This document shows, piece by piece, positions 1 through 43,043 of a stretch of DNA of 43,043 nt. The stretch's first letter is position 1. The number at the start of each line of letters is the position of its first letter. The position numbers and the translations under genes were made by a program. The notes under the pieces are model-generated. The model was not told where the DNA came from and made no database searches. It worked only from the letters and a program-made list of their open reading frames with translations. This stretch comes from Patescibacteria group bacterium (lineage in GTDB: Bacteria; Patescibacteriota; Patescibacteriia; 2-12-FULL-60-25): the NCBI GenBank assembly GCA_029210915.1, contig JARGGJ010000012.1, positions 1 through 43,043 of the forward strand, written 5' to 3'.

Positions 1-208
1 TTAATTACAAAACCCCCAATGAAGTCTACCGAGAAATCATTGGAGGAAGGGTGGTGCATTGAAAGGTTGAATTCATCCTTTGACAATAGTGGCTAAATTA
101 AGGTATTTTACTTGTAAGTTAATAAACTGTTTACAGTAATTTATTCCCAAACTACTTGTCATCAATTTCCTACCAACCGCTATCAGCCATCCGCTATCAG
201 CTAATATT
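1..208. other. Intergenic region before fmt
   Basis: No gene is supported here. A 7-bp inverted repeat (CCAATGA near 17-23, TCATTGG near 38-44) could fold. Read leftwards it is followed by GGGGGTTTTG, so it may be a weak minus-strand terminator, but no minus-strand gene feeds it within the window. A TTGACA at about 98-103 could be a -35 for fmt, but I see no good -10 at the right distance. Confidence 0.4.
174..204. repeat. Tandem word element upstream of fmt
   Basis: The word CCGCTATCAGC occurs twice, separated by a few bases, directly before the fmt start codon. This is the same style of short repeated word seen at many other gene boundaries in this window, although this word is not shared with them. 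Confidence 0.5.
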
Positions 209-1180
209 ATGCCCTACAATATAATTTTCTTTGGAACATCAGATTTTTCAACACCTTCTCTACAGGCGCTTATTACCGATGCTAGGTTTAGCGTAAAAGC
301 GGTTGTAACAAAGCCGGACATGAAGGTTGGCAGGCATCAAGAAATTATAGAGCCGCCAGTGAAGACGATGGCAAAAAAGAATGGGATACCGGTTATTCAG
401 TTTGAGTCGGTGAAGGCGGAATCATCTTACGAGATCCTGAAACGAGTTCAGGATGAGCCGCAGGGAATAGATGCTTATGTTGTGGTGAGTTATGGAAAGA
501 TTATTCCGCAGAGGGTTTTGGATTTGCCAAAGTTTGGAGTTATAAATGTTCACGGTTCCCTGCTCCCAAAACACAGAGGTGCATCTTGCGTGCAATCTGC
601 CATAGCGTGTGGCGATAAAGAGACTGGGGTTACGATTATGCTCATGGACGCGGAGATGGACCATGGGCCAACCTTGGAGCAGAAAAAGACAGAGATCAAG
701 GTTGATGATACGGGTGGCATGGTTCACGACCGGTTGGCTTGTATCGGCGCGTTACTCTTAACCGATACACTAGCGGGCTTTATTGAACACAAAATTGAAC
801 CAACAGAACAAGCTCATCACGAGGCCACTTACTGCAAGATTTTGAAGCGCGAAGACGGCAAAATCGACTGGTCAAAAACGGCCTCTGAAATCGAAAGATT
901 GGTCAGGGCGTATGACCCTTGGCCGGGAACCTTTTGCTACAAAGATGACAAGAGAATAAAAATACTTAAAACGCGAATATCGAACTACCCCCTCGACTGC
1001 GCTCGGGATCTTCGAGAACAACGAACTGCGATTTCCGAACCAGGCGATTGGGTCGTGGATGATGAGAAGCTTTATGTTGTTTGTGGAGGTGGTAGTAAGC
1101 TGGAGATTTTAGAGCTGCAGCCGGAGGGGAAAAGACGAGTGATCGCTAAGGATTATCTGGCGGGAAATAAATTAAAATAA
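209..1180 (+). CDS. fmt: Methionyl-tRNA formyltransferase
   Basis: Formylates Met-tRNAi with 10-formyl-tetrahydrofolate for translation initiation in the cytosol. The 323-aa product has the family's N-terminal formyltransferase domain: FFGTSDFS at the start, VINVHGSLLPKHRGAS around residues 111-125 (Asn-113 and His-115 match the catalytic pair) and MDAEMDHG with Asp-151. The C-terminal OB-like domain ends with the typical LEILELQPEGKR. No Shine-Dalgarno is visible; the start is set by family length. Two stretches look like repeat-derived insertions: residues about 76-82 lie on a palindrome, and residues about 260-277 fill a linker that is normally much shorter. The gene stands alone on the plus strand and converges with the methyltransferase gene downstream. 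Confidence 0.95.
   Translation: MPYNIIFFGTSDFSTPSLQALITDARFSVKAVVTKPDMKVGRHQEIIEPPVKTMAKKNGIPVIQFESVKAESSYEILKRVQDEPQGIDAYVVVSYGKIIPQRVLDLPKFGVINVHGSLLPKHRGASCVQSAIACGDKETGVTIMLMDAEMDHGPTLEQKKTEIKVDDTGGMVHDRLACIGALLLTDTLAGFIEHKIEPTEQAHHEATYCKILKREDGKIDWSKTASEIERLVRAYDPWPGTFCYKDDKRIKILKTRISNYPLDCARDLREQRTAISEPGDWVVDDEKLYVVCGGGSKLEILELQPEGKRRVIAKDYLAGNKLK
434..454. repeat. Palindrome inside fmt
   Basis: ATCCTGAA and TTCAGGAT form a perfect 8-bp inverted repeat with a 5-base loop, read in frame within fmt. Its reverse translation contains LILNSFQDL, a peptide I recognise from palindromic repeats scattered in other bacterial genomes. That link is from general knowledge, not from a search. Confidence 0.6.
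986..1041. repeat. Dispersed repeat inside fmt
   Basis: This stretch shares TACC, then CGACT with GCTCG-GATCTTCGA, then TCCGAACC with the non-coding stretch at 37072-37123; the middles differ. Here it is translated in frame as an extra linker segment of the Fmt C-terminal domain. Confidence 0.6.
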
Positions 1181-1206
1181 AAAATAAGACCCCAGAGTAT
1201 GGGGTC
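1170..1206 (-). terminator. Rho-independent terminator of the MGMT gene
   Basis: GACCCCA (1188-1194) pairs with TGGGGTC (1200-1206) around a 5-base loop. Read on the minus strand it is followed by TTATTTTTTATTTTA. It sits right after the fmt stop and downstream of the minus-strand methyltransferase, so it most likely ends that gene. For fmt itself a weaker GGGC-GTTG-GCCC hairpin with GTTTTATTT follows at about 1216-1240. Confidence 0.7.
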
Positions 1207-1313
1207 GGCTTGAGGGGTGGGCGTTGGCCCGTTTTATTTGATATCATCAAAATACCATATATTTTACTATTTGTCAAGGACTTTAGACTGGCTAGTTTAT
1301 AAATTACAGTTAA

Positions 1314-1745
1314 CTAAGCCAAAAAATTCATTTTTTCTAATTGTTGTATTGCTGTTTTTATCTCACTCCCCCAGCGATAACCACCCAAAGATCCGTCAGA
1401 ACGTATAATGCGGTGGCATGGGATTATTATGGCGATTGGATTTGCACCGATAGCGTTCGCGACTGCACGGACGGCTTTGGACCGTCCTATTTTGTTTGCG
1501 ATATCTTGGTAGGTTGCTGTTTCACCGTAAGGGACGGCTTGCAGTGCTTGCCAGACCTTTATCTGGAAGGGAGTCCCCAGTGGATCAAGCTCGACATCAA
1601 ACTTGGTTCTTGTGCCTGAAAAATACTCATCTAGTTGAGTTTTAACTTTCTTAGAGTCACTACCAGAAGAGGAAGACTTTTTTACAAAGCTAATAGCCGA
1701 TACTCCTTTTGGGGTACTTGTTATGTTTAAATTTGAGATATCCAT
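1314..1745 (-). CDS. ogt: Methylated-DNA--protein-cysteine methyltransferase
   Basis: Suicide repair enzyme that moves alkyl groups from O6-alkylguanine in DNA onto its own cysteine. The 143-aa product contains the family signature IIPCHRIIRSDGSLGGYRWG with acceptor Cys-110, preceded by the helix-turn-helix segment PYGETATYQDIANKIG and the AVRAVANAIGANP motif with the arginine finger. The N-terminal domain is shorter than in Ada or Ogt of E. coli (about 165-170 aa), which is common in compact genomes. It is a single-gene unit with its own terminator. The symbol is by family; which subfamily it belongs to is not resolved. Confidence 0.93.
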   Translation of the reverse strand: MDISNLNITSTPKGVSAISFVKKSSSSGSDSKKVKTQLDEYFSGTRTKFDVELDPLGTPFQIKVWQALQAVPYGETATYQDIANKIGRSKAVRAVANAIGANPIAIIIPCHRIIRSDGSLGGYRWGSEIKTAIQQLEKMNFLA

Positions 1746-1764
1746 ATAAAAACTTTGGAATGTA

Positions 1765-1845
1765 GTTCATAAAGTTCATAAAGTTTATAAAGTTCATAAA
1801 GTTGAATCAATCACATCTTTCCCACTTTATAAACTTTAAACTGGA
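1765..1845. repeat. AAAGTTCATAAAGTT word element
   Basis: About four tandem copies of GTTCATAAA or GTTTATAAA (1765-1803) are followed by the inverted form ACTTTATAAACTTTA (about 1824-1838). It fills the gap between the polysaccharide ligase gene and the methyltransferase gene. The same word family recurs at 40577-40665. Confidence 0.8.
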
Positions 1846-1856
1846 ACAGCTTCTCC

Positions 1857-4358
1857 TCAATTCTTGTTTGATAATTGGTTTTCTCTATCAATTGCCAGCA
1901 TTCCCTCCAGTGCCAGCAAAACAACAAAACCCAACGGATGATCCAGGTATGGAGTAAAAATGTGAATTGTTGCAATACCGACAAGTGTAGAGATAACTCC
2001 GGTTCTTATCCACCAATCGTATTTGGATTGCCACGTGCGCCAGGCGAGAGAAACAATTAAAAGTGCTATTATAAGCGGGCCAAAGATTCCAAATTTAATC
2101 CATAAAGATAGCCAGCCCCATTCGAAAGCATAAGTTGTGTAATTTCCGTCGGGATTATCTTTTAGCACTCGCGGATCTTGGCTTTGGTATGTAACAGTAC
2201 TGCCAAAACCACTGCCGATGATGGGATCTGCCACTATCTTACTCCACATCGCGGGTAAAAGGTTCCACCTGCTGGATCCGGCCGCATCGGTAACGGTACC
2301 GCGATCTTTTAGCATGGACGCAAGTGAAACATCACCTACTTTTGGAAATGGGAAATATAAAATTCCGGCTAAAATCAACAAAGCACCTATGGCGCCGGCT
2401 CCCGATTTAAGAAATGCTGTCCAGGGAAAGTTTTTTATTTTGATTATGCTTAAGATAAAGACTGTTAAGACACCCGCAAAAGTACCAACCCAAAAACTTC
2501 TAGATAGGCTAAGAAGTATCATGGAAACACTAAGTACCCATAAAAATCCAATAGCGTATCTTGGCACATAACAAGGTGCTAAGCTAAAATCACTATATTT
2601 TTGAGGATCGTTGGCTTGGTTTTTGGCAGGTTGTTTAAAGTTTTGCTGTACCCAAAAAGCCACAAGGAAAAAGCCGGTGATAACGGAATAGATGGCGGAT
2701 TGAAAAAAGACACGAAAAACATTGCCTCCGGCGGGTGTTATTTCTCCGACTCTGGTATCGCGTATCCAGGTATATAGAGGGTCGGCGAGCAGTATGATTC
2801 CGTGAGAGAATATGTAAAAAATAATTAGTGCTTTTATCGGTAAATAAATTACCGAGGCTACAAATGCCGCTTTTATGTGGCGGATAAGATTATTTTTATA
2901 GCGATGAGCGATATCAAGCACGGGTATAAAATACAGCAAGAAAGCCCAGGCATTGGCATCTTGAATTATAAAAGGTTGCCCGCGCAATAATCCGTTAAAT
3001 AAGCCGGCTAAAATCATTATCGCTACAAGCACCCAAATCTGTACAATAAAGAGCTCTGTTAACCGCCAGAAGCGCCAAATTTGAGATTTGAGAGCATTAA
3101 TCCCCCAACCTACGCCAAAACCCGCCATAAGAGCCATCCTTAAAGACAAGCCCATTTCCAACCCGGGCATAGCTATGGCAAAAAGATAGCCAAAACCTCC
3201 AATCCAAAGCTCGGCTCCTACTATTGCCAAGGCTTTTGCCGGTTGCTTATAAGCCAAAATTGCCACAACTACCGCCACAATTACAGTAAGCGCTGATCTT
3301 AAAAGAGTTGTATGCAAAGTTGCAAACGAAAGAAATTCCAGTAAAAAAATACCCCCCAACCAAAAATATATATCACGAACATCTCTTCGGCATGATAAAT
3401 CGATTATTTTTTTTGGGACTTTTTTCAGGTCAAATTTTTTAATTCTTTCATTTGGTTTTTGCGAAATAAAAACATCCTCGTTGCTGAATTTGGATTTAAT
3501 CTTTTTAAAGACGGAAACTCCCAGCGCTAAAAAAAGCGCGATCGGATGAATCAGAGTTATTAAAAGCCACGCCGTACGACCGTGCCATTTAAGTATGTAT
3601 TTACGCAAACTATCATTAAAATATCTTTGTTTTTTTACCGTGAAGGCTTTGGCAAAAGCACGCCCGCCATGGTGCATAACAGCCACGCTCGGCTCATACA
3701 AAACCAACCAATTATTCTTTTGCGCGGTTTTACACGCATCAACCTCTTCGAACCAAATAAAATACCTGCCATCCAAACCATGCATCTCATCCCAACAACC
3801 GGCACGAACTAAAAAACAGGCGCCCATTACTTGGTCTACGCTTTGCGGTTTATTTGGGTCTATGTCATCGGCAAAATACTTTTTAAGCGGAGGAAGCCAT
3901 GGTAAAAGATGATGCAGTTTTAAAAGTATCAATATTTGATTTAACAGAGTTGGAAACCGGCGCACGCTTTGTTGATAAGTACCATCATGATTTAAAAGTT
4001 TCGGCCCCATGATTCCGGCATTTGGATTAAATTCCATTTTTTGTACCAAATCAGTAAGCGATCTGGGCGGGCAAACGGTGTCTGGGTTTAACAAAAGAAC
4101 GTACCGAGCTTTGTGCTGAACAGCTCCTTGGTTGCACGCGGCCGCAAATCCCAAATTATGATGATTTACCAATAAATCGATTCTATCCTCCCCGGCAAAA
4201 ACATGTTTAATCATTTCCACAGAATCATCTTGCGAGTTGTTATCTACCACAACACATTCCCAATCTAAATCTTCACAAGCTTCGGGAAGTGATTTTAAAC
4301 ATCTCTCTAGGTCTGCTCGTATGTTCCAACTTACAATAATTATGTGGAGATCTTTCAT
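1857..4358 (-). CDS. Family 2 glycosyltransferase fused to O-antigen ligase-like membrane domain
   Basis: Probably adds a sugar to a lipid-linked glycan and polymerises or transfers the glycan at the membrane. From the start chosen here (MKDLHIIIVSW; an upstream in-frame ATG adds 13 unlikely residues) the product is 833 aa. Residues about 1-290 form a GT2 domain: VVVDNNSQDDS, LLLNPDT, WFEEVDAC. After a short linker come roughly 10-12 membrane segments with a Wzy_C-like block (LSLSRSFWVG, then SSRWNLLPAMWSKI followed by DPIIGSGFGS), characteristic of O-antigen ligases and polymerases. It is the last gene of the surface-glycan block. The fusion could instead be a bifunctional polymerase; substrate is unknown. 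Confidence 0.85.
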   Translation of the reverse strand: MKDLHIIIVSWNIRADLERCLKSLPEACEDLDWECVVVDNNSQDDSVEMIKHVFAGEDRIDLLVNHHNLGFAAACNQGAVQHKARYVLLLNPDTVCPPRSLTDLVQKMEFNPNAGIMGPKLLNHDGTYQQSVRRFPTLLNQILILLKLHHLLPWLPPLKKYFADDIDPNKPQSVDQVMGACFLVRAGCWDEMHGLDGRYFIWFEEVDACKTAQKNNWLVLYEPSVAVMHHGGRAFAKAFTVKKQRYFNDSLRKYILKWHGRTAWLLITLIHPIALFLALGVSVFKKIKSKFSNEDVFISQKPNERIKKFDLKKVPKKIIDLSCRRDVRDIYFWLGGIFLLEFLSFATLHTTLLRSALTVIVAVVVAILAYKQPAKALAIVGAELWIGGFGYLFAIAMPGLEMGLSLRMALMAGFGVGWGINALKSQIWRFWRLTELFIVQIWVLVAIMILAGLFNGLLRGQPFIIQDANAWAFLLYFIPVLDIAHRYKNNLIRHIKAAFVASVIYLPIKALIIFYIFSHGIILLADPLYTWIRDTRVGEITPAGGNVFRVFFQSAIYSVITGFFLVAFWVQQNFKQPAKNQANDPQKYSDFSLAPCYVPRYAIGFLWVLSVSMILLSLSRSFWVGTFAGVLTVFILSIIKIKNFPWTAFLKSGAGAIGALLILAGILYFPFPKVGDVSLASMLKDRGTVTDAAGSSRWNLLPAMWSKIVADPIIGSGFGSTVTYQSQDPRVLKDNPDGNYTTYAFEWGWLSLWIKFGIFGPLIIALLIVSLAWRTWQSKYDWWIRTGVISTLVGIATIHIFTPYLDHPLGFVVLLALEGMLAIDRENQLSNKN

Positions 4359-4529
4359 AAAAATAGCTACAAGTCCTTCAAGCGAAAAGTCTGTCAAGCC
4401 ACAAACCCATCCCGGGACGATGCTTCGTGGATCGGATCAAGTCTTTCAAACGGATTTTATGACTTTATAACACTATCAACTTTATCTTGATGAATCGCGT
4501 TTAACACGATCGGCTTCAGTCTTGATAAA
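4359..4529. other. Intergenic region between the two glycosyltransferase fusions
   Basis: No gene is supported. It contains ATCGCGTTTAACACGAT at about 4494-4510, close to GTCGCGTTTAACGCGAT near 42853-42869, and the word TCTTGATGAAT or TCTTGATAAAC seen in other boundaries. It is probably another repeat-rich spacer. Confidence 0.45.
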
Positions 4530-6422
4530 CTATCCGTTTAGATTATGTTTTTGTTTAATAATGGATTCCGCTTCACGATAGCGTATAATTTCGTTAGGCG
4601 CGTACCCCAGTAAAGGCCATGGGATTTTGTGAATAAAAGATGGCATCCACCGGCTGATACCGTTTTTACGTTCGATGACTTTAAAAAGTATCTCGGGAAC
4701 CCAAACACCTACTTTACCTTGATTTGCCATTGTTAGCCACAAATCCCAATCTTGAAACTTTTTTAGGGTTTCATCGAATTCCAATGCATCCTTTCTGCGA
4801 ATAAGCGCGGATGTGTGAATATAGTTTACTTTTTGTAATGATTCGATGCAAAATGGCTTGCCTTTAAAGTGAATTCTACCCCAACAAAAATCACCAAAGG
4901 CATAGCTGGCGTTAGGATTATCCTCTAAGGCTTGATGCATTTTTGCAAGAGCCTCGGGTTCCAAGACTATATCCGCATCTAAAAAGATTGTAAACTCGCC
5001 ATCCGCGGATTTTAATCCTGTGTTTCTGGCGGCGGCCGCACCTTTATTTTGTTCGTGACTAATTAACCTGATGGGCAATTTATACTTAAAAATATCAATA
5101 ACTGATTCAATATCATCTTGAGAAGCATCATCAACAACGATAACTTCTTTGACGCCGATCGTTTGTTTCCAAAGCGATTCCAGTGTCTTTTTTAATTCGT
5201 TTGCATGATTATAAGCAGGGATAATCACACTGATATTATAGGTATCGTTTTCCGTTAGGGTTTGTTTGGTTGTGCTAGATTCACCGGATTCAGGATTTTC
5301 GATTTGCGCGGATAATCTTCGCCAGCGATCGAGCCAATTAAAATCTTCGATTACACGTTCTTGCCCGGCGGAGCCCAATCTTGCGGACAAGATCGGATCG
5401 TTTAAAAGTTTTAACAGAGCGTCTGTGCAACCCCCTACATTTGGTTCTATTAATAAACCCGTTTGATTGTTTACAATGGCTTCGGATGTACCGCCGTTAT
5501 CACCCGCAATCACAGGAAGCCCGGCGTAAGCGGCCTCTAAATAAACGATACCAAAGCCCTCTATATCGTTTGCTATTTCGCGGCCGGGAAGACAAAAGAT
5601 ATCAGAGGCGGTGTACCAATAATGCACTGTTTGATCGTTGGCGTTGGTTATCCAGCGAACATTGATTCCCGAAAGACGGGCAAGCCCTTGCAGTGTGCTG
5701 CCGTATGGACCGTTGCCGATAACAACCAGTTTAACGTTATGATTAGATTCTTTAATATTGGCGACAGCTTGAATTAAGGTATCGACACCTTTACGCTCGA
5801 CCAAACGGCACACGGTAAGGATAATCTTAGTATCAGGGTTGATGTTGAGCTTGGCGCGAGTTTTTATTTTATCCGGCAGATCAAAAGGCTCAAACGCGGG
5901 AGTTAGGACAACAGAGTGCGCGGTTGGCACAAGACGTTTTAAGATATTTTGAGTTGCTACGCTGTTAACCACAAGCAGTGAAGCGTTTTTACATATACGG
6001 CGTAAAAGCCAGCGCTTCCATTTTGTTTGGGCGCGTTTAATATCCGTACCGTGAAAGATGATGACGTATTCCGGTGCGCCAATTTTTTTAGCCAACCAAG
6101 CGGCGGTACCGATTGGAAAAACATGTGAGATTAGGATTTTATTATCTTTGGGTACCTCCAAGCATCTTTTAATCAATGGAAACCAGCGCGGCCACATACT
6201 CCACCAAAAACGGACTTGGCGTACTTCGTGTTTTTCATCGGGATTTCCAACTATCTCTTGCTCCACCATCTCATCTTGGTATTGAACATTGTACGAATAA
6301 TCTAGAGGTATCCAGACATCTATTTGACCTTTGGCGGATCTTACAAGTGATGATAGATAACGCGAAATTCCGCCTTGCGCAGGCAGATAATCATGTGTAA
6401 TTAGGGTAAATTTAGGCTTCAT
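4530..6422 (-). CDS. GT4-GT2 double glycosyltransferase
   Basis: Two glycosyltransferases in one 630-aa chain. Residues about 1-370 are a GT4 (GT-B) enzyme: N-terminal THDYLPAQGGISRYL, TVCRLVERKG, and the nucleotide-sugar site EGFGIVYLEAAYAGLPVIAG. Residues about 385-630 are a GT2 (GT-A) enzyme: SVIIPAYNHANEL, VIVVDDASQDD, FLDADIVL, DWDLWL. The start MKPKFTLITHDY at 6422 is chosen because it begins the GT-B fold and overlaps the flippase stop by 11 bp; a longer frame adds 50 residues with no domain. The translational overlap with the flippase supports one operon. Likely makes successive linkages of a surface polysaccharide; sugars are unknown. Confidence 0.88.
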   Translation of the reverse strand: MKPKFTLITHDYLPAQGGISRYLSSLVRSAKGQIDVWIPLDYSYNVQYQDEMVEQEIVGNPDEKHEVRQVRFWWSMWPRWFPLIKRCLEVPKDNKILISHVFPIGTAAWLAKKIGAPEYVIIFHGTDIKRAQTKWKRWLLRRICKNASLLVVNSVATQNILKRLVPTAHSVVLTPAFEPFDLPDKIKTRAKLNINPDTKIILTVCRLVERKGVDTLIQAVANIKESNHNVKLVVIGNGPYGSTLQGLARLSGINVRWITNANDQTVHYWYTASDIFCLPGREIANDIEGFGIVYLEAAYAGLPVIAGDNGGTSEAIVNNQTGLLIEPNVGGCTDALLKLLNDPILSARLGSAGQERVIEDFNWLDRWRRLSAQIENPESGESSTTKQTLTENDTYNISVIIPAYNHANELKKTLESLWKQTIGVKEVIVVDDASQDDIESVIDIFKYKLPIRLISHEQNKGAAAARNTGLKSADGEFTIFLDADIVLEPEALAKMHQALEDNPNASYAFGDFCWGRIHFKGKPFCIESLQKVNYIHTSALIRRKDALEFDETLKKFQDWDLWLTMANQGKVGVWVPEILFKVIERKNGISRWMPSFIHKIPWPLLGYAPNEIIRYREAESIIKQKHNLNG

Positions 6423-7872
6423 GTAAGTTTTCGGGTTTTTGGAACTTATTACGAAGATGCAACCACAGGGGCCATATATCTTCGAATGTAACAAGTTTAA
6501 CCAAAAATGCAAGCCCCACCGAAACCGCACTGCCGAAAACGAAGGCAAAGACCAAAGGCATGTATGCCCCAATGTATCTCCAAACCAACCAGGCTACAAC
6601 GGCGGCGGCAAAGGCACGGGTGATTATCCAAAGGAATTTTTTAAAGCCTCCGGCATCTTTATAAGTAAACATGAAGCCGATGGAAAGTAGAAACCAGAAA
6701 CTGAAGACTCCAGCCCAAGATGCACCAAGAGGGCCGTAGTATGGAATAAGCATAAAGTTCAATACAGCATTCACCAGCATAGTTGCGACCATGGCTGTGG
6801 TTTTAAGGTGGGCGCGGTTGGATCCGTTAAGTAAAGCGCCGATTGGGAAATCGATAAAGATTGGAAGTAAAACCCAAGGTAAAACTTGCATGGCCGCGAT
6901 AGAAGCGGAAAAAGCATCGCCATAGATGGCAGGAATGAGACGCGGTGCCAAAGCGGATAAACCCGCAGATATTGGAAATCCGACTGCAGCCATTAGGCGC
7001 ATGGAGCCGACAAAAGTTTTTTGCAGTTCATCGTGTTGTTTTTTGGCGAAAGCTTGGCTTAAGGCCGGGTAGAGAGCCGCGGTAAAAGTAAGCGGTACAA
7101 ACTGCATCGCATAAGTGAGTTTATAAGCAACTGCGTAATAGCCGACAGCCGTTGTACCTTTAAAAGCCTCAAGCATTAGGCTGTCGATGTATGAGTAGAC
7201 TTTTACCGCTATACCGGCGATTGCAAAAGGGAGCGCTTGATTGGAAAGGCTCCGTATGTCGACACGGCCGGGTTTTGTAAATTTTATATCTTGCTTGCGA
7301 ATATTCCAGTATGCCCATGCAACATTCCAAAGACTTCCAATTACAAGCGCAACTGCAAGGCCAATGGAGCCATAGCCCAAGATGGCTACAGATGCGGCGA
7401 TGGAACCAACGAGCACTTGCCCCACGAACATTCCAAATGCTTCGGGTTTTAGATTTTGCCTGCCGCGCAGAGCGCCATAGAGAATAAGATGAAAAGCATC
7501 CGCGCCCATGGCAATACAAGCGACTGCGATTGTAGCTAAGATTACCGGATCGTTTCCGCGCAAGATTCCATAGCCGATAGATGCCAGGATTGCGATAGGG
7601 ACCAGTGCAAACTTTGCTCGGATAGCCGCACCAAAGAGCCTATCAGCGCCGGCTTGGCCGCTGGCGATAGCTCGAATTACAACAGGTGTGATACCCAAGT
7701 CGGAAATGATTACAAAGACAGATGTGACAGATACCGCGTAAAAGTAAGAACCCGTAATCTCAGGACCAACCAATCGCGCTACAATCATGAACGCAAAAAA
7801 AGCCACGAACTTTTGACCCGTGGTAGCCAACATGAGAACCAATGCGTTTTTTGCTACTTTTTCACCGACCAT
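6412..7872 (-). CDS. Polysaccharide flippase (Wzx/MATE-like)
   Basis: Multi-pass membrane protein of 486 aa from the chosen start MVGEKVAKNALVLM, with about 12-14 hydrophobic segments and no hydrophilic domain. The opening motif, the GYYAVAYKL segment and the SQAFAKK loop fit the polysaccharide-transporter family (Wzx, MurJ and related). It would flip lipid-linked glycan units across the membrane for the ligase-like protein downstream. A further in-frame ATG 72 bases upstream would add LVIGYLSVIGKLVIGY, which is translated word-repeat DNA and is rejected. First gene of the glycan block; its stop overlaps the next gene. Confidence 0.87.
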   Translation of the reverse strand: MVGEKVAKNALVLMLATTGQKFVAFFAFMIVARLVGPEITGSYFYAVSVTSVFVIISDLGITPVVIRAIASGQAGADRLFGAAIRAKFALVPIAILASIGYGILRGNDPVILATIAVACIAMGADAFHLILYGALRGRQNLKPEAFGMFVGQVLVGSIAASVAILGYGSIGLAVALVIGSLWNVAWAYWNIRKQDIKFTKPGRVDIRSLSNQALPFAIAGIAVKVYSYIDSLMLEAFKGTTAVGYYAVAYKLTYAMQFVPLTFTAALYPALSQAFAKKQHDELQKTFVGSMRLMAAVGFPISAGLSALAPRLIPAIYGDAFSASIAAMQVLPWVLLPIFIDFPIGALLNGSNRAHLKTTAMVATMLVNAVLNFMLIPYYGPLGASWAGVFSFWFLLSIGFMFTYKDAGGFKKFLWIITRAFAAAVVAWLVWRYIGAYMPLVFAFVFGSAVSVGLAFLVKLVTFEDIWPLWLHLRNKFQKPENLHEA

Positions 7873-7883
7873 AAACTTGAAAT

Positions 7884-8025
7884 AACCAATCACCAATTTT
7901 CCAATAACCGATAAATAACCAATCACCAATAACTGAATAACCATTTGGTAATTGGAGCATTGGTTATCGGTGATTTATTGATGATTGTTTTGTTGGTTAT
8001 TGATGATTGTCTGGAGGTTATTTTC
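7884..8025. repeat. AATAACCAATCACC word element
   Basis: Several direct copies of AATAACCAATCACCAAT-like words (about 7884-7940) are followed by their inverted form, ATTGGTTATCGGTGATTT and GTTGGTTATTGATGATTG (about 7960-8010). The result is a long imperfect palindrome upstream of the flippase. The same word family makes up 21515-21757. Confidence 0.8.
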
Positions 8026-8103
8026 CCATAAATCAGCGAAAAAATCAATATAAAAAAGAAGGCAGTGAATGCCCAAGGAGAGAAAATAGAGAACAATGCT
8101 TGT

Positions 8104-8331
8104 CTAATGATGGTTGCACTTACGCCGTGTTGTTATATTGCAACCGCAATAAAGGTCAGCCAGGCGTGCTTCGGCGGCTTTGCGTGAGTCGGAAACGTCG
8201 GCTACACCCTGCTTGAGGGAACGAAGAGCTAAACGAGCTTCCTCTTGCAGCTCGGGTTCAAATAGTTCAGCAATGGCATCACCTTCAGGATCAGGCTCTA
8301 AGGTGCTAAGGTCGCCGTCTTCTTCAGACAT
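8104..8331 (-). CDS. Small acidic hypothetical protein
   Basis: I do not recognise this 75-aa protein. It is acidic at the N-terminus (MSEEDGDLSTLEPDPEGD), helical in the middle (ELQEEARLALRSLKQG) and ends in a Cys/Arg/His-rich tail with CGC. A GGAGG sits 8 bases before the ATG, unlike the housekeeping genes nearby, and a TTGATT-N17-AGAATC promoter-like pair lies further upstream. It is divergent from the next small gene, so both could be controlled from 8332-8505. No terminator is obvious. The short length leaves some doubt that it is real. Confidence 0.55.
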   Translation of the reverse strand: MSEEDGDLSTLEPDPEGDAIAELFEPELQEEARLALRSLKQGVADVSDSRKAAEARLADLYCGCNITTRRKCNHH

Positions 8332-8446
8332 TCCTTAATCCTCCAGTGCGGAGATTCTGCCACAAGTTAGTGAAAAAATCAAGTCGTGGACCTGTGCGTT
8401 AATCTATTATTTTGCTTAATTATAGCCAAATATTCATCTATTACTA

Positions 8447-8475
8447 TTGACAAAATCACTATAAATGGTTATATT
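8447..8475 (+). promoter_or_regulatory. Sigma-70-type promoter
   Basis: TTGACA (8447-8452), a 17-base spacer, then TATATT (8470-8475). It lies 30 bases before the next ATG. The upstream flank (TTTGCTTAATTATAGCCAAA) closely resembles the flank of the promoter at 9008-9036. Confidence 0.8.
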
Positions 8476-8505
8476 GTTTTGTTCTAATAACAAAAGGAGA
8501 CCCAA

Positions 8506-8856
8506 ATGTACGCGCATAACCATGTTTTGGGTGCAATCGTCCCGGGTACGAATCGCAGACGTTGCTTGTTCTGTGAGGCTACATTTCCGGCGGATGGAAC
8601 TTACGAAGTGCGTGAGTTCAATGGCAGATTGGAGAGATACCCCGGAACACTCTTTGCAAGGCGTGACGGACATCAGATCCGTCGCTTCCTTGGACTATCT
8701 CGGCAAGATATTTTATTGCACAATTGGCACGATGATGGAGTTTACGTTTTTCGAATGACCAGACGTCCTGCCGCTCGAGAGGAACTTGGAATTCCTTGCT
8801 CTGCAGACGGCGAAGCTTGTACTTATACCGCTCAGCGAACTGCCGCGTGTCGCTGA
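8506..8856 (+). CDS. Small CxxC-containing hypothetical protein
   Basis: Unrecognised 116-aa soluble protein. The N-terminal part holds one CLFC pair (about residues 24-27) followed by EATFPADGTYEV; the middle is basic and aromatic (RRFLGLSRQDILLHNW); two more cysteines lie near the end. One CxxC pair could be half of a zinc site, but no complete zinc ribbon is visible. A strong AAAAGGAGA ribosome site, a near-consensus promoter and a strong terminator bracket it as a one-gene transcription unit. An overlapping frame starting at 8465 has no ribosome site and is rejected. Confidence 0.75.
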   Translation: MYAHNHVLGAIVPGTNRRRCLFCEATFPADGTYEVREFNGRLERYPGTLFARRDGHQIRRFLGLSRQDILLHNWHDDGVYVFRMTRRPAAREELGIPCSADGEACTYTAQRTAACR

Positions 8857-8877
8857 CCACTCTCCCCTATCTTTTAA

Positions 8878-8909
8878 CCCGCTCGACTGGAAATCGAGCG
8901 GGTTTTTTT
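8878..8909 (+). terminator. Strong intrinsic terminator
   Basis: CCCGCTCGA (8878-8886) pairs with TCGAGCGGG (8894-8902) around a 7-base loop, followed by seven Ts. It ends the 8506-8856 unit. Confidence 0.92.
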
Positions 8910-9007
8910 GCTGAAATGAATTCAGCAAATCGCTAATTGAAGCATGAAAGCTGCATTGTTTTTGATTAATACTTTGCTTATTTTAGACAAATATTTACCT
9001 TGCACCC

Positions 9008-9036
9008 TTGACAAAATGGCTTTTTTGTGATATATT
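9008..9036 (+). promoter_or_regulatory. Sigma-70-type promoter
   Basis: TTGACA (9008-9013), 17-base spacer, TATATT (9031-9036), 30 bases before the ATG at 9067. Its -35 flank, CTTTGCTTATTTTAGACAAA, is a near-copy of the flank at the 8447 promoter. Confidence 0.82.
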
Positions 9037-9066
9037 GTAACGATTCGAAAACTCAAGGAGAGCAAC

Positions 9067-9258
9067 ATGACCGGTTCAGACTTTTTGTGGAAGTCGTTCA
9101 GCTTTCTGATGAATTGCTACCGTTTTGCCATCATTGGCCTCGTTCTGGCTCTTGGTGGCGGACTGCTCTTGATTGGATGTCTGTTGGGAATCGCCTGGTG
9201 GAAGATGTTGATCATCATCGCGATCCCCGCTCTCATCTATCTGCTCTTTGACAGTTAG
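9067..9258 (+). CDS. Small membrane protein
   Basis: Unrecognised 63-aa protein that is mostly two membrane segments: about residues 18-40 (FAIIGLVLALGGGLLLIGCLL) and 44-61 (WWKMLIIIAIPALIYLLF). A short polar N-terminus precedes them. An AAGGAGA ribosome site sits 6-7 bases before the ATG. It probably shares a transcript with the cysteine-rich gene 61 bases downstream, since no terminator lies between them and one follows that gene. Size and build resemble small stress or holin-like membrane peptides, but nothing identifies a role. Confidence 0.72.
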   Translation: MTGSDFLWKSFSFLMNCYRFAIIGLVLALGGGLLLIGCLLGIAWWKMLIIIAIPALIYLLFDS

Positions 9259-9319
9259 TGTCCGTGTCTGTGTTATTGCGCCTCTTTACCTGTGCCAACC
9301 CTAAACAGGAGAGTGAGCA

Positions 9320-9532
9320 ATGACACAAGACGCATATTTTCACAATGCATACTGTTGGCAGTATGAGGGCGACGAAGTTGAGGAGCTCGGCTACTGCCGG
9401 AACCCTGACTGCGTCGACTCTGAGGCGGACCAGGAAATCCGTAGGAAGTACAAGCTTCCTAGCGGAAAGTACTGGGGATCCTCTTGTAAGGATCTCACCT
9501 GCACATGCGGGTGGCACGTCTCACTGACGTAG
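9320..9532 (+). CDS. Small cysteine-rich hypothetical protein
   Basis: Unrecognised 70-aa acidic protein with six cysteines: YCWQYEG near the start, YCRNPDC in the middle, then SSCKDLTCTCGWH near the end. The CxxxxC and CxxxxCxC spacing could bind a metal or form disulfides. The ribosome site AGGAGAGTGAGCA precedes the ATG, and a strong terminator follows the stop. Second gene of the unit that starts at the 9008 promoter. A different frame over the same bases (9345-9527) has no ribosome site and is rejected. Confidence 0.7.
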   Translation: MTQDAYFHNAYCWQYEGDEVEELGYCRNPDCVDSEADQEIRRKYKLPSGKYWGSSCKDLTCTCGWHVSLT

Positions 9533-9546
9533 TATTTTGCTATCTT

Positions 9547-9580
9547 GCCGCTGGATTACACATCCAGCGGCTATTTTTTT
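9547..9580 (+). terminator. Strong intrinsic terminator
   Basis: GCCGCTGGAT (9547-9556) pairs perfectly with ATCCAGCGGC (9562-9571), loop TACAC, followed by TATTTTTTTT. It closes the small-gene island. Confidence 0.92.
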
Positions 9581-9584
9581 TATC

Positions 9585-9609
9585 AAAAAAGAAGCTCTTA
9601 CTTCTTTTT
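9585..9609 (-). terminator. Terminator of the stand-alone S4 gene
   Basis: AAAAAGAAG (9586-9594) pairs with CTTCTTTTT (9601-9609) around a 6-base loop. A/T runs lie on both sides, so it can work in both directions; the minus-strand S4 gene ends 30 bases away. Confidence 0.7.
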
Positions 9610-9638
9610 ATGAAATTCTTTTTGTGTGATATACGGCT

Positions 9639-10250
9639 TTACCTGGAATAAAACTCAACTATCAGCCTGGGATCAAAAGGCTGTTTTAATTCTTCTATAG
9701 TTGGCTCAGAGGTGATTTTGATACTGAGAGATTTTAGGTCTGCTGCAAGCCAGGATGGTATTTGTGTGTTGAGCGGATTAGCTCGTAAATCTTGCCAGTA
9801 TTTATTAGAAGATTTTGATTCTCTAACTGAAATAATATCACCGGGCTTAATCTGCATAGATGGGATGTTGGCTTTTTTGCCGTTCTGTTCGAAATTAGCA
9901 TGGGAAACTAGTTGGCGGGCTGCAGCACGGGTTTTAGCGAATCCGGCGCGGTAAATAGCATTGTCTAAGCGGGATTCTAAAAGATTAACTAAGCGAGCGG
10001 CTGTATCTCCTTTTGCTTTCTTAGCTGACTCAAAATAGTTTCTAAACTGCCTTTCGCTAACGCCAAAGATGAGCTTAGCTCGTTGTTTTTCTCTAAGCTG
10101 GATGCCATAATCTGTCATGCGGCGTCGGCGGCCTTGCCCATGTTCACCGGGTGGATAAGGCTTTTTAGCCAGGATGCGCTCCATCTTATCTGTACCCGAG
10201 AGGTTAATCCCCTCACGACGCACTTGTTTTGCTGTAATTTTAGGTCTCAT
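9639..10250 (-). CDS. rpsD: 30S ribosomal protein S4, cysteine-free paralogue
   Basis: Primary-binding small-subunit protein. The 203-aa product covers the whole family: N-terminal extension, RPYPPGEHG-like turn (KKPYPPGEHGQGRR), REKQRAKLIFGVSERQFRNYF, the S4 RNA-binding domain (LLESRLDNAIYRAGFAKTRAAARQLVSH) and FDPRLIVEFYSR at the end. Unlike the operon copy at 12587-13216, it has none of the four N-terminal zinc cysteines. It is a separate unit between two terminators, with a weak TTGCGT-N17-TAAGGT promoter-like pair and AGGA before the ATG. This is the classic C+/C- pattern of zinc-responsive ribosomal protein pairs, but I see no clear Zur site. Symbol shared with the operon copy. Confidence 0.95.
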   Translation of the reverse strand: MRPKITAKQVRREGINLSGTDKMERILAKKPYPPGEHGQGRRRRMTDYGIQLREKQRAKLIFGVSERQFRNYFESAKKAKGDTAARLVNLLESRLDNAIYRAGFAKTRAAARQLVSHANFEQNGKKANIPSMQIKPGDIISVRESKSSNKYWQDLRANPLNTQIPSWLAADLKSLSIKITSEPTIEELKQPFDPRLIVEFYSR

Positions 10251-10305
10251 AATTTCCTAGTACCTTACAGGGTATTAAAAATAAACGCAAGCCCTAACAA
10301 GAACC

Positions 10306-10330
10306 AAAAAACGAGCTTTTGCTCGTTTTT
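10306..10330. terminator. Bidirectional terminator after rpsI
   Basis: AAAAACGAGC and GCTCGTTTTT pair around TTTT. On the minus strand the stem is followed by TTTTTTGG, so it ends the ribosomal operon; it also separates it from the stand-alone S4 gene. Confidence 0.88.
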
Positions 10331-10350
10331 GTTGTTTTCTTGATTTGTAT

Positions 10351-10380
10351 TTGTACGATGTACGATGTACGACGTACGAA
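10351..10380. repeat. GTACGATGTACGAC word element
   Basis: Three to four tandem copies of GTACGA(T/C) just downstream of the rpsI stop. GTAC is itself a palindrome, so the array can fold on itself. Confidence 0.65.
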
Positions 10381-10385
10381 AGTTT

Positions 10386-10961
10386 CTAACGTTTGCTCCA
10401 CTGTGGTGCGCGGCGGGCTGATTTGAGACCCGGTTTTTTACGTTCTTTTTTGCGAGGGTCGCGGGAAAGATGGCCGAGTTTTTTTAATGTTTTTCTGAAA
10501 GTTGGGTTAAGCTGGATGAGTGCGCGAGCAATACCGTGGCGAACCGCTTCTGCCTGGCCGCGGATTCCACCGCCGACTACTTTGACACTGACATCGACCG
10601 CTTCTGCCTGGCCAATGGCTTTTAGAGGAGCTTCGATTTGCGAGCGCAGATCGAAAGTTCCAAAGTATTCATTAAAAGGTTTGCCGTTGACTGTGATAAG
10701 GCCTTTACCGTTTTTGATAAGACGTACGCGAGCAATGGATGTTTTACGGCGTCCTACAGCAGGAATAAACGATCCGCCTTTGGCTGTTTTGGCAGCAGCG
10801 GCTTGTTCAGCTTCCACAACTAAAGTAGGCGTCTCTTCGGCGGCTTTTTTAGCCGGAGCTTTTTTAGCCGTTTCTTCTTTCTTGGCCTTGGTTGCTGGTT
10901 TCTTTACTTTCTCTTCTTTAGCATCAGCTTTCTTGGCGGTGGTTTTCTTTTCTTCTGGCAT
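10386..10961 (-). CDS. rpsI: 30S ribosomal protein S9 with Lys/Ala-rich extension
   Basis: Small-subunit protein whose C-terminal tail reaches the P-site tRNA. The S9 core spans about residues 63-191: GRRKTSIARVRLIKNGKG, GGGIRGQAEAVRHGIARAL, and the ending ARRAPQWSKR with the conserved basic Lys-Arg terminus. The first ~62 residues are a low-complexity tail of repeated KKxxAKKxE and PAKKA units, making the protein 191 aa against the usual ~130. The start gives an ATG two bases after the rplM stop, so the extension is translated within the operon and not an annotation error. Last gene of the operon. Confidence 0.95.
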   Translation of the reverse strand: MPEEKKTTAKKADAKEEKVKKPATKAKKEETAKKAPAKKAAEETPTLVVEAEQAAAAKTAKGGSFIPAVGRRKTSIARVRLIKNGKGLITVNGKPFNEYFGTFDLRSQIEAPLKAIGQAEAVDVSVKVVGGGIRGQAEAVRHGIARALIQLNPTFRKTLKKLGHLSRDPRKKERKKPGLKSARRAPQWSKR

Positions 10962-10963
10962 AA

Positions 10964-11347
10964 TTATTTGGCAAAGGTTAATCGTTTCATGCGTAAATCT
11001 TGAAGCTTATTTTTAGGAAGCATATATTTTACTGCATGGCGAATGATTGTTTCCGGAGATGATTCGCGCAGATCTTTAACCGGCTTTGTTTTAAGACCAC
11101 CCGGGCGGTTAGATGTTGTGAAGTAAACTTTTTGATCCCATTTTTTACCGGTGAACTCGATTTTATCTATATTCAAAACTTTTACACGATCTCCCATATC
11201 GGTATTTGGTACATAGCTGGGTTTGTGTTTACCCATGAGAACCATGGCGATTTGTGTGGCAACGCGGCCAACCGGTTTCCCGGCGACATCGATTTCCACG
11301 GTTTCGCGGTCTGTATGGGGAATCCCCTGTCGTTTCTTCCAAGGCAT
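10964..11347 (-). CDS. rplM: 50S ribosomal protein L13
   Basis: Early-assembly large-subunit protein. The 127-aa product has the family motifs DVAGKPVGRVATQIAMVLMGKHKPSYVP, GDRVKVLNIDKIEFTGKKWDQKVYF and HAVKYMLPKNKL. It ends a little shorter than the ~142-aa E. coli protein. It lies one base after the rplQ stop and two bases before the rpsI start, so translation of the three genes is probably coupled. Confidence 0.96.
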   Translation of the reverse strand: MPWKKRQGIPHTDRETVEIDVAGKPVGRVATQIAMVLMGKHKPSYVPNTDMGDRVKVLNIDKIEFTGKKWDQKVYFTTSNRPGGLKTKPVKDLRESSPETIIRHAVKYMLPKNKLQDLRMKRLTFAK

Positions 11348-11348
11348 A

Positions 11349-11702
11349 TTATTTTACAAGTTGAATTTGAGCTATTTCGGCGCCGTCTCCTTTGCGGGTA
11401 CCAAGTTTAATTATTCGTGTATAACCACCTTTACGTTCCAAATAACGTGGACCGATTTCTTCCAAGACTTTATTGACTGCGTTTTCGCTAAGCAAATATG
11501 ATGCGAGTTTACGGCGGGTTGCCAAATCTTTGGTTTTGCCGGCAGTGATAAGTTTCTCAACTATCGGGCGAACGTATTTGGCTTTAGCGAGCGTTGTGTT
11601 TACGTGCTCGTAAAGTAAAATCGAGGTCGCTAAATTGCGGAGCAACGCTTTGCGTGGCCCGTTCTTGCGGTCGAGAATTTTTTTCTTGCTTCTGTGCCTC
11701 AT
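11349..11702 (-). CDS. rplQ: 50S ribosomal protein L17
   Basis: Large-subunit protein near the exit tunnel. The 117-aa product starts MRHRSKKKILDRKNGPRKALLRNLATSILLYEH, the usual L17 opening, and ends with GGYTRIIKLGTRKGDGAE, also typical. Length is normal. It follows rpoA, as in the standard alpha operon, but the 85-base gap between them holds a word-repeat element, unusual inside an operon. Confidence 0.96.
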   Translation of the reverse strand: MRHRSKKKILDRKNGPRKALLRNLATSILLYEHVNTTLAKAKYVRPIVEKLITAGKTKDLATRRKLASYLLSENAVNKVLEEIGPRYLERKGGYTRIIKLGTRKGDGAEIAQIQLVK

Positions 11703-11710
11703 ATATCTAT

Positions 11711-11755
11711 TTAGTACTTAGTCCTAGTACTTAGTCCCAGTAGTTACTAAGTATA
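11711..11755. repeat. AGTACTTAGTCC word element inside the alpha operon
   Basis: AGTACTTAGTCC occurs twice (about 11713-11738), followed by the inverted ACTAAGT (about 11746-11752). ACTTAGT/ACTAAGT can form a hairpin in the rpoA-rplQ transcript. No T-run follows, so it is unlikely to terminate. Confidence 0.7.
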
Positions 11756-11787
11756 GTGGTCAGTGAACAGTGTTTAAATCGGTTAGG

Positions 11788-12567
11788 TTATTCTGGATCT
11801 TCTGTGGGAGCTTCTTCTTCGGTGGATTCTTCTTCTGTTGGTTCGGGGGAATCTTCGATGATTGGAGCCGCTTCTTGGTAGTTAAGATCTTTTAGTAAGT
11901 TTAAGTGGTCGAGTAAGACAGCTACAGCTTGGTTGCATGCGTCTATTGGGTCTGTAGCGCCATCTGTTTCGATTTCGAGTGTGAGTTTATCAAAGTCTGT
12001 TTTATCACCAACGCGGGTTGGAGTTACTTTGTAGGAAACGTTGATAACCGGTGAAAATAATGCGTCGATGCTGATTTCTCCCAAATCCATCTTTTCGTTT
12101 AAGCGATCCTCGCTGGATCTGTAACCACGTCCGGGTGAAATTGTTGCCTCGAGCTCCAAGGAAGCGGATTTATCTGTTAGTGAGCATATTACTTGATCCG
12201 GATTAACAACCTCGACATCTGAATTTTTTTCAAACATTGCAGCTGTAATGGATTGAGCACCTTTTGCTTCTAAGCGGAGCTTTACCGGCTCTTCGGAGTA
12301 GAGCTTTACGCGAACCAGCTTAAGATTGAGTATGATCTCCAGCACGTCTTCTTTGACATGCTCCATGGTTGAAAATTCGTGATCCACACCGCGGATTTTA
12401 ACCGAAGTGATTGCCGCACCCGGAAGTGACGACAAAAGTACCCTGCGAAGTGCATTACCTAAAGTTGTGCCATACCCCGGGGTACAAGGCTCAACGGTAA
12501 GCACGCCCTCGTTGGGGCGTAGGCCGGGAGTAAATTGGATGTTTGTTGGAAGAAGGAGTGACTCCAT
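11788..12567 (-). CDS. rpoA: RNA polymerase alpha subunit lacking the C-terminal domain
   Basis: Assembly scaffold of RNA polymerase. From the start chosen (MESLLLPTNIQF, 20 bases after the rpsD stop) it is 259 aa. The N-terminal dimerisation and insert domains are complete: PGYGTTLGNALRRVLLSSLPG, VKEDVLEIILNLK, DALFSPVINVSYKV, and the ending helix DACNQAVAVLLDHLNLL. After this comes only an acidic tail of Glu, Pro, Thr and Ser. The usual ~80-residue C-terminal domain that binds UP elements and activators is absent; the usual length is about 310-330 aa. A longer frame from 12624 overlaps rpsD and adds nothing conserved. Confidence 0.95.
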   Translation of the reverse strand: MESLLLPTNIQFTPGLRPNEGVLTVEPCTPGYGTTLGNALRRVLLSSLPGAAITSVKIRGVDHEFSTMEHVKEDVLEIILNLKLVRVKLYSEEPVKLRLEAKGAQSITAAMFEKNSDVEVVNPDQVICSLTDKSASLELEATISPGRGYRSSEDRLNEKMDLGEISIDALFSPVINVSYKVTPTRVGDKTDFDKLTLEIETDGATDPIDACNQAVAVLLDHLNLLKDLNYQEAAPIIEDSPEPTEEESTEEEAPTEDPE

Positions 12568-12586
12568 AGTAAAAAAGAATGAACGA

Positions 12587-13216
12587 TTAGCGCGAATAAA
12601 ATTCGATAATGAGTTTAGGATCAAACGCCTCTTTCAACTCTTCCGCGCTCGGTAGACTCGTTACTTTTACGGTGAGAGTCCCCGGCTCCACTGTTAACCA
12701 AGACGGAGCAACGTGATTTTTAAGTTCTTCGGACAATTCTTTCCAAGGGCCTTTATTTTTTTTGTTCTCGCGAACGGTTAGAATGTCGCCGGATTTTACC
12801 AAAAAGGAAGGAATGTTTACAGGTTTATTGTTAACTAAAATTTGACCATGGGAAACAAGCTGGCGGGCAGATGCACGGCTTTTTGCAAAACCCGTGCGGT
12901 AGACTGCATTATCCAAACGAAGTTCCAGAAGAGTAACCAAATTTACACCGGAATCACCTTTAGTTTTCATGGCTTTCTCGTAATAGTTTGCAAATTGAGT
13001 TTCGGAAATACCGTAAAGACGTTTTGCCTTTTGTTTCTCGCGAAGCTGTTTACCAAAGTCTGTTTGACGTGGCGGGCGACCGGTACCGTGTACACCCGGG
13101 GCGTAAGGGCGGCGTGTAAACGCACACTTCGAAGACTCGCATCGTGCGCCTTTCAGCATGAGCTTAACTCCCTCGCGTCTGCATAATTTGCAACTTGAAC
13201 TTAGATTCCGTGCCAT
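12587..13216 (-). CDS. rpsD: 30S ribosomal protein S4, zinc-cysteine form
   Basis: The operon copy of S4, 209 aa. The N-terminus carries the zinc knuckle Cys-9, Cys-12, Cys-26 and Cys-31 (CKLCRREG, RCESSKC). The S4 domain (LLELRLDNAVYRTGFAKSRASARQLVSH) and the FDPKLIIEFYSR ending closely match the cysteine-free paralogue at 9639-10250. Position between rpsK and rpoA is standard for the alpha operon. In other bacteria S4 is also the translational repressor of this operon; no regulatory structure was identified with confidence here. Confidence 0.97.
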   Translation of the reverse strand: MARNLSSSCKLCRREGVKLMLKGARCESSKCAFTRRPYAPGVHGTGRPPRQTDFGKQLREKQKAKRLYGISETQFANYYEKAMKTKGDSGVNLVTLLELRLDNAVYRTGFAKSRASARQLVSHGQILVNNKPVNIPSFLVKSGDILTVRENKKNKGPWKELSEELKNHVAPSWLTVEPGTLTVKVTSLPSAEELKEAFDPKLIIEFYSR

Positions 13217-13238
13217 ACTTTATATATAATCTATTATA

Positions 13239-13697
13239 TTACATGCGCCTTGCACGTGGTTTTCTGCAACCATTGTGCGGGATGGGCGTGGTATCCTTAA
13301 TTGTGAGAACGTTAATATTATTAGCATTAAATGCGCGAATTGCGCCTTCACGGCCTTGGCCTACTCCTGTAGCAAAAACACTTACATCTTTTACACCAAA
13401 ATCTTGAAGCTTTTCGGAAAGCGTGCGAACAACAACCGATGCAGCGTATGGGGTTGCTTTTTTTGGCCCTTTAAAACCACAGTTGCCGGCAGATGCCCAA
13501 GCCAGAGTATTTCCGTTTTGATCGGTGACGGTAACAATTGTGTTATTAAATGTTGCGTGAATATAAGCACGACCATGCGGTACATGTTTGGTAACCTGAG
13601 CTTTTTTACGGCCCTTGCCACCTTTTTTGGCTTTAGCGGCAGGCTTGGCTGTAGCCGGTGCTTCTGCTGCTATTGGAGTTTCGTTTACTTCAGTCAT
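13239..13697 (-). CDS. rpsK: 30S ribosomal protein S11
   Basis: Platform protein of the small subunit. The S11 core begins near residue 38 (HVPHGRAYIHATFNNTIVTVTDQNGN) and ends PIPHNGCRKPRARRM, the family's C-terminus. The first ~35 residues form an Ala/Lys-rich tail (APATAKPAAKAKKGGKGRKK), giving 152 aa against the usual ~129. It lies between rpsM and rpsD with small gaps in the alpha operon. The tail resembles that of S9 in the same operon. Confidence 0.96.
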   Translation of the reverse strand: MTEVNETPIAAEAPATAKPAAKAKKGGKGRKKAQVTKHVPHGRAYIHATFNNTIVTVTDQNGNTLAWASAGNCGFKGPKKATPYAASVVVRTLSEKLQDFGVKDVSVFATGVGQGREGAIRAFNANNINVLTIKDTTPIPHNGCRKPRARRM

Positions 13698-13706
13698 AGC
13701 TATCGT

Positions 13707-14093
13707 TTAGGTCTTTTCCAGCTTACGTTTACCTGAACCTGCCGTATGGCGGATATTGCCACGAACGGTTCGGGAGTTGGTTTTAGAGCGTTGACCGCGT
13801 GCCGGTAATTTTTTAGCGTGGCGTGTTCCGCGGAAACAACTGATTTCTTTCATGCGCTTAATGTTACTTAACACTTCACGACGAAGTTCACCCTCGACGC
13901 GATATGTTTTTTCAACCGCTTCACGCAGAATCTTTTCTTGGTCGGCCGAAAGATCTTTGGTGCGGATACTTGGATCTACACCGGTTTCTTTGATTATCTT
14001 TTCAGCACGGGTTTTACCGATGCCAAAAATATATGTAAGCGCAATGTCAATGCGCTTGTTCTGGGGAAGTACTACTCCTGAGATACGTGCCAT
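13707..14093 (-). CDS. rpsM: 30S ribosomal protein S13
   Basis: Head protein of the small subunit, contacting P-site tRNA and bridging to the large subunit. The 128-aa product has the usual opening MARISGVVLPQNKRIDIALTYIFGIG, the helix-two-turn-helix region and the RGTRHAKKLPARGQRSKTNSRTVRG signature. Length is normal. It follows rpmJ directly and precedes rpsK by about nine bases. Confidence 0.97.
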   Translation of the reverse strand: MARISGVVLPQNKRIDIALTYIFGIGKTRAEKIIKETGVDPSIRTKDLSADQEKILREAVEKTYRVEGELRREVLSNIKRMKEISCFRGTRHAKKLPARGQRSKTNSRTVRGNIRHTAGSGKRKLEKT

Positions 14094-14102
14094 ATATATT
14101 GA

Positions 14103-14219
14103 TTAGCCCTGTCGCTGTTTATGCTTAGGGTTTTTCTTACAAATAACAACCACCCTGCCTTTTCGGCGGGTAATTTTACAATCCCGACACATGGGTTTGA
14201 CTGATGTTCTGACTTTCAT
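14103..14219 (-). CDS. rpmJ: 50S ribosomal protein L36
   Basis: The smallest ribosomal protein, 38 aa, read directly from the complement: [20 protein letters not shown], then [18 protein letters not shown]. Cys-11, Cys-14, Cys-27 and His-33 are the standard zinc ribbon, so this is the zinc-containing form. It lies between infA and rpsM as in most bacteria. It has no clear Shine-Dalgarno. Confidence 0.95.
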
Positions 14220-14255
14220 GGAATTGGTAAGTAAGAATACGCGTTGTTAAGGGAA

Positions 14256-14295
14256 ATAGGCAAGCTTAAGCCTATCCGATGCCCTCTCACATCGG
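14256..14295 (-). other. Twin hairpins between infA and rpmJ
   Basis: Two back-to-back stems: ATAGGC/GCCTAT (14256-14261, 14270-14275) and CCGATG/CATCGG (14276-14281, 14290-14295). They lie in the 90-base gap after the infA stop. No T-run follows either, so they look structural rather than terminating: a possible processing site or a site for ribosomal-protein feedback. Confidence 0.5.
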
Positions 14296-14309
14296 CTCGC
14301 GTAAGTGGG

Positions 14310-14543
14310 CTATAATCTAAAGGTTATACGCCCTTTTGTCAAATCGTAGGGGGATATCTCTACTTTAACCTCGTCTCCGGGCGTGAGACGAATGCGATGC
14401 ATACGCAATTTTCCCGCTAAATGACACAAAATTGACTGCCCGTTTTCCAGTTGTACCTTAAACGTAGCACCCGGCAAATTCTCCTCAATTACCCCTTTCA
14501 CGCTTAAAAATTCCTTGTTAGGAGATGAGGGTTTATTTGACAT
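14310..14543 (-). CDS. infA: Translation initiation factor IF-1
   Basis: Binds the 30S A site during initiation. The 77-aa product has the OB-fold motifs VKGVIEENLPGATFKVQLENGQSILCHLAGKLRMHRIRL and GDEVKVEISPYDLTKGRITFRL. The first nine residues (MSNKPSSPN) are a short extra tail. First gene of the ribosomal operon, with a promoter-like site just upstream. Confidence 0.96.
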   Translation of the reverse strand: MSNKPSSPNKEFLSVKGVIEENLPGATFKVQLENGQSILCHLAGKLRMHRIRLTPGDEVKVEISPYDLTKGRITFRL

Positions 14544-14571
14544 ACGTAAAAATCATGATCATTTAATAGAG

Positions 14572-14623
14572 TTATCCACAATAATTATGGATGAATTATA
14601 ACTAAAATTGTTAATTTAGGCAA
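14572..14623 (-). promoter_or_regulatory. Probable promoter of the ribosomal operon with DnaA-box-like palindrome
   Basis: On the minus strand TTGCCT (complement of 14618-14623), 17-base spacer, TATAAT (complement of 14595-14600). Just downstream, TTATCCACA at 14572-14580 (plus strand) matches the DnaA-box consensus. Together with ATGGAT at 14588-14593 it forms the imperfect palindrome ATCCA...TGGAT. The operator role is inferred. Confidence 0.6.
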
Positions 14624-14630
14624 ACATTTA

Positions 14631-14757
14631 CCTTGATTCACAGGATTTTCTTGATTAACAGGATTGTTTTTAGATAAAATCTTACCAAAAGTAATCAAGG
14701 TAATTTGATTGTGAATCAGGTTTTCATCCATAGGCAGATCCGCCTCTGGCGGAAATC
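14631..14757. repeat. GATTAACAGGATT element with GC-rich palindrome
   Basis: Near-direct copies of TTGATTCACAGGATT and TTGATTAACAGGATT (about 14633-14667) face TGATTGTGAATCAGG (about 14707-14720) in inverted orientation. Next to the alaS stop, TCCGCC/GGCGGA (14739-14744, 14748-14753) forms a tight hairpin. It may end the alaS transcript, but no T-run follows. GATTAACA-GGATT words also occur near 29610 and 37045. Confidence 0.6.
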
Positions 14758-14767
14758 AAGGTTCAGA

Positions 14768-16726
14768 CTATCCAATAACCGCCTTGATTCGCCTTATTCC
14801 GGCTGAAACCGATTCTTCTTTTTTGATCTTAAAGCCACCAAGTTGGCCAGTAGATGTGACATGCGGGCCGCCGCAGATTTCTTTGGAATAGAAGCCTTTT
14901 TCGTTATTTGGATCTTCAACAGTGTAGACCTTAACCTTATTACCATACTTGTCGTCAAAGATGCCAATTGCGCCCTGGGCTTTGGCCTCGTCGACAGTCA
15001 GCTCACACATGGTGACGGGCAGATCTTTTTTGATGACAGAGTTGACGATTTCCTCGACTTTTTGCTTTTGCTCATCGGTCATCTTTTCGGGATGTACAAA
15101 ATCGAAGCGCAGGCGGTCGGCGTTGATGTTGGAGCCGCGTTGGGCAACATGAGTGCCCAAGACCTCGCGCAGTGCTTGATGAAGGAGGTGGGTTGCGGTG
15201 TGGAGCTTGGTTGTTTCCTCGGATTGATCTTGGAGCCCGCCTTTAAAAACACCTGCCGAGGCTGTGCGTGAGAGTTGCTGATGTTTTCTCTCAGCCTCTC
15301 GAAATTCTCCCACATTAAAAGTAAATGGCACTCCTCTCTTCTCCATTCCCAAGCGTCCAAGTTCTTCTTGTATTAGTTCAACCGGAAATCCATATGTTTG
15401 ATAAATATCAAAAGCTTCGTAACCATTAATAACATTAAGAGCAAAGCCATTGGGGTTTTCAGGAGTAATTTCTTTAAGTTTTGGATCTGACCATTTCTCT
15501 AGCTTTTCTTCGACTATTTTTTGTAGTATTTTTAGTCCTTTCTCTAAAGTCAGAGCAAATTTATCCTCCTCTTTTTTCACTTCGGTAAGGATTCTCTCTG
15601 CATTATCGACCAGTTCAGGGTAAACATCGCCGTAGAGGTTTATTACTTCTTGGCAAATGGTTGGAGCGATTGGTGTATCGATGCCCAAGCGCTTAGCCTC
15701 ACGCGAGGCTCGGCGCAGGAGACGGCGGGCTATGTAGCCTTGGCCTATATTGGATGGAGCTACGCCGTTTTGGTCGCCCACGATAAAAGTGACGGCACGG
15801 AGGTGATCCATGATAATACGAAGGGATTTGTCGATTTCCGCGTCTACACCGTATCTGATGTCGAAAATGGTGTTAAAAGCGCTGAAAAGCCGAGAATAAG
15901 CGTCTGTGTCGTAGTTAGATGGTACTTGTTGAAGCACAGCGGCCATGCGCTCGAGACCCATGCCGGTATCTACGTTCTTTTGTTCCAGCGGGGCAAAGGA
16001 ACCATCCTCTTGCTTGTTGTATTGCATGAACACATCGTTCCAGATTTCGACGAACCTGCCACAATCACAGTTTGGATGGCAAACAGGGCCGAATGTTTCT
16101 TTATGAGGTTTCCCGGTATCGTAAAACATCTCCGTATCAGGGCCACAAGGGCCGGTTTGGCCGGCAGGGCCCCACCAGTTCTTCTTTTTGGGATAAGTGT
16201 AAATACGAGGCCCTTTTGAGCCTTGTGCCGGCTCGTCGACGCCCGCCTCCCCTATCTCGGCTTGAATACCGTGAACTGCAAATTGCGCTTGCCAAATATT
16301 GGCGGATTCTTCATCGCGCGGTGCATCGGCATCTCCCTCGAATACGGTTACGTAGAGTTTGGTAGGTTCTATTCCGCAGTATTCGGGTTTGGTGAGGAAT
16401 TCGTACGACCAGCCGATCGCCTCTTCCTTGAAATAATCACCAAGCGACCAATTACCGAGCATCTCAAAAAAAGTACCATGAGTATTATCTCCGACTTCAT
16501 CGATATCATCGGTTCGTAAACACTTTTGAGCGTTCGCAAGACGTGTTCCCATTGGATGTTTCTCGCCCAAAAGATAAGGAACCAAAGGTTGCATACCGGC
16601 TGTCGTGAATAAAACGGTTGGATCGTTTTCGGGGATTATAGAGGCTGATGGCAAGATTGCGTGGCCTTTTTCTTTATAAAAATCAAGAAATAATTGGCGG
16701 ATTTCGTCGGTGGTTCTGTTTTGCAT
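14768..16726 (-). CDS. alaS: Alanyl-tRNA synthetase, short form without C-Ala domain
   Basis: Charges tRNA-Ala. The 652-aa product has the class II catalytic core (FFEMLGNWSLGDYFKEEAIGW, GLERMAAVLQQVPSNYDTD) and the editing domain with HxxxH at His-509/His-513 and CxxxH at Cys-618/His-622. It stops right after the editing domain, so the coiled-coil and C-Ala domain (together ~200 residues in the usual ~875-aa enzyme) are absent. An extra cysteine-rich loop, VCHPNCDCGRFVEIW, sits in the catalytic domain and may bind zinc. Both traits suit CPR-type enzymes. It precedes infA but has a 225-base gap and is probably a separate unit. Confidence 0.95.
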   Translation of the reverse strand: MQNRTTDEIRQLFLDFYKEKGHAILPSASIIPENDPTVLFTTAGMQPLVPYLLGEKHPMGTRLANAQKCLRTDDIDEVGDNTHGTFFEMLGNWSLGDYFKEEAIGWSYEFLTKPEYCGIEPTKLYVTVFEGDADAPRDEESANIWQAQFAVHGIQAEIGEAGVDEPAQGSKGPRIYTYPKKKNWWGPAGQTGPCGPDTEMFYDTGKPHKETFGPVCHPNCDCGRFVEIWNDVFMQYNKQEDGSFAPLEQKNVDTGMGLERMAAVLQQVPSNYDTDAYSRLFSAFNTIFDIRYGVDAEIDKSLRIIMDHLRAVTFIVGDQNGVAPSNIGQGYIARRLLRRASREAKRLGIDTPIAPTICQEVINLYGDVYPELVDNAERILTEVKKEEDKFALTLEKGLKILQKIVEEKLEKWSDPKLKEITPENPNGFALNVINGYEAFDIYQTYGFPVELIQEELGRLGMEKRGVPFTFNVGEFREAERKHQQLSRTASAGVFKGGLQDQSEETTKLHTATHLLHQALREVLGTHVAQRGSNINADRLRFDFVHPEKMTDEQKQKVEEIVNSVIKKDLPVTMCELTVDEAKAQGAIGIFDDKYGNKVKVYTVEDPNNEKGFYSKEICGGPHVTSTGQLGGFKIKKEESVSAGIRRIKAVIG

Positions 16727-16803
16727 AATGAGGATAATCTACTATAAAAAACCTTGGATTACAAGATTTTAATATATATATTGTAAAAAGTTCATCAAGA
16801 CTA

Positions 16804-16843
16804 AAGTTCATCAAGAGTTACTTATGTTGCTCTTGATGAACTT
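16804..16843. repeat. 40-bp hairpin element, copy 1
   Basis: AAGTTCATCAAGAG (16804-16817) and CTCTTGATGAACTT (16830-16843) are a perfect 14-bp inverted repeat with a 12-base loop. It is surrounded by further partial words (AAAGTTCATCAAGA, CTTTATGAACTTTA). It lies between the GAF-like gene and alaS. Confidence 0.88.
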
Positions 16844-16871
16844 GTAACTTTATGAACTTTAATCTTGTGAG

Positions 16872-17687
16872 TTAGTTCACCTCTCCCGCGATGCCGTTTG
16901 TGACGCTTTCGATTATATCGAGCGGTGTTTCGGGGTTGAGTTGGCCTCGTTTTTGGAGGACGCCGTAGATTAACTCGGCTTGGTTGGCGAACACTTTAAT
17001 TACCGAGGGGTCGAATATCTCTTCTTGCTCTCCGTTCCATTTTAATATTAAAAAAGCTTTATGATCGCCCGAGTTTCTATCGGATGGGACGGCTACAAAA
17101 CGGTGATCATCCGCTGTAAAGAAGTGGTAAGCTCTTTGTTCATCGTGAAGTTGCTTAAGTTGTTTGTTGGAGATATGAAGTGATTTACCATTTTCATTTT
17201 TACTCATATCATGAAAAACCTCGTGCTCGGTGCGTAGTTTATCGAGGCGAATAACTCGAAGCAAAGATGGCACACCACCCATTGTACCCGAGGCTGTACG
17301 CACGATTGAATCAAGGAGATCTTTACTTAATTGATCTTGCTCAAAGATGGAGACAGAGGTGTCGTTGGAGAGCTTTTTAAGCAAATCCATTTGGCGGTTC
17401 AAGGAACCGATGTATTGATAAGATGAAACCAGCTCACGCCTGGCACGGTCGCAAGCATCTTGAGTTGCCAGGTGTTCTTTTTCCTTTTTCTCCATCAATC
17501 TTTCGTACAGCATGAAGATTGAGATTCCAACCAAGCCGAATAGAAAAATCAAAGCTTCCTCTACGTGTTGCTCGTGTAAGCCAAAATAACCTTGTTTAAC
17601 AAGTGATGGAGAAAACACCGCTAGAGCGAATAGTAATAAGTAAACAATGGATATCCACTGGAATTTTTTAGATCTTTCGTCGGACAT
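16872..17687 (-). CDS. Membrane-anchored protein with coiled coil and GAF-like region
   Basis: I do not recognise a named family with certainty. The 271-aa protein has two membrane segments (about residues 11-30 and 43-60), a charged coiled-coil stretch (about 62-110, ERLMEKKEKEHLATQDACDRARRELV) and a soluble C-terminal part (about 115-260). Its pattern of alternating strands and the segment KAFLILKWNGEQEEIFDPSVIKVFANQAELIYGVL recall a GAF sensor domain. No histidine-kinase, GGDEF or helix-turn-helix module is present, so an output partner would be separate. It is flanked on both sides by repeat-rich spacers, as a single-gene unit. Confidence 0.7.
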   Translation of the reverse strand: MSDERSKKFQWISIVYLLLFALAVFSPSLVKQGYFGLHEQHVEEALIFLFGLVGISIFMLYERLMEKKEKEHLATQDACDRARRELVSSYQYIGSLNRQMDLLKKLSNDTSVSIFEQDQLSKDLLDSIVRTASGTMGGVPSLLRVIRLDKLRTEHEVFHDMSKNENGKSLHISNKQLKQLHDEQRAYHFFTADDHRFVAVPSDRNSGDHKAFLILKWNGEQEEIFDPSVIKVFANQAELIYGVLQKRGQLNPETPLDIIESVTNGIAGEVN

Positions 17688-17764
17688 AATCGAAGCTGTC
17701 AGCCTCTGTTTGCATGCTTTTTTGGCTAGTGGTTAAAGGCTAGAAGCTGTATTGGTATGTAAGC

Positions 17765-18874
17765 TTAGCACAGATGAACAACTTCCTCTATAACGCCTCC
17801 ACCCAAGCATTCTTGACCTTGATAAATAACGGCGGATTGACCCTTCGCTGCCGCAAGAAGAGGTTTTATTAGTTCTATGTGGATGTTTTTTTTAGATTTG
17901 CCTGTGCATATCTTAGCCGGAATAAGTTCTCCGTGGTACCTGCCTTGGATTTGTACTTTAATAGGGAGTTTTGGCGGTTCGCCGGCAATCCAATGCATAT
18001 CACCAACTGTTAAATCTTTTGATTGTAAAAAAGGATGTTCTTCGCGATTCACGACAATGAGGATGTTCTTTTTCGTGTCTTTAACAGCAACAAACCAAGG
18101 ATGTTTATCGGCAACTGCGATGCGCCCACGTTGGCCGATAGTGTAGTTGTGCAGGCCTTGATGTTTACCGATTGTAACTCCTTCATCGGTAATGATCTTA
18201 CCCGGCTTATTTTTTATTTGATTGGATAAGAACTTGGAAAAATCCACTTTACCGATAAAACAGATGCCCTGGCTATCGGGCTTGTTTGCAACGGGAAGTT
18301 TGAATTTTTTGGCAAGCTCGCGGATCTTAGACTTTTGATAAGCGCCAACCGGCATAAGCGTGCGTCGTAAAACGGAGCCCGGGACACGGTATAGAAAGTA
18401 GCTTTGGTCTTTAGCAGGATCGATACCGCGGAACAATCGTCCCACGTCGCACGTCCCAATCGTCCCACGTCTATTGGTAGTGGATTTTACGATGGCGTAG
18501 TGGCCGGTGGCGATCGTGTCGTAGCCTAGTTCCATCGCCTTTTCGTAAAAGAGGCCGAATTTGATGTATTCGTTACAGAGGACATCCGGGTTTGGGGTCT
18601 CCCCTTTTTTGTAACCATGGTAAAGCTCGTCGACTATTTTTTTGCGATATTGTTTTTCGAAATCAAAAGTGAGGAGTGGAATATCGAGTGCGGCGGCGAC
18701 ACGCAAAGCATCACGGCGTTCCGCGCGCCAAGAGCAGACCCCGCTCATGGGATCCTTGGAATCAGACCAATTCTTGATAAAGCCTCCGGTAACATCATAC
18801 CCTTGCTCCAACAACAAAGCAGCGGCGACAGATGAGTCGACGCCTCCGCTTAGGGCTACGAGAACTTTTTTCAT
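17765..18874 (-). CDS. mnmA: tRNA-specific 2-thiouridylase MnmA
   Basis: Thiolates U34 of tRNAs for Lys, Glu and Gln. The start MKKVLVALSGGVDSS at 18874 is used because the PP-loop begins at once; 369 aa. Key sites: SGGVDSS (residues 9-15), NPDVLCNEYIKF with catalytic Cys-100, the KDQSYFLY segment, and PDSQGICFIG with Cys-205, followed by the central and C-terminal beta domains. Residues about 131-146 (STTNRRGTIGTCDVGR) are an in-frame insertion encoded by a 33-nt repeat also found upstream of rlmN; the family normally has a short loop here. The insertion sits between GHYA and the LxRG-D motif and probably loops out. Confidence 0.95.
   Translation of the reverse strand: MKKVLVALSGGVDSSVAAALLLEQGYDVTGGFIKNWSDSKDPMSGVCSWRAERRDALRVAAALDIPLLTFDFEKQYRKKIVDELYHGYKKGETPNPDVLCNEYIKFGLFYEKAMELGYDTIATGHYAIVKSTTNRRGTIGTCDVGRLFRGIDPAKDQSYFLYRVPGSVLRRTLMPVGAYQKSKIRELAKKFKLPVANKPDSQGICFIGKVDFSKFLSNQIKNKPGKIITDEGVTIGKHQGLHNYTIGQRGRIAVADKHPWFVAVKDTKKNILIVVNREEHPFLQSKDLTVGDMHWIAGEPPKLPIKVQIQGRYHGELIPAKICTGKSKKNIHIELIKPLLAAAKGQSAVIYQGQECLGGGVIEEVVHLC
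18438..18470. repeat. 33-nt CCCACGTCGCACGTC element inside mnmA
   Basis: It matches 19986-20018 at 32 of 33 positions; the only difference is GTCCCAAT here against GTCGCAAT there. It is built from the word CGTCCCACGT, present at both ends, plus CGCACGTC. It is translated on the minus strand as RGTIGTCDVGR within MnmA. Confidence 0.9.
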
Positions 18875-18900
18875 ATTTAGATGCAAGCTCATAAAGTTAC

Positions 18901-18940
18901 AAGTTCATCAAGAGAAACTTGGGTTACTCTTGATGAACTT
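18901..18940. repeat. 40-bp hairpin element, copy 2
   Basis: AAGTTCATCAAGAG (18901-18914) and CTCTTGATGAACTT (18927-18940), 12-base loop, then a partial copy AGACTTGATGAACC. It lies between rlmN and mnmA. Confidence 0.88.
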
Positions 18941-18962
18941 TAGACTTGATGAACCTGCGACT

Positions 18963-19979
18963 TTACGAACCAGCTTTGGTTGCCAGTTGCCCGCAGGCTC
19001 CGCTTATATCTTCTCCGTAGGAGATGCGGTGGGTGACGGAAACGCTGTGGCGTTTTAAATATTCTTGAAATGCACGGCGATCTTTTTCATCCGTAGCTTT
19101 ATACATGCCCGTGTCGTGATATTTTATTAGGTTGACATGTGATAGGCGTTTGTATGGATCGAGCAGTTCTACGAGCTGTTTTGCGTGTTCCAGGCTATCG
19201 TTAACTCCCTTTAGCATAACATATTCAAACATGACCTTGCGATTGGTTTGGCGCATGTACTCATCCAAAGTGTGCATGAGTTGTTTTAGGCTGTAGGCGA
19301 TGGAAACAGGCATTAGTTTTTCGCGAAGATCTTGAGTTGGAGCGTGAAGTGAGATTGCAAGATTTACCTGGGGCGCATCTTCTATCATACGCAAGATGCC
19401 GGGAACTATTCCGCAGGTGCTGATGCTGATGTGGCGCGCACCAAGACCAAAAAGATCTTGATCTGTTAGAACATCGATTGATTCAAAAACGGCATCTGTA
19501 TTGTGGAACGGTTCGCCCATTCCCATGAATACGATATTAGTGACTTTAGCGTCTTTGGCTTTGAGGTAGCGGGCGGCGTGTATTACTTGGTCGACAATTT
19601 CTTCGGAACTAAGATTTCGTCCAAAACCCATTTTGCCGGTGGCACAAAAAGTACAACCCATGGCACAACCGATTTGCGAGGAGACGCAGACAGTATTGCG
19701 GCCATCGGCATGACGCATAATTACGGTTTCGATGCGCTTATTATCTTCTGTCATCAAAAGCATTTTGGCGCTTTCGGGCTTATCTGTTTCCGAGGTTAGC
19801 TCCAATCTTAAAGGAGACCAGGTCAGTTCTTTGCAGGTTTCACGCAATGCGGCAGGCCAGGTGGAAACGCTATCCCAAGAATCGTGGAATTCCACGAAAT
19901 AGGAACGAATCGCCTGTTCCAGGCGGTATTTTGGTTGTTTGTGATCTCTTAAGAAAGATGATAATTCGATTGGTTGCAT
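18963..19979 (-). CDS. rlmN: 23S rRNA/tRNA (adenine-C2) methyltransferase RlmN
   Basis: Radical-SAM enzyme that methylates A2503 of 23S rRNA and A37 of some tRNAs. From the start MQPIELSSFLRDH (19979) it is 338 aa. The 4Fe-4S motif is Cys-105, Cys-109 and Cys-112 (GCAMGCTFC). The second catalytic pair is the Cys in NTVCVSSQ and Cys-329 in GEDISGACGQL near the end. The N-terminal helical domain (YRLEQAIRSYF) is present. An upstream ATG at 20000 lies inside a repeat and is rejected. It precedes mnmA with a repeat-rich spacer of 88 bases, so both may be tRNA/rRNA-modification genes of one unit or of two. Confidence 0.96.
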   Translation of the reverse strand: MQPIELSSFLRDHKQPKYRLEQAIRSYFVEFHDSWDSVSTWPAALRETCKELTWSPLRLELTSETDKPESAKMLLMTEDNKRIETVIMRHADGRNTVCVSSQIGCAMGCTFCATGKMGFGRNLSSEEIVDQVIHAARYLKAKDAKVTNIVFMGMGEPFHNTDAVFESIDVLTDQDLFGLGARHISISTCGIVPGILRMIEDAPQVNLAISLHAPTQDLREKLMPVSIAYSLKQLMHTLDEYMRQTNRKVMFEYVMLKGVNDSLEHAKQLVELLDPYKRLSHVNLIKYHDTGMYKATDEKDRRAFQEYLKRHSVSVTHRISYGEDISGACGQLATKAGS

Positions 19980-19985
19980 ATGATA

Positions 19986-20018
19986 CGTCCCACGTCGCAC
20001 GTCGCAATCGTCCCACGT
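19986..20018. repeat. 33-nt CCCACGTCGCACGTC element upstream of rlmN
   Basis: Non-coding near-identical partner of the element within mnmA (32/33). It ends six bases before the rlmN start codon, so it may affect the 5' leader of rlmN. Confidence 0.9.
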
Positions 20019-20101
20019 AGTTGTTTAGCGGAGGATACACTAAAATACTTAAAATATCAAGGGAGATGGGTATATATGGCAGTTCATCAAGTTTAAAGAC
20101 T

Positions 20102-20143
20102 AAAGTTCATCAAGAGTAACCAAAGTAACTCTTGATGAACTTT
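20102..20143. repeat. 40-bp hairpin element, copy 3
   Basis: AAAGTTCATCAAGAG (20102-20116) and CTCTTGATGAACTTT (20129-20143), a 15-bp stem with a 12-base loop. More partial words lie on both sides (GTTCATCAAGTTTAAAG, GTCTTGATGAATCG). It lies between the D,D-carboxypeptidase gene and rlmN. Confidence 0.88.
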
Positions 20144-20191
20144 AGTCTTGATGAATCGAGCTGAGCTCGATGAACTTTTATCTTTAATTCT

Positions 20192-21490
20192 TTATCTCGA
20201 CGTTAGGAGCACCGAATCTGTATTTAGGGTGTTTATAGCCAAGCCCTGTGAGTAGGTATCGAGGACGAATTGGGGGGCGGTGACGATTTGATTCCAGTTC
20301 CAACCCATAGATAAAAACGCTGATTCGGATGAGATTGGGCGGAGCATGCCATGTTGAACGTAGTAGACGACCGGGCTCTTTGCTGATTTAAGCAGTTCAC
20401 CATCATCAAAAGTGTACGGCCTAGCAGAGGTAAATACTTCGACGATGTCTGCAGTTACGGTTTTGATAGGAACTCCTTGGAAATAATGATCTAAAAATAT
20501 ACCATCCAATAAAATGTATTTTTTGCCTTTCCAAATATACCAGACGGCCGGAGAATCGGGTTTTTTTATGAGTGTGCCGTTGGGAATCTCCCCTGCCTCG
20601 GCAATGGCAGACGATGGAGCGCCCTCCCAGCTATAAGTTGCCCAGCTCCACTTGGCCAAACGTTCGGTTATGGCAAACATATCCGCTCGCGAGGGTGAAC
20701 CAAGAACAACAATTAGCAGTTCACGCTGGTCGGTCTCGGAGGGTTTTAAGCGTACAACGAGATTATTTAAAGATTCATACAAAAAACCTGTCTTGCCTCC
20801 GGTAACATACAAGCCGTTATCCGGTTTAACGAGAAGATCGTTGGTGTTGGTAATTTTTTTTAGCTCGCCCGTATTTCTGATTATAAAAGAGTATTCGGCG
20901 GTGCTGGCCGGTTTGTGTATTTCGGCACGCGCAAAAGATGCTGTGGCGATTTTGAGCATTTCTCTGGCGGTTGTACGATTATCCACATCCATGCCGGCAA
21001 GATCTTCGAAATATGAAACATTACAGCCAAGATCGCGAACCTTGCGATTCATGGCCGCGACAAAGCCATCCATGCCCAAACCCGATAAGCGGCCAAAAGC
21101 CGTAGCCGCGTTATTGGCACTGCCGACCATGGCCGAATACATCAGATCTTGAACGGACATGGTGGCGCCATCATCGACACGGAGGCGGCCGCCGCCGACT
21201 TCATCCTCTGCTTTTAGGGCAACTATCGCATCCCAAGCCGGTTGACGCTCGGTAAAAACGAGAGCACCAACAAGTTTTGTAAGGCTGGCCGGGACCCAGG
21301 GTTTATCGGCATTGTATTCAAAAAGTATTTCTTTGCTGTTTACATCCATTACAATAGCCGATGCAAAATCAGAATCCGAATGCAAAAAATTGGCCACTGT
21401 AACACGGTGAGGTGTGGCCGCATGAGTGATTATTGGCACCATTGCGACAATAAGCACTATTAAACTACAAAAAAACCTTAGAGATTTCAT
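20192..21490 (-). CDS. D-alanyl-D-alanine carboxypeptidase (peptidase S11)
   Basis: Trims the terminal D-Ala of peptidoglycan side chains outside the membrane. From the start MKSLRFFCSL (21490; the longer frame adds translated word-repeat DNA) it is 432 aa, with a signal peptide or anchor (residues 4-24, ending THAA). The catalytic triad motifs are Ser-69-Leu-Thr-Lys-72, Ser-124-Ala-Asn-126 and Lys-233-Thr-Gly-235. After the ~300-residue penicillin-binding domain there is an unusual C-terminal part with two SPVVYY/SPAVWYI-type repeats (KKPDSPAVWYIWKGKKYIL and KSAKSPVVYYVQHGMLRPI), probably a wall- or surface-binding repeat. Works with MurB and MurC in the same window on cell-wall turnover. 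DacA-like. Confidence 0.93.
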   Translation of the reverse strand: MKSLRFFCSLIVLIVAMVPIITHAATPHRVTVANFLHSDSDFASAIVMDVNSKEILFEYNADKPWVPASLTKLVGALVFTERQPAWDAIVALKAEDEVGGGRLRVDDGATMSVQDLMYSAMVGSANNAATAFGRLSGLGMDGFVAAMNRKVRDLGCNVSYFEDLAGMDVDNRTTAREMLKIATASFARAEIHKPASTAEYSFIIRNTGELKKITNTNDLLVKPDNGLYVTGGKTGFLYESLNNLVVRLKPSETDQRELLIVVLGSPSRADMFAITERLAKWSWATYSWEGAPSSAIAEAGEIPNGTLIKKPDSPAVWYIWKGKKYILLDGIFLDHYFQGVPIKTVTADIVEVFTSARPYTFDDGELLKSAKSPVVYYVQHGMLRPISSESAFLSMGWNWNQIVTAPQFVLDTYSQGLAINTLNTDSVLLTSR

Positions 21491-21514
21491 GCTGTTTGTA
21501 TTTTGCCACAAAAT

Positions 21515-21757
21515 ACAAAAAATAACCAATAACCAAGCTCCAATCACCAATAAATCATCAATATCCAATTAACCAATAATAAATCTATCACTTATTTTTG
21601 TATTTTGTTGTTTTAATTTGGTATTTGTTTGGAAATTGGGATTTGTATCCTTTTTTTAGGATGTTATTGTCCGTGGCTTGTAATTTGATTATTGGTGATT
21701 ATTCTTTTGGTGATTTATTGATGATTATTTTATTGGTTATTGGTGATTGCAAGTTTA
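21515..21757. repeat. Long AATAACCAATCACC / GGTGATTATTGG word element
   Basis: Left part (about 21515-21585): repeated AATAACCAAT and AATCACCAATAAATCATC. Right part (about 21680-21757): the inverted words GATTATTGGTGATTATT, GGTGATTTATTGATGATT and TTGGTTATTGGTGATTG. A T-rich, G-poor middle of about 95 bases separates them. The whole spacer is non-coding and shares words with 7884-8025. Confidence 0.8.
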
Positions 21758-22432
21758 TACCCTCCCATACGATTCTTCCATCCATTTAGCCAAGTTATCC
21801 ATGAGTTCGGGATCTGAGGTGAAAAGATGGATCCCGTGGCCTGAGTTTTTATAGGGTACGAATTGCTTGCGATCCGCACCTGATTCTTCGATAATTTGCT
21901 TAGCGGTTTCGTATGCATCGGGGTCGTCTGTATCAGAGCCGGAGGCCCAGATAGCATGATGAGCTTTTATGTAACCCGCTTTTTCGGTTGAGTCGATACC
22001 GCGGTAGTTTCCCGGTGAGAGTAAAACCGCTCCGGCCAGAGCAGGGTCTTCTTCGAGAGCCCAAATGGCAATATTCGCCCCAATGGAAGCACCAACCATT
22101 ATTATTTGATCTTTAGTGTATTTTTTAGCATCAAGCCAATCGAGTGCGCCCATTACATCGTATAAATATTTTTTATGATCATCGTCGCTAAACTTTTTGT
22201 AATCCAGAGTTGCTCCTTCCTCGGTTTTTGTACTTTCTCCATGACCGCGTAAATCGATGGCAAGCGACGCAACATGATGCCTTTGCAATACCTGCTGAAA
22301 AGGCGCCCATGATTTGCGATCGTTGGGCATCATATGCAAAAGGATAGCCACACCAACAGTTGTTGGCGAAGGCGACCAATTACCCTTGATGATCACGTTA
22401 TCTAAGGTTTTGTAGGATATTGTATCTGCCAT
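21755..22432 (-). CDS. Alpha/beta hydrolase
   Basis: Serine hydrolase of 225 aa from the start MADTISYKTLDNVIIKGNW. The alpha/beta-hydrolase fold is visible: LLHMMPNDRKSW (oxyanion strand and loop), AIDLRGHGES, the nucleophile elbow GASIG with Ser-116, the acid region WASGSDTDDPDA, and catalytic His in SGHGIHLF. It is closest in style to the dienelactone-hydrolase/esterase group, but substrate cannot be told. A short leader frame upstream (17 residues) is rejected. It has repeat spacers on both sides, so it is likely a single-gene unit. Confidence 0.85.
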   Translation of the reverse strand: MADTISYKTLDNVIIKGNWSPSPTTVGVAILLHMMPNDRKSWAPFQQVLQRHHVASLAIDLRGHGESTKTEEGATLDYKKFSDDDHKKYLYDVMGALDWLDAKKYTKDQIIMVGASIGANIAIWALEEDPALAGAVLLSPGNYRGIDSTEKAGYIKAHHAIWASGSDTDDPDAYETAKQIIEESGADRKQFVPYKNSGHGIHLFTSDPELMDNLAKWMEESYGRV

Positions 22433-22459
22433 ATATAATAGATAAAAGATTAAAGTAAC

Positions 22460-22499
22460 AAGTTCATCAGGAGTTATCAAAGCAACTCTTGATGAACTT
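22460..22499. repeat. 40-bp hairpin element, copy 4
   Basis: AAGTTCATCAGGAG (22460-22473) and CTCTTGATGAACTT (22486-22499), 12-base loop, one mismatch in the stem. It lies between the ATPase gene and the hydrolase gene. Confidence 0.86.
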
Positions 22500-22528
22500 T
22501 TGCCTTCTTGAACATTTAGCTATATAGA

Positions 22529-24859
22529 TTAGTCGAAGGTGACTCGAGAGCCGGGGTTTAGGGTGGTTGGGCCGTTGGATGACCGTGGTTGCTGGCCCGA
22601 TGCGTCTTTGCGAATTCCGTGCGACTGGCGCTTATCCAAAGGGTTAAAATTATTGCCGGTGATGGATGGGTACGAGCTTGATGATTTATCTTGTTCGGTT
22701 GGTGATGGTTTTTTCTTAAAAACCACTAATGACTCGGGGCGATTGTTTGCTACCGGTTCATCGTCATCATCAATAACCGGCTTTTGCGGAGCTTTGTTTT
22801 TTTCGGGATTGTAAAAAGGTTTTGTGTGAGTTTTTTCTTGGTTAACTGCAGGAGGAGTGATTTTTGGTTTAGCGGCATCACGCCCCTCCATCTGTTTTTC
22901 CACCTGCCGTTTGCGGGTTTCTATGTTGGTACCTTTTTGCCTGGATAGCTCGCCGATGAGACCACCGCCCATAAAAGGAGGTTCATCCGGATCATCCTCT
23001 ACAGGGGGCAGTTCTGAGATTGGCGGTAAATTTATTTTACCAATTATTCGAGGCTTATTCGGTTCTTTTGCGGGCCTGGTACGTTTTGGCGGACGATCTT
23101 TATCGAGGTTTGATTTATACGGCTCACGTGACTCGGGCTCGGGGCCTATCTTTTTTATACGCCCTTTATCTTTTTGCTCTTCGCGGATTATTGGCAAGCA
23201 ATCAGAGCAATACATGGGGCGCGACGGGTCGAGCTGAACCGGCATATCCCAAACTTTACCGCAACGCGAGCAGGTGTGAGAAAATTTAGGTTTATCTTTC
23301 TTTTTACCTTGGCCGGCATTGGCCATTTTTTGCAAAGACTCCAAACGTTCGGGAGAGATTCTGAGGTATTCTTCTTGTTGATCCGCTTCTTCATCTTCTT
23401 CTGACTTAACATTTGATACTCTTAAGAACTCTTTGGTCTCGGGGCGCTCTTTGGGTGCTTCTTCGGATTCTGATGCGGTTTTTAAATCAGCTACTTTGAT
23501 ATTTGGTAAATCATCGGGATCTATCTCCGTACTTTCGGGATCGGTTGCTCGTAAAGTCCCCGTTTCCATGCCGCTCCAACGCAAAACTTTTTCGTTTATG
23601 GTGGCGCGCGGTATGGAATAGCGTTCTCGGGAAACTTGAATTACTTTCTCGGCATTTCCGGTGAACTTGGCCATTGGAGGCAAAGTTGTTGCGGAAAAAG
23701 GTGAGGTTGCCACGCCGTCGACCATTAGTTTGAGATAAATGTTGTATTTATTAAGATTAACCAAATCATCCGCGGTAAATTGAGGCGTAAATTCACGCTC
23801 CAAAAACTCGGCATCGGTGGAGCCGACTCGAAATGCGAGTAAGGTGCCCACGTTGCCGATAACAGCGGCTTTTACCTCATCGGAAAGTTGTTCGATGTAT
23901 TGATGCGCAACGGTTAGACTTAGGCGATATTTACGCGCCTCGGACAAAATTGAGGCAAATGACTCATTGGCAAAGTTTTGAAACTCGTCGACAAATAAGT
24001 AAAAATCTCGGCGATCATCCTCCGGGATGTTTACGCGTTCCATGGCGGCCATTTGCATACGCGAAATAATCATCCCTCCCAGTAAACGCATATTATCTTC
24101 ACCGATACGGCCTTTTGATAAATTGACAATGAAGATTTTTCCGTCGTCCATGATGGAACGAATATCTATTGTCGACTTAACTTGAGCGACGATATTGCGG
24201 ATAACTGAGGCTGCTAAAAATTGGCCGACTTTGTTTTGGATGGCGGGGAGCGCTTCCGCTTTATATTTATCTGTCCATGTTTCGAACTCGGCGACCCAAA
24301 AAGTTTTAACAATTGGATCGCGAATTTTGGCTACTACTCTTTTACGGTAATCATCATCAACAAGCAGGCGGTTAATGCCCAGCAATGTTGCGCCCGGGTA
24401 ATCGAGAAGAGCCATAACGCAGTTTTGCAGAATATACTCCATACGAGCGCTCCAAACATCGGGCCAGATTTTTTTGAATACTCCCATTAAACCGTTACTT
24501 ACAAGATGTTTTTGATCTTCTGTGACTGATTCGAGAATGTTAAAACCTACGGGGAACTCGAGATCGGCAGGGTTAAAGTAGACTACATCGTTAATGCGGT
24601 TTGCCGGGATGTAATCCAAGATTTTCTCGGCTGTATCGCCGTGAGGATCTACATAGCAAACTCCGTGGCCGGCCATGATATCGCTCATGACCATGTTTTC
24701 TTGTAAGACGGTTTTACCCATGCCGGTTTTACCAATGACGTATAAGTGGCGTCGGCGGTCATCGGTTTTAATTCCAAAACGCCTGCGCTGGTTGCGAAAG
24801 TTTGTCTCGGCGAAGAGAGTTATCTCGTTTTCGTGTTCGTGATCGTATTCAACGGGCAT
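22529..24859 (-). CDS. VirD4/TraD-like type IV secretion ATPase
   Basis: A 776-aa P-loop motor of the conjugative-coupling/HerA type. Walker A is GKTGMGKT (residues 43-50); Walker B is FYLFVDEFQNF with Asp-291/Glu-292; DPHGDTAEKI follows the first strand, typical of TraD/TraG C-terminal motor domains. There is no N-terminal membrane helix, so membrane attachment would come from the partner encoded just upstream (25007-26347). Residues about 440-776 are a disordered, charged, proline-rich tail with an inserted zinc ribbon, Cys-530, Cys-533, Cys-551 and Cys-554. No relaxase, pilin or VirB genes are in view. Likely moves DNA or protein across the envelope; direction unknown. Confidence 0.88.
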   Translation of the reverse strand: MPVEYDHEHENEITLFAETNFRNQRRRFGIKTDDRRRHLYVIGKTGMGKTVLQENMVMSDIMAGHGVCYVDPHGDTAEKILDYIPANRINDVVYFNPADLEFPVGFNILESVTEDQKHLVSNGLMGVFKKIWPDVWSARMEYILQNCVMALLDYPGATLLGINRLLVDDDYRKRVVAKIRDPIVKTFWVAEFETWTDKYKAEALPAIQNKVGQFLAASVIRNIVAQVKSTIDIRSIMDDGKIFIVNLSKGRIGEDNMRLLGGMIISRMQMAAMERVNIPEDDRRDFYLFVDEFQNFANESFASILSEARKYRLSLTVAHQYIEQLSDEVKAAVIGNVGTLLAFRVGSTDAEFLEREFTPQFTADDLVNLNKYNIYLKLMVDGVATSPFSATTLPPMAKFTGNAEKVIQVSRERYSIPRATINEKVLRWSGMETGTLRATDPESTEIDPDDLPNIKVADLKTASESEEAPKERPETKEFLRVSNVKSEEDEEADQQEEYLRISPERLESLQKMANAGQGKKKDKPKFSHTCSRCGKVWDMPVQLDPSRPMYCSDCLPIIREEQKDKGRIKKIGPEPESREPYKSNLDKDRPPKRTRPAKEPNKPRIIGKINLPPISELPPVEDDPDEPPFMGGGLIGELSRQKGTNIETRKRQVEKQMEGRDAAKPKITPPAVNQEKTHTKPFYNPEKNKAPQKPVIDDDDEPVANNRPESLVVFKKKPSPTEQDKSSSSYPSITGNNFNPLDKRQSHGIRKDASGQQPRSSNGPTTLNPGSRVTFD

Positions 24860-24875
24860 ACTTATTCGTTTAACT

Positions 24876-25000
24876 GGTCTTAACGTCTTAACGTCGTAAA
24901 GTCATAACGTGTGAGCCATTCCAACCCCGTTAAGACATTAAGCCGTTAAGACTTTTCCCTATTATCTCTATTATTTGTTATTTGTTATTTATTATTTGTG
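24876..25000. repeat. GTCTTAACG and TTATTTGTTATTT word elements
   Basis: GTCTTAACGTCTTAACGTCG with relatives (about 24878-24910) faces GTTAAGACATTAAGCCGTTAAGAC (split by a few bases, 24929-24952) in inverted orientation. A second array, TTATTTGTTATTTGTTATTT, follows (24970-25000). The first word recurs at 27425-27460 and 41363-41420, the second at 35916-36001. Confidence 0.82.
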
Positions 25001-25006
25001 AAGGCG

Positions 25007-26347
25007 CTAGCCGAACGGCAGATTCATTGGAGGTTCGGAGTGTTTTGATTCGCGTTTTTTAAGCTGAGGAGCTTTAACCTGGAATGTATGCGGGAAATGC
25101 CAAAGTGTTGCCAATTCCTCTGTGCAAAGGTAGTAAGGAGCATTACCATCCCAAACAGAACGGCTTTTGTAATAGGAAAGGAGCCTGCGTTTGCGCACGT
25201 TGTTTCTGCGCTCTCTCATGAATAACAAGGCGCCGTTAACACCAACATTTTTAGCTTCGGGTTTTAATGACAGCATGTCGTTGGTATTCATTTGTTTGAT
25301 AAAACCGATGAGCGACTGAACTATCTTGGGTTTTTTAAAAACATTCTTTTTACCAATATACATGAAACGGATTTTGCAAGTATAGGCTATTTTGGAAACC
25401 TTGTTTTCAACAGCCTCTAAAACTTTGCGTTCGCCCGGGGATAGATTAAAAATCTTTGACTGCAAAGGATCGTTTGCTTTTGCGGGGGCAGTGTTACCTG
25501 ACACAGAACCTAAAATTTCCCCGGCTATTAAGATAAACAAATTAAAAGGAGCTAAAATTATTTTTTCCAGGGTGCTTGGGGGTGTTACAACTTTTTCACC
25601 TTTTAACTCTTTAATAAGTTTTGTACCACCCTTTTGATAGGCGCCAACATCTATTGGCAGGCACAAGAGTTGTACCCAAGCTTGCTCGCCCGGGCCAAGG
25701 CGCGATAAGCCCTCGAGTAAAACCGAGAGCGGGTCTTTGAATTCACCGGACATTGAGTGCTCGAAAGAAGGGTAAGTTTTTAGAGGATAAAAAGATGACT
25801 TTCCCCCTGCCGGGATCATCTCCGTGCCCCATAGATCGTATTCTTGATCGGGATATAACGATGGGACATTGTTGGCATAATCCTCCACCTCGGCTATCTC
25901 GGCTTCGGGGTATTGCGCAAAAATTGAAGCTTCCACCAAATCGCGAAGAGAGCGCAAGCACCGGATTATAAATTGGACGTTACCCTCGATAGAGATTATT
26001 TCGCAAGAAATTGGATCTTGATACTTGCCTTGGATCCAGGTTTCTGTCCAGGAGGCGGGGGCATGGGCTCCGGCCAAGTGGGCAAACATGTTCTCGACGG
26101 CGCGCAAGGATTGCCCGGGATCTTTTTCATTTAAGCGCGGGATATCGATTGCGAGTGTTATAAATTCTTTTTGCCCGGCGGCTATGGACTGCCTCCAATA
26201 CATCCAAAACTTAGAAGCCGCCCAAACAATTACTATTAAAAATATTATCCACCCTCCACTTATAAAGATGGTGAACATTGCGGAAAATGGATTGGATCCA
26301 AAAGATGCTAAAAAAGTTGCCACGTCGAACGTGAAGTATTCGTTCAT
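25007..26347 (-). CDS. Membrane protein partner of the type IV ATPase
   Basis: I do not recognise a characterised family; it resembles the conserved CPR membrane proteins found next to VirD4-like ATPases. From MNEYFTFDVATFLASF (26347) it is 446 aa. A membrane segment lies at about residues 22-48 (MFTIFISGGWIIFLIVIVWAA), then a large soluble domain with a possible second hydrophobic stretch near residue 265 (LAPFNLFILIAGEILG). The soluble part has LGPGEQAWVQLLCLP and RRLLSYYKSR motifs. It is read before the ATPase on the same strand with a 147-base repeat-rich gap. Pairing suggests a two-part envelope translocase: membrane subunit plus cytosolic motor. Confidence 0.72.
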   Translation of the reverse strand: MNEYFTFDVATFLASFGSNPFSAMFTIFISGGWIIFLIVIVWAASKFWMYWRQSIAAGQKEFITLAIDIPRLNEKDPGQSLRAVENMFAHLAGAHAPASWTETWIQGKYQDPISCEIISIEGNVQFIIRCLRSLRDLVEASIFAQYPEAEIAEVEDYANNVPSLYPDQEYDLWGTEMIPAGGKSSFYPLKTYPSFEHSMSGEFKDPLSVLLEGLSRLGPGEQAWVQLLCLPIDVGAYQKGGTKLIKELKGEKVVTPPSTLEKIILAPFNLFILIAGEILGSVSGNTAPAKANDPLQSKIFNLSPGERKVLEAVENKVSKIAYTCKIRFMYIGKKNVFKKPKIVQSLIGFIKQMNTNDMLSLKPEAKNVGVNGALLFMRERRNNVRKRRLLSYYKSRSVWDGNAPYYLCTEELATLWHFPHTFQVKAPQLKKRESKHSEPPMNLPFG

Positions 26348-26447
26348 ACTTGCTTTATTGTAGCACAGAACCAGGCCCTCGGAAAAGGCGTAACCGAAAC
26401 GGAAAAAAACTGCAAAGCGCAAACTGCAAAGAGTTATACAAACAAGT

Positions 26448-26474
26448 AAAAACAGAACCTCTTGTTCTGTTTTT
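26448..26474. terminator. Terminator of the secD-secF unit
   Basis: AAAAACAGAAC (26448-26458) and GTTCTGTTTTT (26464-26474) pair around CTCTT, with A/T runs on both sides. It serves the minus-strand secF. It is embedded in another word element, GCAAACTGCAAAG (about 26418-26430) against TTTGCACTTTGAAGTTTG (about 26485-26503). Confidence 0.88.
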
Positions 26475-26510
26475 TACTCTTTCCAGTTTGCACTTTGAAG
26501 TTTGTAGATT

Positions 26511-27416
26511 TTAAGCTTTCCTGGCTTTCATCTTTTGCTGATATTTATAGATGGTTACCAGTAGCGGGGATGCGATAAAGATTGAGGAGTATGTACCGGC
26601 GATGATTCCAATAATAAGCGTTAAAGCAAAATCCCTAATACTCTCTCCTCCAAAAAAGTAGACTGCCGTAAGAGCTAAAATGGTGGTTAAACTGGTATTG
26701 ATTGAACGCAAAATTGTTTGGTTTAATGATATGTTCACTATTTCAACAAATGTTCCGCTTGTCTTTTGCAAATTTTCGCGAATACGATCAAAAACAACAA
26801 TGGTATCGTTAATTGAATATCCCATTACCGTAAGTATTGCGGCGATAAATGAAGTACCTATTTCTATTCCAAAATATTTACCCAATATGGCAAATACACC
26901 CACCGGGATTATTACATCATGAAATGCGGCAAAAACAGTTACCAAACCATACTTCCATGATGCAACGGGAATGGATACTTTACGGAATGTGTATCCGATA
27001 AAAATAAGAATGGCTATAAATACTATTATAAGCGCGGTTATTGATTTTGAACGCAGCTCTTGGCCTATAACGGGGCCGATGGAATCGAAACGCAGTTCCG
27101 TGATTTCTCCGTAGTTTTCTCGGAGTGTGCCAAGCACCTTTTGATGTTCATCCTCTTTGAGGGTGCGTAAACGAAAGTTCATATCCGTCTCGCCTACGGG
27201 TTGCACAACCATGCCTCCCAGATCCGCCGAGGATAATATTTGTTGAGCTTCCATGGCTGTAGGGCGGTTGCCATCTTCGTAACGAACCGAAAGAAGTGAT
27301 CCGCCGGCAAAATCTATTCCTTGCTTTAAACCAAAGGTTAAAAGCGCAAAAAGACTGGCACCTATTAGGATAGCCGAGGTTATATACCAGATGTAGCGAT
27401 ATTTTATTATGTTCAT
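26511..27416 (-). CDS. secF: Protein translocase subunit SecF
   Basis: Membrane subunit that, with SecD, uses the proton gradient to pull exported proteins out of SecYEG. The 301-aa product has six membrane segments, the LTFGLKQGIDFAGGSLLSVRY opening, IGPVIGQELRSKS, the GYSINDTIVVFDRIREN motif and a basic C-terminus. Length is normal. It lies directly after secD (57-base gap with a word element). Confidence 0.96.
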   Translation of the reverse strand: MNIIKYRYIWYITSAILIGASLFALLTFGLKQGIDFAGGSLLSVRYEDGNRPTAMEAQQILSSADLGGMVVQPVGETDMNFRLRTLKEDEHQKVLGTLRENYGEITELRFDSIGPVIGQELRSKSITALIIVFIAILIFIGYTFRKVSIPVASWKYGLVTVFAAFHDVIIPVGVFAILGKYFGIEIGTSFIAAILTVMGYSINDTIVVFDRIRENLQKTSGTFVEIVNISLNQTILRSINTSLTTILALTAVYFFGGESIRDFALTLIIGIIAGTYSSIFIASPLLVTIYKYQQKMKARKA

Positions 27417-27424
27417 ATTTGATC

Positions 27425-27460
27425 AAGTCTAACGTCTTAACGACTTAACGTCTTAACGTC
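27425..27460. repeat. GTCTTAACG word element
   Basis: Four overlapping words, GTCTAACGTCTTAACG and ACTTAACGTCTTAACG, in the short gap between secD and secF. Being within the likely secDF operon, it is not a terminator. Confidence 0.75.
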
Positions 27461-27472
27461 GAAATTCTTGGT

Positions 27473-29548
27473 TTATTTATCGTTAGATGCGTCTTTGTTT
27501 GGATCGGATTTTTTAAGGAAGAACCAGCCCGCGGTGTTTACGAACTTGGGAAGAGCCACAATATGCATTAGGTTGCGGGTAATCACGATAGCGGTAAACA
27601 TGGATAAGACAACACCAATTCCGAGCGTTAAAGCAAAACCTTTAATTATGGAAGATGAAAACCAGTAGAGAACCACACAAGAGATTAGTGTCGTTAAGTT
27701 TCCGTCTCTGATACTGGGCCAAGCGCGTCTAAAAGCTTCTTCCAGGGCTACAGAATAAGATTTTTTGAGTTTCAACTCTTCTTTTAAACGCTCAAAGATT
27801 AGAACATTTGCATCAACCGCCATACCAACAGACAAGATCAAACCGGCGATACCTGAGAGAGTGAGGGTTACGGGAATGGATTTAAATACAGCAAATACCA
27901 AAGTAGCGTAAATAGATAATGACAAGACGGCAATTATACCCGGAACGCGATAGACGATTATCATAAATAACGCGACCAGCAAGAATCCCCACATACCCGC
28001 AATGAGTGATGCGTTAACGGATGTTTTGCCAAGAGACGGACCAACGGATTGCTGAGCGATGAGTTCGATGGGCACCGGCAAAGCACCGGCTTGGAGGCGT
28101 TGAGCCAAAAGCTTGGCCTCGGCAACGCTGAAGGTGCCGGTGATAACCGCGCGACCGCCCAAAATCTCGGAGTTGACGGTTGGCACGGAAATCGGCTCGC
28201 CATCCAAGTAGATTGCTACCGGTTTACCGATGTTTTCTTTTGTGATTTCGGCAAATAAATCCGCACCTTCATCGTTAAACTGAAGGCCAACTTCTGCGGC
28301 GCCTGAGTTAGGATTGAACTCCAATTGAGCACGCTCCAGTTGTTTGCCGGTTAGCTCGGTACGCTTAAAAGGCTCTGCCGGAGGGATTATGTCATCGCGA
28401 GTAAGTTTGCTGAATTGAATGGCGCTTACACGCACATCCTCGATACTGCGCTCGTCTTCTTTGTAAATAAGATGATATCCAAAATCGGATTGAACAGGCT
28501 CGCTGATTGTGCCAACTTTTTGAGGGAATACAGCTTCCTCGAATGACTCAACCATTACACCGGTTGCAAACCAACCCAAATCACCTCCGGAGATCTCCGC
28601 TCCAGGTTCTTCCGACAGTTCTTTAACTTTGTCCGCAAAATTTTCCGGAGTTACTTCGTTTTTAATTTCTTGAACATAAGCAAGAGCGTCTTCTTTGCTC
28701 CTCGTTGTTGATGCGCCGGCTTGCATAGCACCATCCCATTGGATTAAAAGATGGCGTGCTTTAACTTCTTTGCCTGATTCGGTTTTTTCTTCAACTTTGG
28801 CAACCACCTCCGTGTTATCCGTACTGATGACAGATGAAACAACTTTTCCCACCTCCGCATCACGAGCAACTTCGTAGATTTTTGCGTATTCGGATTTATC
28901 TTTGATGAATCCCAAATCTCCGCCGTTTGCTTTAACATCGGGATCTTCGGAAACTTCTTTTACTTTATCCTGAAAATTATCGGGATTATTAACCACATCA
29001 GCCAAGAAAAGTTGAGCCTTTTCATTGGCTTGGTTTTCGGATTGATCGAGTTCTATTATTTCTTCTTCGGTTAACTGGCGCGGCGGGTCATCGTTTATGA
29101 CTTTAAATTCCAAAATTGGCGTTTCGCCAATCATGTTTATAGCTTCGTTAATATCGCGTACACCGGCAAGTTCTACAGAAACACGATAGTTATCGCCCGC
29201 TCTGGTGGTTTGTACGAGCGGTTCGGATACGCCCATGGCATTTACACGACGCTCTATAACATCACGAACACCATCCAAAGCTGATGCTTGCTCGGTATTT
29301 GGAACCATGGAAAGATCCGCTTCGTATTCGAGGTGAGTTCCACCCTGAAGGTCGAGACCCAGCACAAATGGCAGATTTATATGGCCAAATTCGGTACCTA
29401 AGACGCCATTGGCTTTATCGATAACCCAATTGGTAGGTTGGCTATAAGTTAGCGAACCGGTAATTAAAAAAAGTAGAGCAATTAAGCCTACACGGCGCTT
29501 GACTTTAAGCCTGGAAACGCCTGTTTCTGGGGAGTGTTTTTTTGACAT
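27473..29548 (-). CDS. secD: SecD with inserted parvulin-like domains
   Basis: SecD subunit of the Sec machinery. From MSKKHSPETGVSRLK (29548; the upstream ATG adds 10 residues) it is 691 aa, with the usual first membrane segment, GLDLQGGTHLEYEADL, the P1 pieces, and six C-terminal membrane helices with GMAVDANVLIFERLKEE. Between the two P1 halves (residues about 170-375) there are two tandem PpiC-like blocks. The second is the fuller one (VKARHLLIQW, NFADKVKELSEEPGAEISGGDLGWF, PVQSDFGYHLIY). The first is degenerate (NFQDKVKEVSEDPDVKANGG). Parvulins are periplasmic prolyl isomerases/chaperones, so this SecD may bind emerging chains directly. Last membrane segments and SecF fit as usual. Confidence 0.93.
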   Translation of the reverse strand: MSKKHSPETGVSRLKVKRRVGLIALLFLITGSLTYSQPTNWVIDKANGVLGTEFGHINLPFVLGLDLQGGTHLEYEADLSMVPNTEQASALDGVRDVIERRVNAMGVSEPLVQTTRAGDNYRVSVELAGVRDINEAINMIGETPILEFKVINDDPPRQLTEEEIIELDQSENQANEKAQLFLADVVNNPDNFQDKVKEVSEDPDVKANGGDLGFIKDKSEYAKIYEVARDAEVGKVVSSVISTDNTEVVAKVEEKTESGKEVKARHLLIQWDGAMQAGASTTRSKEDALAYVQEIKNEVTPENFADKVKELSEEPGAEISGGDLGWFATGVMVESFEEAVFPQKVGTISEPVQSDFGYHLIYKEDERSIEDVRVSAIQFSKLTRDDIIPPAEPFKRTELTGKQLERAQLEFNPNSGAAEVGLQFNDEGADLFAEITKENIGKPVAIYLDGEPISVPTVNSEILGGRAVITGTFSVAEAKLLAQRLQAGALPVPIELIAQQSVGPSLGKTSVNASLIAGMWGFLLVALFMIIVYRVPGIIAVLSLSIYATLVFAVFKSIPVTLTLSGIAGLILSVGMAVDANVLIFERLKEELKLKKSYSVALEEAFRRAWPSIRDGNLTTLISCVVLYWFSSSIIKGFALTLGIGVVLSMFTAIVITRNLMHIVALPKFVNTAGWFFLKKSDPNKDASNDK

Positions 29549-29676
29549 ACAATTCGGCGAAAGTATAGCGAACAGCACCTAAAAAAGCAAATATGGCCAT
29601 GATTGGCAGGATTAACAAAAATTAGCGGGATTATTATTTTAATACTTTAGGAGAAAACCACCCTGTTTCTAGATAA

Positions 29677-30414
29677 TTATGCAGCTGAAGATGGAGGTTC
29701 GCCCATATTTTGTTGTTCCTCTCCTTGGCGCATCAATTCAGCCAATGAGATGTTGCCTATACTTCCCGCTTCTTCACGTTTGGGAGCTTGCCGGTTGGCA
29801 ACTTCTGGGCTAAACGTTACTTCCGATGCCAGAGGTGACTGCCCGGTTACAATTGGGCGCTCACCGGATTCTTTTATATTACTTTTTTGAATTTCAGTTT
29901 CTTCAGCTTGGCCTTGTGCTAAACCCTCTTCTTGTCCACGTGTAGCTTGGAATTGGCCGTACATTTGTTCTGCCAGATCTGCCGGTGGATTTAAGCCTTC
30001 CGGTTTACCTTGGGTTTCATCGACTCTGGCCAGAATTTCGTCGACCGAACCTTGTTGTTCGTAATCACCCAATGAAATCGCATTCCGCAAAAGCTCTTGT
30101 TTTTGAGCGTCTTCCAAAGCAGCTTTTTTTCTTCGTTGCTCTCTGCTAAAAGCAAGTTGCTCCCTTACTTCTGCCTGAGCTAGCATTTCGGCCTTCATTT
30201 TTTCCAGAGCTTCTTCGGGAGTTTTGGCGTTGTATTGTTCCATCATGCCCTGCTGATATGCGAGCCTGGCCTCCATATCCGCCTTGGCTTTCAATTCTTC
30301 TGATGCAGCAATTTGAGCAGCCCTATCCGCTTCCAATTTTTTCTGTAATTGGACACCGCCTTTATCGGGCAATGTTGCTCCCATTTGGGTATTTAATGAC
30401 ATCTCTTTAGACAT
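29677..30414 (-). CDS. Glu/Gln/Ala-rich coiled-coil hypothetical protein
   Basis: Unrecognised 245-aa soluble protein of low complexity. Residues about 20-115 are a long predicted coiled coil (LQKKLEADRAAQIAASEELKAKADMEARLAY, SREQRRKKAALEDAQKQELLRN); the remainder is Gln/Glu/Gly/Pro-rich and probably disordered. It has no signal peptide, membrane segment or enzyme motif. It is divergent from the 30580-31269 gene and lies upstream of secD, with about 130 bases between them including GATTAACA-GGATT-like words. A structural or scaffold role is possible but not shown. Confidence 0.65.
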   Translation of the reverse strand: MSKEMSLNTQMGATLPDKGGVQLQKKLEADRAAQIAASEELKAKADMEARLAYQQGMMEQYNAKTPEEALEKMKAEMLAQAEVREQLAFSREQRRKKAALEDAQKQELLRNAISLGDYEQQGSVDEILARVDETQGKPEGLNPPADLAEQMYGQFQATRGQEEGLAQGQAEETEIQKSNIKESGERPIVTGQSPLASEVTFSPEVANRQAPKREEAGSIGNISLAELMRQGEEQQNMGEPPSSAA

Positions 30415-30510
30415 AGATTTTGGATAATAAACGCTTTATATAGATGTATTATAGCATTTATTAATAATACTAACGATTCCGAGAGTTTTTACCTAAATAC
30501 AGCCAAACTA

Positions 30511-30539
30511 TTGACATGATTTCAAATAACTGTTAGGTT
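30511..30539 (+). promoter_or_regulatory. Sigma-70-type promoter
   Basis: TTGACA (30511-30516), 17-base spacer, TAGGTT (30534-30539), 40 bases before the ATG at 30580. The -10 is weak but keeps the TA...T frame shared with the 39383 and 40737 boxes. An AGCCAAAC-like box lies just before the -35, as at 8447. Confidence 0.65.
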
Positions 30540-30579
30540 GGGATATTGCATATACACCCTCGCCTCAACGGAGTTTATC

Positions 30580-31269
30580 ATGCAGAGTACCTTTCAAGAA
30601 TCACCGCGCTTGCTTACTTTGAAGCATGATTTTAGATTCCGCGAAACGCCGGCTGCGATTTTTGAGCTCACTCCCGATCTCCTTCGTGAGCTTTTTGATC
30701 AGGCTATCCATTACGGATTCCCTGACGCGCCGCTATCGCCAAATAAAAGTATTTTTCTTCGAGTGAACAATCAAACCATTAAGGTTACTGCATCACTTGA
30801 TGCGGATTTTCTTATGATGTGTATTGGTTCATCACGTAATAAGCCTTTTTATCTTTTCACTTTAAGCGGGCTTATTTATTGGGAATCCCGCTTGCGTGTT
30901 TCAAATATTTTGGAAGCATCCTCGGCGCTCGATACAGCCATGGAGCAACGTGGTTTTTACAACCGCGCGGAGCATAAACGCACAAACCTACTCGAAGCTA
31001 AAGGTTTTCGAGTGGAGGAAGTTTTTGCAAAACCACGTTCCAATTATACTTTACCCAAAGGTTGGAATATCGAAATTTCTGAGATTTTTGATCGTCCTGA
31101 ACTTCTAGCTGTTTTGCATCTTTATGGAAGAGATGTAGTTTGTAAGCGCGAAGATGCTGATGCGATTCGCGAGCTATACAAACCTTTAACAGCGGAAGCG
31201 ATCACAGAAAGCAACAGGCGCGTTCTGCAAGGCATGCGCGCCCAAGCTGACAAAAGCCGCTACTCCTAA
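30580..31269 (+). CDS. Hypothetical protein, single-gene unit
   Basis: Unrecognised 229-aa soluble protein. The start MQSTFQESPRLLTL is chosen because ACGGAG sits 7-8 bases upstream; the 14-residue longer frame starts inside the promoter. The N-terminal half is mixed alpha/beta with aromatic patches (FLMMCIGSSRNKPFYLFTLSGLIYWESRL). The C-terminal half is basic and helical (EQRGFYNRAEHKRTNLLEAKGFRVEE, REDADAIRELYKPL). No known motif is seen. It has its own promoter, a GGAG site and a terminator, in contrast to the Shine-Dalgarno-poor neighbours; it is the largest member of the accessory single-gene set. Confidence 0.78.
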   Translation: MQSTFQESPRLLTLKHDFRFRETPAAIFELTPDLLRELFDQAIHYGFPDAPLSPNKSIFLRVNNQTIKVTASLDADFLMMCIGSSRNKPFYLFTLSGLIYWESRLRVSNILEASSALDTAMEQRGFYNRAEHKRTNLLEAKGFRVEEVFAKPRSNYTLPKGWNIEISEIFDRPELLAVLHLYGRDVVCKREDADAIRELYKPLTAEAITESNRRVLQGMRAQADKSRYS

Positions 31270-31273
31270 ATAT

Positions 31274-31306
31274 CCACCCATTTTACAAGCTCCGGGTGGT
31301 TTTTTT
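31274..31306 (+). terminator. Intrinsic terminator
   Basis: CCACCC (31274-31279) and GGGTGG (31294-31299) pair around a 14-base loop, followed by seven Ts. It ends the 30580 unit just before the convergent gene's stop. Confidence 0.85.
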
Positions 31307-31316
31307 ATTGCCCGTT

Positions 31317-31703
31317 TTATGAAATCAGCTTAGCCCACTTGGTTTTGGCTGATGCGGAAGAGACCGGACTCAGATCTGCTTCGAGTTTTCCATCTTCGGT
31401 TCCGCGCAGCATTAATCGTGACATACCGCTATCGCCCAAATAGATTTTTAGCGATGCGCGGTCGGGATCTGTAGAAAATTTTGCAACGAATTCTTGAATC
31501 TCTTGTATAACTTCGGGGCCGGTTGCATCGGGTGCGGTTGGGTTGAATGTACCTGAGAGTGCTCCTGTTAGCGTGCGGTCGATTTTGGCGATGATACTAA
31601 ACAGCAAATCCGCATCACCCGCTTTTATGGCGGATTCGAGATCGGTGATGGGATTTGACTCGTAGATATCTTGCGGGATTGACTCTTTTTGAAATTTTTC
31701 CAT
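31317..31703 (-). CDS. Small hypothetical protein
   Basis: Unrecognised 128-aa protein from the start MEKFQKESIPQDIYESN. A longer frame reaching 31781 would overlap the four-helix-bundle gene and is rejected. It is acidic, without membrane segments or cysteines, and has a helical N-terminal half (LESAIKAGDADLLFSIIAKIDRTL) and a strand-rich C-terminal half (ASLKIYLGDSGMSRLMLRGTEDGKLEADL). It is 22 bases downstream of the four-helix-bundle gene and probably in the same operon as secA. Function unknown. Confidence 0.65.
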   Translation of the reverse strand: MEKFQKESIPQDIYESNPITDLESAIKAGDADLLFSIIAKIDRTLTGALSGTFNPTAPDATGPEVIQEIQEFVAKFSTDPDRASLKIYLGDSGMSRLMLRGTEDGKLEADLSPVSSASAKTKWAKLIS

Positions 31704-31725
31704 ATGAAAAATGATAAATACTTTT

Positions 31726-32268
31726 TTAATAATTACGATTATTCTTTCTCGCATTATAAAGCCTTTCCGTGAATCCGCCATTTTTAGTAAAATCTTCTTC
31801 CAGTCTTCGAAGCTGTTGATCGAGTAAATAATTTGTTTGATGGATGAGACAAATTAAAACATTCGCCGCATCCTGAGGATCCTCGAGATAATACAAATAC
31901 GTTTCACGAGATCTATTTTCAGCGTATGCCATTTGTCTAACTTTTTTGGATTCGGGATTTTCTTTGTTCCACTGCGTAAAACCTTTTTGTCTTAAAAAAT
32001 CTTCGTAGTCCAAAAGCAACTCTTCTTGGCTGGCTCTGGCGACGTTTATGAGTTTAATTTCGGTTTTCTTGGAAGTTGCGGAAGCTTGGCAACCTTCGGC
32101 AATGTTTTGACGGCCAGAACGAGCGGCTTGAACCATTTGATCTTTCATGCGCCACTCAGGTACATAGCGCTCACAGAAAGCAACAGTTAAGTCATAAACT
32201 ATAGTTGCGCTTTGGAATGATTTGAGTTTTCGATAGCCACCGTGCGGAACTAGTATCTGCTTGGACAT
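31726..32268 (-). CDS. Four-helix-bundle protein (long form)
   Basis: A 180-aa member of the four-helix-bundle family related to 23S rRNA intervening-sequence proteins (TIGR02436) and Avd of diversity-generating retroelements. Visible marks: LKSFQSATIVYDLTVAFCERYVPEWRMKDQMVQAARSGRQNIAEG, ending in the family signature QxxRSxxNIAEG, then LKLINVARASQEELLLDYEDFLR. It is longer than the usual ~120 aa and has extra sequence between helices 3 and 4. No reverse transcriptase or variable repeat lies in the window. It comes just after secA on the same strand. Role in cells is unsettled for the family; nucleic-acid binding is the usual guess. Confidence 0.8.
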   Translation of the reverse strand: MSKQILVPHGGYRKLKSFQSATIVYDLTVAFCERYVPEWRMKDQMVQAARSGRQNIAEGCQASATSKKTEIKLINVARASQEELLLDYEDFLRQKGFTQWNKENPESKKVRQMAYAENRSRETYLYYLEDPQDAANVLICLIHQTNYLLDQQLRRLEEDFTKNGGFTERLYNARKNNRNY

Positions 32269-32302
32269 ATAGGTCTTATAGGTCGAATTGGTCCAATATG
32301 AC

Positions 32303-35029
32303 CTATTGGCCGTGGCACTTTTTGAATTTTTTACCGGATCCGCACGGACATGGTTCGTTTCTGCCTACATCTTTAAATTTCGGGTCGTTTGTTTGGGACG
32401 ATGTGGAACTTGTGTTTTCTTCGGACGTTTTTACGGCACCCGAGAAGATAAGTGGTTGCCCATTGGTACGTGGTTTAAAATATCTTAACGCGGTGCGTTG
32501 CGCTGTGGGGATTTTAAAGATGGCATGAGCAACCTGTTTGTTGATGAGCGTGTTTAGCTCGTTAAACATGCGGTAAGCCTCGCGTTTGTACTCTACAAGC
32601 GGATCGTGCTGGGCATAGCCTTGCAGGCCGATGCCGCGGCGGAGGTGATCGATAGCGTCCAAGTGGTCGACCCAGAGCATATCGTACGCGCGCAGTAATA
32701 TGCCTTTTTCTATCTCTCCCATCATGACAGGGTCGGCAATGGATTCCTCTATGTGTGCATATGCTTGGTTGGCCAAATCCATTACCGTTTCGATAATTTT
32801 TGTACGTTTTTTAATAATATCCTCTTTACCTTCCGCTACCTCGGTGTCCAGAGCTTGAAGAGCTTTATCGGAGTTGAACTCGGCCGGCAATAAAGCGTTT
32901 ACGGCTTTGGAGACTTCTTCCAGATCCCACAGAGTTGTGTCATCGGAACCGGTATGGAAAAAGACCGTTTGTTCGATTTCGTTAGTAACGGTTTCCATTA
33001 TCAATTTTTTGAGTGGGCGCTCCCCTTCTACGGTTGCTTTGGCAGCTTCATCTAAAATATTTCTGCGCTGAGAGTAGATGGCCATACGATGTTTGTTAAT
33101 AACATCATCATATTCCAAAACATGTTTGCGGATATCAAAGTGATGGCCTTCGACCTTGCCCTGAGCTGATGCGATTGCCCGTGACAGCACCTTGCTTTCG
33201 ATTGGTTCATCCTCGGGCATCTTTATAAATTCCATGCGCTTTTTCATGGTATCGGATCCAAATATGCGCATAAGATCATCTTCGAGCGAAACATAGAATT
33301 GTGTTGTACCCGGGTCACCTTGGCGCCCGGCGCGCCCTCGGAGCTGATTGTCGATACGGCGCGATTCATGGCGCTCGGTACCAAGTACGAATAAACCGCC
33401 GAGTTTTTTAATTTCTTCCGCTTCTTCTTTAGTTGGCGGATTACCGCCCAAGATGATATCAACACCACGACCGGCCATGTTGGTAGCAACTGTGACTGCG
33501 CCTTTTTTACCGGCTTGAGCAATCCATTCACCTTCTTTTTCGTGGTTCTTGGCGTTTAACAGATTAAAAGGAATACCTTCCATTTTGAGAAGTTCTCCCA
33601 GGATTTCGTTTTTTTCGATAGAGGCCGTACCAACAAGAACGGGTTGGCCGGTTTCTCGGAGCTGTTTGATATCGCGTACCACGGCTTTGAATTTGCCCAT
33701 CTCGGATCGGTATACGCGGTCGGGCAGATCTTTACGTTGATTGTCTTTGTTGGTTGGGATACTGACTACTTCCAATCCATAGATTTTGTGAAATTCTTCG
33801 GCTTCCGTGACGGCCGTACCTGTCATACCGGCGAGTTTTTTGTAGAGGCGAAAAAGATTTTGAAACGTGATTGTAGCCATGGTGATGGACTCGCGCTGAA
33901 TTTTGACGTGTTCTTTAGCTTCGATTGCCTGATGCAAACCCTCGCTGTAACGGCGGCCTTCCATAAGACGGCCGGTGAATTCGTCGACAATAAGTACTTC
34001 GTTGTCTCTGACTACGTAATCTTTATCTCTGCGGTACATTGCGTAAGCACGCAGAGCGTTTTCCAAATGATGTACAAGCTTGACACCGCCGGCTTCGTAT
34101 AAATTTTCCACACCAAGCCATTGCTCCATTTTTGCGATACCCGACTCGGTAACGGTTGCCGTGCGCAGTTTTTCGTCTGTTGCGTAATCGGTTTCGGCTT
34201 CGAGCTTGGGAACCAGTTCGGCAAATTTATAATATAGCTCGTTTGCTTCTTCGGCGGGGCCGCTGATGATGAGCGGTGTGCGAGCTTCGTCGATTAAAAT
34301 GGAATCAACTTCGTCGATAATGGCAAAATTAGGCTCGGGGCGTTGCGCCATCAAATCGAGCGACTGCACCATGTTGTCGCGCAAATAATCAAAACCGAAT
34401 TCATTGTTAGTTCCATAGGTTATATCCGCGGCGTATGCCTCTTTGCGAGAAACGGGGCGCAAATAATCCATATCCACGTGAAACATGCCAACCGTATCGC
34501 GTTCTTCATCATGCTTGGGCTCGGCTTTAAACTCGGGATCGTAAACGAAACCGCTTTCGTGCTGGATACATCCAACTGTAAGCCCAAGAGCGTAAAACAC
34601 CTGACCCATCCAAACAGCATCGCGTTTGGCGAGGTAATCGTTTACCGTGATAGAGTGTACGCCTTTGCCGGTTAAAGCATTTAAGTAGACAGGCGCAACA
34701 GCTGTTAAAGTTTTACCTTCGCCTGTGCGCATCTCGGCAATTTGACCACGATGTAAAACGATACCGCCAATAAGTTGAACATCGTACTGGCGTTGGCCAA
34801 GCTGACGCTTAGAAGTTTCGCGGACAATCGCAAAAGCCTCGACTAAAATATTATCCAAAGTTTCACCTTGCTCGAGGCGTTGTTTAAATTCGACTGTTTT
34901 ATTTTTCAGTTGTTCGTCGGTTAGGGTTTGGATTGAAGGCTCCAAAGCATTAATAGCATCCACAAGAGGCTGGATCTTCTTTAGTTCTTTTGCATTTGGG
35001 TCGCCAAAAACTTTTGTTAATATAGACAT
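32303..35029 (-). CDS. secA: Preprotein translocase ATPase SecA
   Basis: Motor that pushes unfolded preproteins through SecYEG. The 908-aa product has the DEAD motor (MRTGEGKTLTAVAPVYLNAL, DEVDSILIDEARTPLIISG), the preprotein cross-linking domain, the second motor half (TNMAGRGVDIILGG, QLRGRAGRQGDPG), the helical scaffold (MLWVDHLDAIDHLRRGIGLQGYAQHDPLVEYKREAY) and the C-terminal zinc SEC-C tail (NEPCPCGSGKKFKKCHG). Length is normal. Neighbours: hpf upstream (a frequent partner of secA in Gram-positive bacteria) and four-helix-bundle genes on both sides. Confidence 0.97.
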   Translation of the reverse strand: MSILTKVFGDPNAKELKKIQPLVDAINALEPSIQTLTDEQLKNKTVEFKQRLEQGETLDNILVEAFAIVRETSKRQLGQRQYDVQLIGGIVLHRGQIAEMRTGEGKTLTAVAPVYLNALTGKGVHSITVNDYLAKRDAVWMGQVFYALGLTVGCIQHESGFVYDPEFKAEPKHDEERDTVGMFHVDMDYLRPVSRKEAYAADITYGTNNEFGFDYLRDNMVQSLDLMAQRPEPNFAIIDEVDSILIDEARTPLIISGPAEEANELYYKFAELVPKLEAETDYATDEKLRTATVTESGIAKMEQWLGVENLYEAGGVKLVHHLENALRAYAMYRRDKDYVVRDNEVLIVDEFTGRLMEGRRYSEGLHQAIEAKEHVKIQRESITMATITFQNLFRLYKKLAGMTGTAVTEAEEFHKIYGLEVVSIPTNKDNQRKDLPDRVYRSEMGKFKAVVRDIKQLRETGQPVLVGTASIEKNEILGELLKMEGIPFNLLNAKNHEKEGEWIAQAGKKGAVTVATNMAGRGVDIILGGNPPTKEEAEEIKKLGGLFVLGTERHESRRIDNQLRGRAGRQGDPGTTQFYVSLEDDLMRIFGSDTMKKRMEFIKMPEDEPIESKVLSRAIASAQGKVEGHHFDIRKHVLEYDDVINKHRMAIYSQRRNILDEAAKATVEGERPLKKLIMETVTNEIEQTVFFHTGSDDTTLWDLEEVSKAVNALLPAEFNSDKALQALDTEVAEGKEDIIKKRTKIIETVMDLANQAYAHIEESIADPVMMGEIEKGILLRAYDMLWVDHLDAIDHLRRGIGLQGYAQHDPLVEYKREAYRMFNELNTLINKQVAHAIFKIPTAQRTALRYFKPRTNGQPLIFSGAVKTSEENTSSTSSQTNDPKFKDVGRNEPCPCGSGKKFKKCHGQ

Positions 35030-35105
35030 ATTGCGCTTATCTTACTCATTTGTGGCCTATACGTCAAAAGCGGACTTTAACTTTTTGCGAAAGTTGATGA
35101 ACGAT

Positions 35106-35582
35106 GAAGGATTAAGGAGAAAAAAGTGTTTGGTTAGGTAAAAATTCGTCAGTATACGGAAAAAGGATGAAGGATTAAGCCGTGGAAATATTCTCAGAAA
35201 TTTTATTGATAAAAGCATATAACATTCTTGAAAGTATTCTCAATTTGCCGCAAGCTAAATCGTAGGTTGGCTGTGTTATATAACCTACACTTAATCCAAA
35301 ATGTAACATGGATCTTACTTCGCCGGATGAGCCTTTTGAAACACGTAAAAAATAACGGAATTCTTTTGGATTATTTCGTTCGTAACCTTCAGCGATATTG
35401 TTCATGATAGATATGCACGCTCTTTGTAATTGATCTTTATACGAAAAATCACGGCAATGACTAATGTCTTTATATATGATTAAAGATATTTCTTCAGCCA
35501 ATTTCCATACATCTAAATCTTCAAACTCTAAAGCCATAGACTATTTCCTTAATCATTTATCCTTAATCATTTATCCTTAATC
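35106..35582. repeat. GGATTAAGG words flanking a four-helix-bundle gene
   Basis: GATGAAGGATTAAGG at about 35103-35117 and GGATGAAGGATTAAG at 35165-35179 lie left of, and overlap the stop of, the four-helix-bundle gene. The inverted words CCTTAATCATTTATCC and CCTTAATCC, in three copies, lie right of its start (about 35549-35582). The gene's TAA stop is part of the left word. Confidence 0.75.
35175..35537 (-). CDS. Four-helix-bundle protein (short form)
   Basis: Standard 120-aa member of the 23S rRNA intervening-sequence protein family (TIGR02436 type). Signature features: FEDLDVWKLAEEISLIIYKDI near the start, YKDQLQRACISIMNNIAEGYER with the NIAEG motif, FRYFLRVSKGSSGEVRSML and a final amphipathic helix. 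It lies between secA and hpf, enclosed by inverted word repeats, so it may be a small inserted unit. It is clearly a relative of the longer protein at 31726-32268, on the other side of secA. Function unknown. Confidence 0.88.
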   Translation of the reverse strand: MALEFEDLDVWKLAEEISLIIYKDISHCRDFSYKDQLQRACISIMNNIAEGYERNNPKEFRYFLRVSKGSSGEVRSMLHFGLSVGYITQPTYDLACGKLRILSRMLYAFINKISENISTA

Positions 35583-35587
35583 CTGTA

Positions 35588-35905
35588 TCAAGCGGTACGC
35601 TTCGAATCCCGGTTTTTCTCTTTCCAGGCTGTTATTTCCTCGCGTAAGTGATCTCGGACTTTATCGATGGCTTTGTAGAGATCTTTTTCTTGTTTTGTGA
35701 CACGGAAAAGTTTGCCCGGGACATCTATCATTGTTGTGCAAGAGTAGATTTCGCCTTTGTTGTGGTGTGTTGTATCTAAGCCCAAATCTATTTCGATGTG
35801 CATTATATTATCGAAAAATTTATCTAAGGACATGTACTTTTCTTCCGCGTACTGCCGTATTGCATCTGTTAAATCCATGTTTTTGGCGCGAATGTTGATT
35901 GTCAT
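35588..35905 (-). CDS. hpf: Ribosome hibernation promoting factor (short form)
   Basis: Binds idle 30S subunits in the mRNA/tRNA channel during slow growth. The 105-aa product starts MTINIRAKNMDLTDAIRQYAEEKYMSLDKFF and has DLYKAIDKVRDHLREEITAWKEKN at the end. It lacks the C-terminal dimerisation domain of long HPF (~180-190 aa), so it resembles the YfiA/short HPF type. A weak AAAGAG lies before the ATG. It is upstream of secA on the same strand, separated by the four-helix-bundle gene. Confidence 0.92.
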   Translation of the reverse strand: MTINIRAKNMDLTDAIRQYAEEKYMSLDKFFDNIMHIEIDLGLDTTHHNKGEIYSCTTMIDVPGKLFRVTKQEKDLYKAIDKVRDHLREEITAWKEKNRDSKRTA

Positions 35906-35915
35906 ACTCTTTTTT

Positions 35916-36001
35916 TAATTAATAATTAATAAATAATAAATAATAAAGCGAGCGGAGGGATTTATCTTTATTATTTGTTATTTATTATTTGTTATTTATT
36001 A
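35916..36001. repeat. AATAAATAATAAA word element
   Basis: TAATTAATAATTAATAAATA-type words (35916-35947) face TTTATTATTTGTTATTTATT-type words (about 35968-36000) in inverted orientation, around CGAGCGGAGGG. It lies between murB and hpf. The right-hand words match 24970-25000. Confidence 0.8.
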
Positions 36002-36031
36002 GTCGATGGTTATAGCGTACGATGAGTGGGT

Positions 36032-37015
36032 CTAGGAGTCAAAGCCTATCAGCCGGACTTCGTCTTCGAGCATAATGTTGTATTCATCGCGGACTTTCAT
36101 TTTGGCTTTGCTGGTTAGCATGAGAACGTCTTGCGCGCGGGCGTTGCCCAAATTGACGATGAAATTGCCGTGCTTTTCGCTGATTTGCGCCTCGCCGATT
36201 TTTTCACCTTTCATGCCGACTTGAGACACAAGCCAACCGGCACTTAGGGATTTTTTAGCGAGCATTTCGGGTGGGATTTCTTTGACGTCGTTTTTTAAGC
36301 GCTCGAGCTCGGATTCATCTTTGAAAGTAAAGTTTTTAAACATGCATCCGGCGGATGACTCCGAAAACGGCTGGCATTCTTTGCGTTTGGCGGCAAATTC
36401 CTCCATGCGGGAATTTACTACGGATGGATCTTCCGATTTTTTGAGACCTAAAGTGGCACGAAGTATGATGTGAGGCTCATGTTTAAATACGCTATCGCGG
36501 TAACCAAACTTGCATTTTGCATTTGGGTAGACCACTCGCTTCATGTCGGGTAGGTGGATGGCGTCGACTGTAACAACAATATCTTTCATCTCCCCTCCCC
36601 AACAGCCGGAATTGCCGTAGATGGCTCCGCCAATGGTGCCCGGCAGTGTTGCAGCCCATTCCATTCCCTCGAGGCCGTCGGCAACTGATTGGCGGGCTAC
36701 AGCACCTGTAATTGCACCCGCATCCACAATGATTGTTTTTTCGCGGACTTTTACCTCGCGAAACGCGACTTGGATAGCAAGCCCGTCAAAACCATCATCC
36801 GAGACGAGCAAGTTGGAACCTCCGCCGAAGATGAACCAAGGAATTTTTTCTTTGTTAGCCATTTCGATAGCGTCTGTAAGCTCATCGACATCGGATGTTG
36901 CCAAGTAAAGCGAGGCCGGCCCGCCGATACGCATGTTGATATGTTTACTCATGAGCTCATCTACCAGGATAGATGGGAAGTTTTTTTGAAATTTTTGATT
37001 TTGTTCGGGAGTCAT
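36032..37015 (-). CDS. murB: UDP-N-acetylenolpyruvoylglucosamine reductase MurB
   Basis: FAD-dependent reductase that makes UDP-MurNAc, the second step of peptidoglycan precursor synthesis. From MTPEQNQKFQK (37015) it is 327 aa. Motifs: NMRIGGPASLYLATSD, WFIFGGGSNLLVSDDGF (FAD site), GMEWAATLPGTIGGAIYGNSGCWGG, and the C-terminal FSESSAGCMFKNF region carrying the proton-donor Ser, then SAGWLVSQVGMKGEK and EKHGNFIVNLG. A 6-residue longer start is possible; neither has a Shine-Dalgarno. MurC is encoded on the same strand about 740 bases upstream, with an unrelated plus-strand gene between them. Confidence 0.95.
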   Translation of the reverse strand: MTPEQNQKFQKNFPSILVDELMSKHINMRIGGPASLYLATSDVDELTDAIEMANKEKIPWFIFGGGSNLLVSDDGFDGLAIQVAFREVKVREKTIIVDAGAITGAVARQSVADGLEGMEWAATLPGTIGGAIYGNSGCWGGEMKDIVVTVDAIHLPDMKRVVYPNAKCKFGYRDSVFKHEPHIILRATLGLKKSEDPSVVNSRMEEFAAKRKECQPFSESSAGCMFKNFTFKDESELERLKNDVKEIPPEMLAKKSLSAGWLVSQVGMKGEKIGEAQISEKHGNFIVNLGNARAQDVLMLTSKAKMKVRDEYNIMLEDEVRLIGFDS

Positions 37016-37039
37016 ATACGGTAAGTATAACATTACGAA

Positions 37040-37123
37040 CCAGGATTTACCAAGATTAATTGATAAGGATTTACCACTCGACTATGCTCGTGATCTTCGA
37101 CAGGATTTCCTACTGTCCGAACC
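37040..37123. repeat. Dispersed repeat upstream of murB
   Basis: CAGGATTTACCAAGATTAA and AAGGATTTACC are near-copies. From 37072 on, the TACC..CGACT..GCTCGTGATCTTCGA..TCCGAACC stretch resembles the insertion in fmt (986-1041). Non-coding. Confidence 0.65.
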
Positions 37124-37235
37124 TTGATTGCCACTCAGATTCTCGCTCAAATTTACTTGATTACTGTATGATAATTTTATTCATACTGCAGTATGCAATA
37201 AAATACTACATCACTCGGTTGTTATGTATTTATCC

Positions 37236-37264
37236 TTGATGATTGCGTTTGATTTTGGTATATT
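37236..37264 (+). promoter_or_regulatory. Promoter of a probable leaderless gene
   Basis: TTGATG (37236-37241), 17-base spacer, TATATT (37259-37264). The predicted first transcribed base is about 37271, which is the A of the ATG. Confidence 0.72.
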
Positions 37265-37270
37265 CGGTTC

Positions 37271-37609
37271 ATGAAAAAACAATCGTATTACACCTGGGTT
37301 GATCGCGCTTTTTTTGTATGCGGAGTAGTTTGGTTGATTTTGCACTATGCACTCCCAAGAGACAATACTGCAAGCTATATCATACCGTTTGGTTTTGCGT
37401 TGATTGCCTTGATATTTCTAGAAAAAATCCTGCAATTTATTGTGGTTTATCGCGCAGAAACGAAAGATATGAGCTTTATTGAAGCTTTTGTATCCATGCG
37501 AGCAAAACAATTCAACTACCCAGGAAAAATCTGGATCCATCTTATTGCAACCGTAATTTTTTTGATTTTTATATTACAAAATTTGTTACGATTAATTTCA
37601 AATCCCTAA
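37271..37609 (+). CDS. Small membrane protein, probably leaderless
   Basis: Unrecognised 112-aa protein with three hydrophobic segments: about residues 13-28 (AFFVCGVVWLILHYAL), 37-58 (IIPFGFALIALIFLEKILQFIV) and 86-105 (IWIHLIATVIFLIFILQNLL). The polar loop between the second and third contains RAETKDMSFIEAFVSMRAKQFNYPG. No ribosome site precedes the ATG, which lies six bases after a good -10 box. No T-run terminator was found downstream on this strand. Function unknown; convergent with murC. Confidence 0.72.
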   Translation: MKKQSYYTWVDRAFFVCGVVWLILHYALPRDNTASYIIPFGFALIALIFLEKILQFIVVYRAETKDMSFIEAFVSMRAKQFNYPGKIWIHLIATVIFLIFILQNLLRLISNP

Positions 37610-37689
37610 TGAACTACCACGTCAGATTACTGCTAGGTAAATCATTATTCCGGATTTATTATAAAATGCAGACATTTCCATATTCGAAT

Positions 37690-37716
37690 ATTAAAAGACC
37701 CCGATGTTAATCGGGG
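37690..37716 (-). terminator. Terminator of murC
   Basis: CCCCGAT (37699-37705) and ATCGGGG (37710-37716) pair around GTTA. On the minus strand the stem is followed by TCTTTTAA, so it ends murC. Confidence 0.82.
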
Positions 37717-37752
37717 CTTAGTGAATAACCAGTACAATGTATTTTTTATTTG

Positions 37753-39237
37753 CTAAATTTGCGGGACTTTGACCGGTTCGGGTAGTTCCTCCGAATGTTT
37801 GTGCAAGTAAACGCGCAAAACCGAATCAATATCACCCGCACCCATGAAAATGCAAATATCGCCGTCTTTTAGAAGTTTTAGAGTTTGATTAACCGCGGAT
37901 TCCGGATTGGGGGCGAATTCCATGCGATCTAAAGGTCGCGCTATATCGCGGGCTTTGATCTCTTCTAAGAGCTTCGCCGATGTTACGCCTGCGTCTTCTG
38001 ATGAGGCTCGGCCGGCTACGTCGTAGATTTCACACAAAACCAATACATCCGCTCTATCGAAACAAGAAATAAAATCCAGCCAAAGATTTTTGGTTCGGTT
38101 TTTGTGGTGCGGTTGGAAACATAGTACCAACCTTTTCTCCGGATAAGCCTCGCGGACGGCCGTTACGACGGCCGAAACGGCAGACGGGTGGTGCCCATAA
38201 TCGGAATAAATGTTAACACCTTTATATTCTCCAATTAGTTCCATGCGGCGCCAAATACCGGGGAAAGTTTGCGCAACTTTTTGAATAGCCTCATTGCTTG
38301 CGCCAAGGTGTTGCGCCATAAGCGCCGCGGAGGTTAGGTTTAAACCGTTGTATTCTCCAATAAGATCAGAAGTTAGATTAAGCTCATCATTCCCTGTTTT
38401 GATAGCAACCTGTAACTTCTCATATTTCCATTTGATAGTTACATCGCTTAAATGCTGTTCTTTGTTTTTTGTTCTTAATTCGATTTTTGAGCGATTTGGG
38501 CGTGAAAAATAATTGACATTAAGTTTTTGCGTTACCAGCAGAGGCTTGATAGCTTCGACCGTTTGTTCGAACTCGGCATTGGCAACAATTGTTGCGCCGA
38601 TTTTTGTTTGGCGAATTAAGCGCTCGAAAGTTTTACGAAGCTCGTCGATATTTGCATAAACATCCGTGTGATCGAGCTCCATGTTGTTGATAATTAGAGC
38701 CTCGGGATGGAACTCTAAAAAGTGCTTGGCATATTCATCGCCTTCGATAATTACCAGGTCCGAGTTGCCAAGATGCAAATTGTGATTGACCCAGCCGGGG
38801 ACTTTACTGCCGACAATAACGGTTGGATCCAAACCACCCTCGATGCACATCATTCCCAAAAGAGCCGTAACCGTGCTTTTGCCATGCGTGCCGGCAACAA
38901 CAACTGTGCGGGATTTTTTAAACCATGCGCCCATCCATTCGAAGTTATTAATATCAATTATATTGCGATTTTTGGCGGCGATTCTCTCGGGATTAGTTTC
39001 GGGGGCGGCCGAGGTGTGGATAACTCCGTCGCATTTAACCGGAACATTGCGCTCGTCGTGCGGGCCGATTGTGACCTTGATACCCAAGTTTTGCATCTCT
39101 CTTGTGATTTCGGATTCGTGAACATCGGAACCGGTGACGGTTATGCCTGATTTAAGCAGAATTTTAGCAACAGCAGACATGTTTATTCCGCCAATACCGA
39201 TTAAATGCACATGCTTCCAATTGTGTATATTTTGCAT
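37753..39237 (-). CDS. murC: UDP-N-acetylmuramate--L-alanine ligase MurC
   Basis: Adds the first amino acid to UDP-MurNAc in the cytosol. From MQNIHNWKHVHLIGIGG (39237; the longer frame adds 21 residues reading through word-rich DNA) it is 494 aa. Motifs: the N-terminal Rossmann GIGGINMSAVAKIL, ATP site GTHGKST (residues 116-122), EGDEYAKHFLEFHP, YSDYGHHPSAV and CFQPHHKNRTKNLW. Length is at the upper end for MurC. It has its own terminator and no Shine-Dalgarno. Confidence 0.95.
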   Translation of the reverse strand: MQNIHNWKHVHLIGIGGINMSAVAKILLKSGITVTGSDVHESEITREMQNLGIKVTIGPHDERNVPVKCDGVIHTSAAPETNPERIAAKNRNIIDINNFEWMGAWFKKSRTVVVAGTHGKSTVTALLGMMCIEGGLDPTVIVGSKVPGWVNHNLHLGNSDLVIIEGDEYAKHFLEFHPEALIINNMELDHTDVYANIDELRKTFERLIRQTKIGATIVANAEFEQTVEAIKPLLVTQKLNVNYFSRPNRSKIELRTKNKEQHLSDVTIKWKYEKLQVAIKTGNDELNLTSDLIGEYNGLNLTSAALMAQHLGASNEAIQKVAQTFPGIWRRMELIGEYKGVNIYSDYGHHPSAVSAVVTAVREAYPEKRLVLCFQPHHKNRTKNLWLDFISCFDRADVLVLCEIYDVAGRASSEDAGVTSAKLLEEIKARDIARPLDRMEFAPNPESAVNQTLKLLKDGDICIFMGAGDIDSVLRVYLHKHSEELPEPVKVPQI

Positions 39238-39359
39238 AATTTTGCTGTTTTTTGCGAGTTTGACTCGATTGTTTAATATCATACATTGTATAACGGACAT
39301 TCACAATATCATTGACATACAACAAAAATAGAGCCTGCCAAGAGTGTGTTTTTGATAAT

Positions 39360-39388
39360 TTGACCGCTGGGATTTTGTTTTGTAGTGT
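39360..39388 (+). promoter_or_regulatory. Sigma-70-type promoter
   Basis: TTGACC (39360-39365), 17-base spacer, TAGTGT (39383-39388), 23 bases before the ATG at 39412. The -10 is weak but of the same TAG-NN-T form as the 40737 and 30534 boxes. Confidence 0.62.
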
Positions 39389-39411
39389 CTTACGGCACAT
39401 AAGGAGGAGAA

Positions 39412-39912
39412 ATGCACGAATTGGATGAAATCAGGAAAGTTCTTTTCGCAATTCCCCCGGTTCGCAGTCTTTATTTTGGAGACGTCAGAGAATCCGAGAG
39501 CGGGGAACATTTTTTCAAAGAAGCGTTTAAAGATCCTTCGTTGCCAAGCATAAGCGTACAAGATGAATCACTGGTAACACAAAGAACTTTGGCTGCCGGC
39601 TTGTACCCTATCATGCTTGTCAGATATGACATCACGTTCCCCAAATCTCTTACCGGCGAAGAATGTATGGAGATTCTTGCGAATTTGGACACGCCTGTTG
39701 CATATGAATATTGGATAGCTTACACCACGATGGATTTGGTAAAACGTATCGTATTGGCACAAACACCAACCAAAAACAATCGCGGCGGTCTGTCGAGGAC
39801 AAATAAGCTTACCCGAGATACTGATTATTTCTTTGATGTGGAACAAGGTGAAACGTTATATGAGATTGGATTTACTCTAAATCCGCTACCCGGCAGTGTA
39901 GCTTCTTGTTAG
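39412..39912 (+). CDS. Hypothetical protein, homologue of 40761-41249
   Basis: Unrecognised 166-aa soluble protein. A perfect AAGGAGGAG lies just before the ATG. It is alpha/beta in pattern, with YPIMLVRYDITFPKSLTGEECMEIL in the middle and DTDYFFDVEQGETLYEIGFTLNPL near the end. These two blocks align with the protein at 40761-41249 (HPVLIVQYEIPMPEDLDPTEAMECI and RSAHFFEVRKGELLTSIYYTMAPL), so they are diverged copies of one family. Between the blocks both have an aromatic/helical segment (EYWIAYTTMDLVKRIVL against FRFWFFMLSQEVLEHFL). Own promoter and terminator. Cytosolic by lack of signal; function unknown. Confidence 0.82.
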   Translation: MHELDEIRKVLFAIPPVRSLYFGDVRESESGEHFFKEAFKDPSLPSISVQDESLVTQRTLAAGLYPIMLVRYDITFPKSLTGEECMEILANLDTPVAYEYWIAYTTMDLVKRIVLAQTPTKNNRGGLSRTNKLTRDTDYFFDVEQGETLYEIGFTLNPLPGSVASC

Positions 39913-39936
39913 ACGGAATTATCCGTCTTTTTTTTA
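39911..39936 (+). terminator. Intrinsic terminator
   Basis: AGACGGA (39911-39917) pairs with TCCGTCT (39922-39928) around ATTA, then eight Ts. The T-run overlaps the stop codon of the convergent gene. Confidence 0.92.
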
Positions 39937-40569
39937 TTCCAAACCGTAAACTCTTTCGGGAAGATCACCTTTAAAATCTACTGAACCGTTGTTGATTTGG
40001 ATGCTTTCGACGTTAAGGCCGTCGATGTTTCCCAAGATGCCGTTAACATAACCCAAGAATTCGGAGTTGGCTTTTTCGATGATAGTACGAGGCACCACGT
40101 AATCGCCGACCTGGAGAGATTCAATGTTGGTTGTGAACGATTTGGGGCCGGTTCTAACGACTTCACCTTTAACATAAACCGGGCCGGGAATTGTTACACG
40201 CGGATCTTCTACATAGCCGGAAGCTTCCACCATGCCATCGCCGATGAAGTGGATTTGCACTTGTTTAAACGGACCGGATGATTCGTTGGCATAGTTTTGG
40301 ATGGCGCTGATTTCCGAGTCGGTGAAAGTTGTGTCTACCGGGACAGACCCTTCTGTAGCGAAGTTGGAACCGAAATAGACTTTTGACAAGTCGTTGACGT
40401 CCACACCGGCTTTTTCTTCGATGGCGATTTTAGCGTCTTCTTCAGTATAACGAACGCCAAGATCTTTGAGATCTCCTTGGGTAAGTTGAATGTAAGAAAA
40501 AATTCCGTAGCCGATTACGGCCAGTAAGATTACGCCGATTATAATTCCGATTATTTTGAGAGGTTTCAT
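39934..40569 (-). CDS. Membrane-anchored hypothetical protein
   Basis: Unrecognised 211-aa protein with one N-terminal membrane anchor (about residues 5-29, IIGIIIGVILLAVIGYGIFSY) and an extracytoplasmic domain. The latter is strand-rich: FTDSEISAIQNYANESSGPFKQVQIHFIGDGMVEASGYV, VTIPGPVYVKGEV, then INNGSVDFKGDLPERV at the end. The pattern of FxxxEI, VxxxGDGxVxxSG and NGxVxFxGxLP is reminiscent of lipid-binding LmeA/DUF2993-type domains, but I would not assign it. It sits convergent to, and between, two homologous small genes, while itself on the housekeeping strand. Confidence 0.7.
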   Translation of the reverse strand: MKPLKIIGIIIGVILLAVIGYGIFSYIQLTQGDLKDLGVRYTEEDAKIAIEEKAGVDVNDLSKVYFGSNFATEGSVPVDTTFTDSEISAIQNYANESSGPFKQVQIHFIGDGMVEASGYVEDPRVTIPGPVYVKGEVVRTGPKSFTTNIESLQVGDYVVPRTIIEKANSEFLGYVNGILGNIDGLNVESIQINNGSVDFKGDLPERVYGLE

Positions 40570-40576
40570 AAAAATA

Positions 40577-40665
40577 GTTAAAAGTTTTTTAAAGTTTATA
40601 AAGTTTTTAAAGTGCTTTAAATAATATTTTTACAACTTTATGAACTTTATAAACTTTATAAACTA
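40577..40665. repeat. AAAGTTTATAAAGTT word element
   Basis: AAAGTTTTTTAAAGTTTATA-type words (40580-40612) face ACTTTATGAACTTTATAAAC and TTTATAAAC words (40635-40665) in inverted orientation. Same word family as 1765-1845. It lies upstream of the 39934-40569 gene. Confidence 0.82.
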
Positions 40666-40713
40666 AATATATAGTTTTTGTATTTTACATCCTGTTGCTG
40701 ATTGAGTCTATTG

Positions 40714-40742
40714 TTGACGAAGTGGTGTTTTTGGATTAGTTT
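40714..40742 (+). promoter_or_regulatory. Sigma-70-type promoter
   Basis: TTGACG (40714-40719), 17-base spacer, TAGTTT (40737-40742). The ribosome site GGAGGT begins at 40750, so the leader would be only about 12 bases. Confidence 0.65.
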
Positions 40743-40760
40743 GGCGCTTGGAGGTAACAC

Positions 40761-41249
40761 ATGGATTATGGGGATGTGTTCGATGCGTTCTTTGACCCAA
40801 GAAAATGCTCATCAATTTTTTACTCAACAAATCTTACCGATTGCCCCATGGTGCAATTTTTGGAAGATCGAGGAAGTCACGATTACAGCGAAGAAGAGTT
40901 GGACATACTTTCGGTTAGGATTTTTGGTGGCGGCAAGCACCCTGTATTAATTGTGCAATATGAAATACCCATGCCAGAGGATTTGGATCCAACGGAAGCA
41001 ATGGAATGCATTATGAAAAATTCGGAACTTATAGACTTTCGTTTTTGGTTTTTCATGCTCAGTCAAGAAGTTCTAGAGCATTTTTTAGACAACTTTTCTG
41101 CCCATTATCGGGATCGGAGTGCTATCAAATATCATAAAGATGAGGAAGATAGATCCGCTCATTTTTTTGAGGTCAGAAAAGGCGAACTGCTTACAAGCAT
41201 TTACTACACAATGGCACCACTTGCCAATGGGTTCCACCTCTCACCTTGA
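40761..41249 (+). CDS. Hypothetical protein, homologue of 39412-39912
   Basis: Unrecognised 162-aa soluble acidic protein. The start MDYGDVFDAFFD is set by GGAGGT six bases upstream; a frame opening at 40702 overlaps the promoter and is rejected. It shares with 39412-39912 the central (P-V/I-L/M-V-x-Y-D/E-I-x-x-P) and C-terminal (FF-D/E-V-x-K/Q-GE) blocks and the overall length. The N-terminal third is not similar and carries the only two nearby cysteines (RKCSSIF, TDCPMV). Own promoter and terminator. Function unknown. Confidence 0.82.
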   Translation: MDYGDVFDAFFDPRKCSSIFYSTNLTDCPMVQFLEDRGSHDYSEEELDILSVRIFGGGKHPVLIVQYEIPMPEDLDPTEAMECIMKNSELIDFRFWFFMLSQEVLEHFLDNFSAHYRDRSAIKYHKDEEDRSAHFFEVRKGELLTSIYYTMAPLANGFHLSP

Positions 41250-41270
41250 AACGGACTTGCGTCCGTTTTT
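41249..41270 (+). terminator. Intrinsic terminator
   Basis: AAACGGAC (41249-41256) pairs with GTCCGTTT (41261-41268) around TTGC, inside a run of six Ts. It starts at the stop codon of the preceding gene. Confidence 0.9.
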
Positions 41271-41362
41271 TCATTTGGCAGAAACCATGCATTTGAGCTA
41301 CTGTATTATCTGGTTAAAATCTGAAATATATTGATATGACGTAACAGAAAAACTTAGATACA

Positions 41363-41420
41363 AGTCATAACGTCGTAACGTCTTAACGGAGCTACGTTAT
41401 GACGTTAAGACGTTAAGACT
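41363..41420. repeat. GTCTTAACG word element upstream of glyA
   Basis: AAGTCATAACGTCGTAACG and TCTTAACG (41362-41388) face CGTTATGACGTTAAGACG and TTAAGACT (41395-41420) in inverted orientation, a near-perfect long hairpin. It ends 14 bases before the glyA start, so it may shape the glyA leader. Confidence 0.85.
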
Positions 41421-41434
41421 ATTAAATAATTGAT

Positions 41435-42781
41435 ATGAAAACTTTACAAAATCAAGATTCTGAAATTTTTGAGATATTGAAAGGCGAGGAAGATAGGCAG
41501 TTGAAAGGAATGACTCTGATTCCTTCGGAGAATCACACATCCAAGGCTGTATTGGAGGCTTTGACATCTGTGCTGTCGGACAAATATGCGGAGGGTTATC
41601 CGGGTAGACGATATTATGCGGGGAATGAATATGCCGATAAATTGGAGACTCTGGTGCAAGAAAGAGCGAAGGCGCTTTTTGGAGTACCTTACGCCAATGT
41701 TCAACCATATAGCGGATCGCCGGCGAACTTGGTGATTTTGAGTGCGCTCCTCGAACCGGGTGAGAGTTTGATGGGATTGAACCTTTTAGATGGCGGACAT
41801 TTGACTCATGGTTGGAAGTTTTCCATGACGAGTAAGTTTTGGAAGAGTGTGCCATATCACATGACGGTTGATGGTGCTATTGATATGGAAGAAGTTAGGC
41901 GATTAGCATTGGAGGAAAAACCTAAGATTATAATCTGCGGAGGCACAGCGATACCCAGAGCAATTCCGTTTGCCGAGTTTGCAGAAATTGCTGACGAAGT
42001 TGGAGCTTATTTGCTGGCCGATGTATCGCATATTGCAGGTTTGATTGCAGGTGGAGCACATGAATCCCCTGTCCCTTACGTGCACTTGGTTATGACGACG
42101 ACGCATAAGACTCTACGCGGACCAAGAGGTGCGATGATAATGGTGACCGAGAAAGGATTAGCCAAGGACGAGGATTTACCGACTAAGATTGATAAGGCGT
42201 TAATCCCGGGTTTGCAGGGAGGCCCGCACTTGAATACCATCGCAGGAATCGGAGTTGCGCTTAACGAGGATTCGGAACCGTCTTTTAAAGAATATGCAAA
42301 TAAGGTTGTAGAAAATGCGAAGACTTTGGCAGAGGAGTTGAAGAATAAAGGATTTAAACTAGTTAGCGATGGAACAGATAATCATCTAATTTTAATTGAT
42401 TTGATTCCAACCGGTGTTGGGCGTGGAGTTTTCTTTCATGAAGGCTTGGAGAGAATCGGCATCTACACAAATAAAAACACAGTTCCCGGTGATCCAAGCT
42501 CGCCTTTTTATCCAAGTGGGCTCCGGATCGGTACTCCGGCGGTGACGACAAGGGGTATGGGGGAAGTTGAGATGAAGTTGATTGCAGAGTGGATTGCGAA
42601 GTTCGCAGAGCACATAAAAGATATTAAGTTACCGGATGATAAAGACACACGTAAACAAGTTATAAAAGATTTTAGAGCATCGCTTAAGAACGATAGTTTC
42701 TATGATGAGATGAGAGCTGAAGTTGAGGAGATGTGTGTGAAGTTTGCGGTGCCGGGGAGTATTCCCCCTGTTTTTGGATAA
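41435..42781 (+). CDS. glyA: Serine hydroxymethyltransferase
   Basis: PLP enzyme that splits serine to glycine and charges tetrahydrofolate with a C1 unit. The 448-aa product has TLIPSENHTSKAVLEALTS, DKYAEGYPGRRYYAGNEYAD, VQPYSGSPANL, ADVSHIAGLIAGG and the PLP-lysine motif TTTHKTLRGPRGA with Lys-225. The C-terminal domain (SGLRIGTPAVTTRGMGEVEM) is complete; slightly longer than E. coli GlyA (417 aa). No Shine-Dalgarno. It supplies the one-carbon pool on which Fmt at the left end of the window depends. Confidence 0.96.
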   Translation: MKTLQNQDSEIFEILKGEEDRQLKGMTLIPSENHTSKAVLEALTSVLSDKYAEGYPGRRYYAGNEYADKLETLVQERAKALFGVPYANVQPYSGSPANLVILSALLEPGESLMGLNLLDGGHLTHGWKFSMTSKFWKSVPYHMTVDGAIDMEEVRRLALEEKPKIIICGGTAIPRAIPFAEFAEIADEVGAYLLADVSHIAGLIAGGAHESPVPYVHLVMTTTHKTLRGPRGAMIMVTEKGLAKDEDLPTKIDKALIPGLQGGPHLNTIAGIGVALNEDSEPSFKEYANKVVENAKTLAEELKNKGFKLVSDGTDNHLILIDLIPTGVGRGVFFHEGLERIGIYTNKNTVPGDPSSPFYPSGLRIGTPAVTTRGMGEVEMKLIAEWIAKFAEHIKDIKLPDDKDTRKQVIKDFRASLKNDSFYDEMRAEVEEMCVKFAVPGSIPPVFG

Positions 42782-42788
42782 ATCCAAA

Positions 42789-42896
42789 AACTTTCCCCCT
42801 TTCATAAAAGGGGGCTTGATGGATCTAAAGACTTTCACGCATCAGCTAAGTCGCGTTTAACGCGATAAGCTGAGCTATGCTTTCATAAAGGGGGTA
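42789..42896. repeat. CCCCCTTTCATAAAAGGGGG repeat-rich spacer
   Basis: CCCCCTTT and AAAGGGGG pair around CATA (about 42794-42813); a partial copy, CTTTCATAAAGGGGG, follows at about 42880-42894. Between them CAGCTAAGTCGCG and CGCGATAAGCTG form another inverted repeat (about 42843-42875). Similar GGGGG-type repeats are often seen before DUF559 genes, from memory. The first hairpin may end glyA, but no T-run follows. Confidence 0.6.
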
Positions 42897-42900
42897 GTAT

Positions 42901-43043
42901 ATGACTAAGTTAATTTCAAATGGTAGTCACATTCCGTACGATCAGGATCTTGTTCCGCTCGCTCGCATATTGCGCAAAAACATGACCAAGTATGAGCGAA
43001 AACTTTGGTATGAATTTTTAAGACATCGAGAATATCAGTTTCA
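42901..43043 (+). CDS. DUF559-family protein, N-terminal part
   Basis: The first 47 codons are in the window; the rest lies beyond the edge. MTKLISNGSHIPYDQDLVPL is followed by ARILRKNMTKYERKLWYEFL and RHREYQF, the opening of the DUF559 (Vsr/restriction-endonuclease-fold) family, where LRKxMTxxExxLWxxLR is the signature. Such proteins are small predicted nucleases or regulators, common as repeat-associated orphan genes. Start chosen by the conserved opening; no clear ribosome site. Confidence 0.78.
   Translation, partial: MTKLISNGSHIPYDQDLVPLARILRKNMTKYERKLWYEFLRHREYQF

What the first reader, a model, noticed from the sequence alone, without database searches (positions are those of the whole stretch)
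18438..20018. A 33-nt repeat inserted in frame into mnmA, with a near-identical copy before rlmN
18438-18470 and 19986-20018 differ at one base of 33. The first is inside the MnmA reading frame, where the family has only a short loop, and adds roughly 11-16 residues without disturbing the catalytic cysteines. The second is six bases from the rlmN start. This is direct evidence that these boundary words can move or be copied into coding sequence, as reported for palindromic elements in Rickettsia.
Basis: partly seen in the sequence, partly recalled or inferred. Interest (0 to 1): 0.65.

Follow-up and report, generated by a model that had tools for sequence, protein, structure and literature searches.

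The report
Mobile 34-base repeat inside mnmA
A 34-base repeat built of 7-base words has spread through the genomes of a group of tiny uncultured bacteria and sits, in frame, inside mnmA and at least a dozen other core genes, and sister species have filled the same protein loops with different words of their own, so repeat DNA keeps being built into what look like working enzymes.

Summary
In detail: 18438-18470 and 19986-20018 match at 32 of 33 bases, with none expected by chance. The unit is really 34 nt with sharp edges. It belongs to a family with 14 core matches in this 1.46-Mb Patescibacteria (Uhrbacteria-like) genome, 15 and 13 in two congeners and 0-2 in five others. No target-site duplication was seen. 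It is made of heptamers (CGTCNNA), one of many 7-nt word families: period-7 arrays number 161 in 415 kb here against 1 in 410 kb of Proteobacteria.

In mnmA it encodes residues 141-152, a disordered beta-hairpin tip. Four congeners have only a short loop there; three carry other repeat words in it. Heptamer arrays also sit in frame in EpmA, LigA, RpiB, TsaD, TsaE, RsmI, TruB, RadA, MetRS and other genes. Homologous loops of sister species are about elevenfold enriched in period-7 arrays of mostly different sequence, and at no other period tested (5-9).

How it moves is unresolved: no Y1 transposase or reverse transcriptase was detected in this genome.

The parts
18438..18471 (+). 34-nt heptamer-structured repeat, copy 1, inside mnmA (encodes MnmA residues 141-152, RRGTIGTCDVGR, on the minus strand)
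19986..20019 (+). 34-nt repeat, copy 2 (last base A instead of C), 6 nt upstream of the rlmN ATG; the rlmN leaders of the seven congeners examined do not carry it
17765..18892 (-). mnmA, tRNA 2-thiouridine(34) synthase, 375 aa, ORF intact through the insert
18963..19979 (-). rlmN (ATG start), gene following copy 2

Best explanation
The two 33-mers are copies of a dispersed 34-bp repeat, CGTCCYA-CGTCGCW-CGTCCCA-AT-CGTCCYA-CGTC, made of heptamers. It is one of several families of 7-nt-word repeats that spread within genomes of this Uhrbacteria-like genus. Shown: copy number, sharp edges, unrelated flanks, in-frame presence in core genes, short loops in some sister species and different words in the same loops of others. 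Inferred: copies land in many places; those in protein cores or out of frame are lost, while in-frame copies in exposed flexible loops survive as neutral extra residues. In MnmA the insert lengthens a disordered beta-hairpin tip away from the catalytic cysteines in sequence, and the enzyme probably still works. Inferred and uncertain: copying does not use a dedicated transposase or reverse transcriptase of this genome. The likeliest route is repair- or replication-linked template switching between heptamer words, with 7-nt-step slippage lengthening or shortening the arrays. The copy before rlmN is probably a neutral leader or boundary insertion.
For: Family: about 90 matches to the 18-mer at up to 3 mismatches and 0 for the reversed control; 34-mer core 14 times in G000, 13 in G001, 15 in G007, 0-2 in five others, control 0. 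Edges: information falls from 1.3 to 0.3 bits at the left end and from 1.0 to 0.2 at the right end over 35 contexts. In-frame copies in conserved genes, ten checked with NCBIfam. Loop comparison in MnmA and ten other proteins. In the homologous loops of seven sister species 34 period-7 arrays in 5.6 kb against 27 in 48.6 kb of flanks, nominal Fisher p 3e-18, no enrichment at periods 5, 6, 8 or 9. Own-genome repeated 12-mers cover 14.7% of loops, 1.1% of flanks, and 3.4% of loops when scored against other genomes. Sister-genome words: G008's MnmA word GTACGAAGTACGA has 71 matches in G008 against 0-25 elsewhere. Loop at a hairpin tip, residues 141-146 below pLDDT 50, mean 89.9. No Y1_Tnp or RVT_1 hit in G000, 98% complete.
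Against: No pair of near-identical strains was available, so no single insertion event was seen. Exact 34-nt insertion would shift frame (34 mod 3 = 1), so surviving in-frame copies need adjusted joints or compensating indels, which were not traced. The absence of transposase is by Pfam search in a draft genome and covers only two families; a past or foreign mobiliser, or another enzyme class, is not excluded. That MnmA is active is not tested.
Confidence: 0.8

Rival explanations
1. De novo slippage: each loop gained its own heptamer array by local polymerase slippage with a 7-nt step, with no movement between loci.
For: Strong bias to period 7; arrays of many unit sequences (62 classes among 161 arrays in G000); heptameric excess in bacteria and a polymerase-footprint slippage idea are published (PMC4692102).
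Against: The same composite 34-mer, with its AT interruption and fixed ends, lies in 35 unrelated contexts, and one genome uses the same unit in unrelated genes, e.g. CGTCNNW in G000 and GTACGAA/T in MnmA and RsmI of G008. Slippage alone cannot place one composite sequence in many loci.
Confidence: 0.1
2. Transposition by a REP-associated (Y1) transposase or another dedicated mobiliser, now lost from or undetected in this genome.
For: Y1 transposases occur in congeners G001, G007 and G008; elements often have an inverted array a short distance downstream, as in REP doublets; Y1 elements leave no target-site duplication.
Against: No PF01797 hit in G000, which carries the most CGTC words, nor in G006. 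The short element lacks a REP-type stem. Published CGTC-tagged REPs are likewise not associated with transposases (PMC3733652).
Confidence: 0.25
3. The mnmA residues are an ordinary divergent native loop and the DNA similarity to the copy before rlmN is chance.
For: The loop is variable in length across MnmA.
Against: 0 of 100 shuffles give a second match; about 90 genome-wide matches against 0 in the control; the four congeners with a short loop show no trace of the word.
Confidence: 0.02
4. Assembly or binning artefact places repeat words inside genes.
For: All genomes are MAG-like drafts with repeats, and G000 is in 49 contigs.
Against: Reading frames stay open through the insert in many core genes; the same pattern is found in G001, which is in 4 contigs; inserts sit at the same loops in independent genomes.
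Confidence: 0.03

Closest known systems
Rickettsia palindromic elements (RPE), reviewed in PMC10969869
   Same: Short dispersed repeats inserted in frame in many unrelated, probably functional genes; extra residues tolerated; mobiliser unknown.
   Different: RPE are palindromic, up to about 150 bp, in Alphaproteobacteria. Here the unit is 34 bp, heptameric and not palindromic, and sister species reuse the same loops with different words.
CGTC-tagged REPs (PMC3733652)
   Same: Begins with CGTC, short, dispersed, some inside genes (tRNA pseudouridine synthases and DNA-repair genes among the published targets), no associated transposase; inverted neighbours occur.
   Different: Those have 8-9 bp stems, 4-5 nt loops and a CCA-like tail; the short element here has only 3-4 bp stems. 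Not reported from Patescibacteria in that paper.
Heptameric tandem repeats of cyanobacteria and Xanthomonas (PMC4692102)
   Same: Period 7, dispersed, species-specific units, some inverted pairs.
   Different: Those studied are mainly intergenic G-rich repeats. Here there is a composite 34-mer with fixed ends and many in-frame copies in core genes.
REPIN/RAYT system (PMC3116915, PMC2817692; known from abstracts and general knowledge)
   Same: Short non-autonomous dispersed repeats, singlets and inverted doublets.
   Different: No Y1 transposase found in this genome; no REP stem in the short form.

Membership tests
Rickettsia palindromic element (RPE) | in-frame insertion into many unrelated conserved genes | tested here: met
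Rickettsia palindromic element (RPE) | palindromic element | tested here: not met
   The 34-mer has only 3-4 bp stems, minimum free energy -2.9 or -6.2 kcal/mol by strand. A longer form carries a 10-bp hairpin, but it is not the one in mnmA.
CGTC-tagged REP | CGTC at one end | tested here: met
   The element starts at CGTC in most of the 35 contexts
CGTC-tagged REP | 8-9 bp stem with 4-5 nt loop and CCA-like tail | tested here: not met
   definition from PMC3733652
REPIN/RAYT | Y1 (HUH) transposase in the genome | tested here: not met
   No PF01797 hit in G000; hits in G001, G007, G008
MITE | target-site duplication | tested here: not met
   33 of 35 contexts have no abutting direct repeat of 3 nt or more, as in shuffled pairs
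MITE | terminal inverted repeats | tested here: not met
   Both ends read CGTC in direct orientation, visible in the aligned copies
Heptameric tandem repeat (SSR/STRR) | tandem 7-nt units | tested here: met
Retrotransposed or DGR-type element | reverse transcriptase in the genome | tested here: not met
   No RVT_1 hit in G000; hits in G001, G006, G008

The most novel reading that the evidence does not exclude
A DNA-synthesis or repair process with an intrinsic 7-nt step writes and copies heptamer words around these genomes without any transposase. Each species ends up with its own vocabulary, and the words repeatedly invade the same exposed protein loops, making this a standing source of new in-frame protein segments.
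Probability: 0.25. Interest if true: 0.85.

Novelty: new variant of a known kind. Interest (0 to 1): 0.66.

Why it matters
In-frame invasion of core genes by tiny repeats is best known from Rickettsia. Here it appears in an unrelated, genome-reduced lineage, with a sharper form: sister species have filled the same loops with different, genome-specific words. That gives a natural comparative series for asking how such elements move without a known mobiliser, which protein sites tolerate new residues, and why the step is seven bases. It also warns that MAG annotations in this group contain repeat-derived peptides inside ordinary enzymes.

Tried and rejected
A Y1 transposase and a reverse transcriptase as mobilisers: absent from this genome by Pfam search and not correlated with word abundance across the genus. 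Target-site duplication: none. Local copying between mnmA and rlmN: rejected, because another copy (C2:5434) is just as close to the mnmA copy. DNA-uptake sequence: the commonest 11-mer has only 33 separate places in 415 kb, far below what I would expect of uptake sequences (general knowledge). A first k-mer test with a threshold of one occurrence was too noisy to use and was replaced by one with four. The first alignment call failed on a wrong coordinate. Literature searches found no description of these repeats in Patescibacteria; the library holds open-licence papers only, so this is weak evidence of absence. The original RPE paper was not held.

Full report
Observation. The two stretches are as described: 32 of 33 bases identical, and the 18-mer core is found at these two places only in the window, with up to 3 mismatches, against none in 100 shuffles. 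Copy 1 is inside the mnmA ORF (17765-18892, minus strand), which NCBIfam names MnmA well above cut-off. Copy 2 lies 6 nt upstream of the rlmN ATG.

Where the window comes from. It is contig C3 of a 1.455-Mb, 49-contig genome, 98.2% complete. Its best named MnmA relatives are Candidatus Uhrbacteria and other Patescibacteria, so I call it Uhrbacteria-like. Eight genomes of the same genus were in reach (G001-G008); MnmA was found in seven.

It is a family. The 18-mer has about 90 matches at up to 3 mismatches in the genome and none for the reversed control. A pattern for the 34-nt unit finds 14 places in G000, 15 in G007, 13 in G001 and 0-2 in the other five congeners tested, with zero control hits. 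Aligning 35 distinct contexts gives a unit of 34 nt, CGTCCYA-CGTCGCW-CGTCCCA-AT-CGTCCYA-CGTC, with information content falling from 1.3 to 0.3 bits at the left edge and from 1.0 to 0.2 at the right, flanks unrelated, and no target-site duplication. A longer form holds a hairpin, CCTCCTTTCGCGAAAGGAGG, between the arms. Some copies have an inverted array a few tens of bases away. The copy before rlmN and the one in mnmA are ordinary members: the copy at C2:5434 also differs from the mnmA copy by one base.

Seven is special. Scanning samples for tandem arrays of any sequence shows a strong, nearly exclusive excess at period 7 in most congeners (161 arrays in 415 kb of G000; 27-39 per 100 kb in G000, G001, G006, G007 and G008; about 17-19 in G005), very few in G003 and G004, and 1 in 410 kb of proteobacterial loci. 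Only G000 has a notable excess at periods 8 and 9 too. The unit sequences differ between genomes. Of the 161 in G000, 27 lie well inside a simple ORF model that covers 80% of bases, so they are depleted from coding sequence but far from absent. The proteobacterial control consists of mnmA neighbourhoods rather than random stretches, which could make it somewhat word-poor. The search for CGTC words across 41 genomes of the family finds them mostly in this genus.

In-frame copies in core genes. In G000 heptamer arrays lie inside open frames of EpmA/GenX, LigA, a transketolase N-terminal subunit, RpiB, a PolX-like polymerase, TsaD, TsaE, RsmI, TruB, RadA, a phosphohexomutase, MetRS, a DinB-like polymerase, a PEP-synthase-like protein and others. 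Ten proteins including MnmA were checked with NCBIfam; the other names are from sequence features and general knowledge. These arrays were picked by lying in open frames, so this list by itself does not prove selection for frame.

Comparison with sister species. In MnmA the loop between GHYA and the KDQSYF motif is short in G003, G004, G005 and G007, and filled with other repeat words in G008, G006 and G001. G008's word, GTACGAAGTACGA, has 71 matches in its own genome and 0-25 in the others. Ten further proteins show the same pattern: RpiB, for example, carries RRGTSDVGRAT in G000, RRTAYDVQR... in G001, RNSKFDIR in G004, and a short loop in G003. For the 71 loops of sister species, period-7 arrays number 34 in 5.6 kb against 27 in 48.6 kb of flanks in the same genes, with no enrichment at periods 5, 6, 8 or 9. 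The p-value of 3e-18 is nominal, since some loops hold two arrays, bases are not independent trials, and the species are related. Genes were chosen because G000 has an insert there; G000 was excluded from this count. Own-genome repeated 12-mers cover 14.7% of loop bases, 1.1% of flanks, and 3.4% of loops when scored against other genomes; without G000 the loop-over-flank test still gives p = 0.008.

Structure. The AlphaFold2 model of MnmA (mean pLDDT 89.9) puts residues 141-152 between strands 133-138 and 150-155, with 141-146 below pLDDT 50, that is, at a disordered hairpin tip. The solved relative E. coli MnmA (2DER) has a loop shorter by about 9 residues there. The invariant cysteines 106 and 211 are intact.

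How it probably works. Shown: dispersal, sharp edges, in-frame presence, reuse of loops. Inferred: many landings occur and selection keeps those that are in frame in exposed flexible loops or in intergenic space. The mobility route is open. No Y1 transposase or reverse transcriptase is detected in G000, and neither correlates with word abundance, so I favour repair- or replication-linked template switching plus 7-nt slippage at about even odds, with a lost or undetected mobiliser as the main rival. Exact insertion of 34 nt would shift frame, so in-frame survivors must have adjusted joints; this was not traced because no strain-level empty site was available.

Relation to known things. It works like Rickettsia palindromic elements (PMC10969869) but is not a palindrome. 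It shares the CGTC end and the lack of a transposase with CGTC-tagged REPs (PMC3733652) but lacks their stem. Heptameric excess in bacteria is known, with a polymerase-footprint idea (PMC4692102). I found no description in Patescibacteria in the open-licence library, which is weak evidence. I rate it a new variant of a known kind.

Noticed in passing
16790-16856, 18887-18953, 20089-20155, 22446-22512: Four imperfect palindromes built on TTCATCAAGAG at gene boundaries around mnmA and rlmN: a different repeat family.
   Followed up: no
24873-24910, 27430-27467, 41360-41426: Eight-base word TAACGTCT in tandem at three boundaries; this genome also has an excess of period-8 and period-9 arrays that its congeners lack.
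   Followed up: partly
1764-1838, 40590-40664: Nine-base word TAAAGTTYA arrays near both ends of the window, partly inverted relative to each other.
   Followed up: no
10353-10379: GTACGATGTACGA array, the main word of sister species G008.
   Followed up: no
7871-8019, 21511-21749: Heptamer-like AATAACC / GGTTATT arrays at two boundaries, in partly inverted arrangement.
   Followed up: no
L298, L301, L305, L296, L299, L302: A 20-nt perfect palindrome CCTCCTTTCGCGAAAGGAGG shared by this genome (7 places) and G007 (5 places), mostly flanked by CGTC words and sometimes inside core genes such as tsaE, truB and metG.
   Followed up: partly
L059, L212, L234, L192, L196: Non-heptamer repeat peptides in the same loops of sister species: SVIARN-type in MnmA of G001, PLIKGGRGD / PPFDKGGRGD types in TsaD, EpmA and PGM.
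   Followed up: no
L073:16771-17547: DinB-like polymerase gene carrying at least two heptamer arrays plus other repeat-like peptides in one open frame.
   Followed up: no
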